From positions 1-64,000 of the forward strand of contig QCCF01000005.1 in assembly GCA_003281365.1 (NCBI GenBank): a stretch of 64,000 nt of DNA, in the 5' to 3' direction. The notes under the pieces were generated by a model that was not told the DNA's origin, ran no database searches, and saw only the letters and a list, made by a program, of their open reading frames with translations. This stretch comes from Prochlorococcus sp. AG-347-K18. GTDB lineage: Bacteria; Cyanobacteriota; Cyanobacteriia; PCC-6307; Cyanobiaceae. This document shows, in pieces, positions 1-64,000 of this stretch. Numbering within the stretch: position 1 is the stretch's first letter; each line of letters starts with the position of its first letter. A program made the position numbers and the translations under genes.

Positions 1-1
1 T

Positions 2-1456
2 TATAATCTTCAAAACGGAATAAATCTTTCTACCATTCATAGTAGTAAGGGTCTAGAGTTTGACATAGTCATTTGTCCATATCTCTCAATTATTTCTAAT
101 AAGTCAAATAAAATTAAAGGACCTATTTGGAAATCAAATATTGATAGAAACATTTGCATAAATATTTCTAATAATTACTCGAAGGTTGAAAAATTGAGAT
201 TAATAGAAGAAGAAGATTTATTTAAAGAGAGTGAGAGATTAATTTATGTAGCACTTACAAGGAGCAAATACAAACTTATAGTATTTAATGATTTGGAAGA
301 AACAAATAATATCTTAAATAATGATTTACTTAATAATTTGGAAAATATTAAAACTTATAAGTCTAATTTTGAAGATAGTGTAGAAAAAGAGAAAATTAAA
401 GAAATTTTTACTAAGTTCCAAATCAACCGATTTAATAATAATCTTTGGAAAATCGATAACGTAAACAAAAAAATTTCTAAAGAATTTACTTCTGATCAAT
501 TAATTTCCTATTCAAGTTATTCTTCTTGGATAAGTAAAGAGAAGAATATTGATCCAGGCACTAATCAATATAAGGATTATGTTGATAATGTATCAATTGT
601 CAAAGATTCTAATTTTAAAAATGTAAAGAATTATCCTGATTATTTTTCTTATCCAAATCCCTTAAGTGAATTTCCAAAAGGAAATGTTGCTGGAACTTGC
701 TTACACAAAATAATCGAACGATTTGAATTTAGAAACGATAATAATCAAGAATTAATTAATTTGATTAAGGAGGAATTGAATTTTTATCAAATCGATACTT
801 CTTTGGCTTTTAAGGTAAAAGAAGCAATTTTAAGAATAATAAATATATCTTTAGGGAGTGAATTGCAAAACAAGAAACTAGTTGATATCCCAAATGAATA
901 CTTACTTAAGGAAGTTAAATATGATTTAACACTATCTTATGAAGGTAGAAATATAAATTCTCGCGATATATCAAAATGCTTTCTTTTAGATCAGGAATAT
1001 GAATTTGGTGAAGAATATGCAGATAAAATAAATGATCTTCAAATCATGAATAAAGGCTTTCATTCAGGATGTATTGATTGTGTTTTTCCTGTAGGTAATA
1101 CATTAGAAGATAGTAAATGGTGGGTAATTGATTGGAAAAGTAATTTGATTTCTGGAAGTGATAATAGTGATTGTTTACCAAGAAACTACAACTATGAAAA
1201 CATGAGAGATGAAATGATTAAACATCATTATCCTTTGCAATCCCATCTTTATTTATTAGCATTGCATAGATTATTAAAGTGGCGACTTAAAAATTATCAA
1301 CCTCATAAAAATCTAGGAGGATATATTTATTTGTTTTTAAAAGGATTGCCAGATCTTGAATTGTTTGAAAAATCTAAATCGAAAGATACATCTCCAGGTG
1401 TTTTTATTAGTAATGCACCTTTAAAGAGAATTAATTATTTGGATAACCTTTTTTAG
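2..1456 (+). CDS. recB: Exonuclease V (RecBCD) beta subunit RecB, 3' part
   Basis: This is the C-terminal part of the RecB helicase-nuclease, which processes double-strand DNA ends for recombinational repair. The reading frame is open from the window edge (base 2), so the N-terminal helicase part lies upstream. Near the edge is the UvrD-type motif V (STIHSSKGLEFD), followed by motif VI (ERLIYVALTRSK, about base 230). The C-terminal nuclease domain shows GTCLHKIIERF (about base 690), the metal-binding Asp in GCIDCVFP, the catalytic Asp-x-Lys in VIDWKSN (about base 1125) and the Gln/Tyr helix HYPLQSHLYLLAL. All nuclease residues appear intact. recD starts one base after the stop, so the two are almost certainly co-transcribed. 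A TTG at 194 also opens this frame but lies inside the protein. Confidence 0.93.
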   Translation, partial: YNLQNGINLSTIHSSKGLEFDIVICPYLSIISNKSNKIKGPIWKSNIDRNICINISNNYSKVEKLRLIEEEDLFKESERLIYVALTRSKYKLIVFNDLEETNNILNNDLLNNLENIKTYKSNFEDSVEKEKIKEIFTKFQINRFNNNLWKIDNVNKKISKEFTSDQLISYSSYSSWISKEKNIDPGTNQYKDYVDNVSIVKDSNFKNVKNYPDYFSYPNPLSEFPKGNVAGTCLHKIIERFEFRNDNNQELINLIKEELNFYQIDTSLAFKVKEAILRIINISLGSELQNKKLVDIPNEYLLKEVKYDLTLSYEGRNINSRDISKCFLLDQEYEFGEEYADKINDLQIMNKGFHSGCIDCVFPVGNTLEDSKWWVIDWKSNLISGSDNSDCLPRNYNYENMRDEMIKHHYPLQSHLYLLALHRLLKWRLKNYQPHKNLGGYIYLFLKGLPDLELFEKSKSKDTSPGVFISNAPLKRINYLDNLF

Positions 1457-1457
1457 A

Positions 1458-3161
1458 ATGATTGACAAAAAGACTGATATTGAAAAGTTCCAATATGAGC
1501 ATATATTTAATTTAATCTTGGGTATTTTCAAATTCAATGAAAAAAAATACGGTAATTTTGTAAAAGATACAATAAGGATTTTATTAGAGTTTGAAAAAAA
1601 CGGTGAAACTATTATTGATGTAGATAATAGTTTAATAATCTTTGAAATATTAGAAGATGGCTGGCCTGATAAACATTTAGATATTCTAAAAAATATAGGT
1701 TTGATAGGCTTCCTTAATTCTCCATTCGTATTAGTAGATAGAAAATTATCTCTTGCAAAATGGTCAATAAAGATTGAAAGAGTTATTAATTCATTTCTAA
1801 AAAAAATAGATACCGATAATTTAATGAAATCTTTAGGTTATAAAGATCATAATAAAATTGATCAAATTAAAAATATATTTAAATATTCACACTTAGTTTT
1901 TCTTCAAGGTGGACCAGGTACCGGTAAAACTACTTTAATAATAAACCTTATAGTAGAACTTCTTAGAATTGATAACTTTTTAAATATTGGTTTGTCTGCT
2001 CCAACGGGTAAAGCTACAGCTCGTTTAAAAGAAGCTCTTAATGATAAAAACAATATTTCCCATAGCAAATTTCTAGATCAAATAGAATTTCAAACTTTAC
2101 ATAGATGGACTTTGAATTCTCAAAATAAATCCCTTAATTTGAAATTTAAACTAAAAGAACTTGATATTTTCATAATTGATGAAATGTCAATGGTTAATAT
2201 CGATTTAATTGAATCAGTTTTAAGTTTATTAGCCAAGGACTGTAAAATTATTTTAGTTGGAGATAAAAATCAATTGTCTCCAGTAAATAGCTGTTCTATC
2301 TGGAATTATTTGTTTGAATATTGTGAAAATAGTTCAATTAAATCTTGTATAGTAAATTTAGAAAAAACTTATAGAAACATTGGAGATATAGCATTACTTA
2401 GTAGTTTAATATTTAATAGTGATTCTTTTTTACTTAATCAAAAGATAAAGGAATTAGAAAAAGATAACAAATCAAAAGAAGTTTCTATTTTTAAAAGTAG
2501 AAAAAAAAATATTCCAAAACATCTATTTTTTTCGATTAAAAGTTACCTTAATAAGTTAAATCTTTCAACTTCAAATTTAAGCAAAAAAAAATATATATTT
2601 GATGATGGTATTGATAATTTATTGCTTAATGAAAAAGATTTAGTAGATAAGATATTTCTGGATTTGCATAGTCAATTGATTTTATGTGAAAAAAATTCCG
2701 GAATATGGAGTGTTGAATATTTGAATGAATTTATTCTTGGTCAAAAAAAACCCTTTGACCTTAAAACTCTTAACGAGGGTGTTCCAATCATGTGTACAAA
2801 AAATAATAGTGAACTTGGATTGTCAAATGGAGATATCGGTGTAATTATAGGTTCAAAAAATGAAAGAAAATATCTTTTTAGAAAATTTAATGATAGTAAT
2901 GAAGAAATTGTCTCGTTAATTGAGCCATCTAATTTAGAAAACGTTGTTCCAGCAATAGCCATTACAATCCATAAATCTCAAGGAAGTGAATCTGAGAAAG
3001 TAAGCATTTTGTGGTCCCCAAAATATAGAAGAAATCAATATGCTTTAAAAGAGCAAAAAGATAGTGAAAATATCTTTTGCAGAGATAATTTTGAAAGAAG
3101 GTTATTTTATACTGCAGTTACAAGAGCGAGGAAATTTCTAGATATATATTATTTAAATTAA
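1458..3161 (+). CDS. recD: Exonuclease V alpha subunit RecD
   Basis: RecD is the 5'-3' DNA helicase subunit of RecBCD. The 567-residue protein has Walker A GGPGTGKTT at about 151-159, an ATG[K]-type motif (APTGKATARL) after it, Walker B/DE-box DEMSMV at about 241, and the C-terminal superfamily I motifs ITIHKSQGSE (about 502) and FYTAVTRARKF. The middle section (about 310-400) is Lys/Asn-rich and poorly recognisable, which is usual for low-GC marine cyanobacteria. The ATG start lies one base after the recB stop, pointing to coupled translation. A weak hairpin (AAATCTTA at 3160-3167 with TAAGATTT at 3183-3190) overlaps the stop and could end the transcript. Confidence 0.95.
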   Translation: MIDKKTDIEKFQYEHIFNLILGIFKFNEKKYGNFVKDTIRILLEFEKNGETIIDVDNSLIIFEILEDGWPDKHLDILKNIGLIGFLNSPFVLVDRKLSLAKWSIKIERVINSFLKKIDTDNLMKSLGYKDHNKIDQIKNIFKYSHLVFLQGGPGTGKTTLIINLIVELLRIDNFLNIGLSAPTGKATARLKEALNDKNNISHSKFLDQIEFQTLHRWTLNSQNKSLNLKFKLKELDIFIIDEMSMVNIDLIESVLSLLAKDCKIILVGDKNQLSPVNSCSIWNYLFEYCENSSIKSCIVNLEKTYRNIGDIALLSSLIFNSDSFLLNQKIKELEKDNKSKEVSIFKSRKKNIPKHLFFSIKSYLNKLNLSTSNLSKKKYIFDDGIDNLLLNEKDLVDKIFLDLHSQLILCEKNSGIWSVEYLNEFILGQKKPFDLKTLNEGVPIMCTKNNSELGLSNGDIGVIIGSKNERKYLFRKFNDSNEEIVSLIEPSNLENVVPAIAITIHKSQGSESEKVSILWSPKYRRNQYALKEQKDSENIFCRDNFERRLFYTAVTRARKFLDIYYLN

Positions 3162-3193
3162 ATCTTATTTTTGAGAAATTAGTAAGATTTTAA
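3160..3193 (+). terminator. Weak hairpin after recD
   Basis: An 8-bp AT-rich stem (AAATCTTA / TAAGATTT, loop of 15 bases) overlaps the recD stop and is followed by TTAA. It might end the recBD transcript. With no GC-rich stem and only a short T run, this is a weak candidate. Confidence 0.25.
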
Positions 3194-3266
3194 CCCCAAG
3201 ATGTTAGATTAATAATTCGGCTCTGCAAGGCTAGTCAACAATTTAAGTAAATTTAGATATTTGTTG

Positions 3267-3297
3267 AATGCCTAATCAGAAGATTATTGGGCATTTT
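3267..3297 (+). promoter_or_regulatory. Hairpin with T run directly before deaD start
   Basis: AATGCCTAAT (3267-3276) pairs with ATTGGGCATT (3286-3295) in a 10-bp stem with one T-G wobble and a 9-base loop. TT follows the stem, and the helicase ATG begins at 3300. It is the strongest hairpin in the recD-deaD gap. It could be a terminator/attenuator for readthrough from recBD or a thermosensitive leader of the RNA helicase. Both roles are inference; the base pairing is seen directly. Confidence 0.5.
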
Positions 3298-3299
3298 AA

Positions 3300-5081
3300 A
3301 TGGCTTTAAATAAAGATAGGAACTCTCTTGATAGTGAGCAAATAAAATCCCAGATTGAAGATCCTTCCCTAATTGAGTTAAAGAACTTAGAGAACAAAAA
3401 AGAAATTGAATCTCAACAATTGGAAGTATCGAAAAAAAATGATAATGAGAATGGATTTCTCGATTTTGGGTTTAATCAATCGATCTTAGATTCGTTAAGA
3501 AATAAAGGATACAAAAGTCCAACTCCTATTCAAAAAGCTGCAATTCCGGAACTAATGTTAGGCAGAGATTTACTAGGCCAAGCACAAACAGGAACAGGAA
3601 AGACTGCAGCTTTCGCATTACCATTAATAGAAAAACTTGCAGATAATAAAGAATTAAATGCCAAGGTTTTAGTTATGACTCCGACAAGAGAATTGGCGAC
3701 ACAAGTGGCAGAATCTTTTAAAAGTTATAGTTCTGAATTTAGTAATTTTAAGACTGTTGCCATATATGGAGGTACCGACTATCGAAACCAAATTTCTTCA
3801 TTGAAAAGAAAAGTTGACGTAGTAGTTGGGACTCCTGGCCGAATAATGGATCATATAAGACAGGGAACCTTTAAAATTAAAGATATAAATTGTCTTGTTT
3901 TAGATGAGGCGGATGAAATGTTAAATATGGGTTTTCTCGAAGATATTGAATGGATAATAGATCAACTTCCGGAAAATAAGCAGATGGTATTGTTTTCCGC
4001 AACAATGCCTAGTGAGATTAGAAATATAGCAAAAAAATATCTAAATGACCCTGCCGAAATATTAATCAAAAGTGTCAAAAAAGAAACTCAATTAATTTCG
4101 CAAAAATTTCTATATGTACAAAGGCACCATAAGTTAGATGCTTTAAAAAGAATATTAGAACTTAATAACGAAGGAGTTATAATTTTTGTGCGAACAAAAT
4201 TACTTACTACTTCAATTGCTGAAGCTTTAGAGAACTCAGGACATACTGTGGCAGTACTAAATGGAGATATACCTCAAAATCAAAGAGAAAATACTGTAGA
4301 TAGATTAAAAAAAGGGTTTATCAATATTCTTGTTGCAACTGATGTCGCAGCTAGAGGATTAGATGTTGAGAGGATAAAACTTGTTATTAATTACGATTTT
4401 CCTTTTGATAAGGAAACATATACTCATAGAATTGGAAGAACTGGAAGGGCAGGCAGATCTGGAGAGGCAATTTTATTTGTCAATCAAAGAGAAAAACATT
4501 TTCTAAGAAACTTAGAAAACTCAACAAGAACTAAAATTGAAGAAATTAATATACCAAGTAATAAAATAATAAATGAAAAAAGGATGGAAAAACTTATAGA
4601 AAATGTTAATGAGAGTTCTATAGCTAAAGAAGAAAATGAAGAAAATAAAGCATTGATTATTGATGTACTTGATAATTTAAAAGAAAAATATTCGATGGAT
4701 GACTCAAATATTGCAATGGCAGCAATTAATTTAGTAATAGGAAATAAGTCATTTTTTGTTAATGAAGATGATTCTTGGATTCATAAACAAAATAATAATG
4801 ATCGAAATAGATCCAATAGAAATGGTAATAATCGTATAAGAAATTCAAATAGAAGAAATAATTATCAAAACGATTCTTTTGAAACTTACAAATTTAACTT
4901 TGGTAAATTTGATGGGGTTAGAGTTGCAAATATTATATCTTCAATCTGTAATTCAACTAATATAAATGGTAGATCTATAGGTAAAATACAGATTTTTAAT
5001 GATTACAGCTTGGTTGATTTGCCCAGAGATCTACATAGAGAAACTAAAAATAAATTAAAAAAAATTAAAGTCAGAAACTAA
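3300..5081 (+). CDS. deaD: DEAD-box ATP-dependent RNA helicase (DeaD/CsdA type)
   Basis: A 593-residue RNA helicase that unwinds structured RNA in ribosome assembly, mRNA decay and cold acclimation. Motifs in order: Q motif (PTPIQKAA, about 74), Walker A AQTGTGKT (95-102), PTRELA (about 128), DEAD (202-205), SAT (233-235) and HRIGRTGRAGR (about 376). A linker rich in Asn and Arg (about 495-527) leads into a C-terminal domain resembling the DbpA/CsdA RNA-binding fold (FGKFDGVRVANIISSI onward). This domain order marks the DeaD/CsdA group rather than the short RhlE group. The ATG start sits four bases after the hairpin at 3267-3295, with no clear Shine-Dalgarno sequence. Confidence 0.95.
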   Translation: MALNKDRNSLDSEQIKSQIEDPSLIELKNLENKKEIESQQLEVSKKNDNENGFLDFGFNQSILDSLRNKGYKSPTPIQKAAIPELMLGRDLLGQAQTGTGKTAAFALPLIEKLADNKELNAKVLVMTPTRELATQVAESFKSYSSEFSNFKTVAIYGGTDYRNQISSLKRKVDVVVGTPGRIMDHIRQGTFKIKDINCLVLDEADEMLNMGFLEDIEWIIDQLPENKQMVLFSATMPSEIRNIAKKYLNDPAEILIKSVKKETQLISQKFLYVQRHHKLDALKRILELNNEGVIIFVRTKLLTTSIAEALENSGHTVAVLNGDIPQNQRENTVDRLKKGFINILVATDVAARGLDVERIKLVINYDFPFDKETYTHRIGRTGRAGRSGEAILFVNQREKHFLRNLENSTRTKIEEINIPSNKIINEKRMEKLIENVNESSIAKEENEENKALIIDVLDNLKEKYSMDDSNIAMAAINLVIGNKSFFVNEDDSWIHKQNNNDRNRSNRNGNNRIRNSNRRNNYQNDSFETYKFNFGKFDGVRVANIISSICNSTNINGRSIGKIQIFNDYSLVDLPRDLHRETKNKLKKIKVRN

Positions 5082-5090
5082 GCATAGAGA

Positions 5091-5384
5091 ATGAAAGCTA
5101 GCAAATTTAAATTCTTTATTTTTGTAAATCTAATGATCCTATTCAATTCATTTAATGATCATTATTTAGCCCAAACAAAACAAAATTCAATAATAAAATT
5201 ATTTTGTCTTCAGAGTGTTAAAGAGGAGATGTTGAAAGCAGAAATGGTATACAGTGAAGAAATTGCGAATAAAACTTGTGAATGTTACTACGAAGAATTC
5301 ACACAAACTGCAAGTCATCAAGATGCAAAAACAAAATGTAAATTAGAAACTAAAGAAAATTTAAATCATAATAGAAAAATTTAA
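5091..5384 (+). CDS. Small secreted protein of unknown function
   Basis: A 97-residue protein I do not recognise. Residues 1-28 look like a signal peptide: Lys-rich N-terminus, hydrophobic core FFIFVNLMILF and an Ala just before the mature part (about 27). The mature part is short, Lys/Glu-rich and has four Cys (LFC, CECYY and KTKCK), which could form disulfides outside the cytoplasm. It starts 9 bases after the helicase stop and ends 10 bases before the ABC transporter gene, so all three may share a transcript. No catalytic motif is visible. Coding status is supported by operon spacing and sensible composition. Confidence 0.7.
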   Translation: MKASKFKFFIFVNLMILFNSFNDHYLAQTKQNSIIKLFCLQSVKEEMLKAEMVYSEEIANKTCECYYEEFTQTASHQDAKTKCKLETKENLNHNRKI

Positions 5385-5394
5385 TTCTTATGAT

Positions 5395-7167
5395 ATGAGG
5401 CCTAAGAATAATCAAAATCCAATAATTAGACTTTATTTGAATCTTATTGAAGAAAGAAGGTTACTATTTTTTGCTTTTTTTAGTTCTATAATTAATAAAA
5501 TATTAGATTTAGCTCCCCCTGTAATAATTGGTCTTGCTGTTGATATCGTTGTAAAGGAACAGAATTCATGGATTGCTGGTTTTGGGATAAAAGAAGTTCC
5601 AGCACAACTGATTTTTCTTGCATTTGCTTCAGGAATAGTATGGTCTGGTGAATCCTCCTTTGAATATTTATATTCGATTTTATGGAGAAATTTAGCTCAG
5701 CTTTCGCAACATAAATTAAGAATAAAAGCTTATGATCATATACAGGAATTAGATATGGATTTTTTTGAAAATGATAATACAGGAAGACTATTATCTATTT
5801 TGAATGATGATATAAATCAACTCGAGAGATTTCTAGACCAAGGGGCTAATCAGATAATTCAGTTATTTATTACGGTATTAATAATTGGGGGTACTATGAT
5901 TTTTGTTGCTCCAAAAATAGCTTTATTTGCTTTCTTTCCTATCCCAATAATATTTTTAGGATCAATTAAATTTCAAAGAAAGCTTGCTCCCAAATATAGA
6001 GACGTTAGAAATAAAGCTGGACTGTTGGCATCAAGACTTAATAATAATTTAAGTGGAATTCTGACCATAAAAAGTTTTACTAAAGAAAAATGGGAACTAA
6101 ATAGATTAAATAAGGAAAGTCTCGATTATCAAAGAAGTAATAAGGCTGCAATAAAATTATCTTCAGCTTTTATCCCTCTTATAAGATTTGCAATCTTATT
6201 TGCTTTCATAGCAATTCTATTAATTGGCGGTTTCCAAACTTGGAACAAGACACTTGATGTAGGTACTTATAGTTTTTTAGTGTTTATTACACAAAGATTA
6301 TTATGGCCTTTAACTACTTTGGGGCATGTTTTAGATGATTTTCAGAGATCTATGGCATCAATAAATAGAGTAATTGATCTCATAGATACGCCTATAAAAA
6401 TAAAAGATGGGAAAATAAAAATTGAATCTAAAGATACCAAAGGAGAAATAATTTTTAATAATGTAAATTTTAATTATCCTGGACGAGATTTAACTTTAAA
6501 AAACATAAAGTTTAAAATTGAAAATAATTCAACATTAGGAATTGTTGGTTTAACAGGTTCTGGTAAAAGTACAATAATAAAATTACTTCTTAGGATTTAT
6601 GATGTTAATAATGGGTCAATAACCTTGGATGGTATTTCTATTAAAGAAATCAATTTGAGGGATTTAAGAAAATGTATTTCTCTAGTAAGTCAAGAAACTT
6701 ATTTATTTCATGGCACTGTACAAGAAAATATTGCTTATGGTTCAATAAACCCAAGTTTTAAAGACATTGTTAAAGCTTCAAAGATTGCGGAAGCTCATAA
6801 ATTTATTGAGCAATTACCAGATGGTTATAAAACCATAGTAGGAGAAAGGGGCCAAAGGCTCTCAGGCGGACAACGTCAAAGAATTGCTTTGGCAAGAGCT
6901 GTTTTAAAGGATGCTCCAATATTAATATTAGATGAGGCAACAGCATCAGTCGATAATGAAACAGAGGCTTTAATACAAAAATCATTATCTAAAATCACAA
7001 AAGAAAGAACCACTATAGTAATTGCTCATAGATTAAGTACCATAAAAAATGCAGACAATATTATTGTTATTGATAAAGGTAAATTAGTCGAAAGTGGAAA
7101 ACATGAAAGTCTTTTAAAACAGAACAAAATATATGCAGATTTGTGGAATGTTCAAGTAGGTATTTAA
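5395..7167 (+). CDS. ABC exporter half-transporter (fused permease and ATPase)
   Basis: A 590-residue fused ABC exporter of the MsbA/MdlB/multidrug type, expected to act as a homodimer or heterodimer in the plasma membrane. The N-terminal 330 residues hold about six hydrophobic helices (for example LFFAFFSSIINKILDLAPPV and FAILFAFIAILLIGGF). The ATPase domain has Walker A GLTGSGKST (about 385), the Q-loop SQETYLF, signature LSGGQRQR (about 489), Walker B ILILDEATA (about 507) and the H-loop IAHRLST. All catalytic residues are present. The substrate cannot be read from the sequence; lipid, peptide or drug export are all possible. The next gene is convergent after 15 bases. Confidence 0.9.
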   Translation: MRPKNNQNPIIRLYLNLIEERRLLFFAFFSSIINKILDLAPPVIIGLAVDIVVKEQNSWIAGFGIKEVPAQLIFLAFASGIVWSGESSFEYLYSILWRNLAQLSQHKLRIKAYDHIQELDMDFFENDNTGRLLSILNDDINQLERFLDQGANQIIQLFITVLIIGGTMIFVAPKIALFAFFPIPIIFLGSIKFQRKLAPKYRDVRNKAGLLASRLNNNLSGILTIKSFTKEKWELNRLNKESLDYQRSNKAAIKLSSAFIPLIRFAILFAFIAILLIGGFQTWNKTLDVGTYSFLVFITQRLLWPLTTLGHVLDDFQRSMASINRVIDLIDTPIKIKDGKIKIESKDTKGEIIFNNVNFNYPGRDLTLKNIKFKIENNSTLGIVGLTGSGKSTIIKLLLRIYDVNNGSITLDGISIKEINLRDLRKCISLVSQETYLFHGTVQENIAYGSINPSFKDIVKASKIAEAHKFIEQLPDGYKTIVGERGQRLSGGQRQRIALARAVLKDAPILILDEATASVDNETEALIQKSLSKITKERTTIVIAHRLSTIKNADNIIVIDKGKLVESGKHESLLKQNKIYADLWNVQVGI

Positions 7168-7182
7168 TATAAATTTTTAAAA

Positions 7183-7740
7183 CTATATTAGAAAGTTAAA
7201 TGATTCAATTACATTACTAAACATTCCATTAACTTTATTCCACCTTTCCTCATTTGTCCCTACAGCAAAAGTATAAAGTGTTCCTCTATCAACTACAACA
7301 GTGGCAAGTTCATGTCTGGCCTGTTCATTTAGATTTAATTCATATTCTAAATCATAGAAAATATGATTAGAGGCCTCTCTCTTATTGGTATTTATCAGTG
7401 TTACCTCCCTACCTGAACCTTCTGGAGCAATGACTTTATTAATTAATGTTTGACCTACTTCTCTTGGGCTTCCCAATTGCTCTAATTTAATTTCTTTATT
7501 TACATCAGAAATTACTAAACTTAATGTCTCATTACTATTTATTAAATCATGATAAATAATTTCAGGTCCTCCATCGACTTTCACTCTAGTCCACCCTGTT
7601 GGATATAAAAAGGCATATCTTCCATCAGGACTTTGATAAGCTTCTAATCCTGCATTTAGGCCTCCACTACAAGAGCTAAGTGTTAAACACAAAAACATCA
7701 AAAATAAATATTTGAAAGGATTAAATTTAATATTTTTCAT
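7183..7740 (-). CDS. psbP: PsbP-like lipoprotein of photosystem II (CyanoP)
   Basis: A 185-residue member of the PsbP family. Cyanobacterial members (CyanoP) are lumenal lipoproteins that help assembly or stability of photosystem II, unlike the strongly bound plant PsbP. The N-terminus is a lipoprotein signal peptide with lipobox TLSSC, Cys at about 24, so the mature protein should be anchored to the thylakoid membrane. Family-typical features follow: YQSPDGRYAFLYPTGW, VSDV, LGSPREVGQTLI and the C-terminal FNVIESF-like strand (FSNVIESFNFL). The gene is monocistronic and convergent with the ABC transporter. Confidence 0.9.
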   Translation of the reverse strand: MKNIKFNPFKYLFLMFLCLTLSSCSGGLNAGLEAYQSPDGRYAFLYPTGWTRVKVDGGPEIIYHDLINSNETLSLVISDVNKEIKLEQLGSPREVGQTLINKVIAPEGSGREVTLINTNKREASNHIFYDLEYELNLNEQARHELATVVVDRGTLYTFAVGTNEERWNKVNGMFSNVIESFNFLI

Positions 7741-7843
7741 TTTGTTTGAAATTACTAACTAAAGACATAATAAGACATTAAAAGCAAACAATTATGGCAA
7801 TTCAGAATTTTACGTCTAAATTATTCCTAGAAGGATTTTAATT

Positions 7844-8443
7844 TTGATTACCTATACCAAACCACTTTCAAAATTAATTGGTCATTTTGAAAAATTCCCA
7901 GGGATTGGCCCAAGAACAGCTCAAAGATTAGCTCTGTTTATTTTAAAACAACCTGAAAGTACAATAAGAGATTTCTCAAAGGCATTGTTAGAAGCTCGTG
8001 TTAATGTCGGACGTTGTAAAAAATGCTTTAATTTAACTTCAGAAAATGAATGTGAAATTTGTAGAAATACTGAAAGAAACCAAAAACTAATCTGTGTAGT
8101 AGCGGAAACAAAAGATTTACTTGCCTTAGAACGTGCTAGAGAATTCAAAGGTGTCTACCACGTTATTGGTGGTTTAATATCCCCTATGGATTCTGTTGGT
8201 CCTGAACTCTTGGAAATTAGGAGTCTAGTAGCGCGGGTTAGCAAGTCTGAAATTGATGAGATTATATTGGCTTTGCCCCCAAGTGTTGAGGGAGACACAA
8301 CAAGTCTCTACATTGGAAAATTGTTAGCCCCTTTTACCAAAGTTACGAGGATTGCTTATGGTCTCCCGATGGGCAGTGAACTTGAATATGTAGACGAAGT
8401 TACACTTGCTAGGGCTTTAGAAGGAAGAACAATACTAAAGTAG
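7844..8443 (+). CDS. recR: Recombination mediator RecR
   Basis: RecR works with RecO and RecF to load RecA on single-strand gaps. The 199-residue length is standard. Seen: N-terminal helix-hairpin-helix [13 protein letters not shown] (18-30), a four-Cys zinc finger (C58, C61, C70, C73) and a Toprim domain starting at [14 protein letters not shown] (about 84). The start is a TTG at 7844, placed by an AAGGA ribosome site at 7831-7835 and by the usual family N-terminus; no ATG is available. lipA follows after two bases, so the two form an operon. Confidence 0.95.
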
Positions 8444-8445
8444 AA

Positions 8446-9345
8446 ATGAGCCAAAATAATCTTACCAAGCAAGAAAAAATCTTAAGGCTTCCTTCTTGGA
8501 TAAAATTTCCTATTAGTAAAGCTTCAGAGTTCGAAAAAATACAAACACTTATCAAAAAATCAAATATTCATACCATTTGTGAAGAGGCAAGATGTCCAAA
8601 TAGAGCAGAATGTTATGCCTCAGGAACGGCCACTTTTTTACTTGGTGGATCGATATGTTCTCGTTCTTGTGCTTTTTGTCAGGTAAATAAAGGAAGGCCT
8701 AGTTCAGTAAATAGGGATGAATGTATTCAAGTCGCTGAAGCAGTCAAAGTACTAAATTTGAAATACGTTGTTTTAACATCTGTAGCAAGAGATGATCTTC
8801 CTGATCATGGTGCAAATTTATTTATATCCACAATTAATGAGATTAGAAAAATTGATTCAGCTATAAAAATAGAAGTTTTGACTCCTGATTTATGGGGAGG
8901 GGGCAAAAATTTTGATGAAACTAATAATCTTCAAACCGAAAGATTGAAAATGATCTTAGCAAAAGATCCAATTTGCTTTAATCACAATCTTGAAACTGTT
9001 GAAAGACTGCAAAAAGAAGTTCGGAGAGGTGCAAATTACAAAAAATCCCTAAGTTTACTAAAAAAGTCAAAAGATATTGCTCCTGATATTCAGACTAAAT
9101 CAGGTATCATGTTAGGCCTCGGTGAAACATTAGATGAAATAAAAGATACTATTTATGATCTCAAAAAAATAGATTGTGATCAAATTACAATCGGCCAATA
9201 TTTAAGACCCTCATTAAACCATTTGGCAGTAAAAAAATATTGGGAACCATCAGAGTTTGAATATTTATATTATTTCTCTAAGGACTTAGGATTTAAGAAA
9301 GTATCTTCTGGTCCATTAGTTAGAAGTAGTTATCATGCGGGTTGA
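8446..9345 (+). CDS. lipA: Lipoyl synthase LipA
   Basis: A radical SAM enzyme that inserts two sulfurs into protein-bound octanoyl groups to make lipoyl cofactors for 2-oxoacid dehydrogenases and glycine cleavage. It has both iron-sulfur clusters: the auxiliary cluster Cys at 45, 50 and 56 (CEEARCPNRAEC) and the radical SAM Cys at 71, 75 and 78 (CSRSCAFC). The conserved C-terminal RSSYHA is present. It is 299 residues, normal for the family. It is co-directional with recR, and its last 13 bases overlap the convergent gene at 9333-9842. Confidence 0.96.
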   Translation: MSQNNLTKQEKILRLPSWIKFPISKASEFEKIQTLIKKSNIHTICEEARCPNRAECYASGTATFLLGGSICSRSCAFCQVNKGRPSSVNRDECIQVAEAVKVLNLKYVVLTSVARDDLPDHGANLFISTINEIRKIDSAIKIEVLTPDLWGGGKNFDETNNLQTERLKMILAKDPICFNHNLETVERLQKEVRRGANYKKSLSLLKKSKDIAPDIQTKSGIMLGLGETLDEIKDTIYDLKKIDCDQITIGQYLRPSLNHLAVKKYWEPSEFEYLYYFSKDLGFKKVSSGPLVRSSYHAG

Positions 9346-9842
9346 CTTTCTTCAATTATTGAGAGTTTCTTTTCAAGTTTTTTCAATATATCAATACATT
9401 CCCCGTCCATAAGAGTACCTGCACCTCCCCAGATCAATCTTAATAAAAGATCTATTGGGCTAGAACCAACTTCTTTTACAATTTTGAATCCTATTAACTT
9501 GAAATATCTTACAAGTTTTTTACTATATCCTTCACTATCAAAAATAGCTAAAAGTCTTGCTTTGTTGCTTGATTTCTTTTCTATTGCCCAAGCCATAGTT
9601 GTTGCCCATATTAATTCTGAGACAAAAGCGGGTGATTTACTAAGGATTCTTAATGTATCAAGCTGAATCCCTTTTTTATTGAAATAAGTCCAACCTTTCA
9701 TTTCGGCCCAAATTTTTATAATATTATTTTTCTGTTCAGCTATAACGATTCTAAAAAAGCATAATCCAAGAGTTTCTCTAACTTGAATTTTAATTAATAA
9801 TCCAATGGTACCCGCTAACTTTTCTAATTTTTCAACCTTCAT
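9333..9842 (-). CDS. Conserved protein of unknown function
   Basis: A 169-residue protein I do not recognise. It is soluble-looking, with no signal peptide or transmembrane helix. A middle stretch (ARLLAIFDSEGYSKKLVRYFKLIGFKIVKEVG) has the helix-strand pattern seen in the C-terminal part of acetyltransferase-like folds, but no acetyl-CoA-binding motif is evident. The C-terminus carries WGGAGTLMDGEC. It lies 11 bases after trhO at the end of the lysA-cdaA-uppS-bioB-trhO series, so it is probably read through from that operon. The 3' end overlaps the lipA 3' end by 13 bases on the other strand. Confidence 0.75.
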   Translation of the reverse strand: MKVEKLEKLAGTIGLLIKIQVRETLGLCFFRIVIAEQKNNIIKIWAEMKGWTYFNKKGIQLDTLRILSKSPAFVSELIWATTMAWAIEKKSSNKARLLAIFDSEGYSKKLVRYFKLIGFKIVKEVGSSPIDLLLRLIWGGAGTLMDGECIDILKKLEKKLSIIEESQPA

Positions 9843-9853
9843 AATTTTGGAAA

Positions 9854-10786
9854 TTAGTCCTGATAGATTTTTTGATTCTCCACTTTTAATCTATCGATCT
9901 GTTTTTGTCTTTCTTCAAATCTTTTTCTATCATCATCACTGAATTGATTTATGCAGAAATGACACTGAATACCTTCTTTATATTCTATTCTTTTTTGATC
10001 TTTAATTGAAACTGGCATTCCACATGCATGACAAATGGAATAGGAACCTTTTTCTAATTGATGATTTAAAGCAACTCTTTTATCAAAAACAAAACATTCA
10101 CCTTCAAATAAGTTTTTTTCTTCTGTTACATCATCAAGGTATTGGAGAATTCCTCCTTGCAGATGATAAATATTTTTGTAACCCTTCTTTTTCAATAAAC
10201 TAGTAGCTTTTTCACATCTGATGCCTCCGGTACAAAACATCGCTATATTTCTAGACTCTTTATTTTCTAAGTGAGTATCTAAATGATCATCTACCCACTG
10301 GGGGAATTCGCTAAAGTTTCTTGTATTTGGATTTATAGAATTCTTAAATGTTCCTATAGAAACCTCATAATGATTTCTAGTATCAATCACTATTGTATTT
10401 TGATTTTTTATTAACTCATTCCAATTTGCTGAGTCAATATAAGTCCCATTATCTTTTGAAGGGTTTATTTCAGGGATACCCATAGTAACAATTTCTTTCT
10501 TGATTTTTATTTTTAATTTTTTGAATACTTTCTTTTTTGAAAAATTTATTTTTATATTCAAATTTCTATTATCCGTATACTTATTAAGTAAGTTGATAAT
10601 AATATCAATCACATTTTTCTCAGCACAAATAGTTCCGTTAATGCCCTCGCTTGCAAAAATTAATAAACCTGAAAGATCATTTTCATTTTCAATTTTTAAT
10701 AATTTATTTTTAAGATCAAGAATTAAGTTTTCTTGAAATGGGAAAAAAGAATAAAGAGAAATTATTTTATAATATTTGTCTTTCAT
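9854..10786 (-). CDS. trhO: Rhodanese-domain tRNA uridine(34) hydroxylase TrhO (YceA family)
   Basis: TrhO-type enzymes hydroxylate wobble uridine 34 of certain tRNAs using oxygen. The 310-residue protein has the family's architecture: an N-terminal alpha/beta domain with [10 protein letters not shown] (about 44-53), a rhodanese domain with DTRNHYE and the active-site loop [11 protein letters not shown] (Cys 185), and a C-terminal CxxC...CxxC pair (CHACG and CHFC) likely to bind metal. The ATG overlaps the bioB stop by four bases, showing translational coupling. The family function is established in other bacteria; the role here is inferred. Confidence 0.92.
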
Positions 10787-11790
10787 AAAGAAGATAATGT
10801 TTTTTTACAAGTTTCGAAATTTTCATTAAATGAGACTCCAACCTCTTTAAGAAGTTTTCTATCAGATTGAAAAGATGGATTTGAAGTTGTGAGTAATTCA
10901 TCTCCATAAAAAATGGAATTCGCACCACATTGAAAACATAAAATTTGGGATTCTTTTGAGAGCTTCTCTCGACCTGCACTTAGTCTTATTTTACTTTTTG
11001 GCATAAGAATCCTTGCTGTAGCTATCATTCTAATCATCTCAATAGAATCAATTTCTTGATTATCTTCTAAACCAGTACCTTCAATAGCTACTAATGAATT
11101 TATGGGCACACTTTCAGGATGCGGATTCATGTTTGAAAGTACTTCCAAAAGAGATGCTCTATCGCCATTAGTTTCACCCAAACCTATTATGCCTCCACAA
11201 CAAACATTTATTCCTGCATTTCTTACTCTTTTGATAGTATCTAGTCTATCTTGATAAGTTCTAGTAGTAATAATATTTTTATAATGTTCAGGACTAGTAT
11301 CGAGATTGTGGTTATACGCGGTCAAACCTGCAGCAGCAAGTCTGGAAGCTTGTTCTTCTGTAAGCATCCCAGCAGTAACGCATGCTTCCATTCCTAAATC
11401 TCTTACACCACTAACCATCTTTAACATTTCATTAAAAGATTTTCCATCTCTAATTTCTCTCCATGCCCACCCCATACAAAACCTATCTGCACCTTCATCT
11501 TTAGCTATTTTAGCTCTTGCTAAAACCTCTTCAACTTGAAATTGTGGATGGCTTTTTATTTCACTAGCACTATAAATTGATTGGCTACAATACGAACAAT
11601 TTTCCTCGCAACCACCGGTTTTTACGCTGAACAATGATGCTAATTGAATATTATATTTATTAAATTTCCTGTGAACAATTTGTGATTCCCACATTAAATC
11701 AATCAGAGGCAAATTAAGTATTTCCAATATCTCCTCTTTATTCCAATCGAACCTAATTTCTCTTAATAACTGATTATTAGAATTAGCCAT
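10783..11790 (-). CDS. bioB: Biotin synthase BioB
   Basis: A radical SAM enzyme that converts dethiobiotin to biotin. The 335-residue protein carries the radical SAM Cys cluster C61-x3-C65-x2-C68 (CEENCSYC), the [10 protein letters not shown] motif, ICCGGI-type motif ([12 protein letters not shown]) and the RLSAGRE strand that completes the second cluster site. It lies five bases after uppS and overlaps trhO by four bases, so it is part of the same operon. Biotin is required here for acetyl-CoA carboxylase. Confidence 0.96.
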
Positions 11791-11795
11791 TTTTG

Positions 11796-12599
11796 TTAGG
11801 AAGAATATTGAGAATCTTCAAAAGATTCATTTGGTAATGATTCTATACCTCCGAAACGTCTATTCCTTGATTGGTAATCAATTATTGCTTTTAGAAATTC
11901 AAACTCATTGAAGTCTGGCCATAGTACGTCAGATATGTAAATTTCTGAATATGCTAATTGCCATAATAGAAAATTACTGATCCTTTTTTCTCCACTAGTT
12001 CTTATTAGTAATTCTGGATCTTTAATCCCTCGAGTTAATAGCTCTGAATTAAATAATTCTTCATTAACTTCACTTGGTTTTATTTCACCAGAAGAAGATT
12101 TTAATGCTAGTTTTTTTGCAACTTTTACTATTTCTTGTCTGCCTCCATAATTGACGCAAACATTCAATAAAAATTTATTGTTGTTTTTAGTTAGAGATTC
12201 TGAACTATAGATTATTTTTCTTAATGTTTCTGGGAAAGGAGTTAAATCCCCAATAAATTTTATTTTTGTTGATGCTTCATTTATTTCTTCAATTTCATTT
12301 CTCAAAACTTCGCTAAAAAGATTTAAAAGGAAGTCAACTTCTTTTGTTGGCCTTGTCCAATTCTCAGTTGAAAAAGCATAAACAGTAAGTACTTTACAAC
12401 CTAATTTTTTTGATGCTTTGAGAATTTCTTTTAAAACATCTACACCTCTTTTGTGTCCATATGTACGAGGCAACCCTTTTTTTGTCGCCCATCTTCCATT
12501 CCCATCCATAATTATTGCAACATGTTCTGGAATTTTCTGCTTATCTATTCTCTTAGATAAGTCATTATTTTTCCTGTCAATTATTTTTCCTAAACTCAT
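11796..12599 (-). CDS. uppS: Isoprenyl (undecaprenyl) diphosphate synthase
   Basis: A cis-prenyltransferase that makes the C55 lipid carrier for peptidoglycan and other wall polymers. Conserved motifs: IMDGNGRWA with catalytic Asp 32, [29 protein letters not shown] and the C-terminal [20 protein letters not shown], in which both diphosphate-binding Arg are present. The length of 267 is normal for cyanobacteria. It starts three bases after the cdaA stop, so synthesis of the wall lipid carrier is tied to the c-di-AMP synthase gene. Confidence 0.95.
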
Positions 12600-12602
12600 T
12601 AG

Positions 12603-13511
12603 TTAATCCTTTTTGTTAATAAAGATTTCTGATTTTTCTGATTCTTTTTCATTAATATCACTGATAATATTATCATCCGGTTTTGTCTTTTGGGATATGA
12701 CATTTTTACTTAAAGATGCTTTACTTGCTCCCATGGAGTTTTGATTGCCAATCAAATTTACAAGAAGTTCTTGTAACCTACTGCTGGTAATTGGTCTTTC
12801 AAGTTTCCCTTGGTTTGCTAATGATAACGTACCTGTCTCTTCAGAAACAACAATACATATACACCTGTCAAATCTTTCTGTAATTCCTAATGCAGCTAAA
12901 TGTCTTGTGCCGTATCTGCTAATTCCTTGCCTCGAGAGAGGAAGAATTACACCAGCAGATATTATTTTGTTACCTTTAACAAGCACTGCTCCATCATGTA
13001 AGGGTGTATCTGTTGCAAAAAGATTTATTAAAAGATCAGTTGATAATTGTGCCTCGATATTTGTACCTGAATATAGGAAATCTTCAGGCCTTAAATCACT
13101 CCCTAAGTCCACTACGATTAAAGCGCCTCTCCTATTCTGAGAGAGTTTACCTGCAGTATCAACTAATTGAGTAATAGTAGTTGATGTTGCTCTAAATTCC
13201 TTTGGTGGATTTCCGAGTAATACAGCTAACCTCCCAGTGCCTAATAATTCCATCAATCTTCTTAGTTCACCTTGCCAAAGAATTGCTAATGAGAGCGAGC
13301 AGGCGAGGACTACGGCATCAATTAATTTTGATGTTAAAGGAAGGTATGCGTATCTTTGAATAAACCATGCGGAAGAAACTAAAAACAAATAACCCCTTAA
13401 AAGCCATAATGTTCTCTGTTCTTTTACTCTAGAAAATAATAAAAGTCCGAAACCAACAGCAAATAAGATATCTAATAAAAGTTTTAAATTTATTATCCCC
13501 CAGAAATTCAC
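12603..13511 (-). CDS. cdaA: Membrane diadenylate cyclase (c-di-AMP synthase), CdaA family
   Basis: CdaA makes the second messenger cyclic di-AMP from two ATP. The 302-residue protein has three N-terminal hydrophobic helices (about 8-27, 36-52, 62-80) and then the DAC domain with LHDGAVLV (D173-G174-A175) and GTRHLAALGITE (202-211). The family consensus RHR reads Arg-His-Leu here. VSEETGTLSLANQGKL follows as expected. The last 50 residues are a Ser/Lys-rich tail of unknown role. The start is GTG at 13511. It lies between lysA (28 bases) and uppS (three bases), linking c-di-AMP to lysine and wall synthesis. Confidence 0.92.
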   Translation of the reverse strand: MNFWGIINLKLLLDILFAVGFGLLLFSRVKEQRTLWLLRGYLFLVSSAWFIQRYAYLPLTSKLIDAVVLACSLSLAILWQGELRRLMELLGTGRLAVLLGNPPKEFRATSTTITQLVDTAGKLSQNRRGALIVVDLGSDLRPEDFLYSGTNIEAQLSTDLLINLFATDTPLHDGAVLVKGNKIISAGVILPLSRQGISRYGTRHLAALGITERFDRCICIVVSEETGTLSLANQGKLERPITSSRLQELLVNLIGNQNSMGASKASLSKNVISQKTKPDDNIISDINEKESEKSEIFINKKD

Positions 13512-13539
13512 ATTAAAAACAAAATTAATCTAAATGTAC

Positions 13540-14913
13540 CTAATTTTGAATGATAAAGCGATCAGGTAATACATCATATTTTAAAAGATCAAATGGGCTT
13601 TCTCTTTTCTGAATAATTTCTGCCTCTCCATCTTTTACTAAGAGAGCAGCAGGTCTTGGAATTCTGTTGTAGTTTGAACTCATTGAATTATTGTAAGCAC
13701 CAGTACCAAAAACACATATAAGATCTCCTGTTTTACAATCTGCTAATTCAATTTCCTTAAATAATACATCTCCCGATTCGCAATGCTTACCAGCAACAGT
13801 ATATTTATTTTTAGAATTCATGTTAGATGGATTATTCACTAAACATGCAGAATAATTTGATTGATAGGTAATTGGCCTTGGATTATCACTCATCCCACCA
13901 TCAACAGATATATATGTTCTGATACCTGGAATTTCTTTAAAAGCCCCAATTTTGTAAATGGTTATACCTGCTGTAGATACGATAGATCTACCAGGTTCGC
14001 ACATTAATGTAGGAAAATCTAAGTTATTTTTTTCACAAGCCTTAACAACAGAAGAAGAAATTGTTTTTACCCATTCATCAATTGAGGGGGGATCATCACT
14101 TTCGGTATACTTGATACCTAAACCCCCACCAACATTTAGTTCCTCGACACTATGACCAAATTTTTTGGCCTCCAAAATAACCTTTACCATTATTTCTCCC
14201 AGATCCTTGTGAGGTTCTAGTTCAAAAATCTGCGAACCAATATGAGCATGTAATCCTTTTAATTTAAGATGTTTTGTATTTCTGATTCTGTTAAATAAAA
14301 TATTTAAATATTCTAATCCGAAACCAAATTTGCTATCAAACGATCCAGTTCTTATGTATTCATGTGTATGACATTCTATCCCAGGAGTAAAGCGAATCAT
14401 TATTTCTAAATCACGATTATATAAATTTGATAATCCCTCTAATCTTTCTAAGTCATAATCATTATCAACAATTACCTTGATATTATTTCTAACTGCAAAC
14501 TCTATTTCTTTGTCTGATTTATTGTTTCCGTGAAAAACAATTCTCTCATTAGGAACCCCACCTTTAAGAGCAGTTAATAGTTCTCCTTCTGAAACTGCAT
14601 CAAGCCCAAATCCCTCTGAGGATACAAGGTTACTCATAAAAATAGAACTATTTGCCTTAGAGGCATAAATAGGTAGTGAATCCCCTGGGTAATATTTTTC
14701 TAATGCTCTCCTATACGCTCTACAAGAGTTTCTTAAGGTAATTTCATCTAAGATATAGAGGGGAGAATCATATTTTTTAACTAATTCTTCAATAGAACAT
14801 CCACCAATTGATAACTTTCCATCACTACCAATAGATGTAGTGATAGGTACGATATTCTTATTAGGACTTTCAAAGTCAATCTTTTGTTTTAAAAAGAATT
14901 TTTTTTCTTCCAT
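13540..14913 (-). CDS. lysA: Diaminopimelate decarboxylase LysA
   Basis: A PLP enzyme that converts meso-diaminopimelate to L-lysine, the last step of lysine synthesis, and so influences how much diaminopimelate is left for peptidoglycan. The 457-residue protein has the PLP lysine in YASKAN (K86), GLDAVSEGEL, HIGSQI, GGGLGIKY, EPGRSIV and the substrate-binding CESGDVL near the C-terminus. It is the first gene of the minus-strand series that continues with cdaA, uppS, bioB and trhO. Confidence 0.95.
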   Translation of the reverse strand: MEEKKFFLKQKIDFESPNKNIVPITTSIGSDGKLSIGGCSIEELVKKYDSPLYILDEITLRNSCRAYRRALEKYYPGDSLPIYASKANSSIFMSNLVSSEGFGLDAVSEGELLTALKGGVPNERIVFHGNNKSDKEIEFAVRNNIKVIVDNDYDLERLEGLSNLYNRDLEIMIRFTPGIECHTHEYIRTGSFDSKFGFGLEYLNILFNRIRNTKHLKLKGLHAHIGSQIFELEPHKDLGEIMVKVILEAKKFGHSVEELNVGGGLGIKYTESDDPPSIDEWVKTISSSVVKACEKNNLDFPTLMCEPGRSIVSTAGITIYKIGAFKEIPGIRTYISVDGGMSDNPRPITYQSNYSACLVNNPSNMNSKNKYTVAGKHCESGDVLFKEIELADCKTGDLICVFGTGAYNNSMSSNYNRIPRPAALLVKDGEAEIIQKRESPFDLLKYDVLPDRFIIQN

Positions 14914-15002
14914 GGGAGAACGCTTAATAAGGTTATGCTAAAAATGTCATAATTTATAAATCCAATAAATTCTAACTTTACTGGTCACATACATATTATA
15001 AA

Positions 15003-15449
15003 ATGATATCTATTAAACAAATAAATGAGAATGATATTGAATTGTGTTATGAATTAGATTTAAATACGATTTCTTTATGGAGCAAAAAGCAATGGGAAAA
15101 CGAATTCAAAAAAGATGGTATAAAAGTCATTGGTTTATTCCTCTACAATTTAGTAATTGGAATATGCGTTTTTCATGTGATTCTTGATGAGGCTCAGATA
15201 AATTTTTTTGTAGTAGATCAGAAATATAGGAAACAGGGTTTTGGATCATACTTCATGAACCATTTGATAAGACAATGTGAGAAATTAAGTATAAATAAAT
15301 TATTTTTAGAAGTTTCACATACTAACGTTGTTGCTGAGAAATTTTATAGTCGCTTTGATTTCTCTACTGTTGGAATAAGAAAAAATTATTATAAAGACGG
15401 TTCAGATGCACTCCTAAAAGAAAAAATTTTAAGAACTAAAAAATTTTAA
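15003..15449 (+). CDS. rimI: GNAT acetyltransferase, RimI-like
   Basis: A 148-residue GNAT protein. The acetyl-CoA-binding loop is VDQKYRKQGFGSYF (R/Q-x-x-G-x-G), followed by LFLEVSHTNVVAEKFYSRFDF, the typical RimI strand-helix with N and Y at the expected places. RimI acetylates the N-terminus of ribosomal protein S18 in E. coli; other protein N-termini are possible, so the exact substrate is inferred. It is divergent from lysA, with an 89-base gap that must hold both promoters. Confidence 0.8.
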   Translation: MISIKQINENDIELCYELDLNTISLWSKKQWENEFKKDGIKVIGLFLYNLVIGICVFHVILDEAQINFFVVDQKYRKQGFGSYFMNHLIRQCEKLSINKLFLEVSHTNVVAEKFYSRFDFSTVGIRKNYYKDGSDALLKEKILRTKKF

Positions 15450-15578
15450 AATTTAATTGTTCGGATTACCAGAATGCTTGAAATTACTATAATTTATTGG
15501 TATATCATTAAAAAAGTTAAATTTAATTCATTAAAATATGATTTTAGGTATTCACAAAAGCTCATTCTGAACACAAAA

Positions 15579-15607
15579 TTGACATATTACTGGTAGGTTA
15601 TTAATAG
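15579..15607 (+). promoter_or_regulatory. Putative sigma-70-type promoter of clpC
   Basis: A perfect -35 hexamer TTGACA (15579-15584) is followed after 17 bases by TAATAG (15602-15607), about 15 bases before the clpC ATG at 15623. The spacing is canonical, but the transcript leader would be very short, so TATTAA just upstream (15599-15604) could be the real -10. The 173-base gap holds no other gene. Confidence 0.45.
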
Positions 15608-15622
15608 AAATCTAAACTTCTA

Positions 15623-18151
15623 ATGTTTGAAAGATTTACAGAAAAAGCTATAAAAGTCATAATGCTTGCCCAAGAGGAAGCTAGAAGACTTGGTCATAAT
15701 TTTGTTGGAACAGAACAAATTTTATTAGGTTTAATTGGGGAGGGTACTGGAGTTGCAGCAAAGGTACTTAAATCACTTGGGGTTAATTTAAAAGATTCAA
15801 GAATAGAAGTAGAAAAGATAATTGGTCGAGGTTCAGGTTTTGTTGCTGTAGAAATACCTTTTACTCCTAGGGCAAAAAGAGTTCTAGAATTATCACTCGA
15901 AGAAGCTCGTCAATTGGGTCACAATTACATAGGAACTGAACATCTATTACTAGGCTTAATAAGAGAAGGTGAGGGAGTAGCTGCTAGAGTCTTAGAGAAC
16001 CTGAGTATTGATTTAACTAAAGTAAGAACTCAAGTGATAAGAATGCTAGGCGAAACTGCTGAAGTAGGAAGTGGAGCTAATGCAAGCAAGGGCAATTTAA
16101 AAACAGCTACTCTCGATGAATTCGGAACAAACTTAACAAAGCTAGCCAGTGAATCAAAACTTGATCCAGTAGTTGGCCGTTATGCAGAAATAGATCGAGT
16201 TGTTCAAATATTAGGTAGAAGGACAAAAAATAATCCAGTTCTCATAGGCGAACCTGGAGTTGGTAAAACAGCTATTGCTGAGGGTTTGGCTCAAAGAATC
16301 CAGCTTGGAGATATTCCAGATATTCTTGAAGATAAAAGAGTTTTAACTCTTGATATAGGACTTTTAGTAGCTGGAACAAAATATAGAGGAGAATTTGAAG
16401 AAAGATTAAAAAAGATAATGGAAGAAATCAAATCTGCAGGTAATGTAATTCTTGTTATAGATGAAGTTCACACATTAATTGGTGCTGGAGCAGCTGAAGG
16501 TGCTATAGACGCAGCAAATATTCTGAAGCCTGCATTAGCCAGAGGAGAACTTCAATGTATAGGAGCAACAACACTCGATGAATATAGAAAACATATTGAA
16601 AGAGATGCTGCTCTAGAGAGAAGATTCCAACCTGTTATGGTTGGGGAACCTTCCATTGAAGATACAATTGAAATATTAAAAGGACTTAGAGAACGTTATG
16701 AACAACATCATCGTCTTAAAATCACTGATGATGCTTTAGAGGCTGCAGCTCATCTAGGAGATCGCTATATATCTGATAGATTTTTACCAGATAAGGCTAT
16801 AGATCTTATTGATGAGGCAGGTAGTAGAGTTCGTTTAATAAACTCTAAATTACCACCTGAAGCAAAACAAATTGATAAAGAACTTAGACAAATTCAGAAG
16901 AAAAAGGAAGAATCTGTAAGGAACCAAAACTTTGAAGAAGCTGGTCAATTAAGAGAAAAAGAGATGGAATTGTCTGCAAAAATAAAAGAAGTATTGGAAA
17001 GTAAAAAAGAATCTAAATCAGAGGATGAATCCAGTATTGATACAAACACAATAAAAGATGATCCAAAACTTATACATAACCCTATGGTTAGCGAAGAGGA
17101 TGTAGCACATATTGTTGCTTCATGGACTGGTGTGCCTGTTCAAAAGTTAACTGAAACTGAATCAGTTAAGCTCCTTAACATGGAGGAGACACTTCACCAA
17201 AGGCTAATTGGACAAGATGAAGCAGTAAAAGCTGTGTCTAGAGCTATTAGAAGAGCAAGAGTTGGTTTGAAAAATCCAAATAGACCCATTGCAAGTTTTA
17301 TTTTTTCTGGTCCTACTGGCGTAGGTAAAACTGAATTGACTAAATCTTTAGCTTCATATTTCTTTGGTAGCGAGGAAGCAATGATCAGATTAGATATGTC
17401 AGAATTTATGGAAAGACATACAGTTAGTAAACTTATAGGTTCGCCTCCGGGTTATGTTGGTTTTAATGAAGGTGGCCAACTTACTGAGGCGGTTAGAAGA
17501 AGACCTTATACAGTTGTTTTATTTGATGAAGTGGAAAAAGCTCATCCAGATGTCTTCAATTTATTATTGCAACTTCTTGAGGATGGAAGACTAACAGATT
17601 CCAAGGGTAGGACTGTAGATTTTAAAAATACCTTGTTAATAATGACTTCTAATATTGGTTCTAAAGTTATTGAAAAAGGTGGTGGAGGCTTAGGATTTGA
17701 GTTTTCTGGTGGTTCTGTTGAAGATACCCAATATAATAGAATTAAATCTTTAGTTAATGAAGAACTAAAGCAATATTTTAGACCTGAATTTTTAAATAGA
17801 CTTGATGAGATAATTGTATTCAGGCAATTATCCAAAAACGAAGTTAAAGAAATTGCTGAAATAATGCTGCAGGAGGTCTTTGCAAGATTACAAGATAAGG
17901 GTATTAAGCTAAGTGTAACTGACGCTTTCAAAGAGAGACTTGTTGAAGAAGGCTATAACCCTTCTTATGGAGCAAGACCCTTAAGAAGAGCAGTGATGCG
18001 TTTACTAGAAGATAGTTTGGCGGAGGAAGTTCTTTCTGGGAGAATAAAAGACGGAGACAAGGCTTTAGTTGATATAGATGATAATAAAAAAGTTACAATT
18101 AATATCTCTTCTGAAGAATCACCTCAAGAGTTGGCTAGTGCTAACTTCTAG
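15623..18151 (+). CDS. clpC: ATP-dependent Clp protease ATPase subunit ClpC
   Basis: A Hsp100 unfoldase that feeds proteins to the ClpP/R protease and is essential in cyanobacteria. The 842-residue protein has the double Clp N-domain (1-140, with paired [15 protein letters not shown] and [15 protein letters not shown] repeats), NBD1 with Walker [10 protein letters not shown] (about 209), a middle region with a UVR-like helix ([15 protein letters not shown], about 430) and NBD2 with Walker [10 protein letters not shown] (about 563). A Leu-Gly-Phe loop (GGGGLGFEF, about 690) is suited to docking on the protease. This marks ClpC rather than ClpB. It has its own promoter region. Confidence 0.97.
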
Positions 18152-18165
18152 TTTTCGAAGTAAGT

Positions 18166-19257
18166 ATGCAGTCAATCTCTCCAGAAACTATATTTAGGGG
18201 AAATTACGCTTGGGAAGAATCTCTACCTCAAATAACTAAATTAACTAAAAGTCCATTAGTTTTAGGTAGAACTAATAATACGGAAAATCTGAGAAATAAA
18301 ATTTTTTTTGATTTAAAAAATCATAATCTTAATGTTAATTCTGAATGTCTACAATTTGATTGTTGTTATGAAGACATTTCAAGAATAAAGAAAATAATTT
18401 TAAATAATAATCATGATTCTGTTATCGCTACTGGAGGTGGCAAAGTTCTTGATTCTGGGAAATATATAGCAGACTGTCTTAATATCCCTTGTATAACAGT
18501 GCCTCTTAGCGCCTCCACATGTGCAGGTTGGACTGCATTATCAAACATTTATACAAAAAGTGGCCAATTCATAAGGGATGTGGCACTTGGATCTTGTCCA
18601 AAAATCCTAGTATATGATCATAAGTTTATTCAAACAGCTCCGTCAAGAACGCTTGCGAGCGGAATAGCGGATGCATTGGCAAAATGGTATGAATCCTCAA
18701 TAACAAGTTCAAAAATTGATGATGGTCTCGTGCAACAAGCTATTCAGATATCAAGAGTTTTAAGAGATCAACTACTGATTGATGGTGAAAAAGCATGTAA
18801 TGGTGAATTTGAAAATAATCATTCTTGGAGAAATACTATAGAAGCTTGTGGATTAACAGCAGGTTTAGTAGGTGGTATTGGGGGAGAAAAGTGCAGGACT
18901 GCAGCTGCACATGCTATTCATAATGCAATTACTCAGATAATTAGTCCAAATAAATTCTTTCATGGCGAGATTGTTGGGGTTGGATTATTATTGCAATTGA
19001 GACTAGAAGAAATGAAAAATAATAATAAATTAGCTGATCAATCAATTAAACAATTGTTGGAACTTATGAAAAAATTGAATTTGCCAACTACTATTGCTCA
19101 ACTTGGAATAAATGTGTTTGAAAATAATAATTTAGAGAAAATTGCTGATTTTACTTGTAGAGATAAATCTGAAATATACTTTTTGCCTTTTGAAATTCAT
19201 AAAGAAGAGATAGTTGAGGTGATTGCAAATTTTGAACAACAAAAAATCAAAATATAA
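18166..19257 (+). CDS. Iron-containing alcohol/glycerol dehydrogenase family protein
   Basis: A 363-residue member of the GldA-type group III dehydrogenases, NAD-dependent enzymes acting on polyols. The dinucleotide-binding ATGGGKVLDSGKYIAD (about 86-101) is present, followed by PLSASTCAGWTALSNIY. The metal site is suggested by SGIADALAKWYE, AHAIHNAI and FHGEIVGVGLL. The real substrate in cyanobacteria is not known; glycerol or a sugar alcohol is a guess. The gene starts 14 bases after clpC and is eight bases before a hydrolase gene, so these may be co-transcribed. Confidence 0.8.
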   Translation: MQSISPETIFRGNYAWEESLPQITKLTKSPLVLGRTNNTENLRNKIFFDLKNHNLNVNSECLQFDCCYEDISRIKKIILNNNHDSVIATGGGKVLDSGKYIADCLNIPCITVPLSASTCAGWTALSNIYTKSGQFIRDVALGSCPKILVYDHKFIQTAPSRTLASGIADALAKWYESSITSSKIDDGLVQQAIQISRVLRDQLLIDGEKACNGEFENNHSWRNTIEACGLTAGLVGGIGGEKCRTAAAHAIHNAITQIISPNKFFHGEIVGVGLLLQLRLEEMKNNNKLADQSIKQLLELMKKLNLPTTIAQLGINVFENNNLEKIADFTCRDKSEIYFLPFEIHKEEIVEVIANFEQQKIKI

Positions 19258-19265
19258 TTATTTTT

Positions 19266-20165
19266 TTGACTAAAACCAATTTCGAAAAACTTAGTGATAT
19301 TAATGTTGAATTTTTTGAGAGTGCCAAAATATCTCTATTAGATCCATTAGGTCTTTATTTAGCAAATGATGTTAAGTGGATTAAAATCAATGACAATTGG
19401 AACTCTTTAAAATTCCCCGTGGTTATGGGAGGAAAAGGTCAACCTTTACTTCTCCTACATGGCTTTGATAGTAGCTTTTTAGAGTTTAGGAGAATATATC
19501 AATCATTAAAAAAAAAATTCCTAGTTATAATACCTGATCTTTTAGGGTTTGGTTTTAGTCCTCGTTGCGCAACAAATGAATACAATCCCTCGAAAATAAT
19601 TTCATATTTAATTGATCTTCTTCAGACCTTACAAATAACAAAGAATCTAAAAATTATAGGTGCCTCTATGGGAGGTTCAATAGCTTTGAAACTTGCTTAT
19701 AAAATCCCTGATTCAATTGATAAAATTATCCTTTTATCTCCCGCCGGATTGTTTGGAGAACCTAAGAGTATCCCTTTTCCTCTTAACCATATTGGAGCCT
19801 CATTTCTTGGATTACCTCAGGTCAGAAAAAGTCTTTGTAGGCAAGCATTTGCTTTCCCAGATGAATGTGTTGGTGAAATGGAAGAACAAATTGCTTCAAT
19901 TCACTTAGGTTGTAAAGGATGGAGGAATTCACTTGCATCATTTGCAAAAAGTGGTGGGTTTGCTGGGACATATAAATATATCCAAAATATTCCAATTAAA
20001 GCAGTATGTGGAGAAAATGATCGCATTCTAGGAAAAAAAGAGATTAAAAATATAAGAAAAATTGAAAAATTAAATTTTGTAGGTTTACAAAATTGTGGTC
20101 ATCTTCCTCATGTAGATTTACCGTCTTTATCAAGTAAAATTATCCAAGATTATTTTTTGGAATAA
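19266..20165 (+). CDS. Alpha/beta hydrolase fold protein
   Basis: A 299-residue alpha/beta hydrolase of unknown substrate. It shows the oxyanion-hole HGFDSS (about 66), the nucleophile elbow GASMGGS (Ser about 135), a late Asp in CGENDRI and the catalytic His in NCGHLPHVD near the C-terminus, so the triad looks complete. It resembles small esterase/hydrolase relatives next to photosynthesis genes in cyanobacteria, but no function can be assigned. The start is taken as TTG at 19266, as the first Met is far inside the fold. Convergent with cdsA. Confidence 0.8.
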   Translation: MTKTNFEKLSDINVEFFESAKISLLDPLGLYLANDVKWIKINDNWNSLKFPVVMGGKGQPLLLLHGFDSSFLEFRRIYQSLKKKFLVIIPDLLGFGFSPRCATNEYNPSKIISYLIDLLQTLQITKNLKIIGASMGGSIALKLAYKIPDSIDKIILLSPAGLFGEPKSIPFPLNHIGASFLGLPQVRKSLCRQAFAFPDECVGEMEEQIASIHLGCKGWRNSLASFAKSGGFAGTYKYIQNIPIKAVCGENDRILGKKEIKNIRKIEKLNFVGLQNCGHLPHVDLPSLSSKIIQDYFLE

Positions 20166-20176
20166 TAGATTTTTAA

Positions 20177-21034
20177 TTAACTTAGATACTTGAGAATTAT
20201 AAAAATGTAATATAAAACAGATGGAGTAAAAATGTAACTGTCAATTCTGTCAAGAATACCTCCATGCCCTGGTAAAAAAGTTCCGGAATCTTTAATTTTT
20301 GCATCTCTTTTCATCATTGATTCAATTAAATCTCCAACTAATGCCATAAGAGAAATTAAAATTCCATATAAAATTCCTGTTAATAAAGGAATTTCCCAAT
20401 TCAGCAAAAAAGCAAATAATATTGCTAGCAAAATTGAACACGAAATCCCCCCAATTAAACCTTCCACTGTTTTGCTTGGAGATATTGGAGAAAGTGATTT
20501 TTTACCGAATGACTTCCCAATGAAATAAGAACCAATATCACTAGCTACAATTAAAAAACAAGAAGTTAAAGTTAAATGTAGACCTGTAGTATTTGATAAG
20601 TTTTCAAAAGAAATTAAACCTTGATTTGAACTCATGAGAACTGTTTCTAATCCCCTTAACCTTATCCAGTAACTAGGTAAAAAACCCAAATAGAATAAAC
20701 CAAAAATAGAAGCTGCGATATCAGAAATTGTTCCAGGTTTTGGTTGCAAAAGTAACCAAGTGCATATTCCAACCGAACAGATAGGCAAAATTGAATTTGA
20801 TATTTCTCCTTCAATCAAACCTATGGTCTCAAGAAAAGTGGTAATAATAATAAAAAAAGATGAAAATAATGTGGTTTTTGTGGCTGGTTTTATTCCTTTA
20901 AATTCAGCCATTCTAAAAAATTCTAATAATGCTAAATAAGTAAGCAAAGCTATTGACAATGCAAAAACCCATCCCCCCAACAAAACAACAATTAAACCAA
21001 ATATTCCTATAAGTAACCCGCTTCTCAATCTCAT
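20177..21034 (-). CDS. cdsA: Phosphatidate cytidylyltransferase CdsA
   Basis: An integral membrane enzyme that makes CDP-diacylglycerol from phosphatidate and CTP, the precursor of phosphatidylglycerol, which photosystems need. The 285-residue protein has about eight hydrophobic helices and the family signature in the C-terminal part: SPSKTVEGLIGG, then LVGDLIESMMKRDAKIKDSGTFLPGHGGILDRIDS, with the conserved Asp residues intact. It starts nine bases after the decarboxylase gene and is probably co-transcribed with it. Confidence 0.95.
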   Translation of the reverse strand: MRLRSGLLIGIFGLIVVLLGGWVFALSIALLTYLALLEFFRMAEFKGIKPATKTTLFSSFFIIITTFLETIGLIEGEISNSILPICSVGICTWLLLQPKPGTISDIAASIFGLFYLGFLPSYWIRLRGLETVLMSSNQGLISFENLSNTTGLHLTLTSCFLIVASDIGSYFIGKSFGKKSLSPISPSKTVEGLIGGISCSILLAILFAFLLNWEIPLLTGILYGILISLMALVGDLIESMMKRDAKIKDSGTFLPGHGGILDRIDSYIFTPSVLYYIFIILKYLS

Positions 21035-21043
21035 ATCAAATTC

Positions 21044-22441
21044 CTATTTTAATATGACTCTTATATTAAAATTTACCAAATCTTTGTTGCATAAACTCTG
21101 ATTATTTATCCAATTAAATCTATCAATGTCAATTTTTTCTCCAGGAACTAGTAAAGGTATCCCAGGAGGATAAGGGCAAATAATATCTCCAGATATTCTA
21201 TTTAATGATTGTGAGAAAGGAATACTCTGAGTTTTACTTCTCCAAGCAATTCCAATTCCGATCTCAGGAGCTTGAACTAACTTAAATGGCGATTTAAATA
21301 CTTCTAAACTTTTTGATTTTTTAGTATTTAATAGTAATTTATTCCATAACTTCTCAAATAAATTAAGAAAATCTCTTTGATTCGCAAATCCTAAGCAAAA
21401 AGTGAGAGTCATCATTTCTGGTAATTCAGCAATAAGACCATTTCTATAAAAAAATTTATCAGCTGTAAAACCATCAATTCCAACCTTTGAAGTATTCAAT
21501 ATTATTTTTAAAGGATCTTGGGTTTCAATGAGAGGAATTTGCTTTTGCAATAATTTTTTGTAGATGCTTTTTGCCTCAAGAATTCTTTTTTGATATCTTG
21601 ATAAACTTTTTTTATTTAACCAATCATTAAGAGATTCTTCACAAGAAGAAAGTAATAGGGAACTGGGACTGGTAGTTTGCAATAGATTAATACTTTTAAT
21701 TAATTTTTGCTCATTTACTAAATCTCCCTTGTACCAGAGTACTGCTGTTTGAGTTAATCCATTTAGGGACTTATGCAATGAATGAACTACTAAATCAGCA
21801 TTAGATAATAAAGAGGATTTTGGTAAATCAAGGTTTTCACAAAAAAGGAAGTAAGAACCATGAGCTTCATCAACTAAAACAGGTAAATTTTTTTTGTGAC
21901 AAAGATCTATTAAAGGGTTTAGATCTATTGAATAACCATGATAAGTGGGACTTACAAGAATAATACCTACAATTTTTTCCTTATTAAAATTTATTTTATT
22001 AAATACATTCTTCAACCATTTTTCTGTTATCGGCCTGTAATGACCAGTTTCAATTGCATATTCTAGATCGAAAAATATTAGATTTATGTTTTGACTGGCA
22101 CATATTTTTATAACACTTACATGTATATTTCGAGGTACTAGAATATAATCGCCCGGATTAGCCATTGCAATTACAGCTGATTGAATTAATCCAGAGGCTC
22201 CATTAACACCAAAAAAACATTCTTTAACTTTAAATTTTTCAGAGAGTTTTCTTTGCGATTTTGCAATCAACCCGCTTTTGGAGGTTGGCGAACCTATTTC
22301 TGGTAGTTCTGGTAAGTCCCAAATTCCAGGTGAATTTTTTAGTAATTTTACTAATCTTTTTGGTAATGCTGCACCCCTGTTATGAGCAGGAAAGAAAAGT
22401 GACTTTAAAAACTTTTTAGTTAGAAAAGAAGAAATTCTCAT
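21044..22441 (-). CDS. Orn/Lys/Arg decarboxylase family PLP enzyme
   Basis: A 465-residue fold-type I PLP decarboxylase of the short bacterial group related to Bacillus SpeA/YaaO. The PLP lysine is in VVHSLHKSLNGLTQTAVL, with the preceding VDEAHGSYF binding the cofactor. The C-terminal part has PYPPGIPLLVPGE, the family signature. Substrate could be arginine, ornithine or lysine and cannot be told from sequence; cyanobacteria normally make polyamines from arginine. The gene leads a likely two-gene operon with cdsA and is divergent from the UbiB-like gene (65 bases). Confidence 0.88.
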   Translation of the reverse strand: MRISSFLTKKFLKSLFFPAHNRGAALPKRLVKLLKNSPGIWDLPELPEIGSPTSKSGLIAKSQRKLSEKFKVKECFFGVNGASGLIQSAVIAMANPGDYILVPRNIHVSVIKICASQNINLIFFDLEYAIETGHYRPITEKWLKNVFNKINFNKEKIVGIILVSPTYHGYSIDLNPLIDLCHKKNLPVLVDEAHGSYFLFCENLDLPKSSLLSNADLVVHSLHKSLNGLTQTAVLWYKGDLVNEQKLIKSINLLQTTSPSSLLLSSCEESLNDWLNKKSLSRYQKRILEAKSIYKKLLQKQIPLIETQDPLKIILNTSKVGIDGFTADKFFYRNGLIAELPEMMTLTFCLGFANQRDFLNLFEKLWNKLLLNTKKSKSLEVFKSPFKLVQAPEIGIGIAWRSKTQSIPFSQSLNRISGDIICPYPPGIPLLVPGEKIDIDRFNWINNQSLCNKDLVNFNIRVILK

Positions 22442-22506
22442 GAAGTATTAATGTCGCATATAGAATAAATTAAGAGAGATTCTTCTTTGATTTTTTTTAA
22501 AAATTA

Positions 22507-24165
22507 ATGACAAAACCTTATTCGAAGTATTCAGCAAAAGGCGACCTAATCTGGTTGATTCTAAGACCATGGATTTTTATACCAAGAGTATTGTATATCT
22601 TTTTAACTTTTATTTTTCTTTTTTTAAGACTTCTTTTTCAAGGTAACAGTAAAAATAAAAATGTACAGAAAAATCTTTCAAAATATCTTTTCGATGTAAT
22701 AACCGATTTAGGACCATGTTACATAAAACTAGGGCAAGCACTTTCAACAAGACCAGATCTTGTTAGACAAGATTGGCTTACAGAACTAACAAACTTACAG
22801 GATAATCTCCCCCCATTTGAACATAAAATTGCTTTAAAAATAATAAAAGAGGAACTTGGTGCGCATGCTGATGAATTGTTTGATGAGTTTCCAGATAGCC
22901 CTATTGCTTCAGCAAGCTTAGGTCAAGTATATAAAGCAAAAACAAAAAATAATACTTATGTAGCTGTTAAAGTGCAGAGGCCAAATTTGTACTTTCTAAT
23001 TAGGAGAGATGTTGTAATTTTAAGATTTTTAGCTACTATTTTTTCACCTTTTCTACCATTAAATATTGGAGTTGGAATTGGAGAAATAATTGATGAATTT
23101 GGAAAAGCCCTTTTTGATGAAATTGACTATGAAAAAGAGGGTGAAAATGCTTTAAGATTTGCAAATATATTTAAAAATAATCCCAATATTTTTATCCCTA
23201 AATTGGAAAAAGACTTTTCTTCCAAAAGGATCATCACAACCTCTTGGATTGATGGAGTTAAATTGAAAGATCGTTCATTATTAGAGCAAAATGGTTTAAT
23301 ACCTTCTTCTTTTATAAAGACTTGTGTAATAAGTGGTCTACAACAATTATTTGAATATGGATATTTTCATGCAGATCCTCACCCAGGAAATATGTTTGCT
23401 CTAAAAGGAGGAAATGCAGATTGTGGCAATTTAGCTTATGTAGATTTTGGAATGATGGATACAATTACAAATTCAGATAGAATCACTTTAATTAAGGCAA
23501 TTGTTCACATAATAAACGAAGAATATTATCTCCTAGCAAAAGATTTCCAGAAATTAGGGTTTTTAAATAAAGATCAAGACCTTCAAAAACTTGTTGAACC
23601 ATTAAAAGAAGTTTTAGGGGGATCTCTAAGTGCTGAGGTCGGCGATTTTAATCTTAAAAACGTAACTGATAGATTCTCAAAATTAATGTATTCTTATCCA
23701 TTTAGAGTGCCCAGTAGATTTGCATTAATAATAAGAGCAGTTGTTAGTCAAGAAGGGTTAGCTCTAAGATTAGATCCTGAATTTAAAATTTTAAAAATTG
23801 CTTATCCTTATATAGCTAAAAAACTACTTACTGATAACTCTGAAGAGATTTTAGAAATTTTATTAGAAGTAGTTTTTGATAATAAAGGTAGAATTCAAAT
23901 AGAAAAAGTTGAAAGTTTATTGAATATTTTATTTAAAGATTCTGAAAATATTAATTCAGACCTGATACCAGTTGCTAATGCTGGGTTGAAATTATTTGTG
24001 AGTAAAAAAGGTTCTGAAGTTCGCAAAAATCTTCTTCTAAGCCTCATAAAAGATGATAAATTAGAATTTAATGATGCAAAAAAACTCTTAAGTTTGATTA
24101 GAGATACTTTTAGCCCTTTGAATATCGCAAAAAGTGCTGTACAAAATATAATTTCTACAGTTTAG
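22507..24165 (+). CDS. ABC1/UbiB family atypical kinase
   Basis: A 552-residue ABC1/UbiB/ADCK protein. These atypical kinase-like ATPases support quinone synthesis and, in plastids and cyanobacteria, plastoquinone and tocopherol metabolism. Signature elements: the KxGQ motif YIKLGQALSTRPDL (about 75), SPIASASLGQVYKA (an Ala-rich ATP loop), AVKVQRP, the catalytic FHADPHPGNMF (about 290) and VDFGMMD in place of DFG. A hydrophobic N-terminal segment (IPRVLYIFLTFIFLFLRLLF) suggests membrane association. All key residues are present. Substrate unknown. Confidence 0.88.
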   Translation: MTKPYSKYSAKGDLIWLILRPWIFIPRVLYIFLTFIFLFLRLLFQGNSKNKNVQKNLSKYLFDVITDLGPCYIKLGQALSTRPDLVRQDWLTELTNLQDNLPPFEHKIALKIIKEELGAHADELFDEFPDSPIASASLGQVYKAKTKNNTYVAVKVQRPNLYFLIRRDVVILRFLATIFSPFLPLNIGVGIGEIIDEFGKALFDEIDYEKEGENALRFANIFKNNPNIFIPKLEKDFSSKRIITTSWIDGVKLKDRSLLEQNGLIPSSFIKTCVISGLQQLFEYGYFHADPHPGNMFALKGGNADCGNLAYVDFGMMDTITNSDRITLIKAIVHIINEEYYLLAKDFQKLGFLNKDQDLQKLVEPLKEVLGGSLSAEVGDFNLKNVTDRFSKLMYSYPFRVPSRFALIIRAVVSQEGLALRLDPEFKILKIAYPYIAKKLLTDNSEEILEILLEVVFDNKGRIQIEKVESLLNILFKDSENINSDLIPVANAGLKLFVSKKGSEVRKNLLLSLIKDDKLEFNDAKKLLSLIRDTFSPLNIAKSAVQNIISTV

Positions 24166-24280
24166 TTTTTATATTTATTTGTAATAAATTTACTTATGAT
24201 TTTTAATTTATTAAAATTTAATAAATCACTTACTTCTAAAATTTGAGTACTAAAAGAATTAATAAATTTGGGCATGTGGG

Positions 24281-24775
24281 ATGAATATTTTGAAAAATCT
24301 TTTTATTCTTAATAAAAAATCTGAAAATAATAAAGGCTTTAATAATGTCGTTACGGATCATTTTATAGAAGTCGCCAATTTAGTAAAAGCAGCAAGAATC
24401 GAACAAAATCTAACAATAAAAGAGTTGTCAAATATTTCTAAAATTCCTGAACGAACTTTAAATTCTATTGAAAATAATAATAAAAGTATGAGACCGAAGG
24501 ATCCTTTTATAAGATCGATCTTAATTAAATTAGAGGAATGCCTAGCTTTAAAAAAAAATACTTTAGTAAAACTATCAATTCGAGAAAGAGATACTTCTAA
24601 GGTAGGGAAAAAAGATTTCCTGTTCAGCAAATTCGACATTATAAATACTTGGCAGGGAAGTCTTTTGTATTTTTTTATATTAATTCTTTCTATATTTTTG
24701 TTAAAAAGATACTTTATTTTGAATGTTAATGTTATTGAGATTCAAACTATTGATAATAAAATCATAAAAAAATAA
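24281..24775 (+). CDS. RodZ-like protein with helix-turn-helix and one membrane helix
   Basis: A 164-residue protein with an N-terminal Xre-like helix-turn-helix (about 34-90; LVKAARIEQNLTIKELSNISKIPERTLNSIE) and a single membrane helix (about 127-144; LLYFFILILSIFLL), then about 20 residues. This is the layout of RodZ, which in rod-shaped bacteria links MreB to the wall machinery, but the long periplasmic domain is missing. A membrane-bound regulator is an alternative. It follows the UbiB-like gene by 115 AT-rich bases. Confidence 0.7.
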   Translation: MNILKNLFILNKKSENNKGFNNVVTDHFIEVANLVKAARIEQNLTIKELSNISKIPERTLNSIENNNKSMRPKDPFIRSILIKLEECLALKKNTLVKLSIRERDTSKVGKKDFLFSKFDIINTWQGSLLYFFILILSIFLLKRYFILNVNVIEIQTIDNKIIKK

Positions 24776-24789
24776 TTTTAAATTGGGCC

Positions 24790-26310
24790 TTATTTTCTTG
24801 TTCTCCCAAAATTATTTCCTAGCTCACTAAAAATTCCTATATTTTTATCTATTTCTTCAAAAGTTTGATTTAACTTCCATTTCCAGTTGTTTTTTGTGGT
24901 GCCTGGCTTATTTAATCTACTTGAGTCATCTAGAGATAATATATCTTGCATTGGTGCGATAAAGAGATTAGCACTTGTCCCCATGCCAATTTCTATTAAA
25001 CGCCAAGAAGGATTCTCAGAAAATTTATATTCATCTTTGAGTCTTTTTTGGGTGTCAATGTCTAAATAGTTCCACCATGAAAGAGAAGTAGAGTTATCGT
25101 GAGTACCTGTATAAACAACCCAATTTTCTCCTTCAATATTCTTAGGTAAATATGGGTTGTCTTCATTACCATCAAAAGCGAACTGTAATATTTTCATGCC
25201 AGGTAGTTCAAAATTTTTCCTTAATTTTTCTACATCAGGTGTTATGACTCCTAAATCTTCAGCGATAATTGGTAAATAGTCATCTCCTAAATCCTTTTTA
25301 AGTTTATTTAATAAAGCCCTACCTGGAGAATTTATCCATTTGCCACAAATTGCTGATTTAGAATTGCCATTAACTCTCCAATAACCCGCCAAACCTCTGA
25401 AATGATCCAATCTTAAAAGATCCATAAGTTCAAATTGCCTTTTAAATCTTTTTATCCACCAATTGAAATTAGTTTTCTTGTGTTTTGTCCAAAAATAAGT
25501 TGGAGTGCCCCATAATTGTCCTGTTGATGAAAAATAATCAGGTGGAACCCCACTTTGAAATATTAAATCTCCATTTTTAAAAATTGAAAATAGTGATTTA
25601 TTACTCCAGACGTCAGCACTATCTCTAGAAACATAAAAGGGCAAATCTCCTATCAGCTTGATATTTCTTGCGTTAGCGAAGTTTTTAATGACTCTCCATT
25701 GTTCATGTAAATGCCACTGTATTAATTTCTCAATAAGTATTTCTTCACTTTTCTCCCTAATCCAAGATTTTAAAAACTTGTTGTTTTTTATTTTAAATTC
25801 TTTAGGCCATTGCCACCAAGGCAACATATTAAATTCCTGCCTAATAACAATAAATATCGCATAATCTTCAACCCAAAAGTTCTTACAAATCCATTTATAA
25901 AAATCAAGTTTTCTTTGTTCAGATTGACGATCCCAACCTTCTAAAAGGAGTTTACCTAATTTTTTTGTTAAATCATCAGCAACACCAAAATCAAATTGAT
26001 TCTTATTCTGATTTATAGGTACTAATTCTTCTTGATCAGAAATAAAAATAAAACCTTTTTCGATTAAATCATCTACATCAAGAAACCATGGGTTTAGTGC
26101 AAAACTTGATGGTGAACTATATGGAGAACCTGTTGAGTCAGTTGGTGTAAGAGGTAAAAATTGCCAGTATTCAATACCATGCTTATTAAGCGTTTTTATC
26201 CATTCTTTAGCACCTTTACCAAAAGTTCCGCACACTCTTCCTCCTGGAATACATGTTGGATGCATGAGTATGCCTAATGATTTTTTTTTTGAGTCTTCAT
26301 TTATGGACAT
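24790..26310 (-). CDS. malQ: 4-alpha-glucanotransferase (amylomaltase) MalQ
   Basis: A GH77 enzyme that rearranges maltodextrins during glycogen breakdown. Motifs: LPLTPTDSTGSPYSSPSSFA, GDLPFYVSRDSADVW, nucleophile region RLDHFRGLAGYWRV (Asp), acid/base IIAEDLGVITPDV (Glu) and THDNSTS. I place the start at ATG 26310, giving 506 residues, the usual length and with the conserved N-terminus beginning shortly before GILMHPTCIPGG. The frame stays open to a TTG at 26397, which would add 29 residues with no family match known to me. Together with the GH57 enzyme at 42358 it indicates glycogen metabolism. Confidence 0.93.
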   Translation of the reverse strand: MSINEDSKKKSLGILMHPTCIPGGRVCGTFGKGAKEWIKTLNKHGIEYWQFLPLTPTDSTGSPYSSPSSFALNPWFLDVDDLIEKGFIFISDQEELVPINQNKNQFDFGVADDLTKKLGKLLLEGWDRQSEQRKLDFYKWICKNFWVEDYAIFIVIRQEFNMLPWWQWPKEFKIKNNKFLKSWIREKSEEILIEKLIQWHLHEQWRVIKNFANARNIKLIGDLPFYVSRDSADVWSNKSLFSIFKNGDLIFQSGVPPDYFSSTGQLWGTPTYFWTKHKKTNFNWWIKRFKRQFELMDLLRLDHFRGLAGYWRVNGNSKSAICGKWINSPGRALLNKLKKDLGDDYLPIIAEDLGVITPDVEKLRKNFELPGMKILQFAFDGNEDNPYLPKNIEGENWVVYTGTHDNSTSLSWWNYLDIDTQKRLKDEYKFSENPSWRLIEIGMGTSANLFIAPMQDILSLDDSSRLNKPGTTKNNWKWKLNQTFEEIDKNIGIFSELGNNFGRTRK

Positions 26311-26563
26311 ATTTTTAATTATATTTTGATCCTTTCCAGTTAAATTGTTTATTAATTCTATAAATTTAACGATATACAAATTTTTTTCAATTGACAAATA
26401 TTTTCCAGATGTTTTCTATTGAATTAAACTAAAACTAATATTTTTAATAGTTTTTTACTTTTTATTTTGCTTAAGAAATAACTTTTTTTAAAAGTTCAGG
26501 TTATTTTTTGCTAAATTCACATAAACGACTACGATAGAGGATATAGTTTATATTGCTAATTTC

Positions 26564-27559
26564 GTGACAAGTTTTATCACGGCAGTGCAGAATAAAGAAC
26601 CAAATTTTAATCTAAACAATAGTAGATTAAGGCTTGTAGGTGGAACAACTAATCCTAAATTAGCTTTAGAAATTGCATCATACTTAGGGATTGAAAATGT
26701 ACCTTTAATATCTAAAAGGTTTGCTGATGGAGAGCTCTATGTTCAGATTCAGCAATCTATTAGAGGCTGCGATGTATTTCTGGTACAGCCTACTTGCGCA
26801 CCTGTTAACGATAGCTTGATGGAATTGATGATAATGGTTGATGCATGCAAAAGAGCATCGGCTAGACAAATAACAGCTGTGATACCATATTTCGGATACG
26901 CTAGAGCAGATAGGAAGACTTCAGGAAGAGAATCTATAACTGCAAAGCTTACTGCTAATTTACTTGAAAGATCTGGCGTCGATAGAGTTTTAGCTATGGA
27001 TTTACATTCTGCTCAAATTCAAGGATATTTTGATATACCATGTGACCATATTTATGGATCCCCAGTTTTGATTGATTACTTAGAAAGCTTAAACTTAGAG
27101 GAAGTTGTAGTTGTTTCTCCTGATGTAGGCGGAGTTGCTAGGGCAAGAGCATTCGCAAAGCAAATGAAAGATGCCCCATTAGCAATAATTGACAAAAGAA
27201 GAGCAGCTCATAATATCGCAGAAAGTTTAACAGTAATTGGAGAGGTAAAGGGTAAAACAGCTATTCTGATTGACGATATGATCGATACTGGTGGTACTAT
27301 TTGCTCAGGGGCAAACTTATTGAAAAAAGAGGGAGCCAAGAGAATATTTGCATGTGCTTCACATGCAGTTTTTTCGCCTCCTTCTTATGAAAGATTAAGT
27401 AGGAAAGATTTATTTGAACAGGTTATAGTAACTAACAGTATTCCTGTTGACATTAAAGAAAGTTTCTCGCAATTAAAAGTTCTTTCAGTAGCAAATATGT
27501 TGGGAGAGGCTATTTGGAGAATTCATGAAGAAAGTTCTGTCAGCTCTATGTTTAGGTAA
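26564..27559 (+). CDS. prs: Ribose-phosphate pyrophosphokinase (PRPP synthase)
   Basis: Makes PRPP from ribose 5-phosphate and ATP for nucleotide, histidine and tryptophan synthesis. The 331-residue protein has the ATP-binding RFADGELYVQI, the catalytic flexible loop with RADRKTSGRE, DLHSAQIQGYF and the PRPP-binding loop AILIDDMIDTGGT. The start is GTG at 26564; a 15-residue leader precedes the conserved LRLVGGTTNPKLA. The 5' gap of 253 bases to the malQ ATG holds no other gene. Confidence 0.96.
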   Translation: MTSFITAVQNKEPNFNLNNSRLRLVGGTTNPKLALEIASYLGIENVPLISKRFADGELYVQIQQSIRGCDVFLVQPTCAPVNDSLMELMIMVDACKRASARQITAVIPYFGYARADRKTSGRESITAKLTANLLERSGVDRVLAMDLHSAQIQGYFDIPCDHIYGSPVLIDYLESLNLEEVVVVSPDVGGVARARAFAKQMKDAPLAIIDKRRAAHNIAESLTVIGEVKGKTAILIDDMIDTGGTICSGANLLKKEGAKRIFACASHAVFSPPSYERLSRKDLFEQVIVTNSIPVDIKESFSQLKVLSVANMLGEAIWRIHEESSVSSMFR

Positions 27560-27568
27560 TGATAAGAA

Positions 27569-27994
27569 TTATTTTTTATTTTCCTTAAATATTTCTTCTA
27601 CTTTTTTTGTTACATCTTTGGGAACACTATCTGGACAATATTGAAGAGCTGTAGTAATAATTTGAAACTCTGCACCTGCGAATAGTTTTTCTTTCTTTAG
27701 TTTTTTATTCCCCAATTCCTTTACAGTACCTCCATGTTTCCCTTCTAAAACATTAACGTATGTTGCTGTAGCTATACCAACTGCTTTATTAAATTCAATA
27801 CCTGCTTTTGATGCGATACAAAGATAAGAGGCTCCCATTCCTTTATACAAATAAAGATCCTGTTCTGTGGCAGGCAATTTCTTGTCTGCTTTAATTTCTT
27901 TATTTAATATAGTCATCTCAAAAAGAGATAAACTCAACAGAATAAAAAAACTTGTGAATTTAATAAATTTTTTTAAATAAAAATTAATTACCAT
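27569..27994 (-). CDS. Secreted protein of unknown function
   Basis: A 141-residue protein with an N-terminal signal peptide (Lys-rich start, then FTSFFILLSLSLFEM) and a likely mature part from about 33 onward. The mature part has two Cys (YLCIASKAG and QYCPDS) that could form a disulfide, and no catalytic motif I can identify. I recognise it only as the type of conserved small periplasmic or lumenal protein common in picocyanobacteria. It is convergent with prs, nine bases from its stop. Confidence 0.7.
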   Translation of the reverse strand: MVINFYLKKFIKFTSFFILLSLSLFEMTILNKEIKADKKLPATEQDLYLYKGMGASYLCIASKAGIEFNKAVGIATATYVNVLEGKHGGTVKELGNKKLKKEKLFAGAEFQIITTALQYCPDSVPKDVTKKVEEIFKENKK

Positions 27995-28057
27995 TAACTA
28001 AAAACTTTTAATATCTAAGTTAACATCTAAAAATTAATTTTAATTGATGAAATGGAC

Positions 28058-28600
28058 TTACTTAATGATTTTTATTTCGTGATGATTCTCTACTATTTTT
28101 AGTTTATTTTTGTTCCATGAATATATAACCCTGTACCTGTAGTTATCAGAATCCACCAGTCTTGTGTGTTCAAGAATATACCAATCTTTGTAAGAAGATT
28201 CGAAAATTATTTCATGTTCATCTACTTGCTTGATATTTGATATTCCTTCAACATCACTTAAATAAAAATTTCCCCTCACAAGTTGATGACCTTTTAAGAA
28301 TGCATGCATTTCTCCTTGTTCTCTATATTGTGGATTCTCCTTAAAGAAATTATATTTTTTTTCTGGATACCACGTAAATTTATAATGCGATTCCCATTCA
28401 GATTTATTCTCTAAAGCTTGAATCTTTATATTCATGCACAAATTATAAGTTTTTTGCGCTTCATCAAGAAAATATGTTCTATTAGATTTCCAAGTCCCAA
28501 TATTTCTCGAAAACCATCTTTTTAAATTGCTATTTAGGCTGATTTCTGGAGAATTATTTTCACCAAAATTTAAGTCTTTCTTTTGATTAATAACAACCAT
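28058..28600 (-). CDS. Conserved protein, possibly lipocalin/CpeS-like
   Basis: A 180-residue soluble protein without signal peptide. The start of the domain, WFSRNIGTWKSNRTYFL (about 29-45), recalls the opening strand of phycobiliprotein lyases of the CpcS/CpeS type (G-x-W-x-S-x-R-T), and the end, YRYRVIYSWNKNKLKIVENHHE, has a beta-barrel-like strand pattern. A lipocalin-like fold is therefore possible, but I cannot show lyase activity, and the similarity is slight. It has its own transcript unit, 63 bases from the previous gene, and is divergent from sasA. Confidence 0.6.
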   Translation of the reverse strand: MVVINQKKDLNFGENNSPEISLNSNLKRWFSRNIGTWKSNRTYFLDEAQKTYNLCMNIKIQALENKSEWESHYKFTWYPEKKYNFFKENPQYREQGEMHAFLKGHQLVRGNFYLSDVEGISNIKQVDEHEIIFESSYKDWYILEHTRLVDSDNYRYRVIYSWNKNKLKIVENHHEIKIIK

Positions 28601-28706
28601 TTATAAATAAGTCCTATGTATTTGATAGCTTATTTGTAGAATAAAAATAAATATCTTAAGGTGTTCATAAGGATTAACAGCTTTTCAACACTTGAGGGCA
28701 AATCAT

Positions 28707-29825
28707 TTGATTGATAAAAAAGAGCTAAAACTAATACTTGTAGCTGCGAGGAATCAACTCTCTAGTAGTGATATTAAATCCCTCATTGCTTATTTAGAGT
28801 CAGATGATTGTGAATTTGAGATCTCACTTCAGATTTCTGAGCCTTCACAACAGCCAGAATTGCTCGAGTTACATAGATTAGTTGCTATTCCCGCTCTTAT
28901 AAAAGTTTCTCCAGCTCCGAAACAAATCTTTGCTGGAAGCAATATTTTTTCTCAATTGCAAAAATGGTTGCCAAGGTGGACTCAGGAAGGCTTAACAAAA
29001 AATCTTGGTATAAATTTGCAACCATCGAAAATTGATTCAATAAGAACTCAAAAAGAATTTCTCCTTGAGGACGAACTGCTTGTTTTGAGACAAGAAAATG
29101 AAACATTAACAAAAAGAATAGAGTCTCAGGAAAGATTATTAAGAATGGTCGCTCATGAACTAAGAACACCTTTAACTGCTGCTACTTTGGCTGTGCAAAG
29201 TCAAAAACTAGGACAAATAGATATTTCAAAACTCCAAGAGGTAATTAAAAGACGCTTAGAAGAGATTGAACTCTTATCTCAGGATCTTTTAGAGGTTGGA
29301 ACAACTAAATGGGAAGCATTATTTAATCCTCAGAAAATTGACTTAGGTAATATAAGTGCTGAAGTAATACTCGAATTAGAAAAATTCTGGAGATTGAGGA
29401 ATATTGAAATTGATACTGATATTCCATCAGATCTGCCTAGTGTATTTGCAGATCAAAGAAGAATGAGGCAAGTTTTTTTAAATTTAATTGAAAATGCTAT
29501 TAAATTTTCTAAGGACTCTGGATCTATAAAAATCACAATGATTCACAAAACAAATCAATGGGTGGAAATAACAATTTGTGACAGTGGTGCAGGTATTCCT
29601 ATGAGTGAACAAAAAAGAATTTTTCTTGATAGAGTCAGGTTGCCACAGACTTCTGAGGGGACTTCAGGATTTGGCATAGGGTTATCTGTTTGCAGGAGAA
29701 TAGTAGAAGTCCATGGAGGAAGAATATGGGTTGTATCAGAAATTGGTGAAGGTTCGTGCTTCCATTTTACCGTTCCCGTGTGGCAAGGACAAAACAAAGA
29801 GCAACAATACTTGACGAAAGGCTAG
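28707..29825 (+). CDS. sasA: Adaptive-response sensory histidine kinase SasA
   Basis: SasA reads the KaiC phosphorylation state and passes phosphate to RpaA, driving circadian or diel gene expression. The N-terminal about 95 residues form the KaiB-like KaiC-binding domain ([22 protein letters not shown]). The DHp helix has [16 protein letters not shown] with phospho-His at about 150. The ATPase domain shows [15 protein letters not shown] and GFGIGLSV. The start is taken as TTG at 28707 because a GAGGG ribosome site (28694-28698) lies eight bases before it; a TTG at 28692 would add five residues. Length 372. Confidence 0.95.
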
Positions 29826-29852
29826 CCTTACTCTTAATTTTTAATAAGCTGT

Positions 29853-29858
29853 TATGCT
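29853..29858 (+). promoter_or_regulatory. Possible -10 element of tRNA-Glu
   Basis: TATGCT at 29853-29858 lies eight bases before the mature tRNA 5' end, where a -10 element for a short-leader tRNA transcript would fall. No good -35 is visible. Confidence 0.35.
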
Positions 29859-29866
29859 ACTTTCAT

Positions 29867-29939
29867 GGCCCCATCGTCTAGAGGCCTAGGACACCTCCCT
29901 TTCACGGAGGCGACAGGGGTTCGAATCCCCTTGGGGCTA
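29867..29939 (+). tRNA. trnE: tRNA-Glu (anticodon UUC)
   Basis: A complete cloverleaf: acceptor 5' GGCCCCA pairs with TGGGGCT (first pair G-U), D arm, anticodon stem CCTCC/GGAGG around the loop CTTTCAC, anticodon TTC at 29901-29903, and T arm AGGGGTTCGAATCCCCT. The discriminator base is A at 29939 and CCA is not encoded. In cyanobacteria this charged tRNA also supplies glutamate for tetrapyrrole (chlorophyll, heme) synthesis. Confidence 0.97.
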
Positions 29940-29950
29940 TTGATTACATT

Positions 29951-30493
29951 TTAATCTAACTTTATTGATGATTTTGCTTGTCTATCTACGGCAATCAAAT
30001 TTTCTGAAAGATCTTTTTTTAATCTTTTCTCAATCATTCCTATTGGCATCCACTGGCATCCTTGAACTGTAAGATCGTAAATTAATGAATTTTTTGAAGT
30101 ATTTTTAATTTTTTGGATTTTCCAACTACCTTCAAATTTTCTGAAATCACCTTTAATTAAATTAAATTTTAAGAGGCCAAGTTCCTTATCTTCAAATAAA
30201 TCGATAGTTACTTCAGCTGAAAATTTCATGCCAAGAAAATCTTGAGCCCCAACTTGTTTAAGGTGGACATTATTATTTTTTTGATATATTTTTTTGCTTG
30301 ACAGTAAGTTTGGGATGTAAAGATTTAGTCGATCATAATCTGTTAAAACATTCCATAAAGATTCGAAACTTGCTGAAGTTGTAAGTTGAGCTGCAAGTCT
30401 TCTAGTACCCCCAGAAAGCTTTTCCATCGTTTGCTCAATTGTCCTGTAATCATTGTTTTTAGAATGATTTACTGGTTCTTGAGAATTAATCAT
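29951..30493 (-). CDS. START/SRPBCC cyclase-like lipid- or quinone-binding protein
   Basis: A 180-residue protein of the SRPBCC (polyketide cyclase/dehydrase, coenzyme Q-binding) superfamily. The fold is seen in ASFESLWNVLTDYDRLNLYIPNLLSSKKI (about 43-71; the helix that opens such domains), VGAQDFLGMKFSAEVTIDL and the C-terminal helix starting at MIEKRLKKDLSENLIAVDRQA. Members bind hydrophobic ligands; the ligand here is unknown. It is convergent with tRNA-Glu and divergent from petH. Confidence 0.8.
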   Translation of the reverse strand: MINSQEPVNHSKNNDYRTIEQTMEKLSGGTRRLAAQLTTSASFESLWNVLTDYDRLNLYIPNLLSSKKIYQKNNNVHLKQVGAQDFLGMKFSAEVTIDLFEDKELGLLKFNLIKGDFRKFEGSWKIQKIKNTSKNSLIYDLTVQGCQWMPIGMIEKRLKKDLSENLIAVDRQAKSSIKLD

Positions 30494-30624
30494 AAATGAA
30501 ATTTTTTAATAGATTAAAAAATTATTTCTGTGTAACTATACAGATAAAAACAATAAATACCGAGAAATAAAAATAATTTCATTTATTTATTCCGATCTCA
30601 AAACGTAACCATTTTTGTAAAATC

Positions 30625-30646
30625 ACTACAAATTAAACTACAAATT
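30625..30646 (+). repeat. Direct repeat upstream of petH
   Basis: The ten bases ACTACAAATT occur twice in tandem (30625-30634 and 30637-30646), start to start 12 bases, 31 bases before the petH ATG. It may be a regulator-binding site, but no regulator can be named. Confidence 0.4.
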
Positions 30647-30673
30647 GATAATCTTTTATATATAGAAAATTAA

Positions 30674-31804
<1,131 letters not shown>

Positions 31805-31914
31805 ATGTTTTATATAAATTTTTAAGTTTCAACTACTAAATACTTTTTGGTTTAGACACAATACGTAGCTAATTTTAGAAAAAAAGAGGATTTTAAAATA
31901 AGAATACTAATAAA

Positions 31915-33438
31915 ATGCCTTCAACTTTAAGTAATCCTCTAAGATTAGGTTTACGGCAGGAAAGAGTCATTTCTCCACAATGCTTAGTAATATTTGGTGC
32001 TAGTGGAGACCTTACTCATAGAAAATTAATACCAGCCTTATTTAATCTTTATTTGCAAAGGAGAATTCCTAGTGAATTTGGAATAGTTGGATGTGCGAGA
32101 AGAGCTTGGACTGACAATGAGTTTAGAGAAAAGATGAAAGTAAAGCTATCCAATCAAATATCTGGTAAAGAAAGGGAGTGGGAAAATTTTTCTAATTATC
32201 TTTTCTATGAGCCAGTTGACTTACAACAAAATGACCATGTCGTTAGGCTTTCTAAAAGATTAAATGAAATTGATAAAACGCAAGCTACTCATGGAAATAG
32301 AACATTTTATTTATCAGTATCTCCGAATTTCTATTCAAGTGGATGTCAAGCTCTTAAAGCAGCTGGCCTTTTAGATGACCCTAAGAAAAGTCGTTTAGTG
32401 ATTGAAAAACCTTTTGGAAGAGATTATTCAAGTGCAAAAAAATTGAATAAGATCGTTCAAAGTTGTGCTGAAGAAAGTCAGATTTATAGGATTGATCATT
32501 ACTTAGGTAAAGAGACAGTTCAAAATATTCTTGTTTTGCGGTTTGCCAACACTATTTTTGAACCAATCTGGAACAGAAATTATATATCAAGTATTCAAAT
32601 TACTTCATCTGAAACAGTGGGTGTTGAAGATAGAGCAGGTTATTACGAAAGCTCTGGTGCTTTACGAGATATGCTTCAAAATCATATGACTCAAATGCTT
32701 GCTGTAACTGCCATGGAACCTCCTGGAAAGTTTGAACCAGAAGCAATAAGGAATGAAAAAGCTAAGGTTCTTCAAGCCTCAAAACTTGCTGATGAAAATG
32801 AACCCTGGAATTGTTGCGTAAGAGGTCAATATGGAGAGGGAGGAAATATTTCAAATCGACTTAAAGGATATAGGCAGGAAGATGGCGTTAATTTTAATAG
32901 CACAACAGAAACATATATTGCGACAAAAGTTTTCGTTGATAACTGGCGATGGCAAGGGGTTCCTTTTTATTTGAGAACAGGTAAAAGACTACCTAAAAGA
33001 CTTGGAGAAATAGTCTTGACTTTTAAAGACGTTCCTGTTCATTTATTTGAATCAACAATAATAAATCCTGCCCCAAATCAACTTGTTCTTAGAATTCAGC
33101 CAAATGAAGGGGCTACTTTTAAATTCGAGGTAAAGTCACCTGGATCTGGAATGAAATCAAGACCTGTTGAGATGGAATTTTCTTATGATGAATCATTTGG
33201 AGAACCCTCAGATGAAGGCTATGTAAGATTATTAGCTGATGCAATGCTTTCTGATCCAACCTTATTTACTCGAAGTGATGAAGTAGAGGCTGCCTGGAAA
33301 CTTTATACACCATTAATAGAACTTATGGATAATTCTCCATGGAAGTTACCTATTTATAACTATGAATCTATGACGTGGGGACCTCCTCAATCTGATCAAT
33401 TACTTTCAAAAGATAATATTTTCTGGCGAAGACCTTAA
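31915..33438 (+). CDS. zwf: Glucose-6-phosphate 1-dehydrogenase
   Basis: First enzyme of the oxidative pentose phosphate pathway, the main source of NADPH in the dark. The 507-residue protein has the nucleotide-binding VIFGASGDLTHRKLIPALF (about 25), IEKPFGRD (about 163) and the catalytic-site signature RIDHYLGKE (about 193-201), plus the C-terminal TGKRLPKR. opcA follows after two bases, so the enzyme and its activator are co-translated. petH lies 110 bases upstream on the same strand, but this gap may contain a promoter. Confidence 0.97.
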   Translation: MPSTLSNPLRLGLRQERVISPQCLVIFGASGDLTHRKLIPALFNLYLQRRIPSEFGIVGCARRAWTDNEFREKMKVKLSNQISGKEREWENFSNYLFYEPVDLQQNDHVVRLSKRLNEIDKTQATHGNRTFYLSVSPNFYSSGCQALKAAGLLDDPKKSRLVIEKPFGRDYSSAKKLNKIVQSCAEESQIYRIDHYLGKETVQNILVLRFANTIFEPIWNRNYISSIQITSSETVGVEDRAGYYESSGALRDMLQNHMTQMLAVTAMEPPGKFEPEAIRNEKAKVLQASKLADENEPWNCCVRGQYGEGGNISNRLKGYRQEDGVNFNSTTETYIATKVFVDNWRWQGVPFYLRTGKRLPKRLGEIVLTFKDVPVHLFESTIINPAPNQLVLRIQPNEGATFKFEVKSPGSGMKSRPVEMEFSYDESFGEPSDEGYVRLLADAMLSDPTLFTRSDEVEAAWKLYTPLIELMDNSPWKLPIYNYESMTWGPPQSDQLLSKDNIFWRRP

Positions 33439-33440
33439 AA

Positions 33441-34742
33441 ATGAAACCGCAACTAACACTCCAAACTCCATTAGAGCTTCCTTATCAGGAAATTTCTAAT
33501 TATCTTAATAAATTATGGATTTCAGAAGATAAAGATAATACTGGAGCTAATACTTTTACATTAATGGTCTGGCAGCCTGCTTGGCTAGAACAATGTTTAG
33601 TTCAAAAAGGATTAGTAAATGAACCAATAACTGGAAATTTAAGTCAAGAGATTATTGAAGTTGCTAAAAAATTTTTATTAGATCAAGGACTTCCTATCAA
33701 TACTTCTCTTAATAGTAAAGAATTATTAAATTTGTTGAAGGAAAATTTATCTAATAATGACCTTGAAGATTTTAGAGGACAATTTTTTGAATCATCAATT
33801 AGTACATTGAATCCAAGAAGATTAATAACTCTAGCGCCAACTTTAAATAAAAATTCAGATATCAAAACTTTTGTGTCTGCATACTGTCCATTAAGTGATA
33901 CTCCATCTATGCAACCCATATGTGGGGATTTAGTAGTTATTAGGGGCGACTCAGCTTCAATATCCAATAAAGGATTAAAAATAATTGATGAATTATTTAT
34001 TGATGAATTACCTTCATGGTTGTGGTGGAATGGAAGCTTGGATGAATCGCCCGAAATCTTTCAATATTTTGCTAATTATGGTTTAAGGATAATAATTGAT
34101 ACCGCTCTTGGATCGCCTAACAGATGTTTAAAAGTTTTAGATCAACTAAATAATTCAAATAAAGCTATTAATGATTTGAATTGGGTTAGGTTGAAAAATT
34201 GGAGGGAATCATTGGCAATGATTTTTGATCCACCTTCGAGGAGACCAATTTTAGAACATATTGCTGATATTGATATTGATATTGCAGGAGATCATATAAT
34301 TCAAGCTTTGTTTTTGATTTCATGGATTAGCGATAAACTTGGTTGGTCTTTTTTAAGAGTTGAAAGTAATTCAGAATCAACAAAAATAGAGTTTGAAAGA
34401 ATTAATGGAGAAATAATTTCCGCATCAATTAATCCTTTGTCTTTGGGAAATCCAAGTATTCATTTAGGACAAGTTATTGGATTGAGGTTGATTTCAAAAA
34501 TTAGTGAGGTTCAAAAAAATAATACTTGTGTAATACTTGGCTGTGAATCAGTGGAATGTATGAGACTTGAAGCAGGTGGAATGGCTAATATGGAATTAAT
34601 AGAAAAAGTTGTTCCAAATTCTCTTTCTACATCAGAGTATGATGTAAGTAAATTATTGGGAAGTAGTAGAGGAAGTACGAGTCCTCTTTTCGAAAAATCT
34701 ATTAATATAGCTCTTCAAATATTTAATGGTTTTAATAACTAA
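33441..34742 (+). CDS. opcA: OpcA, activator of glucose-6-phosphate dehydrogenase
   Basis: A cyanobacterial allosteric effector that raises activity of G6PDH and links it to redox control. The 433-residue length is standard. The gene is placed immediately after zwf, the family's usual setting, and the protein shows the family-typical MVWQPAWLEQCLVQ near the start and WNWR-like and HIIQALFLISWISDKLGW sections later. No catalytic motif is expected. cobB follows after three bases. Confidence 0.93.
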   Translation: MKPQLTLQTPLELPYQEISNYLNKLWISEDKDNTGANTFTLMVWQPAWLEQCLVQKGLVNEPITGNLSQEIIEVAKKFLLDQGLPINTSLNSKELLNLLKENLSNNDLEDFRGQFFESSISTLNPRRLITLAPTLNKNSDIKTFVSAYCPLSDTPSMQPICGDLVVIRGDSASISNKGLKIIDELFIDELPSWLWWNGSLDESPEIFQYFANYGLRIIIDTALGSPNRCLKVLDQLNNSNKAINDLNWVRLKNWRESLAMIFDPPSRRPILEHIADIDIDIAGDHIIQALFLISWISDKLGWSFLRVESNSESTKIEFERINGEIISASINPLSLGNPSIHLGQVIGLRLISKISEVQKNNTCVILGCESVECMRLEAGGMANMELIEKVVPNSLSTSEYDVSKLLGSSRGSTSPLFEKSINIALQIFNGFNN

Positions 34743-34745
34743 TAA

Positions 34746-36125
34746 ATGCCTTGTGTAATATCTTCTCCTTCAACTGATAGTGGTAAAACTACATTATCGC
34801 TTTTGATATCTTGTTGGGCATTCTCAAGGGGTATAAAAATTCAAACTTTCAAGGTTGGCCCAGATTATCTTGATCAACAACAACTTAGTTCAATTGGCCA
34901 ACCTATTTGTAGGAATTTAGATATTTTTTTAAGCGGTGAGGAATGGGTTCAAGAAAGTTTTTTAAAACATTCTTTAAAATATGAATTCTCATTAATTGAA
35001 GGAGCAATGGGTCTATTTGATGGATTAGGGTCAACAACCTATTCCAGCACAGCAAATATTTCTAAACTTCTCAATGCCCCAGTAATTTTTATTGTTAATG
35101 CAAGAGGTCAAGTAGCTTCTCTTTTGGCTACTGTTAGAGGTTTTAGAGGTTTTGATAGTGATTTGTTAATAGCAGGCATTATTTTTAACAACGTTAATTC
35201 AGATAGGCATAAAAAATTAATCAAAGAAGTTTTTAAAAATGAAGACATCGAAATCCTCGGTTTTTTACCATCTGATTCAAAAATAACTATAAACAAAGCT
35301 AATTTAGGTTTGATATCTCCATTGGATAATGGTAAAGAAATTGATGTTGAATATTTTGCAAATTTCGCAGAAAGAAATCTTGAGATATTTTCTCTAATTA
35401 AATTTCTGAAATCTCCTCAAAAGAAAATATTTAATTCTCTCGGTTTTGAAGATTTTAAAATAGATAATAGTAAACCTATAGCAATTGCAGAAGATAAAAT
35501 TTTTCATTTTCAATACCCTGAAACAAAAGAGTTTTTGAGCGAAATAGGCATACCATTGATTTCATGGAGTATTTATGATGATGAAGAAATACCTGATGAG
35601 GCTTTCTCTTTAATTATTCCTGGGGGATTCCCTGAAAAATATGCTGATCATATAAGTGATTCTGTAAAAAGTTTAAATTCGCTAAGGAAATTTCGCAAAA
35701 ATGGATTTATATATGCAGAGTGCGGAGGGATGATGATTTTAGGCGACTTTATTAAAGATGAAAATGGTAATAATCATAAAATGAGTGGCATACTGCCTTT
35801 TAGATCAAAAAAAAGTAAACTTTCAGTAGGTTATCGATACATTGAGGGTTTAAAAGATACTCCAATCATTAAACAAAATCAATTAATTAGAGGACATGAA
35901 TTTCATTACTGGGAAATTGAAAATAATTTATCTGAACTTTATTTGAGAAAAGCTGAGCATCAGAAAAAATTTTCTGCCCCATGGAAAATTAAGTCATGGG
36001 AGACTGAATATAAAAATGAAGGCTTTTTTGATGAAAAATTACATGCAAGTTGGATTCACTTACATTTACCGAGTTCTCCAGAAGTCGCAAAAAACTTTAT
36101 AGATGCCACCCAAATTAGTTTTTAA
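34746..36125 (+). CDS. cobB: Cobyrinic acid a,c-diamide synthase CobB/CbiA
   Basis: Amidates side chains a and c of cobyrinic acid in anaerobic-type B12 (pseudocobalamin in picocyanobacteria) synthesis. The 459-residue protein has an N-terminal dethiobiotin-synthase-like ATPase (SSPSTDSGKTTLSLLI), EGAMGLFDGLG, and a C-terminal class I glutamine amidotransferase domain with nucleophile Cys in ECGGMMILG (about 325) and the late His in SWIHLHLPSSP. The position after opcA is likely transcriptional only. Confidence 0.94.
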   Translation: MPCVISSPSTDSGKTTLSLLISCWAFSRGIKIQTFKVGPDYLDQQQLSSIGQPICRNLDIFLSGEEWVQESFLKHSLKYEFSLIEGAMGLFDGLGSTTYSSTANISKLLNAPVIFIVNARGQVASLLATVRGFRGFDSDLLIAGIIFNNVNSDRHKKLIKEVFKNEDIEILGFLPSDSKITINKANLGLISPLDNGKEIDVEYFANFAERNLEIFSLIKFLKSPQKKIFNSLGFEDFKIDNSKPIAIAEDKIFHFQYPETKEFLSEIGIPLISWSIYDDEEIPDEAFSLIIPGGFPEKYADHISDSVKSLNSLRKFRKNGFIYAECGGMMILGDFIKDENGNNHKMSGILPFRSKKSKLSVGYRYIEGLKDTPIIKQNQLIRGHEFHYWEIENNLSELYLRKAEHQKKFSAPWKIKSWETEYKNEGFFDEKLHASWIHLHLPSSPEVAKNFIDATQISF

Positions 36126-36133
36126 AAAGATTC

Positions 36134-36613
36134 TTAATTTATTATTAAATCAAATATTTTAAGAGGAGATCCTAAAAAAAACATTCCAGGCAAAGTGATT
36201 AACGGTCCTAAAAGACTTCCCACCATGACCTCGATTTTTGTGTGGCCCAGATTTTCTTTTAAAAGTAATTCAGATTTAGGGTCTAATTTTTTTGAAAGTT
36301 TATTGATTTCTGAAGCTTGAATTCCAGCTGATTTTCGAACTCCACTAGCGTCATACATAACTATAAGTGCTACCGCAATTGATAATGCAAATATTGAGCT
36401 ATCGAATCCCAATTCATAACCTATGCCAGATGTAGCACCAGTTATTAATGCGGAATGACTGGAAGGCATACCGCCGGTCTCGAAAATAATTCCAAATCTT
36501 ATCTTTCCATTTGAAAAGAAATTGAATACAATTTTAAGTAATTGAGCTAGTAAACAGGATAATAAGCTCCAGAATAGAACTGAATTATTAAAGAAGGGAA
36601 AAAACTCAGACAT
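36134..36613 (-). CDS. DUF212/divergent PAP2 family membrane protein
   Basis: A 159-residue membrane protein with four or five hydrophobic helices. The sequence GGMPSSHSALITG (about 47-59) is the signature of the DUF212 family, distantly related to PAP2 phosphatases; it holds the Ser-His pair, and VMYDASGVRKSAGIQA follows. Function is unknown; a lipid phosphatase role is inference. It lies 13 bases after crtE on the same strand. Confidence 0.85.
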   Translation of the reverse strand: MSEFFPFFNNSVLFWSLLSCLLAQLLKIVFNFFSNGKIRFGIIFETGGMPSSHSALITGATSGIGYELGFDSSIFALSIAVALIVMYDASGVRKSAGIQASEINKLSKKLDPKSELLLKENLGHTKIEVMVGSLLGPLITLPGMFFLGSPLKIFDLIIN

Positions 36614-36626
36614 AAATTAAAACTAA

Positions 36627-37529
36627 TTATCTGTCTCTATTTGTAATAAAGTCAGCCAAAGATATTAAATACTTTGCATCTGCACCCCAAGGTTCAATTG
36701 CTTTTTTTGCCTTTTCAACTAAATCAAATGCTCTTTTCTTTGACTCCTCCATTCCAAGTAATTTAGGGTAAGTAGTTTTGTCAGCTAAAAGATCTTTGCC
36801 GGCAGTTTTACCGAGCTTCTCACTGCTCGAAGTCAAATCAAGAATGTCATCTATTATTTGGAAGGCTAAACCAATTCCCTCTGCATATGTTGTTAGAGCT
36901 TTTAATAGTTTTTGGTTAGCGCCTGCAATCATCGCGCCGGTTCTTACGCAAGCCTTTAATAAAGCCCCAGTCTTATGAAGATGAATATATTCGAGAGTTT
37001 CAAGATCGACTTCTTTGCCTTCGCATTCCAAATCAACAACTTGTCCCCCTACAAGGCCTGGTGCACCAGCAACTAGAGATAATTCGCCAATTACATTTAA
37101 TAATCTATTTGGATCTACTCCAGGGCTTCTTAAAGAGACCATTTCAAAGGCTCTAGTTAGTAAGGCATCGCCTGCAAGAATAGCTATTGCATCTCCATAC
37201 ACTTTATGATTTGTAGGCCTACCTCTCCTCAAGTCATCATTATCCATAGCAGGTAGATCATCATGAATCAAAGACATTGTATGTATCATCTCTATTGCTA
37301 CTGCAGTAGGAACAGCAAGAGAGGGCTCTCCTCCAGCCAGTGAACAAGAGGCTAAACATAAAATTGGACGAATTCTTTTCCCTCCAGCTAAAAGGGAATA
37401 TCTCATTGATTCTCTTAATATTTCTGGATTCTCAGGACCCAATGAAAAATCAAGTGCTTCTTCAACAACCTTTTTTGTGTTTTTAAGATATTTTTCAAAA
37501 TCAGAAATATTATTTATAACTTCAGTCAT
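36627..37529 (-). CDS. crtE: Geranylgeranyl diphosphate synthase
   Basis: Makes the C20 prenyl diphosphate for carotenoids, phytol of chlorophyll and quinones. The 300-residue protein has the first Asp-rich motif [14 protein letters not shown] (about 89) and the second IIDDILDLT (about 232), with HNKVYG-type motif NHKVYGDA and the GGKRIRP substrate motif (about 48). It is the shared supply for lycopene cyclase (43946-45157) and ChlI-dependent chlorophyll. It lies 36 bases after folD. Confidence 0.95.
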
Positions 37530-37565
37530 TTTATACCTTCAGTAAAAAATTTTTCATCTTGTAGT

Positions 37566-38462
37566 TTATGGCAAAAGGTCATTAAGAGTTGATGATAAAC
37601 CAAATTGTTTTTGCCAGCTAAAAATAGTATTTACAAGTAACATTGTTACTGTCATTGGTCCAACACCTCCTGGTACTGGTGTGTAAGCAAATACTTTAGA
37701 AATTACATCTTCTAATAATACATCGCCACATAATCTGGTTTGATTTTTATCAGGACTTTTTAATCTATGTATTCCAACATCAATTATTACTGCTCCATCT
37801 TTCACAAAACTCGAATTTACCAGATTGGGTTTTCCTGCTGCCGCAATTAGAATATCTGCTTCTCTACAGACTTTATTTAAATGTAATGTTTTTGAATGAG
37901 TCATTGTTACCGTGCCATTTAGATTCAATAACATAAGCGATAGGGGTTTCCCTACAAGCAAACTTCTTCCAATAACAACAATTTTCTTACCTTTAATTGA
38001 AATATTTTGAGATCTTAATAAATTAATAATTCCTGCAGGTGTGCATGATCTCATGCCAGGCTCATTTTTCACTAATTTGCCGATATTTATCTCATTTAAT
38101 CCATCTACATCTTTGCTTGGATTAATATGGCTGATCAGTTTTTGCTCATCAAACTTCTGTGGGATGGGAAGTTGTAGCAACATACCGTCAATATCCTTAT
38201 CAGAATTTAGTTTGATTATTAATTGTTCAACTTCTTTTTGCTCTACAGAATCTTTTAGATGAAATACAAAGCTTTTTATTCCAATCCTTGAGCATGCTTT
38301 TTCTTTGTTATTAACGTAAACACCACTTGCAGGGTCTTCGCCTATTCTTATTACAGCTAAACCGGGAGCTCTTTTTGCAAATTTTTTATTAATAGAGATA
38401 TAGTCATTTAATCTTTCTTCAATTTCAAGAGATAATTTTTTACCGTCTAATTTTAATGACAT
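37566..38462 (-). CDS. folD: Methylenetetrahydrofolate dehydrogenase/cyclohydrolase FolD
   Basis: A bifunctional enzyme of one-carbon metabolism giving 10-formyl-THF. The 298-residue protein shows [17 protein letters not shown] (catalytic Lys), [17 protein letters not shown] and the NADP-binding [17 protein letters not shown] and [15 protein letters not shown]. All are family hallmarks. It leads the series folD-crtE-DUF212. Confidence 0.96.
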
Positions 38463-38536
38463 TTAGAAAAACTTCTCCTATTTACTCCTAGCATGCCTAT
38501 AATTTTAAATTATTCAAATAGATTTATTTATATTCT

Positions 38537-40009
38537 GTGCAAAACATCACAACTAACTTAAAGAAATTGTTCTATCTTTGGCGGCGGAGTCAAGTTCCAG
38601 TAAAACAACCAATTAAAATTTCAAGAATAGATAATCTCATTATTTTTTTAGTATGCATTTTAATTTCAATAATTTCTTCTTATAAGCAACTTCTTATCTC
38701 ACCTTTGAATATCGCAGATATTATTTCTTGGCTTTTGAACTTTAGTGAAATACTTATTGGCTCTGGAATTTTGATATTAGTTTCAAAAAAAGAGAATCCT
38801 ACAATTTCTTCAAGACAGATCTTCTTGATTATTTCTCTTCTTTTAGCAGTACAAGTTACGAAATTAGCATTAGCTTCAACAATAAGTCCATTGTCCATGA
38901 TAATTCCACCCGCCTTAATAATATCTCAGGGAATGGGAAGCATAACAGCTTTAGCTTGGGTATCAATAGCAAGTTTTAGTTGGCCAGACCCAGAGGTAGC
39001 TATTAATAGTAATATATTTTTTATTTTATTAGTTTTCTCAACAGTAGTATCTCTACTTGGAGGAAGAATAAGAAGTAGAGCTCAGTTACTTCAACTATCA
39101 TTTTTTGTACCCATAGGATCATTCTTGAGCCAATGGATATTGATTGGTAAAGATAAAATATCTCTTATTAATAATCAAGACTTTGTCTTATCTAATGGGA
39201 ATATATTTTCTGACTCTTTGTTATTGGCAATAGTAATGCTTTTTACTATTTTACTTATTCCTATTTTTGAATCTATATTCGGATTATTAACAAAAGCAAG
39301 ATTACTTGAATTGGCGGATAAGGAGAAACCTTTAATTAGAAGATTGTCTCTTGAAGCTCCTGGTACTTTTGAACATACGTTACTTATATGTGGTTTAGCA
39401 GAGGAAGCAACTAGAATGATTGGTGGTGATATAGATCTAATTAAAACTGGGGCGTTGTATCATGATGTTGGTAAATTACATGCACCTAATTGGTTTATCG
39501 AAAATCAGGATGGTTCAAAAAATCCGCATGACGAATTAGATGATCCGATTAAAAGTGCTGAAGTATTGCAGGCGCACGTGGATGAGGGATTAAAATTTGC
39601 GAGAAAAAATAGACTACCTAAACTGATAGCTAATTTTATTCCTGAACATCAGGGTACTCTAAAAATGGGATATTTTCTTCAAAAAGCTAAAGAAAAAAAT
39701 CTCGACATCAATGAATATTATTTTAGATACAAAGGACCTATTCCTCAGTCAAAGGAAACAGCTATTTTAATGCTTGCTGATGGATGTGAAGCAGCACTAA
39801 GAGCTATGAATATTAATGCTTCTGATAAAGAAGCTCTGGAAACAATATCTAACATTATCTATTCGCGTCTCAAAGATGGGCAATTAGATAATAGTAATTT
39901 ATCGAAAGGAGAAATTTTTTTAATAAAAAGGGCATTCTTGAATGTATGGAAAAGAATTAGACATAGAAGAATTCAGTATCCAACCAGCAAGAATAATACT
40001 TTTTCTTAA
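38537..40009 (+). CDS. Multi-pass membrane HD phosphohydrolase, PgpH-like (probable c-di-AMP phosphodiesterase)
   Basis: A 490-residue protein with about seven hydrophobic helices in the first 250 residues, then a cytosolic HD domain. The linker RLLELADKEKPLIRRLSLEAPGTFEHTLL and the metal site ALYHDVGKLHAPNWFIENQ (HD about 309), NPHDELDD and IPEHQGT follow the order known from PgpH, which hydrolyses cyclic di-AMP in Firmicutes. The large extracellular sensor domain (7TMR-HDED) of PgpH is missing, so the sequence goes almost directly into the membrane part. The start is GTG at 38537, 74 bases from divergent folD. The c-di-AMP substrate is inference. Confidence 0.82.
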   Translation: MQNITTNLKKLFYLWRRSQVPVKQPIKISRIDNLIIFLVCILISIISSYKQLLISPLNIADIISWLLNFSEILIGSGILILVSKKENPTISSRQIFLIISLLLAVQVTKLALASTISPLSMIIPPALIISQGMGSITALAWVSIASFSWPDPEVAINSNIFFILLVFSTVVSLLGGRIRSRAQLLQLSFFVPIGSFLSQWILIGKDKISLINNQDFVLSNGNIFSDSLLLAIVMLFTILLIPIFESIFGLLTKARLLELADKEKPLIRRLSLEAPGTFEHTLLICGLAEEATRMIGGDIDLIKTGALYHDVGKLHAPNWFIENQDGSKNPHDELDDPIKSAEVLQAHVDEGLKFARKNRLPKLIANFIPEHQGTLKMGYFLQKAKEKNLDINEYYFRYKGPIPQSKETAILMLADGCEAALRAMNINASDKEALETISNIIYSRLKDGQLDNSNLSKGEIFLIKRAFLNVWKRIRHRRIQYPTSKNNTFS

Positions 40010-40023
40010 TTTCTTTTGATAAT

Positions 40024-40416
40024 TTATAATCTAATGCTTTTTCGATGTTTTGGATTGCACCAATATATAAGAGCTAATGTACTTAATAATGTTGTTAAAA
40101 GAGTAAACCCACCAATTCCAAGAAGGTCCTTTATAGTTATCAATCTAATTATTGAATAAGGACCTGTCCCAGAAATTACCATTGATAGAGATACTAGAGT
40201 TAGAGTTACTCCCCATTTTCTCTCTGCTAAAAGAGCTGCTGAAGAAACTATTCCGACTATTGCAGCAGGCCAACCAAGACTTATGGCAAGAGTAATATTT
40301 GCAACTTTTAGCGGAGGCCCATAACTTATTATTAATGCGATTATTGGAAGTGCAATTATATTGCTGATTAATCCAACCCATGAAAGTGCCCAATATCCTA
40401 GTAACCTTTCTCTCAT
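40024..40416 (-). CDS. Small membrane protein of unknown function
   Basis: A 130-residue protein with four hydrophobic helices (for example VGLISNIIALPIIALIISY, PAAIVGIVSSAALLA, GVTLTLVSLSMVISG and FTLLTTLLSTLALIYW) and a basic C-terminus. I do not recognise the family. It lies downstream of leuA on the same strand, 81 bases away, and is convergent with the HD protein gene. A palindrome lies just upstream (40431-40454). Confidence 0.75.
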   Translation of the reverse strand: MRERLLGYWALSWVGLISNIIALPIIALIISYGPPLKVANITLAISLGWPAAIVGIVSSAALLAERKWGVTLTLVSLSMVISGTGPYSIIRLITIKDLLGIGGFTLLTTLLSTLALIYWCNPKHRKSIRL

Positions 40417-40430
40417 TATTTACGGCTTTA

Positions 40431-40454
40431 AATATTAGATTAATCTACAATATT
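40431..40454. repeat. Inverted repeat before the small membrane protein gene
   Basis: The 12-base perfect palindrome TAGATTAATCTA (40436-40447) is flanked by AATAT (40431-40435) and ATATT (40450-40454), which also pair, with CA left over on one side. It lies 15 to 38 bases before the start at 40416 and could be an operator. Confidence 0.35.
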
Positions 40455-40497
40455 AGGAGACTCTTTTAAATGCTACTTAATATTCCTAAGAAATAAT

Positions 40498-42138
40498 TTA
40501 ATTTGTCTTATTAGATAGAAATGTGTTATTTGCATTTTCTAAATTATCAAATTGTGGGTGAATTGAATTTTTTTTCTGAGAAAAGACAAGCCTATTTAAA
40601 GCGTTAACGTAAGCATTCGCTGCAGCAACTACTACATCTGTATCGGCTGAATGTCCAGAATATATTTTATTATCCTTCCTTATTCTTATTGTTACTTCGC
40701 CTAAAGCATCAATTCCTTCTGTTACCGACTTAACAGAAAATTCAATTAATTCATTAGGAACTTTAGCTAATTTATTTAAAGCCTCGCATACAGCATCAAC
40801 GGGGCCAGTGCCTATTGATACAGCAGTATCCTCAGTATTATCTTCTGTGTTTACGAGGGAAATGGTAGCAGTAGGTTTGGATGCGTTGCCGCAACTTACT
40901 TGTACAAGACTTAATTGAAATTTAGCTTCTGGGAGCTGAACTTGTTCACTAACAATTGCCTCTAAGTCTCGATCAGTAATTTCTCTTTTCCTGTCAGCTA
41001 AATCCTTAAAACGTGCAAAAGCATCATTTAAATCTTCTCGGCTTAAGTCATATCCCATTTCTTCTAATCTAGCTCTTACAGCACTTCTTCCACTTAGTTT
41101 TCCCAAAGATATTTTGTTGTCACTCAAACCAACAGTTTTTGCATCGATAATTTCGTAAGTTAGTCTATTTTTTAAAACCCCATCCTGATGAATGCCTGAC
41201 TCATGGGCAAAAGCGTTGGCTCCAACAATTGCTTTGTTGGGTTGAACAGTCATTCCAGTTAGGTTTGAAACGAGTCTAGAGGTTTTTGTTATCTCTTCTG
41301 TTCTTATAGCAGTAAGAGGAGTTGGAGAGTCTGGATTTCTTTTGAAAAAGCTATTAAAAAAACTTTTTCTAACATGTAATGCCATTACTAATTCTTCTAG
41401 AGAGGCATTTCCAGCTCTTTCGCCAATTCCATTGATTGTACATTCTAGTTGCCTTGCTCCATTTTTTACTGCCTCTAAAAAATTTGCAACTGCTAAACCT
41501 AAATCATTATGACCATGAACCGAGATTACCGCCTCATTAATATTTGGGACATTTTTATTTATATCTGCAACTAATTTGCCAAACTCACTAGGAGTAGTAA
41601 ATCCTACAGTGTCAGGGATATTTATTGTTGTTGCTCCTGCTGAAATTGCTAATTGAATAACCTCGTATAAAAAATCAGGATCACTTCTTGAGGCATCTTC
41701 ACAAGAAAACTCAATATCCTCTACTAATGTTTTTGCATAATTAACCATTTCTGGAACTATTTGAAGAACATCTTTTCTGGTCTTTTTTAGTTTATGTTTA
41801 AGATGAATATCACTTGTAGCAATAAAGGTATGTATTCTTTTCTTTGGGGCGGGGCTAACTGCTTCATAACATGCTTTTATGTCGCCTTTGGAGGCTCTAG
41901 CTAAACCACATATTATAGGTCCATTTTCTTTGCCTACAGAACTGGCAATTTTATTAACAGCTTTGAAATCTCCCGGACTTGCAAAAGGAAACCCAGCCTC
42001 AATAACATCAACGCCTAATCTTGCTAATTGATGTGCGATGGCGAGCTTTTCTTCTAGATTTAGGCTGGCGCCAGGAGATTGCTCTCCATCTCGAAGAGTT
42101 GTATCAAAGATCAAAATTCTTTCAGGATCTTTGGACAT
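40498..42138 (-). CDS. leuA: 2-isopropylmalate synthase LeuA
   Basis: Commits 2-oxoisovalerate and acetyl-CoA to leucine synthesis. The 546-residue protein starts at ATG 42138; the frame extends one codon to a TTG. Motifs: [16 protein letters not shown] (metal Asp and Arg, about 12), [29 protein letters not shown] and a C-terminal regulatory domain (from about 390) of the kind that senses leucine. The upstream region has a terminator-like hairpin and a short leader ORF. Confidence 0.96.
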
Positions 42139-42157
42139 CAAAGAAAATCGTTTAATT

Positions 42158-42232
42158 TTATATTAAGCTAATAAAAAATTTTTGACTAGACTTTTTAAAA
42201 AATCTAGTCAAAGAATTATTTCTTAATAACAT
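42158..42232 (-). CDS. Possible leuA leader peptide
   Basis: A 24-codon ORF starts at ATG 42232 and ends 20 bases before the leuA ATG. Its codons begin Met-Leu-Leu and hold four Leu in all (residues 2, 3, 8, 23). It overlaps the hairpin at 42181-42212. This is the general layout of an attenuator, but no ribosome-binding site is seen and TTA/TTG codons are common here, so it may be chance. Confidence 0.25.
42173..42212 (-). terminator. Terminator-like hairpin in the leuA leader
   Basis: On the minus strand TTTGACTAGA pairs perfectly with TCTAGTCAAA, and the inner T and A runs can add about four more pairs, closing a TTAA loop. AATTTTTT follows directly, as in an intrinsic terminator. It ends about 35 bases before leuA, so it would stop transcription before the gene. 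Confidence 0.5.
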
Positions 42233-42237
42233 TAGTT

Positions 42238-42266
42238 AAATTATTTGAAAAAAAATCAAATAATTT
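42238..42266. repeat. Second perfect inverted repeat in the leuA/GH57 divergent region
   Basis: AAATTATTTGA (42238-42248) and TCAAATAATTT (42256-42266) form a perfect 11-bp stem around seven A on the plus strand. It could be an operator or RNA hairpin shared by both divergent genes. The rest of the gap (42142-42357) is AT-rich without other recognised features. Confidence 0.45.
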
Positions 42267-42357
42267 GGTAATTAAAGTATTCTTTAAAGATTAAAAATTT
42301 TCTTTTATGTAAGGTCGATTTTGATTTTATATAAATTCAGGCATAAATAATAAAAAT

Positions 42358-43941
42358 ATGAATGGGAAATACCCAAAAAATAATACTATAGGACAATTAG
42401 CAATAGTTTTACATGCTCATCTTCCATATGTAAGAAAAAATGAAAAAAACTCTTTAGAAGAAGATTGGTTATTTCAGGCGATTTTGGAATGCTACATACC
42501 ATTACTTCAAGCAATAGAATCTTCTAAAAAAGAAAACCCTTCAAATACAAAACTTACAATTAGTTTGTCTCCAACTTTATTATCACTTCTAGATAATAAA
42601 AAGGTTCAGGAGACCTTTCCACGCTGGATAAAAACAAGGACTGATTTCTTAAATGAATTACCACAAAAAGAAAAAGATGCATCAGCATTTTTAATGAAAA
42701 ATCTCAAAATTATAGAATTATATTGGCAAGAATGTTCTGGAAAATTAATAGAGAAGTTTAGAGTTTTAAATCAATCTGGGAATTTAGATATTCTTACTTG
42801 TGCTGCTACACATGGATATTTACCAATTTTGAGGCAGAATCCAGAAACTGTCAAAGGACAAATCAATACAGCCATAAGGAACCATGAAATTATTTTTGGT
42901 ACTAAGCCTTTAGGTATATGGTTACCTGAATGTGCATATTATGAAAATTTAGATGAAATGCTATTTAATTCTGGAATTAGATATGCAATTTTAGATGGTC
43001 ATGGGATTCTTAATGCTACTCCAAGACCTAGGTATGGAGTATATGCCCCAATCTGTTCAAATAAGGGTGTGGCTTTCTTCGGAAGAGATAGTGAATCAAC
43101 CTTGCCTGTTTGGTCAGCTAAGGATGGATTCCCTGGTGACAAGGTTTATCGCGAATTTCATAAGGATTTGGGGTGGGAATTACCTTCTTCTGAACTCCAA
43201 AAAAAAGGTATTTCATCTAGGAGACCTTTGGGATTAAAATTTCATAAGATTACAGATGCAAACGTATCATTGGGGGAAAAGGAATTTTACTTAGAAAATG
43301 AAGCAATGAAGAAGGTTGAGGAACATGCTGAAGCTTATCTTTTAGCGAGATCTAAACAATTAAAAAATTTAACTTTATCCTCTTCATTTAGTCCATTATT
43401 AATTGCTCCTTTTGATGCCGAATTGTTTGGTCATTGGTGGTATGAGGGACCTTTTTTTATTAAAAATATATTGAAGAACTCTAATAAATATTCAATTAGG
43501 TTTACAAATTTAAAAGAATTTTTAACTCAAAAGCCTAATCTTCAGGTTTGTGATCCATCTCCATCAAGCTGGGGGCAAGGTGGTTACCATCATTACTGGA
43601 TAAATGATGCGAATGCGTGGATCGTTCCAGAGATAACAAAAGCAGGCTCAAATTTTGTAGAGTTATGTTCAAAAAAATTCAATAGTGAATTTTCTAAAAG
43701 ACTTTTTAAGCAAGCAGCAAGAGAATTACTTCTTTCTGAGTCATCAGATTGGAGTTTTATCCTAAGAGCTGGAACAACTACTGAGCTTGCAAAAGAAAGG
43801 ATAGAAAGACATTTATTTAGGTTTTGGAAACTAGTTGAAATGATTAAAAATCATAATAATGTTAATTTAAAATTTCTTGAAGATATTGAGGAAGAAGATA
43901 AAGTTTTCCCAGAAATTAATATTGATGATTGGCGAAAATAA
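42358..43941 (+). CDS. GH57 family 1,4-alpha-glucan branching enzyme
   Basis: A 527-residue GH57 protein that probably introduces alpha-1,6 branches in glycogen. Seen: N-terminal IVLHAHLPYVRK (His of the active site), WLPECAYYENL with catalytic Glu (about 190), and PFDAELFGHWWYEGP with the catalytic Asp (about 352). The C-terminal helical domain follows. The family name GH57 is sure; the branching activity comes from the WLPECAY and DAELFGHWW forms of the motifs. Divergent from leuA. Confidence 0.9.
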   Translation: MNGKYPKNNTIGQLAIVLHAHLPYVRKNEKNSLEEDWLFQAILECYIPLLQAIESSKKENPSNTKLTISLSPTLLSLLDNKKVQETFPRWIKTRTDFLNELPQKEKDASAFLMKNLKIIELYWQECSGKLIEKFRVLNQSGNLDILTCAATHGYLPILRQNPETVKGQINTAIRNHEIIFGTKPLGIWLPECAYYENLDEMLFNSGIRYAILDGHGILNATPRPRYGVYAPICSNKGVAFFGRDSESTLPVWSAKDGFPGDKVYREFHKDLGWELPSSELQKKGISSRRPLGLKFHKITDANVSLGEKEFYLENEAMKKVEEHAEAYLLARSKQLKNLTLSSSFSPLLIAPFDAELFGHWWYEGPFFIKNILKNSNKYSIRFTNLKEFLTQKPNLQVCDPSPSSWGQGGYHHYWINDANAWIVPEITKAGSNFVELCSKKFNSEFSKRLFKQAARELLLSESSDWSFILRAGTTTELAKERIERHLFRFWKLVEMIKNHNNVNLKFLEDIEEEDKVFPEINIDDWRK

Positions 43942-43945
43942 AATA

Positions 43946-45157
43946 CTAATTTAAATTAAGCATTCCAAGTTTTACTTTTAGAGGTGAATTTATAAACATC
44001 TTACTCATTACGTAAATTAGTTTTGGAAGAGGAAGTGTATTGGTTAGAAAACCTACCCATTCTTTGGTCGATAACTTAAAGAAATTTGTGAAAAAGCTTC
44101 TTAATCTACTTTCTTCAAAACTCATTAATCTTTGGAGACCATATTGGTAAAGCTTGTGTCTTTGCGTTAATTCATGAGGCCATAAGACGTTCCAGCCTTT
44201 TGTCGCTAATTCTAAAGAACTTAGTTGAGGCTCTTTTAGAAAGACTGCTAATTTTTGTGCAAGTAGTGGAGCCCTTCTTAATAAAGATCCGATCATATAT
44301 CCTGATGCAGGATGTACCATACTTGCTGACCCTCCAAAACCAAGGACAAATTGTTTTTTATATGGGAGAGGTAAATTCATTGGAAAAAGGCAATTTTCTT
44401 CATGAAAAATTTCACTTACCTTTATACCCTTATTATCAAGTCTCTTTAAAAGTCTTTTTTTTAGATTTTCATGCGATAATGCTGGGAAACTAGCTAATGA
44501 TGTTTCTTCCACAAAAAAGGTTTCATCTCCTAGATCCATTGCATAAAGAAAGGACGGAGATGATAACTTTTCTTCTTTGTTTAAATGATTTGGACGAAAA
44601 TCCATTAACACAAATTGTTCCTTATTAACGGGAGGTGAAGAAAACTTTCCCACAATTCCATAAGCAGCTTGCTGTGCAATTTCATTTTTAACGGGTCTTT
44701 TTACAAAACTACTTTTATGACCACTTGCGTCAATAACTAACCTTGCCTTTATCTTTAAACCTGAGAAACAAATGACTTCAGATAATTTGTTCTTCTCTGA
44801 AATATCTTTAGCCGTTTCATTCAACCATTCAATACCATTGCATTTTTTTAAAAGTTCATTTTGGAAGGCTTCCTGATTTATTAATCCATAATCATAATTA
44901 TGCTTTGTTGGAATATCCCCCTTTCTATTTTCCCCGTTTCCAAAAAAACTTACTGTTTCGCACCATCGGTGAGATAACAAAGACTCTAACCCTAATTCTT
45001 CTAATTCAGATGCCCATATGCCATATGTATTCTCCCATTTTTCACTAGGAGATTTTGTTGATATTCCCTTTATGTTTAGATCTTGCTTTGCCAATTCAGA
45101 GGCCAAGCATAATGCTGCAGGTCCGGATCCTAGAATTAAAATATCAAGTATTTCCAT
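43946..45157 (-). CDS. crtL: Lycopene cyclase (CrtL type, probably beta)
   Basis: Flavoprotein that closes the ionone rings of lycopene to make carotenes and zeaxanthin. The 403-residue protein has an N-terminal Rossmann motif ILILGSGPAALCLASELA (about 6), the family ENTYGIWASELEELGL (about 42), LVIDASGHKS and VLGFGGSASMVHPASGYMIGS. Prochlorococcus holds two such genes (beta and epsilon); placement next to gyrA suggests the beta form, but I cannot separate them by sequence alone. Five bases from the convergent GH57 gene. Confidence 0.88.
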   Translation of the reverse strand: MEILDILILGSGPAALCLASELAKQDLNIKGISTKSPSEKWENTYGIWASELEELGLESLLSHRWCETVSFFGNGENRKGDIPTKHNYDYGLINQEAFQNELLKKCNGIEWLNETAKDISEKNKLSEVICFSGLKIKARLVIDASGHKSSFVKRPVKNEIAQQAAYGIVGKFSSPPVNKEQFVLMDFRPNHLNKEEKLSSPSFLYAMDLGDETFFVEETSLASFPALSHENLKKRLLKRLDNKGIKVSEIFHEENCLFPMNLPLPYKKQFVLGFGGSASMVHPASGYMIGSLLRRAPLLAQKLAVFLKEPQLSSLELATKGWNVLWPHELTQRHKLYQYGLQRLMSFEESRLRSFFTNFFKLSTKEWVGFLTNTLPLPKLIYVMSKMFINSPLKVKLGMLNLN

Positions 45158-45181
45158 GTTATTTAATTAATCATTAGTCTT

Positions 45182-47779
45182 TTAATTTTTTTCCTTTAAA
45201 CTAATTTCTTCTTTTTCCTCTGTTTGTTCATGAGGAACTAATACCACTTCTGATAAATGATCGCCCTCATCTAATTTTTGCAATTTTACTCCAGTAGCTG
45301 CTCTAGATTGCTGAGAAATTTTATCTGCGTTAGTTCTAACTATTACCCCTTTTTCGGTAACAAAAAGTAATTCTTCTCCTTCACCAAGGACTTTTAAACA
45401 AACAAGCACATCATTCTTAATTCTGAATTTTATAGCTCTCAAACCCATTCCTGCTCTTTTTTGTAATCGAAACTGAGTTACCGGTACTCTCTTTCCTAGT
45501 CCAAATGCACTAGCTATTAATACCCAAGGACCATGTGAAGAGTTAACCTCAAGATTATCATCAACTTCTTTAAGGTTTTCCTCAATTTTAGCTAATTGAT
45601 CAACTAAATCAGATGTCAAAACATCCATAGAGACAAGATTATCTCCTTCTCTAAGGTTCATCGATTTAACACCTCTTGCTGTCCTACCTAGTGGCCTTAA
45701 TTCATTTTTATCTAGTCTGAAATGAATCGCCATTCCTGTTCTTGATCCAATTAAAACACTATCACCTTCTTTTGATAATCTCACCCATGTTAGTGCGTCG
45801 CCATCCTCAAGATTAATTGCTATTAATCCATTAGAGCGGATTTTTGAGAAGGCGGAAAGTGCTGTTCTTTTAATAAAGCCTGCCTTGGTAAGCATTAATA
45901 AATAACAATCATTATCAAAAGAATCTACCGCAACTAATGAAGTTATTTTTTCTTCTCTTGGGATTGGGAGAAGTTGAACTGAAGGAGTCCCTTTTGCTGT
46001 CCTACTACTCATGGGAACTCTATATGCAGGAAGAGCATAAGCCACCCCTCTATCACTGAAAAGTAAAAGAGTATCGTGGTCATTACAGCTTATAAATAAT
46101 TTAACGTCATCATCTTCTTGGGTTTTTGTGCCAGCTTTACCCCTTGACCCACGACTGGTTGATTCAAACTCATTTACAGGCATCCTTTTTAAATAGCCTG
46201 CTTCAGTTAATAAAACGACTGACCTATCATTAGCTATTAGATCAATATCATCTAAACCACCACCTAAATCAAGTATTTCCGTTTTTCTGGGGGAAGAAAA
46301 TCTTTCATCGATTTTATTAAGCTCCTCAAGAATAATTTCAAAAATTCTTTCTTTACTATTCAATATTCCTTTATATTGGTTGATTTTTTGTGTTAATTCA
46401 TCATGTTCAGCTTTGATTTTATCTGCCTCTAAAGCCGTTAACCTTCTTAATTGCATTTGTAAAATTGCGTCTGCCTGTATTGAAGATAAGGCATGGTCAT
46501 TTTGTAACTTTTCCCTAGCTGAAATTGTATCTTTTGCTGATCTTATAAGATTGATAATTTCATCCATAGCATCTAAGGCTAATAAAAGTCCTATTACAAT
46601 GTGATCTCTTTCTTCAGCCTTTTTTAATAAAAATCCTGTTCTTCTTCTTATCGTCTCTACTCTAAAATCTAAAAATACATCTAACATTTTTCGAAGTGAA
46701 AGAGTTGTGGGTTCTCCTTTTACTAAAGCCAAAATATTTGCACTAAAGTTATTTTGTAGAGGGGTTAGCTTGAATAGATTATTTAAAACAACTTGTGGAT
46801 ATGCGTCCCTTTTAAGCTCAATAACAATTCTCATTCCATCGCGATCACTTTCATCTCTAATATCAGAAATACCCTCTAATTTTTTATCATTAACCAATTC
46901 TGCAATTCTCTCTATCAATGCTGCTTTGTTTGTTTGAAAAGGGAGTTCTGTTATTATTATTGCATCTTTTTCTGCCCTACCAGCTGATTTAATTTGCTCA
47001 ATATTTGCTACCCCTCTCATAGTTATTGAACCTCTACCTGTCTTGAAAGTATCTCTTATACCGTCTCTTCCCAAAATTTGACCACCAGTGGGAAAATCTG
47101 GACCTTTAATAAGTTCAAAAAGTTCTCTATCTTCAATTGAAGAATTTTTGATAATGGATCTTAGACCATTTATTAATTCTCCTAGGTTATGAGGTGGAAT
47201 ATTAGTTGCCATTCCTACTGCTATTCCAGATGATCCATTTAAAAGTAATTGAGGGATTCTTGCAGGTAAAACCGTTGGCTCTTGTTGAGAACCGTCAAAA
47301 TTATCAGCGAAATCTACAGTTTCAGATTCAATGTCTTCCAGTAAACTTTCATCAGTAAGAGACTGTAGACGAGATTCTGTATATCTCATTGCTGCTGGAG
47401 GGTCGTTATCTACAGAACCAAAATTTCCATGACCATCTATAAGAGGCATTCTCATAGAAAAATCTTGAGCCATTCTAACCAAAGCATCATATACAGCAGT
47501 ATCACCATGGGGGTGGTACTTACCAAGTACTTCTCCAACAACCCTCGCACATTTCCTGTAAGGTCTAGCGCTAGTTAATCCAAGTTCATACATCGCATAA
47601 AGAATTCTTCTATGAACAGGTTTTAATCCATCCCTCGCATCTGGAAGCGCACGACCAACTATAACGCTCATTGCATACTCTAGATATGAGCGAGACATCT
47701 CATTTCTCAAATCGGTCTGAATAATTCGGTCGTTATCTTCGCTTAGTCCAGAATTTCCGGAATCTTCAATATCAGACAT
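45182..47779 (-). CDS. gyrA: DNA gyrase subunit A
   Basis: Type II topoisomerase subunit that breaks and rejoins DNA to add negative supercoils. The 865-residue protein has the N-terminal [30 protein letters not shown], the quinolone-region [17 protein letters not shown] (about 90) and active-site Tyr 133 in AMRYTES. The C-terminal beta-pinwheel holds repeated blades and the GyrA-box-like [10 protein letters not shown]. It is complete, with crtL 24 bases downstream on the same strand. Confidence 0.97.
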
Positions 47780-47946
47780 ACAAAAAACCTTTCTTTAATA
47801 ATAATCGCTGATTGCCACAATGAATAAAAAAAAAGTTACATTTAATTCCCAAATACTCACATTTACACACAAATTAAAAGAAAACCTGTTGTTTTTGAAT
47901 AAACCTTGGCTTATTACCCCTTTAGTTGTTAATTTAATCAGAATAA

Positions 47947-49122
47947 ATGAATAATTTCGTGAGTATTGAACTTGGTTTAAATAAAAAAGTCAGAAGGGCT
48001 TATGGCATTGACGAAATAGCTTTAGTTCCTAGTAAAAGAACACTTGATTACGATTTGACTGATCCTTCTTGGTTAATAGGTGATTTAAAGAGAGAAGTTC
48101 CAATTGTAGCTAGTGCTATGGACAGCGTTGTTGATGTTAATGCAGCTGTAGAACTTACTAAATTAGGTGCTTTGGGCGTTATTAATATGGAGGGAATACA
48201 AACGCGATATGAAAATCCTGATGAAATATTAAATCAAATAGCATCAGTCGGGAAAAATGATTTTGTTCCATTAATGCAGAAGATATACAGTGAGCCAGTT
48301 AAGGAGGGATTAATTATTAAGAGAATAAATGAGGTTAAAGAAAGGGGAGGCATCGCAGCATTCAGTGGAACTCCTCAAGCTGCCATAAGATTTAAAGAGA
48401 CTCTTGAAAACTCTAAGTTAGATTTATTTTTCCTTCAGGGAACAGTTGTTTCAACCGAGCACCTTGGGATGGAAGGCAAGGAAACATTAAATATTAAAGA
48501 TCTCTGTCAATCCATGAAAGTGCCTGTTATAGCTGGTAATTGTGTTACTTATGAAGTCTCTAAACTTCTTATGGAGGCAGGCGTTGCAGGTTTAATGGTT
48601 GGTATAGGCCCTGGAGCGGCATGTACTTCAAGAGGTGTATTAGGAATCGGAATCCCTCAAGCAACTGCAATTGTTGATTGTAGTGCGGCAAGAGATGATT
48701 ACTTTAAAGAAAGTGGTCGTTATGTTCCTATTATCGGGGATGGTGGAATTGTGACGGGTGGGGATATTTGTAAATGTTTAGCATGTGGTGCAGATGCTGT
48801 AATGATTGGTTCGCCAATTGCTAAATCATCAAATGCACCAGGTAAGGGATTTCACTGGGGTATGGCTACTCCAAGTGCCATATTGCCAAGGGGTACAAGA
48901 ATTGAAGTTGGTTCTACAGGATCCCTAGAAAGGATAATCAAAGGTCCAGCCTTAATTGATGATGGTACTCATAATTTATTAGGTGCCATAAGAACTTCAA
49001 TGAGTACTTTGGGGGCTAAAAACATCAAAGAAATGCAAGAAGTTGAAATAGTTATTGCTCCATCTCTTTTGACAGAGGGCAAAGTCTATCAAAAAGCCCA
49101 ACAGATTGGGATGGGTAAATAG
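47947..49122 (+). CDS. guaB: IMP dehydrogenase of the GuaB3 type (no CBS domains)
   Basis: Oxidises IMP to XMP for guanine nucleotide synthesis. At 391 residues it is about 100 shorter than classic GuaB, and the barrel runs without the paired CBS domains, which places it in the GuaB3 group common in cyanobacteria and actinobacteria. The catalytic Cys is in GIGPGAACTSRGV (C226), with VPIIGDGGIVTGGD and GSTGSLERIIKGP after it. The sRNA Yfr1 and trxA follow. Confidence 0.93.
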   Translation: MNNFVSIELGLNKKVRRAYGIDEIALVPSKRTLDYDLTDPSWLIGDLKREVPIVASAMDSVVDVNAAVELTKLGALGVINMEGIQTRYENPDEILNQIASVGKNDFVPLMQKIYSEPVKEGLIIKRINEVKERGGIAAFSGTPQAAIRFKETLENSKLDLFFLQGTVVSTEHLGMEGKETLNIKDLCQSMKVPVIAGNCVTYEVSKLLMEAGVAGLMVGIGPGAACTSRGVLGIGIPQATAIVDCSAARDDYFKESGRYVPIIGDGGIVTGGDICKCLACGADAVMIGSPIAKSSNAPGKGFHWGMATPSAILPRGTRIEVGSTGSLERIIKGPALIDDGTHNLLGAIRTSMSTLGAKNIKEMQEVEIVIAPSLLTEGKVYQKAQQIGMGK

Positions 49123-49191
49123 TTCTTGGAGCAAAATTATAAAAACTAGTTAATTAAGTATTAATTGAAAAATTCCTTGATTAGGAGTTAT

Positions 49192-49197
49192 TATTAA
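49192..49197 (+). promoter_or_regulatory. Possible -10 element of Yfr1
   Basis: TATTAA at 49192-49197 lies six bases before the first G of the sRNA, the right distance for a -10 element. No clear -35 is visible. Confidence 0.4.
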
Positions 49198-49202
49198 ATG
49201 AT

Positions 49203-49258
49203 GGGGGAAACCCCATGCTCCTCACACACTAAATTGCCCGATTAATCGGGCTTTTTTT
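49203..49258 (+). ncRNA. yfr1: Small regulatory RNA Yfr1
   Basis: A short sRNA with two hairpins lies between guaB and trxA, the reported position of Yfr1 in marine picocyanobacteria. Seen: 5' hairpin GGGG-AAA-CCCC, then the unpaired GCTCCTCACACAC (the ultraconserved pairing region has CUCCUCACAC), then the terminator stem GCCCGATT/AATCGGGC (49236-49251) and seven T. Yfr1 pairs with mRNAs of porin/outer membrane proteins and is needed under stress. Function is known from related strains. Confidence 0.93.
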
Positions 49259-49348
49259 AGATATTTTGTTACTTTTGTCATTTTATCTGTAATGAAATCA
49301 TCACTTAAAAAAATTGCCTGCTAAATTTTCAAAAGGAATACTTAAATT

Positions 49349-49672
49349 ATGTCAACAGCTCCAGCCGTAACTGACTCTTCATTTGACAAGGATGTACTTC
49401 AAAGTGATCTACCAGTATTAGTTGATTTTTGGGCACCATGGTGTGGCCCCTGTAGAATGGTTGCACCAGTTGTGGAAGAAATTTCAAAAGACTTTGATGG
49501 AAAAATTAAAGTTTTTAAATTAAATACAGATGAGAATCCTAATGTTGCGAGTCAATATGGAATTAGAAGTATTCCAACATTAATGATCTTTAAAGGAGGT
49601 CAAAAGGTTGATACTGTAGTGGGAGCTGTACCAAAAGCAACTCTTTCGAGCACTTTAAGTAAGCATCTATAA
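49349..49672 (+). CDS. trxA: Thioredoxin TrxA
   Basis: A 107-residue m-type thioredoxin, the general thiol reductant coupled to ferredoxin or NADPH. The active site is [11 protein letters not shown] with C32 and C35, and the cis-Pro lies in SIPTLMIF (about 73). All typical positions are present. hisH starts 11 bases after the stop, so the two may be co-transcribed, while the Yfr1 terminator separates it from guaB. Confidence 0.97.
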
Positions 49673-49683
49673 ATTAAAAAGCT

Positions 49684-50301
49684 TTGCATAAAATTGGGCT
49701 TATAGACTACGGGATGGGTAATATTCATTCTGTTACAAAATCTCTAGAAAGTCTTGGAGAGGAAATATTATTAATCAAAAATTTTAATGATACAAGGGAT
49801 TGTAAGGCAGTAATACTTCCAGGGGTTGGATCATTTGATCCCGCGATGAATAATCTCGTAAATTCTGACTTAATAAATGATTTGAAAAAATGGATTAAAA
49901 CTGGGAAGTCTTTTTTAGGGATTTGTTTAGGTTTGCAACTTCTTTTTGAATCAAGTGATGAAGGAAAAGTTCAAGGACTAGGAATTCTAAAAGGAAAAAT
50001 AAAAAAAATACCTTATATAATTGATCAAAGAATTCCACATATGGGTTGGTGCCAACTTTTATCTACAAAGCCAAATACTTTATTACACTCAAGAGAATTA
50101 AATAATTGGGTCTATTTTGTCCATTCCTATCATGCAATACCAGATGACTTTAATATCATTGCAGCTCAGGTTAATTATGGTAATGAAAAACTGACAGCGA
50201 TAATAGAGAATGAGAATTTGTTAGCTTGTCAATTTCATCCAGAAAAATCTGGCAAAACCGGAGATAAGCTTTTAAGAAGATGGCTAAGTAATATTCAATA
50301 A
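49684..50301 (+). CDS. hisH: Imidazole glycerol phosphate synthase, glutaminase subunit HisH
   Basis: Delivers ammonia to HisF in histidine synthesis. The 205-residue protein is a class I amidotransferase with IDYGMGNIHSV at its start, GVGSFDPAM, nucleophile Cys in GICLGLQLLFE (C81) and the His-Pro-Glu in CQFHPEKSG (about 186). The start is TTG at 49684; the conserved IGLIDYGMGN follows within a few residues and no ATG is available. Confidence 0.95.
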   Translation: MHKIGLIDYGMGNIHSVTKSLESLGEEILLIKNFNDTRDCKAVILPGVGSFDPAMNNLVNSDLINDLKKWIKTGKSFLGICLGLQLLFESSDEGKVQGLGILKGKIKKIPYIIDQRIPHMGWCQLLSTKPNTLLHSRELNNWVYFVHSYHAIPDDFNIIAAQVNYGNEKLTAIIENENLLACQFHPEKSGKTGDKLLRRWLSNIQ

Positions 50302-50311
50302 CTTTTTACGG

Positions 50312-50911
50312 ATGAAGACAAATTTAAGATTAATAGGCGGTAAAAGACTTCAAAGTCCAGATAATATCCATACAAGACCTACAACTTTGAGAGTAAGAGA
50401 GGCTATTTTTAATATTTTAAATAATAGAGTTCAAAATAGTAACTGGTTAGATTTGTTTAGCGGAACAGGTGCCGTATCTTGTGAGGCATATAATCATGGG
50501 GCAAGTAAAATTATTGCAATTGAAAGAAATAAAAATAACTCAAAAATTTGTTTAAAAAATTTACTTTCATTGCAAGATATAGAAAATAGAAAAAATGATT
50601 TTGAAGTTATTTGTAAAGACGTTTTGAACTGGACTAAACCAAATTACGAGAGGAATTCATCATCTAAAGTTATAGATTTAAGCAAATTAAAATTTGATTT
50701 TGTTTATTTAGATCCCCCATATGATCTGAATTGCTATGAATTAGTTTTGAATCAAATATTTAATTGTAATTTCTTGAAAAAAGACTCTGTCGTTATTTGT
50801 GAACATTCTCCAAACATATTCATCAAAAAAAGTACTTTATGGGAAACTGTGGATGTTAGAGAATATGGACAATCAAGGTTAACATTTTTAATCAATGTCC
50901 AGCATACCTGA
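50312..50911 (+). CDS. rsmD: RsmD-type 16S rRNA guanine(966)-N2 methyltransferase
   Basis: A 199-residue SAM-dependent methyltransferase. Seen: [32 protein letters not shown] at the start (family hallmark), SAM-binding [19 protein letters not shown] (about 46), and the catalytic Asp-Pro-Pro-Tyr in [10 protein letters not shown] (about 133). The 3' end overlaps petG on the other strand by 24 bases. Confidence 0.93.
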
Positions 50912-51007
50912 ACCTCTTCTGTATTGATTCCAAGCACTTACGAATAATCCAAGAAGAGTAATAGGTACCAACCCTAAAACAATTCCACATAGAAGAGGCT
51001 CTATCAT
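50888..51007 (-). CDS. petG: Cytochrome b6f complex subunit V, PetG
   Basis: A 39-residue single-helix subunit required for b6f assembly. It begins [15 protein letters not shown] and has the family-typical [16 protein letters not shown]. The start is ATG at 51007, fixed by family length; the frame stays open to 51133, but the added 42 residues are Lys/Asp-rich, lie over the cytochrome gene and do not belong to PetG. The last 24 bases overlap rsmD tail to tail, so the two transcripts are antisense there. Confidence 0.95.
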
Positions 51008-51062
51008 TTTTTTGACTTTTTTAAAATTCTTATTCACAATTGTTACATAGAGATTATTTTTT

Positions 51063-51446
51063 GTGTCAACATCTTCATCATCTGCAGCAGAAAAAGACCT
51101 TAAAAGAGACTTCTTGAAAAAGTCTATTATCATTTTTGTTGTTTTTTTGATAGGTCTTTCGATATTTTTTTTAAAAAATTATGAAAATAATAACTATATT
51201 ATTGAAACTCTAGCTCTTGATGGATCGGCTAAAGAGGGGGATGCTCTTTTTAAGATAAATTGTGTCGGATGTCATGGAATTACTGCAAGAGGATTAGTAG
51301 GACCAGACTTACACTCAGTAACTCAACGTTTGAATGACAAAGAAATAATAAATCAAGTTACTGGTGGCCTCACTCCTCCCATGCCAAGTTTTGAAATTGA
51401 TTCTGAAAGCATGTCAAATTTATTAAAGTATCTACATACTCTTTAA
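51063..51446 (+). CDS. Membrane-anchored class I cytochrome c (CytM-like)
   Basis: A 127-residue cytochrome with an N-terminal hydrophobic helix (about 20-38, uncleaved anchor or signal) and one heme site CVGCH (C67, C70, H71). The sixth ligand is probably Met in LTPPMPSF (about 109). This resembles cytochrome cM, a small membrane-anchored form found in cyanobacteria that may send electrons to oxidases. The start is GTG at 51063, 55 bases from divergent petG. The next gene's ATG overlaps the stop (TAATG). Confidence 0.85.
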
Positions 51447-52195
51447 TGATTTTGGAGAAAATTTTTTCTAATTTAAAAATTATATTAGTTGAACCAAATG
51501 GCCCTATAAATGTAGGAAGTGTTGCGAGATTGTGCTCTAACTATGAAGTTGAAGAATTAAGAATTGTTTCTCCTAAATGCGATATATTTTCCTTAGAAGC
51601 AAAAAAAATGGCTCTTAAAGGTCAAAAATATCTTGATAAGTGTAAGATTTTTGATGATCTTGAAAAAGCAATTTTTGACTGTGATTTGGTTCTCGCATCT
51701 TCTGGAAGGGTTGACGTAAGTAAAGATTTATTTATTGAATCTTCTGAAGAAATATTTAACTGGATTTTAACTTTTAAAATAATCAGAAATTTAGCAATAA
51801 TATTTGGAAGAGAAGACAGAGGTTTAACTAATGATGAATTACTTCTGGCAAATAAGATATTTAATATTCCAACTTCTAGGAATAATCCTTCTTTAAATCT
51901 TTCTCACGCAGTTTCAATAGTTTTGTATGAATTAAATAAGACTTCTAAGTCGAATTTCAAAAAGGATTCTGAAGTTTTTAATCTTGCATCATCAAAGCAA
52001 ATACATGATTCATTTGTTGAGATAGAGGAATTGCTTTTGAAGGTTGGATATCTTTTAAAACATACCTCCAAGGCAAAAATAGGTAAATTTAAAAGTTACT
52101 TACATAGAGCAAACACATCTATGCATGAAATGAATGTCTTAAGAGGTATTGTCCATCAAATAAACTGGTTTTTGAAGAATTCAAAAAGAAATTAG
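51446..52195 (+). CDS. SpoU-class tRNA/rRNA 2'-O-methyltransferase, TrmJ-like
   Basis: A 249-residue SPOUT methyltransferase. Seen: IILVEPNGPINVGSVARLCSNY (about 12; the N-terminal Arg/Asn motif), IIFGREDRGLTNDEL (motif 2) and SLNLSHAVSIVLYEL (motif 3), which make the knotted SAM site. This pattern fits TrmJ, which modifies position 32 of tRNAs, but another RNA target is possible. Its ATG overlaps the last base of the cytochrome stop, so translation is coupled. No clear promoter lies before it. Confidence 0.88.
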   Translation: MILEKIFSNLKIILVEPNGPINVGSVARLCSNYEVEELRIVSPKCDIFSLEAKKMALKGQKYLDKCKIFDDLEKAIFDCDLVLASSGRVDVSKDLFIESSEEIFNWILTFKIIRNLAIIFGREDRGLTNDELLLANKIFNIPTSRNNPSLNLSHAVSIVLYELNKTSKSNFKKDSEVFNLASSKQIHDSFVEIEELLLKVGYLLKHTSKAKIGKFKSYLHRANTSMHEMNVLRGIVHQINWFLKNSKRN

Positions 52196-52316
52196 GAACG
52201 AATAAATTAAGAAAGAATTTATTGCGTTGCATTTTTAATTTGATAAGGATATTTACTAAAAACATTTTCTGAAGTAGCATCTATTGATTATTTGAATATC
52301 ATTGAAAACTAAAACT

Positions 52317-53405
52317 GTGACTACAACAAAGAAAAGAAGAGTTTTCCCTTTTACAGCTGTAATTGGTCAAGAAGAAATGAAATTAGCACTCTTATTAAAT
52401 GTTATTGATCCAAGAATTGGAGGAGTGATGATAATGGGAGACAGAGGGACTGGAAAGTCAACAACAATTAGAGCCTTGGCTGATTTGTTGCCAGCTATTG
52501 ACGTAGTTAAAGATGATCCATACAACAGTTCCTTAATTGATCCTGATTTACAGAGCAAAGAAGTTTTGGAAAAAATTGTTCAAGGAGAAAATTTAGAGAG
52601 TATTCAAAAACAAGTCCCCATGGTTGATTTGCCATTAGGGGCTACTGAAGACAGACTTTGTGGAACTATTGATATAGAGAAAGCTTTGAGTGAAGGTGTT
52701 AAGGCATTTGAACCAGGCTTATTAGCAAAAGCTAATAGAGGTTTACTATATGTTGATGAAGTGAATTTACTTGATGATCATTTAGTTGATGTACTTTTAG
52801 ATTCCGCTGCCTCTGGATGGAATACTGTTGAGAGGGAGGGGGTATCAGTTCGACACCCTGCGAGGTTTGTCCTAATTGGATCAGGCAATCCAGAAGAAGG
52901 TGAATTAAGGCCTCAACTATTGGATAGGTTTGGAATGAGTGTTGAGGTCAAAACAGTAAGAGATGCTGAATTAAGAGTTCAAGTAGTGGATCAAAGAACT
53001 TCTTTTGATGATAATCCTGATAAGTTTTCATTGAGTGTTGAGAAGCAACAGGATGAACTTCAACAAAAGGTTGTTAAGGCACAAGAATTATTAAATTCTG
53101 TCCAAATGGATGATGACCTTAGATTGAATATTTCAGCAATCTGTGGAGAACTTGATGTTGATGGTTTACGTGGAGATATTGTTACAAATCGATCAGCAAG
53201 GGCAATTGCAGCCTTTGAGGGTAGAACTGAAGTAAGTGAAGATGACATAGCTAGGGTTATTTCTTGTTCTTTAAGACATAGATTAAGAAAAGATCCTTTA
53301 GAACAAGTTGATTCCGGTGAAAGAGTTATACAAGCATTTTGTAAAGTTTTTGATTTAGATGAAAAAGAAAATCTTTCAAAATTCCAATTATCTGCAGAAG
53401 CTTAA
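52317..53405 (+). CDS. chlI: Magnesium chelatase subunit ChlI
   Basis: The AAA+ motor of Mg-chelatase, which with ChlD and ChlH inserts Mg into protoporphyrin IX at the first step committed to chlorophyll. Seen: [17 protein letters not shown], Walker [10 protein letters not shown] (about 41), [16 protein letters not shown] as Walker B, and [10 protein letters not shown], all at the family-typical places. Start chosen as GTG 52317 (362 residues); a TTG at 52302 adds five residues and is possible. ruvC follows after five bases. The gap before it (52196-52301) holds no gene. Confidence 0.96.
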
Positions 53406-53410
53406 TTACA

Positions 53411-53884
53411 GTGAGAATAATTGGGATTGATCCTGGATTAGCAAGAGTCGGATATGGAATTATTGAAATAGAAAATGAGAAAAAGACATTGTTAGATTGT
53501 GGCATTATTGAGACAGGTAAAGATAAAAAAGAAGAAGATAGACTTTATGAAATATTCAAAGATCTTAATGAATTAATAAATTATTGGAATCCAGATGTAG
53601 CGGCGGTAGAAAAATTTTTCTTTTATAGATCAAGTACTACTATTAGCGTTGTTCAGTCTAGAGGAGTGATTATGATGGTATTGGCTTCAAAAAAAATTCC
53701 TGTTAGTGAATATGCTCCTGCACAGATAAAATTAACTATTGCAGGGTCTGGAAAAGCATCTAAGAAAGAAGTTCTTGAGGCTGTTATGAATGACTTAGAA
53801 CTTGACAATCCTCCAAAACCTGATGATTCAGCAGATGCATTGGCAATAGCACTCACAAAACTTAATGAGGAAGGTTTTAACTGA
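53411..53884 (+). CDS. ruvC: Holliday junction resolvase RuvC
   Basis: Nicks Holliday junctions in repair with RuvAB. The 157-residue protein has the catalytic Asp in [14 protein letters not shown] (D7), Glu in [15 protein letters not shown] (about 67) and Asp in [12 protein letters not shown] near the end, so all acidic residues are present. The start is GTG at 53411. It follows chlI by five bases and is followed by the cyclo-ligase gene after nine bases. Confidence 0.96.
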
Positions 53885-53893
53885 ATATTCAAT

Positions 53894-54451
53894 ATGACTA
53901 TCTTTGAAAAAAAGAAAATAGAGAGGGAAACTTTTAGAAAACTTAGAGATAAAAATTCTTTTAGTCAAAGAGAAAATGTAGAAAAGAATGTAAAAATATA
54001 TGTTGATTCATTTATTAAGGAATATAAGAATATTCGTTATATGGCTATATATTGGCCACTTAAAAATGAAGTAGATATAAGAAGTCTTAAGGGAAGGATT
54101 TCTTTGGCTTTGCCGAAGTGTAAAAATAAAAAAGAGATGTTATTTTACCCATGGGATGAAAACCCTCTCATAAAAGATTCTGAGGGGATACTAAGTCCAA
54201 ATAATTCTTTTTCATTAAGCTATGAGCAGATAAGTATGATTTTCGTTCCATGTCTTTCTGTGGATAAAAATTTAATAAGATTAGGTTATGGAGGAGGTTA
54301 TTTTGATAAATTAAGGAGAGATAAAAATTGGAGGAATGTTCCATGCATAGGAGTATTAACCTCAAATTGTGTAAGCAAGACTCCATTAACTAGAGCTGAG
54401 TGGGATATTCCCTTATCAGGCTTTATCACAGAAAAAGAAATCTTTGTATAA
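53894..54451 (+). CDS. 5-formyltetrahydrofolate cyclo-ligase
   Basis: Converts 5-formyl-THF to 5,10-methenyl-THF, so that folate stored as an inhibitor is returned to use. The 185-residue protein has IERETFRKLRDKNSFSQRE at its start, YWPLKNEVDIR, and the ATP-binding RLGYGGGYFDKLRRD (about 131), the signature of the family. Close spacing to ruvC (nine bases) suggests an operon. Confidence 0.92.
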   Translation: MTIFEKKKIERETFRKLRDKNSFSQRENVEKNVKIYVDSFIKEYKNIRYMAIYWPLKNEVDIRSLKGRISLALPKCKNKKEMLFYPWDENPLIKDSEGILSPNNSFSLSYEQISMIFVPCLSVDKNLIRLGYGGGYFDKLRRDKNWRNVPCIGVLTSNCVSKTPLTRAEWDIPLSGFITEKEIFV

Positions 54452-54491
54452 TAAGAGACTTACAAGTGGTTTATTAATAGTTCTTTAAAAA

Positions 54492-54917
54492 ATGGAAAAT
54501 CTAAAAGAATACAATAACTTATCAAAATTAGTAGAAAAGTTGAAGAAATCAGAAGATCCTAAAAGAAAATATGAATACATTTTGTGGTTAGGAAAAAAAT
54601 TGAAAGAACCAAATAGAACCCTCTTTGTCGAAGAAAATAAGGTTAAGGGATGCGTTTCAGAAGTTTTTGTAAAGGCTAATATTAAAGGCGGCAAATTATT
54701 TTGGGAAGGATATTCTGATGCACTAATAACAAAGGGTTTATTGGCATTTCTAATTACTGGATTAAATGAATTAACACCTAATGAGGTTGTTAAAGTAAAT
54801 AAGAAATTTATAGAAGATACAGGTCTAAAAGCAAGTTTGACCCCCTCTCGATCAAATGGTTTCCTTAACATACTTTTGAAAATGCAGTCTCAAGCAAATG
54901 CATTTTTGGAGGTCTAA
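54492..54917 (+). CDS. sufE: SufE iron-sulfur assembly sulfur acceptor
   Basis: Accepts sulfane from the cysteine desulfurase SufS and passes it on for iron-sulfur cluster assembly, heavily used by photosystem I. The 141-residue protein has the active Cys in VKGCVSEVFV (C54), FWEGYSDALITKGL and the C-terminal RSNGFLNILLKM, matching SufE. The start is ATG at 54492. It lies 40 bases after the cyclo-ligase gene. Confidence 0.94.
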   Translation: MENLKEYNNLSKLVEKLKKSEDPKRKYEYILWLGKKLKEPNRTLFVEENKVKGCVSEVFVKANIKGGKLFWEGYSDALITKGLLAFLITGLNELTPNEVVKVNKKFIEDTGLKASLTPSRSNGFLNILLKMQSQANAFLEV

Positions 54918-54953
54918 TAATATAAAATTAAATTCAAAGTCAAAGTAATAAAA

Positions 54954-56255
54954 ATGAGAAAATGTAAAGTTGGTATTGTAGGTTTTGGTACTGTTGGTTC
55001 AGGAATTTATAGAATATTAAGTTCTGAAGCGGATTCACATCCCATTCTAAAAGAAATAGAAATTTCAAAAATAGCAGTTAAAGACCTTAGTAAAAAAAGA
55101 GATATTCAGCTAGATAATAATCTATTAACCGATGATCCATTTGATTTAATTAATGACCCCACTATAGATGTAATTGTTGAAGTAATGGGAGGGGTTGATT
55201 TAGCGAAAGATATTATTCTGCAATCATTAAAATCAGGTAAATCTGTTGTTACAGCAAATAAAGCAGTTATTGCAAGATATGGAGAAGAAATATACAAAAC
55301 TGCTGCTAGAGAAAGAGTATATATATTGTCAGAGGCGGCTGTCTGTGGAGGGATTCCAATAATTGAACCCTTAAAAAGATCATTAAAAAGTAATAGTATA
55401 AAAAAAATGGTTGGAATAATAAATGGCACAACAAATTTTATTCTTTCAAAGATGGCAAATGAAAAAGCTGATTATAAGGAAACCTTAAAATTAGCTCAAA
55501 CCCTTGGATATGCAGAATTAGACCCAACGGCAGATGTTGAGGGACATGATGCCGCGGATAAGATTTCTATTCTTAGTGAACTTGCATTTGGAGGGAAGAT
55601 CAAAAGAGATGAGATACATTCAGAGGGCATTAGTAAAATTAATCTAAAGGATATCGAATATGCCAATAAATTAGGATTTGAAATAAAACTTCTGGCGCTC
55701 TCTGAAAGGCAAGAAATCGATAGTAATGATTCACTCGCTTTGAATATTTGGGTTGGCCCCTCCTTGATTCCAAAATCTCATCCATTAGCAACAGTTATGG
55801 GAGTAAACAATGCCTTATTGATAGAGGCTGATCCTCTTGGAGAAATAATGTTTTATGGTCCAGGTGCTGGGAGTGGTCCAACTGCCGCATCAGTAGTATC
55901 AGACATATTAAATCTGCATGCAGAGTCTATAAAAAGTAATAAATTAATCGATCCATTATTATCTTTTGATTTCTGGAGAAACTGTCATATCAAAGGATCT
56001 TCAGAAATAAATAAAAAAAATTACCTTAGAATTATTTGTCTTGATAGTCCAGGAGTAATAGGAAAGATTGGAGATATTTTTGGAAATAATAATGTATCAA
56101 TCGAATCAATTGTTCAACTAGATGCAAGTGAAGATAAAGCCGAAATTGTTGTCATAACTCATGAAGTGAATAATGGGAATTTCGAGAAATCTAAAGATGA
56201 AATAAATTCGCTAAATGAAGTCAAAATTATTGCGAGTCAATTAAGTTGTATTTAA
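54954..56255 (+). CDS. hom: Homoserine dehydrogenase
   Basis: Reduces aspartate semialdehyde to homoserine for threonine and methionine. The 433-residue protein has the NAD(P)-binding VGIVGFGTVGSGIYRIL, VTANKAVIARYG, NGTTNFIL (about 157), AELDPTADVEGHDAADK and a C-terminal ACT domain (LDSPGVIGKIGDIFGNNNVSIESI, about 362) for feedback by threonine. All catalytic features are present. Confidence 0.96.
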   Translation: MRKCKVGIVGFGTVGSGIYRILSSEADSHPILKEIEISKIAVKDLSKKRDIQLDNNLLTDDPFDLINDPTIDVIVEVMGGVDLAKDIILQSLKSGKSVVTANKAVIARYGEEIYKTAARERVYILSEAAVCGGIPIIEPLKRSLKSNSIKKMVGIINGTTNFILSKMANEKADYKETLKLAQTLGYAELDPTADVEGHDAADKISILSELAFGGKIKRDEIHSEGISKINLKDIEYANKLGFEIKLLALSERQEIDSNDSLALNIWVGPSLIPKSHPLATVMGVNNALLIEADPLGEIMFYGPGAGSGPTAASVVSDILNLHAESIKSNKLIDPLLSFDFWRNCHIKGSSEINKKNYLRIICLDSPGVIGKIGDIFGNNNVSIESIVQLDASEDKAEIVVITHEVNNGNFEKSKDEINSLNEVKIIASQLSCI

Positions 56256-56325
56256 AATAATAGTTTGCAAATTTCTATATAGCTTGGTAAACCGAAGAAA
56301 GTAAGTGTTTAGTTTTAGCACCTTA

Positions 56326-56589
56326 ATGATTCATTCAAAACTTTTAGATAATAAAAATGAAAAAAAAAATTTAATTTGTTCTGAAAAACTATACAAAGGT
56401 GCTTGCGTAAAAATTAAAAATAGCAATAAGACTTTTCAAGTAATTGGCTTAAATGTAGGCAAAAAAATTTGCTGGGTAAGAGAATGGCCTTTTGCTTGTG
56501 ATTCTAAAAAAACATTTGCATTAGAAATAAGTCAAATAACCTTACAAATTTTTTGTTCAAATCATTACTTAGAACAATTTAATATTTAA
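56326..56589 (+). CDS. Small conserved protein of unknown function
   Basis: An 87-residue protein with no signal or membrane helix. It has a beta-rich, Cys-containing core (YKGACVKIKNSNKTFQVIGLN and KICWVREWPFACDSKKTFALEISQ), which could be an SH3-like barrel of the kind often found in cyanobacterial small proteins. The ATG at 56326 is preferred; a GTG at 56305 would add seven residues. It lies 70 bases after hom and five bases before the binding protein gene. Confidence 0.65.
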   Translation: MIHSKLLDNKNEKKNLICSEKLYKGACVKIKNSNKTFQVIGLNVGKKICWVREWPFACDSKKTFALEISQITLQIFCSNHYLEQFNI

Positions 56590-56594
56590 GAAAT

Positions 56595-58166
56595 ATGAAA
56601 CAAAAATTTCTTTTATCAATATTTATTATTTTAATTTCTTTCTTACAGAATTCTTGCGGTTCAAAAAGAATATCAAAAAAAATCACAGTAGCAAGTTCTG
56701 GGAAGATTGAATCTTTAGATCCAGCCAAAGCTAATACTCTTAAGGCTATTCAATTACTCAGTTCTCTAGGAGACACATTGTATGAATTAAATTCTAATGG
56801 AGAATTAATACCTGAATTGGCATCAGGGATGCCAGTTATTTCAAAGGACAAACTGAAGATAACTATCAATTTAAGAAAAAATGTTTTATTTCATGATGGA
56901 ACTTCATTTAATTCAAGTGCAATAAAATTTACTTTTGATAGATTTAAAAGAATTGGAACTATGAATTATATTTTAGGAAATAAGATTAAATCAATAGAAA
57001 CTCCAAGTGAATATACAGTCATAATAAATTTAAATAAACCATCAAGTTCATTAAATGGTTTACTTACCTCAGTAAATTTAACACCAATATCTCCCACATT
57101 TTATAAAGAATATTCTGATAAGTTTCTAAATGAAAAATTCGTTGGAACTGGTAAGTATGTTTTGACTAGTTTTTCCAATGCAGTTCAATTAATTGAACCG
57201 AATATGAATTATTGGGGTGATAAGCCTCTAAACAAGGGTATTAATTTTGTTGGATATTCAAATTCATCTTCACTTTTTGGGGCTTTAAAAAGTAAACAAA
57301 TTGATGTACTCTTGTCTAACTCAATTGATGATAGTCAGAGAAATAGTCTAAAAAATTTAAGTAAAAATAAAAAGTTTAATGAAGGGAATAGCCCTTTCAC
57401 GGAATTAAGTTTTATAAGTCTTAGAACTAATAATTATCCCTTAAATAATTTTAATTTAAGAATGGCTTTAGCAAAAAGTCTTAATAGAAAATTAATTAGT
57501 GAAAAAGTAAGTTACGGGTTAAGGGCACCATCAAGGTCAATTATTCCTCCAATATTAAAAAAAGACACCCAAGGTCTGTGGCCTAAATATGATTATTTAG
57601 AAGCTAGAAAGTTATTGCAAAAAGAAAATTATTGTAATGGAAACATACTTAAAATACCTCTTACTTATAGATCGAATGTACCGGCTGATAAACTTATCGC
57701 CCTGACATGGCAGCAAGAAATGAAAAGCTCCTTAAAAGATTGTCTTGATATTGAATTAAATGGGGTTGAATCTACAACTGTTTATAAGAATCTTAGTTTG
57801 GGAATTTATACAGCGGTTATTCTCGATTGGACTGGAGCTTATTCAGATCCAGAAGCCTATCTCACTCCACTTTTGAGTTGTGATGAGATAATTGATGGCA
57901 TATGTAAAAAAGGAGAATCAGTTTATAGCGGTAGTTTTTGGGGATCTAATAAAGTTGAAAGTTTATTTCTTGAAAGTGAAAAAATAAGTGGATCTAAAAG
58001 ATTAGATAAGCTTGTTGAAATTGAAAAAATAGCAGCAAATTCAATCCCTTACATTCCTATTTGGATATCCTCTCAAAAAGCATGGTCTCAAAATAAAATA
58101 TCAAAACCTATTTTTAATGGTGCAGGAATAATTTCATTGAGTGATCTCAAGTTTATTGATGAGTAG
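56595..58166 (+). CDS. Peptide ABC transporter substrate-binding lipoprotein (family 5)
   Basis: A 523-residue solute-binding protein of the DppA/OppA/NikA family. A lipoprotein signal peptide ends at lipobox LQNSC (Cys 21), placing it on the outer face of the plasma membrane. SLDPAKANTLKAIQLLSSLGDTLYEL and NLRKNVLFHDGTSFNSSAIKFTFDR are family-typical. Peptides, nickel or other small solutes are possible ligands. The stop overlaps the permease gene start by eight bases. Confidence 0.88.
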   Translation: MKQKFLLSIFIILISFLQNSCGSKRISKKITVASSGKIESLDPAKANTLKAIQLLSSLGDTLYELNSNGELIPELASGMPVISKDKLKITINLRKNVLFHDGTSFNSSAIKFTFDRFKRIGTMNYILGNKIKSIETPSEYTVIINLNKPSSSLNGLLTSVNLTPISPTFYKEYSDKFLNEKFVGTGKYVLTSFSNAVQLIEPNMNYWGDKPLNKGINFVGYSNSSSLFGALKSKQIDVLLSNSIDDSQRNSLKNLSKNKKFNEGNSPFTELSFISLRTNNYPLNNFNLRMALAKSLNRKLISEKVSYGLRAPSRSIIPPILKKDTQGLWPKYDYLEARKLLQKENYCNGNILKIPLTYRSNVPADKLIALTWQQEMKSSLKDCLDIELNGVESTTVYKNLSLGIYTAVILDWTGAYSDPEAYLTPLLSCDEIIDGICKKGESVYSGSFWGSNKVESLFLESEKISGSKRLDKLVEIEKIAANSIPYIPIWISSQKAWSQNKISKPIFNGAGIISLSDLKFIDE

Positions 58167-59181
58167 AAATTTAAATAAATTAATAAATTATTCGTTATTA
58201 AAAATTGCATTAATACCAATAATGTTATGGATAATTTCTTCATTAGTGTTTATTTTATTAAGGGTTGCCCCAGGCGATCCTGTTGATGCCATTCTTGGAT
58301 CAGGTGCAGATGAGGTTTCAAGAGATTTTCTAAGAAATAAATTGGGGCTAAATGAACCTTTGATAAATCAATATTTTTCCTATATTAACGATATATTGCA
58401 CTTAGATTTTGGCCAGTCAATTAGTACTCAAGAGCCAGTTCTAAATATTATTCTTAAGTCATTACCTGCAAGTCTTGAACTTGGTTTCTTTTCAATATTA
58501 AGTGCCATACTAATTGGTTTCCCACTGGGATTTATAGGGGTAAGAAACAGAGGTAAAAAGTCTGACTATACTGTCAGAATATTTGGAATTGCCACCTATG
58601 CAATACCCCCGTTTTGGGGGGCAATGTTAGCGCAATTACTATTTTCTGTGTATTTTAATATTTTCCCAATTGGTGGAAGGGTTTCAATTTTTCAGCAACA
58701 ACCTCAAATTACAGGTTTTCTAGTTATAGATAGTATTCTTTCAAATAATATTATTGCTTTAAAAGATAGTCTTTATCATCTCTTGCTTCCTTCGATTACC
58801 CTTGGTTTTCTCTTAAGTGGTATATTCAGCCGTTCATTAAGAGCAAATTTGGAAAAGACATTTAAAAGTGATTATGTAAATGCCGCTATATGTAGAGGAA
58901 TAACGATGAAAAAAATTTTTTTAAATCATTCTTTGCCTAATGCTCTATTGCCTATAGTCACTATTTCTGGATTAACAATGGCTTCATTAGCAGGCGGTGC
59001 ATTATTGTTTGAAGTAACCTTCTCATGGCCAGGTATTGCCTTAAGATTACATGAAGCGATTTCTCAGAGAGACTATACCTTAGTTCAAGGTATTGTAATT
59101 TTTACTTCTATGTTAATAGTTTCTTTAAATCTCTTTGTGGATATTTTAATTGCCTATTTAGATCCAAGAATAGAGTACTAA
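58159..59181 (+). CDS. ABC transporter permease, DppB family
   Basis: A 340-residue inner membrane permease with about six hydrophobic helices. The Dpp/Opp-type signature lies in LRVAPGDPVDAILGSGA (about 36) and the ATPase-docking EAA-like loop AAICRGITMKKIFLNHSLPNALLPI. The ATG at 58159 overlaps the stop of the binding protein gene; a GTG at 58141 would add six residues. A second permease (DppC) and ATPases are not next to it. It overlaps the convergent DUF1400 gene by four bases. Confidence 0.88.
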   Translation: MSRNLNKLINYSLLKIALIPIMLWIISSLVFILLRVAPGDPVDAILGSGADEVSRDFLRNKLGLNEPLINQYFSYINDILHLDFGQSISTQEPVLNIILKSLPASLELGFFSILSAILIGFPLGFIGVRNRGKKSDYTVRIFGIATYAIPPFWGAMLAQLLFSVYFNIFPIGGRVSIFQQQPQITGFLVIDSILSNNIIALKDSLYHLLLPSITLGFLLSGIFSRSLRANLEKTFKSDYVNAAICRGITMKKIFLNHSLPNALLPIVTISGLTMASLAGGALLFEVTFSWPGIALRLHEAISQRDYTLVQGIVIFTSMLIVSLNLFVDILIAYLDPRIEY

Positions 59182-60728
59182 TTTTTTGAAATTTCTTTAA
59201 TAGTTTCAAGATCTAGAAAATGGAAATCTAGTCCCATGTCTCTTTGATTTTTAATTACGCTTGGGGACTCTTTGTCTTTAATATTTTTTAAAAACTCAAT
59301 TATAAATTTCGAAGATAAATTTTGTACCAAAATTGGATCTGAACCAATAAATGATTCACTTATTTTGAAGAAATCATAATTTTCTTTAAAACTGTTGTTA
59401 ATTCTAATTGGAGAGAAATGACTCGCTCCTTCAATAATTAGAAATCTATTTGATTCATTTTTTAAAGCAGAAAAAACTATAAATTGTTCATTCATTAACG
59501 GCGTAATAAGGTCATATGTTCCACCTATAAGGAGAGTTGGTGTTTTTATCCCAGAACTATTTTCTTTTGGCCATAATAAGCTGCCAAAGGGATTAAAGCC
59601 TATTATCGCGCTAGCCTTATTAGCGTTATTTTTTTCAGAGAATGGTATTTCACTTAATTGACATTGAAGGAACTTGGATAAATTTGTTACTGCAAAGTCT
59701 TTTAATGCTAAATCACATATTTCCTCAAGTTTATCAGTTGGTCTATTCCCCTCATATAAAAGTGCTATTAAAGCACCAAGAGAATGCCCCATTAAGATAT
59801 AGGAATTGTTAGGTAATCCAAATTCCCCATTTGCATGGGCATTTAATACAGCATCTAAATCTTTAATTCTATTTAAGAAAAAGTCTATACTTCCTGGAAT
59901 TGATTCCCCATCCTCTATTACTTCTGTGAATGCTTTTAAATTACTTCCTCTATGGTCTATATATACCATTGGCCAACCTCTTTTAGTTAGTTCGTTTCCT
60001 ATCCACTTAAAATTATTTATTTCACCTCCAAGTCCTGGCATAAAAATTATCAGTTCTTTGTCATCACTATTTTTATTACTTTTCCATAATTCAATCTCAA
60101 AAGGTTTTACTCTGTGAGAAGCATATATCTTTTTATTTATCTTTATAAGATCTGGAATGATACTCTTTTCAATATTTTTGAAGGTTTCTTTATTTGTTTT
60201 ATCAAGATTATTTAATTTTGAAATAAGATTCTGTTGTATTGCTAATTCATTTTTCCAAGATGAAATTATTAGAATTAAATTATCAATATCCAAAGAAATT
60301 TCTTCTGAAGGTAATACCTTTATGATTTCTAAAATCGAAACTTCTTTTTTCTCATCTAATAAATTTTCTATGGTGTTATAAATTTCTATTCCATTATTGT
60401 CATTCGGAACTGTAATTGTTTTACTTAATTCTGTAAGAATTTTACGCCCTACCCAACTTCTTAATACTTCTCTATTTAATCCTTCTTCCTTAAAAACTGG
60501 AAAATCTAAAAATTTTGATAATTCAAAAACTTTTATGAATCCATTTTTTTTTAACCAACCTATTAATTCTGTTGGTTCATCTTTATATTTTTCTAATTTT
60601 GATAATTGTTCTATAGTAAGAGGGATTTCCATCTCTTCAAATTTTATATTTATTTTTTCAGCAGCCTTTGAACCATTATTAAAAAATAAATTACAAAAAC
60701 TTAAAAAAATAATAAAAATGTATTTCAC
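59178..60728 (-). CDS. Secreted alpha/beta hydrolase with N-terminal DUF1400-like domain
   Basis: A 516-residue protein with a signal peptide (1-22), an N-terminal helical region (about 25-190) of the type called DUF1400, typical for cyanobacteria, and a hydrolase domain with FMPGLGGEINNFKWIG, the nucleophile motif LMGHSLGALIALLY (Ser about 311), GGTYDLITPLM (Asp) and EGASHFSPI (His). The triad looks complete. The substrate is unknown. Its start is only two bases from the divergent MFS gene start. Confidence 0.82.
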   Translation of the reverse strand: MKYIFIIFLSFCNLFFNNGSKAAEKINIKFEEMEIPLTIEQLSKLEKYKDEPTELIGWLKKNGFIKVFELSKFLDFPVFKEEGLNREVLRSWVGRKILTELSKTITVPNDNNGIEIYNTIENLLDEKKEVSILEIIKVLPSEEISLDIDNLILIISSWKNELAIQQNLISKLNNLDKTNKETFKNIEKSIIPDLIKINKKIYASHRVKPFEIELWKSNKNSDDKELIIFMPGLGGEINNFKWIGNELTKRGWPMVYIDHRGSNLKAFTEVIEDGESIPGSIDFFLNRIKDLDAVLNAHANGEFGLPNNSYILMGHSLGALIALLYEGNRPTDKLEEICDLALKDFAVTNLSKFLQCQLSEIPFSEKNNANKASAIIGFNPFGSLLWPKENSSGIKTPTLLIGGTYDLITPLMNEQFIVFSALKNESNRFLIIEGASHFSPIRINNSFKENYDFFKISESFIGSDPILVQNLSSKFIIEFLKNIKDKESPSVIKNQRDMGLDFHFLDLETIKEISKN

Positions 60729-60730
60729 TT

Positions 60731-61963
60731 GTGATTATTCAAAATAGTTTTCAAATTAGTAAAAGTTGGTGGAATCAATTTCCATATTCTTTAAGGCTAA
60801 TAACCAAAATAAGGTTTTTTGCTGCATTTGGAGCAGGAGGTGTTATTTATTTAACATCACTCATTTTTAATAATATTGGATTATCTGCAACAGATATCGG
60901 CTTAGGGTTCACCATATCAGCAATAATAGGTACCTTAACTAGATTTTTTACAGGTAACTATTTAAATAAAACAGGGAAAATACAACTACCATTAATTACT
61001 TCATCAATACTAAGTATTAGTGCTAGTTTATTCTTCATTTTTTCAAGAGATACTTTTTTATATATAATTGGACAATCATTTGTTGGTGCTGCTGCAGGTA
61101 TATATTGGCCAGCTGCTGAGTTCGGCATTCCTTATTTTTGCCATCCAATAGACACAAGAAAAGCTTATTCCCTCGTTAGGAGCTGGGAGGCTTTAGGAAT
61201 ATTTTTAGGGGTATTCTTAGGTGGTTTTATGACAAATTTTTTGTACTCTAAATCAATTTTTATAAATGATATATTTTGTATGTTTATTATTACTTATTTA
61301 ATATCTAAAAATAATTTTTCTATCACAAGAACCTTAGAAAATTTCCAAGAAAAATTAGTAGAGCAAATTAATAATTTCCAGTCGAAATGGAATAAAAATT
61401 CCGCAATAATAATTTTATCTGTCCTATTGATAACTACTTCGTTAGCTTTGATACAAGTAACTTTACCATTGGACCTTGTTAAAGGCGGGATATATCGCAA
61501 TGCATTAAGTGAAGAAATTACTAGTCTTATAATTTCTATTCAGTTAATTTTATTGTTATTTTTACAATGGCCTATAGGGTCTTGGATATCAAAGAAAGGG
61601 AGATTATTTGGATTGAAATTTAGTTTAATTAACTTTTCTTTTGCTTCATTTTTATTATTTATTTCTAGTTACTTTAATATTTTATCTTTTTATTTAATTT
61701 TCTTTGCATTGATATTAGTCAGTTTAGGGACTGCTTCTTTTCTCCCAACTTCAACAGATGTTGTATTCAGAATAGCACCTTCAAACAAAAAAGGTTTTGC
61801 ACTTGCTCTACTTTCACAATGTTTCGCTATGGGTTATTTCTTTGGCCCGTTTGTTTCGGGACGAATTTTAGATCTATTTGGTGATGCTTCAATAATCTGG
61901 CTTTCTATCTCATGTTGTTGCTTTATTGTATTTGCAATTCTATTCAGGAGATTTTTTAATTAA
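60731..61963 (+). CDS. Major facilitator superfamily transporter
   Basis: A 410-residue MFS permease with about 12 hydrophobic helices. It has an N-terminal loop region LSATDIGLGFTISAIIGTLTRFFTGNYLNKTGK (typical of the MFS loop 2-3), and a later WPIGSWISKKGRLFGLK repeat of it at the second half. The substrate is unknown; multidrug or sugar export are possible. The start is GTG at 60731; only two bases separate it from the opposite start at 60728, so the promoters must lie inside the neighbouring coding regions. Confidence 0.85.
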   Translation: MIIQNSFQISKSWWNQFPYSLRLITKIRFFAAFGAGGVIYLTSLIFNNIGLSATDIGLGFTISAIIGTLTRFFTGNYLNKTGKIQLPLITSSILSISASLFFIFSRDTFLYIIGQSFVGAAAGIYWPAAEFGIPYFCHPIDTRKAYSLVRSWEALGIFLGVFLGGFMTNFLYSKSIFINDIFCMFIITYLISKNNFSITRTLENFQEKLVEQINNFQSKWNKNSAIIILSVLLITTSLALIQVTLPLDLVKGGIYRNALSEEITSLIISIQLILLLFLQWPIGSWISKKGRLFGLKFSLINFSFASFLLFISSYFNILSFYLIFFALILVSLGTASFLPTSTDVVFRIAPSNKKGFALALLSQCFAMGYFFGPFVSGRILDLFGDASIIWLSISCCCFIVFAILFRRFFN

Positions 61964-61973
61964 TCTTTAAAAA

Positions 61974-62342
61974 TTAATTTTTTTCTAATTCAATAATTCT
62001 TCTTTCTCTTAGAAATAAGAAAAAAGGTGCAGAAAATGCAAAAGCTATAAGAAAAGTTCCAATATAAACAACCCACATATTCTTCATATTCAATTTTTTT
62101 GATTCGTTTACTATCCATATAAAAACAGCGCTAGCTCCCACTAATAAGTCTCTAGAAATTGACTGAGCTGCAGGGTTGGCATTCGCTAAGGAAATGAAGT
62201 TATTAATATCAAAACTTTTTCCATATTCCCTAGCAAATTCAAAATTTGCCATCATTGGAAGGACAGCACCTAAAATAGATAGAAAAAGGTAAAGATAAGA
62301 TAGGATCTGTTTATTATCTTTTAGAATGTTTAATGAATTCAC
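61974..62342 (-). CDS. DUF2834 family membrane protein
   Basis: A 122-residue protein with three hydrophobic segments (LYLFLSILGAVLPMM, LLVGASAVFIWIV and WVVYIGTFLIAFAFSAPFFLFL). The combination FDINNFISLANANPAAQSISRDLLVGASAVFIWIVNE is typical of the DUF2834 family. Function unknown. It lies 11 bases from the MFS stop, convergent, and is divergent from the PfkB-type kinase gene. Confidence 0.8.
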   Translation of the reverse strand: MNSLNILKDNKQILSYLYLFLSILGAVLPMMANFEFAREYGKSFDINNFISLANANPAAQSISRDLLVGASAVFIWIVNESKKLNMKNMWVVYIGTFLIAFAFSAPFFLFLRERRIIELEKN

Positions 62343-62383
62343 TTATCAAAAATAATTATTTAAATAATACTATTTAAAAGCTT

Positions 62384-63256
62384 ATGGCTGTTGAAAATAA
62401 GAATAAATTTGAAGAATATAAATTAAAAAAAGGGAATTTAAATTTTGCTGTAGTTGGCCATATTGAATGGATAAATTTCTTAAAAGTCGATAAATTGCCT
62501 AAGCCAGGAATCATCTCACACTCTAAAAAGTCCATTGAGTATCCAGCTGGTGGTGGATCTATTATCGCGAAAATCCTTTCTGATTTAACTTTTAATCAAA
62601 TTCATTTTTTCACTTCATTGGGTAATGATGATTATGGAGACAAGTGTTTCAAGATTCTCTCAAAAATGGGAATTAAGCTGCATGTAGCTTGGCGTGATAA
62701 ACCAACTAGAAGAGGATTTAGTTTAGTTGACTCACAAGGTGATAGAGCAATAACAGTTATTGGAGAAAGATTAGCTCCAATACATAAAGACAAATTAGAA
62801 TGGAACATTTTAAAAAAAATGGATGGAATTTTTATTACTGCATCTGATTCAGAGATTTTTAAAATGGCCAGATCAGCTTCAATACTTTGTACTACACCAA
62901 GGGTGGGATTAAATACAATTAATAAATCAAATGTCGTTTTAGATGGATTAATAGGTAGTAATCTTGATCCCGGGGAAGTTTTTTCTTTTTCTGAATTATC
63001 TTTAAAACCTAGATATACTATCAAAACTGAGGGAGAGAAAGGAGGCATAATATTTCCAGGAGGAAGATATGAGGCTCTTAAAAACAAAAAATTAAAGGTT
63101 GATTCTTATGGATGTGGTGATTCTTTTGCTGCTGGTATTCTTTATGGAATGGCATCTAAATGGGAGATAGATAAAAGTTTAAATCTTGCTAAAGTAATGG
63201 GAAGAGACGCTAGTGAATTTTTCGGTCCATATGCAAATAATTATGAAAATGATTAA
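62384..63256 (+). CDS. PfkB family carbohydrate kinase
   Basis: A 290-residue ribokinase/PfkB-type sugar or nucleoside kinase. Seen: N-terminal GGGSIIAKILSDL (substrate-binding), FTSLGNDDYGDKCFKIL, and the anion-hole motif SYGCGDSFAAGILYGMA (about 243; catalytic Asp in GCGD, where the common form is GAGD). The sugar or nucleoside substrate is not determinable. The next two small genes follow after 12 and three bases, so a shared transcript is likely. Confidence 0.88.
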   Translation: MAVENKNKFEEYKLKKGNLNFAVVGHIEWINFLKVDKLPKPGIISHSKKSIEYPAGGGSIIAKILSDLTFNQIHFFTSLGNDDYGDKCFKILSKMGIKLHVAWRDKPTRRGFSLVDSQGDRAITVIGERLAPIHKDKLEWNILKKMDGIFITASDSEIFKMARSASILCTTPRVGLNTINKSNVVLDGLIGSNLDPGEVFSFSELSLKPRYTIKTEGEKGGIIFPGGRYEALKNKKLKVDSYGCGDSFAAGILYGMASKWEIDKSLNLAKVMGRDASEFFGPYANNYEND

Positions 63257-63268
63257 TTTAGCACTTTC

Positions 63269-63460
63269 ATGAGCAACTTAGATAATAAAAGTAAAAATAT
63301 TCTTGTAGAAAACCTTATTTTTTTCTTTTTATTTACTATTTTTTTAGTTTTTAAATCTTTGAAAACTTTATCTAGAGTTTTTACTTATGGAATCTTTAAA
63401 AAAGAAATATTAACTACTAAAAGTAACTTAGGCGTTGATATAAAAATAAAAATTAAATAG
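63269..63460 (+). CDS. Small membrane protein of unknown function
   Basis: A 63-residue protein with one hydrophobic segment (about 16-30; LIFFFLFTIFLVFKS) and a basic C-terminal half. I do not recognise it. It starts 12 bases after the kinase stop and three bases before the next small gene, which supports its reality. Confidence 0.55.
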   Translation: MSNLDNKSKNILVENLIFFFLFTIFLVFKSLKTLSRVFTYGIFKKEILTTKSNLGVDIKIKIK

Positions 63461-63463
63461 CTG

Positions 63464-63817
63464 ATGATTATACTTACAGTTTTTCTAATTTTAGGAGTTA
63501 TTTTTTTTGTCTACAAAAAAACTCAATCTAAAAAACCAAAGAACTTAAAATTAGATAAATTTAAAAAAAAATTACAGAGCAGGCAAACAAATATTGAAAG
63601 AATCTTTTTAAGAGAGGAAGAAAAAATTTTCTCAGATCCTAATATAAATATCAATATTGAGATTTATGATAAAGAAGATAATATAAATAAAAAATCCAAT
63701 ATACACAGAGCAAGACTTTCAAAATTTAAGAAATCAAAATTAAATGGTGAAATGATATATCAAGACGATGAACAAAGGATTTATAAATTTAATAATGGTG
63801 AAAAAGTTTACTTATAA
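63464..63817 (+). CDS. Small membrane-anchored Lys-rich protein of unknown function
   Basis: A 117-residue protein with an N-terminal hydrophobic segment (1-18; IILTVFLILGVIFFVYK) and then a charged Lys-rich region with possible helical stretches (about 20-60). The C-terminal part (MIYQDDEQRIYKFNNGEKVYL) is beta-like. No motif recognised. It is three bases after the preceding small ORF and convergent with the pentapeptide-repeat gene. Confidence 0.6.
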   Translation: MIILTVFLILGVIFFVYKKTQSKKPKNLKLDKFKKKLQSRQTNIERIFLREEEKIFSDPNININIEIYDKEDNINKKSNIHRARLSKFKKSKLNGEMIYQDDEQRIYKFNNGEKVYL

Positions 63818-63826
63818 TTTTTATTG

Positions 63827-64000
63827 CTAACTACACTCAAGACTTTCTCTTGTTGAAACTCCTGTTTTTGGATTGATCCCATCAGCAATTTCACAAAGGT
63901 TTCTTTGGTCTTCGCTGTCAAGAATGGCATAAGAAAAATCTGCTCCTTCTATTTGTGCTCCTGCAAAACTGCTACCTGATGCGATCATATTTATTAAAAC
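63827..64000 (-). CDS. Pentapeptide-repeat protein, C-terminal part
   Basis: The minus strand is open from the window edge to a stop at 63827-63829, 57 residues. It contains pentapeptide-type repeats ([19 protein letters not shown], of the A[DN]LXX kind) followed by [27 protein letters not shown], a C-terminus seen in cyanobacterial pentapeptide-repeat proteins, with two Cys that may form a disulfide. These are often thylakoid lumen or periplasmic proteins. The start and any signal peptide lie beyond the window. Confidence 0.85.

Follow-up and report, generated by a model that had tools for sequence, protein, structure and literature searches.

Among the described systems closest to the gene analysed here is PgpH of Listeria monocytogenes (Lmo1466; HD domain structures 4s1b and 4s1c), which in its canonical form has three parts, a 7TMR-HDED domain (hereafter HDED), a 7TM membrane domain and an HD domain. 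Excerpts of PMC10243994 describe the extracellular domain of PgpH as being of unknown function. In cyanobacteria, Slr0104 of Synechocystis was named as a PF07698 c-di-AMP phosphodiesterase, and its overexpression about halved c-di-AMP, a change that was not significant, with c-di-AMP below detection in the presence of NaCl (excerpts of PMC5986932). Synpcc7942_0779 of S. elongatus was identified as the PgpH reciprocal best hit and as a PF07698 phosphodiesterase (excerpts of PMC5897029). Our search of open-licence PMC texts found no paper on HDED loss in Prochlorococcus, and no activity or c-di-AMP measurement was seen for these organisms in the literature search.

Domain composition of the window protein

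The window is the whole 64,000-nucleotide stretch analysed here, from Prochlorococcus sp. AG-347-K18 (contig QCCF01000005.1). Its plus strand carries, at positions 38537 to 40009, a gene with a GTG start that encodes 490 amino acids (aa) and has a YSV start region common to most of the frames listed for its genus. Pfam analysis revealed a match to PF07698 (7TM-7TMR_HD) at aa 64–252 (E 1.1e-15; 58.5 bits against a curated cut-off of 29.4) and a match to PF01966 (HD) at aa 277–419 (E 2.1e-13). The sole solved structure matched by sequence at E up to 1 was 4s1b, the Listeria PgpH HD domain, a match that covers aa 262–482 (window 39320 to 39982, plus strand) at E 2.9e-45. The preliminary description, which had read the protein as membrane helices followed by a PgpH-type HD domain, thus named its family correctly. 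By published family assignment, Slr0104 and Synpcc7942_0779 share the PF07698 family with the window protein; the Pfam family of its membrane domain takes its name from this type of enzyme.

The HDED domain, which had been described as absent, was indeed not matched by PF07697 in the 490-aa protein at E up to 1, and a search of the organism's own assembly (97.4% complete) with the HDED model gave no matches. The S. elongatus control genome matched both PF07698 and PF07697, whereas the genome of the window matched PF07698 only. Because no HDED match was found, we classify the window protein as a member of the PF07698 family that is, on its sequence, a variant and not a canonical PgpH. It differs from PgpH in a second respect, a Gln at the position of the second HHG His; otherwise the active sites are alike, the HD domains are 35–37% identical, and the predicted model of the HD domain aligned with 4s1b at Z 26.9.

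The window also contains, as had been noted earlier, cdaA, encoding a diadenylate cyclase and presumed source of c-di-AMP, at 12603 to 13511 on the minus strand (204.6 bits with NCBIfam TIGR00159, cut-off 188.8; PF02457). The further suggestion that the two genes constitute a minimal make-and-break system may hold at the level of these two domains, DAC and 7TM-HD, each of which has a single match in the assembly. Among the genomes sampled, cdaA was present in 6 of 6 of the window's own genus and in 141 of 151 of its family.

Nature, distribution and timing of the deletion

Alignment with full-length relatives revealed a clean in-frame internal deletion of approximately 210 aa in the window protein. 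Both the N-terminus and the first membrane helix remain (ISIISSYKQLL versus AIISSYKLL), and the sequence picks up again just before the second helix. The kept helix, TM1 (aa 30–52; 38624 to 38692, plus strand), aligned with TM1 of the full-length relatives and was supported by a helix at the same residues of the predicted model and by a hydropathy peak at 28–46; it goes beyond the account given in the preliminary description. The junction lies approximately at aa 53–60 (38693 to 38716, plus strand), where alignments and Pfam place the roughly 210 aa with HDED in the relatives. Pfam found HDED in all eight full-length relatives scanned (six from the family and two from elsewhere in the class), compared with neither of two rows from the window's own genus (hereafter the genus); it was also not found in the deeper rows L156 and L159.

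To establish how widely the short form occurs, frame lengths were compared across 201 genomes of the family, 10 of them from the genus. All 10 of the latter had frames of 493–496 aa, and the rows listed for other genera had frames of 686–1008 aa except for G002 (602 aa), G026 (598 aa) and G033 (408 aa), all three of which start at a contig start; G002 and G026 nevertheless have HDED. HDED was matched in 129 of 151 family genomes and in 88 of the 95 that were at least 90% complete, these being 88 of 89 outside the genus versus 0 of 6 inside it. The lone exception outside the genus, G013 (listed as 90% complete), lacked the membrane domain as well. Within the genus the gene was present in 205 of 249 genomes and in 82 of 83 near-complete ones; among the matches listed of these 205, frames were 449–516 aa, and the three shortest listed (449, 453 and 480 aa) start no more than 172 bases from a contig start. 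The comparison of lengths across Prochlorococcus and Synechococcus that had been proposed earlier accordingly separated the short frames of the genus from named full-length rows of 690–711 aa (bar one cut by a contig end), with HDED in the family outside the genus.

In a tree of membrane plus HD sequence, from which four contig-cut rows were left out and which used 7 of the 30 loci from outside the family, 29 rows of the genus formed one clade (100/100) on a long stem (0.98). A tree of the HD domain only (20 short rows, after thinning, and 30 long ones, each assigned to its form by frame length) required a single change between the two forms, with an SH-aLRT of 94. Among named records, the short group comprised Prochlorococcus single cells and assemblies, including bv. 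HNLC2, and the long group comprised other Prochlorococcus (including MIT 0701), Synechococcus (including WH7803) and one Aphanothece. Judging partly from genome size, the short group is probably the high-light clade.

The full-length orthologues, such as those of MIT 0701 (L180) and WH7803 (L186), resemble the window gene in the adjoining folD, in TM1, in the membrane core and in the HD domain, and differ from it in possessing the approximately 210 aa with HDED; they are 47–53% identical to the window protein. In the 14 full-length relatives compared, folD lies upstream in 13, the stretch of the remaining one (L171) ending before it, and leuA lies downstream in 8; leuA was not matched within the fetched stretch in the other 6, L186 and L180 among them. 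Comparison of the alignments, genome counts and trees shows that HDED was removed once, by a single in-frame deletion that falls on the stem leading to this genus of Prochlorococcus.

An origin of the short frame in sequencing or assembly, as a frameshift, pseudogene or assembly fault, could call on one single-cell copy that is frame-broken near residue 85 (L144:3001-4471). We give this reading almost no credence: it is refuted by the recurrence of the same open frame across the genus and by dN/dS values far below 1. It is also very improbable that another protein fills the role of HDED in trans. We found no evidence in support of such a partner, and the HDED model had no matches in the organism's own assembly or in five other genomes of the genus, although a strongly diverged domain could slip past the model.

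HDED-less 7TM-HD proteins are, judging from Pfam matches, not unique to this genus. Six of the seven rows scanned from Cyanobacteriota outside the class (L033, L034, L035, L036, L037 and L051) combine PF07698 with an HD domain in the same way, whereas L045 has HDED; these six are, unlike the window protein, distant and carry an HHG motif. The lineages of Cyanobacteriota outside the class that have 7TM-HD proteins are presumably non-phototrophic. The Thermotoga maritima control genome likewise gave a match to PF07698 and none to PF07697. In the class sample, 27 of 145 genomes lacked an HDED match, 5 of them from the genus; of the other 22, five were compared for PF07698 (G205, G285, G289, G369 and G419), and it is missing from all five too. 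Some near-complete genomes of the class thus have neither HDED nor the 7TM-HD gene.

The loss is clean and fixed, and the catalytic domain that remains is still strongly selected, which constitutes a natural test of the role of the extracellular domain. Long and short orthologues could be swapped, so that the function of HDED is open to experiment, and the clade in question belongs to the most abundant photosynthetic bacteria of the ocean.

Constraint on the catalytic and membrane domains

Residues H280, H309-D310, K313, H347, H371 and D415 are conserved in the HD domain. The His, His-Asp, His, His and Asp of the Listeria site were kept in 81 of 81 rows of the genus, 72 of 72 of the long group and 30 of 30 from other Cyanobacteriota, an alignment that included some contig-cut long rows and the frame-broken L144 and left out L131, L149 and L161, all three of which encode the protein. 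The Lys of the HDxGK motif was invariant in 48 aligned rows. Asp648 apart, we presume which residues of the PgpH site bind metal. Asp648 as a metal residue and Lys547 as a catalytic one are named for PgpH in the published excerpts available.

The second His of the Listeria HHG motif is Gln in the window protein (Q372; window 39650 to 39652). Across loci L001 and L004 to L188, Gln occupied this position in all 81 rows of the genus, all 72 full-length rows of the family and 21 of the 30 other rows; HQ was thus found in 174 of 174 aligned rows of the class, and all nine HH rows came from outside it. Since the long forms have Gln too, the substitution is unconnected to the deletion, and loss of a metal ligand was rejected as a mark of decay.

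Between close copies within the genus, median pairwise dN/dS was 0.064 for the HD domain and 0.21 for both the membrane domain and the N-terminus, the pairs not being independent. By these ratios the catalytic part is still under strong selection, and we regard the window protein as most likely a working c-di-AMP phosphodiesterase regulated through the membrane or the cytoplasm. HD domains are versatile, and the presumed metal site includes a Gln, so a shift to another nucleotide as the main substrate deserves mention; we judge it improbable, however, in view of the Gln shared with the long forms, the low dN/dS of the HD domain and the retention of cdaA in all six genomes of the genus.

Canonical PgpH has eight membrane helices and a cytoplasmic HD domain. 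The predicted model of the window protein contains eight hydrophobic helices, two of them short (118–132 and 135–147), and the hydropathy profile has seven peaks. With TM1 kept along with the other helices, the even number in the model suggests that the HD domain would continue to lie on the cytoplasmic side.

Divergence of the membrane domain was compared at matched HD identity among 78 short and 69 long rows, in pairs that are not independent. At HD identities of 65–70% and 70–75%, membrane identity was 37.9% and 39.5% between short and long forms versus 43.1% and 49.9% among long forms. At 75–80%, 80–85% and 85–90%, it was 56.2%, 56.5% and 69.4% within the genus versus 54.9%, 60.5% and 65.7% among long forms. 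Divergence between short and long forms is therefore raised and the pace within the genus is usual, which indicates that change was concentrated on the stem on which HDED was lost. This may reflect relaxed constraint or adaptation to work without HDED, either of which would fit. Mean identities between the window and 27 full-length named loci were 53.7% for folD (24 of 27 measured), 75.9% for crtE (19), 67.1% for the HD domain (27) and 37.6% for the membrane part (25); the comparison with folD and crtE gave no support for explaining the long stem of the genus by gene-specific acceleration.

These data bear on the possibility that the sensor was lost entirely, leaving a constitutive housekeeping phosphodiesterase with a mere membrane anchor and CdaA alone to set c-di-AMP. 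Such simple streamlining would suit genomes of approximately 1.6–1.7 Mb in the genus, the absence of c-di-GMP and cAMP systems from Prochlorococcus reported in published excerpts, a membrane dN/dS about three times that of the HD domain and the extra membrane divergence on the genus stem. However, purifying selection still acts on the membrane domain (dN/dS 0.21), the pace of this domain within the genus relative to the HD domain is near that of the long forms, and two residues that lie in predicted membrane helices, Glu71 and Gln106, show conservation of 95% or more in the short and the long groups alike. We consider a constitutive enzyme unlikely, while granting it real weight.

The explanation that we prefer, and hold to be probable, is that the gene is a cyanobacterial 7TM-7TMR_HD orthologue that lost HDED once and still acts as a c-di-AMP phosphodiesterase set via the membrane or the cytoplasm. 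The ancestral orthologue lost its periplasmic HDED by one in-frame deletion on the genus stem with the membrane helices kept, and the HD domain would have stayed cytoplasmic, as the even helix count of the model suggests. The family and the conserved active site suggest that c-di-AMP made by CdaA is most likely still cut to pApA, and the activity would most likely be set by a ligand or state of the membrane domain together with nucleotides of the cytoplasm, (p)ppGpp for example. Points that weigh against this explanation are the Gln at the second HHG position, shared though it is with the long forms, the absence of a c-di-AMP riboswitch from 31 genomes of the genus, and the seven hydropathy peaks beside eight model helices.

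Predicted fold of the membrane core

To examine the membrane part, an AlphaFold2 model of the window protein was built from 48 aligned sequences (mean pLDDT 80.5), and one of the full-length WH7803 protein from 29 (pLDDT 77.7). The window model of aa 90–249, the membrane core (38804 to 39283, plus strand), aligned with TmRibU (5kbw_B) over 158 of 171 residues at 3.3 Å, with a Z of 13.7; the comparison tool warns that helical bundles can reach Z of about 13 without kinship. Further matches of the window model were a second TmRibU crystal form (5kc4, Z 12.0), chain S of 4huq (Z 11.1), folate S-components (Z 9.6 and 9.2), ThiT (Z 9.3 and 9.2) and 5edl (Z 8.1). Chain S of 4huq, a structure titled only as a transporter, is presumably the S-component. 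The WH7803 model matched TmRibU over 159 of 171 residues at 3.7 Å (Z 10.7), with no other S-component among the matches listed.

Excerpts of PMC11109136 (Partipilo & Slotboom 2024) describe the S-component fold in 5TMR sensor kinases, the pyruvate receptor BtsS among them, as an H0 helix and six further helices followed by a cytoplasmic output domain, and tie an AXXXA motif to transport. The predicted layout of the window protein matches that of BtsS and YpdA, with aa 59–86 as H0 (38711 to 38794, plus strand; conserved Glu71 and Glu86), a six-helix core that matched TmRibU nearly full length, and then a cytoplasmic output domain; the helix after H0 (aa 92–112) has no AXXXA motif. Sequence profiles, in contrast, gave no support: hhalign of the membrane domain against a profile of four 5TMR sequences returned a probability of 2%, and of 21 membrane domains taken from beyond the family, 2 touched PF07694 (5TM-5TMR_LYT), the best E being 0.0054, so that kinship with 5TMR-LYT failed at the sequence level. 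The main text of PMC11109136 contains none of the terms hydrolase, phosphodiesterase, PgpH, 7TM, HD domain or c-di-AMP, and our literature search found no paper joining c-di-AMP and S-components, nor a mention of the fold for the 7TM-7TMR_HD family.

By the predicted models, the membrane core may sit on an S-component fold, a possibly ligand-binding architecture that the preliminary description did not include. If it does, the hunt for the signal that sets c-di-AMP moves to small-molecule ligands of the membrane domain. A broader proposal, which we offer tentatively and rate as less probable than its negation, is that 7TM-7TMR_HD membrane domains generally would be small-molecule receptors of the S-component type, and that this clade dropped HDED and senses through the membrane receptor alone. 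If true, a metabolite in or at the membrane would exert direct control over how fast these very abundant phototrophs turn over c-di-AMP.

Other candidate components of the c-di-AMP circuit

The organism's own genome encodes a RelA/SpoT protein, which matters here since inhibition of PgpH by (p)ppGpp has been reported (excerpts of PMC10243994). It also has four TrkA_C matches and two P-II matches, one of the latter being a 93-aa SbtB-like protein encoded directly after an SbtA-like transporter (L224:501-1782), putative names that take account of the gene order. SbtB is reported to bind c-di-AMP (excerpts of PMC13249358). The RelA/SpoT protein, the SbtA-SbtB-like pair and the four TrkA_C matches are, from their sequence assignments, possible inputs and outputs of the circuit. 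A c-di-AMP riboswitch was rejected as a receptor: RF00379 was found in 0 of 31 genomes of the genus, so no RNA receptor is visible there, and it was not among the two matches that the window gave at gathering thresholds. The window does carry a Yfr1 small RNA at 49201 to 49254 on the plus strand (52.6 bits).
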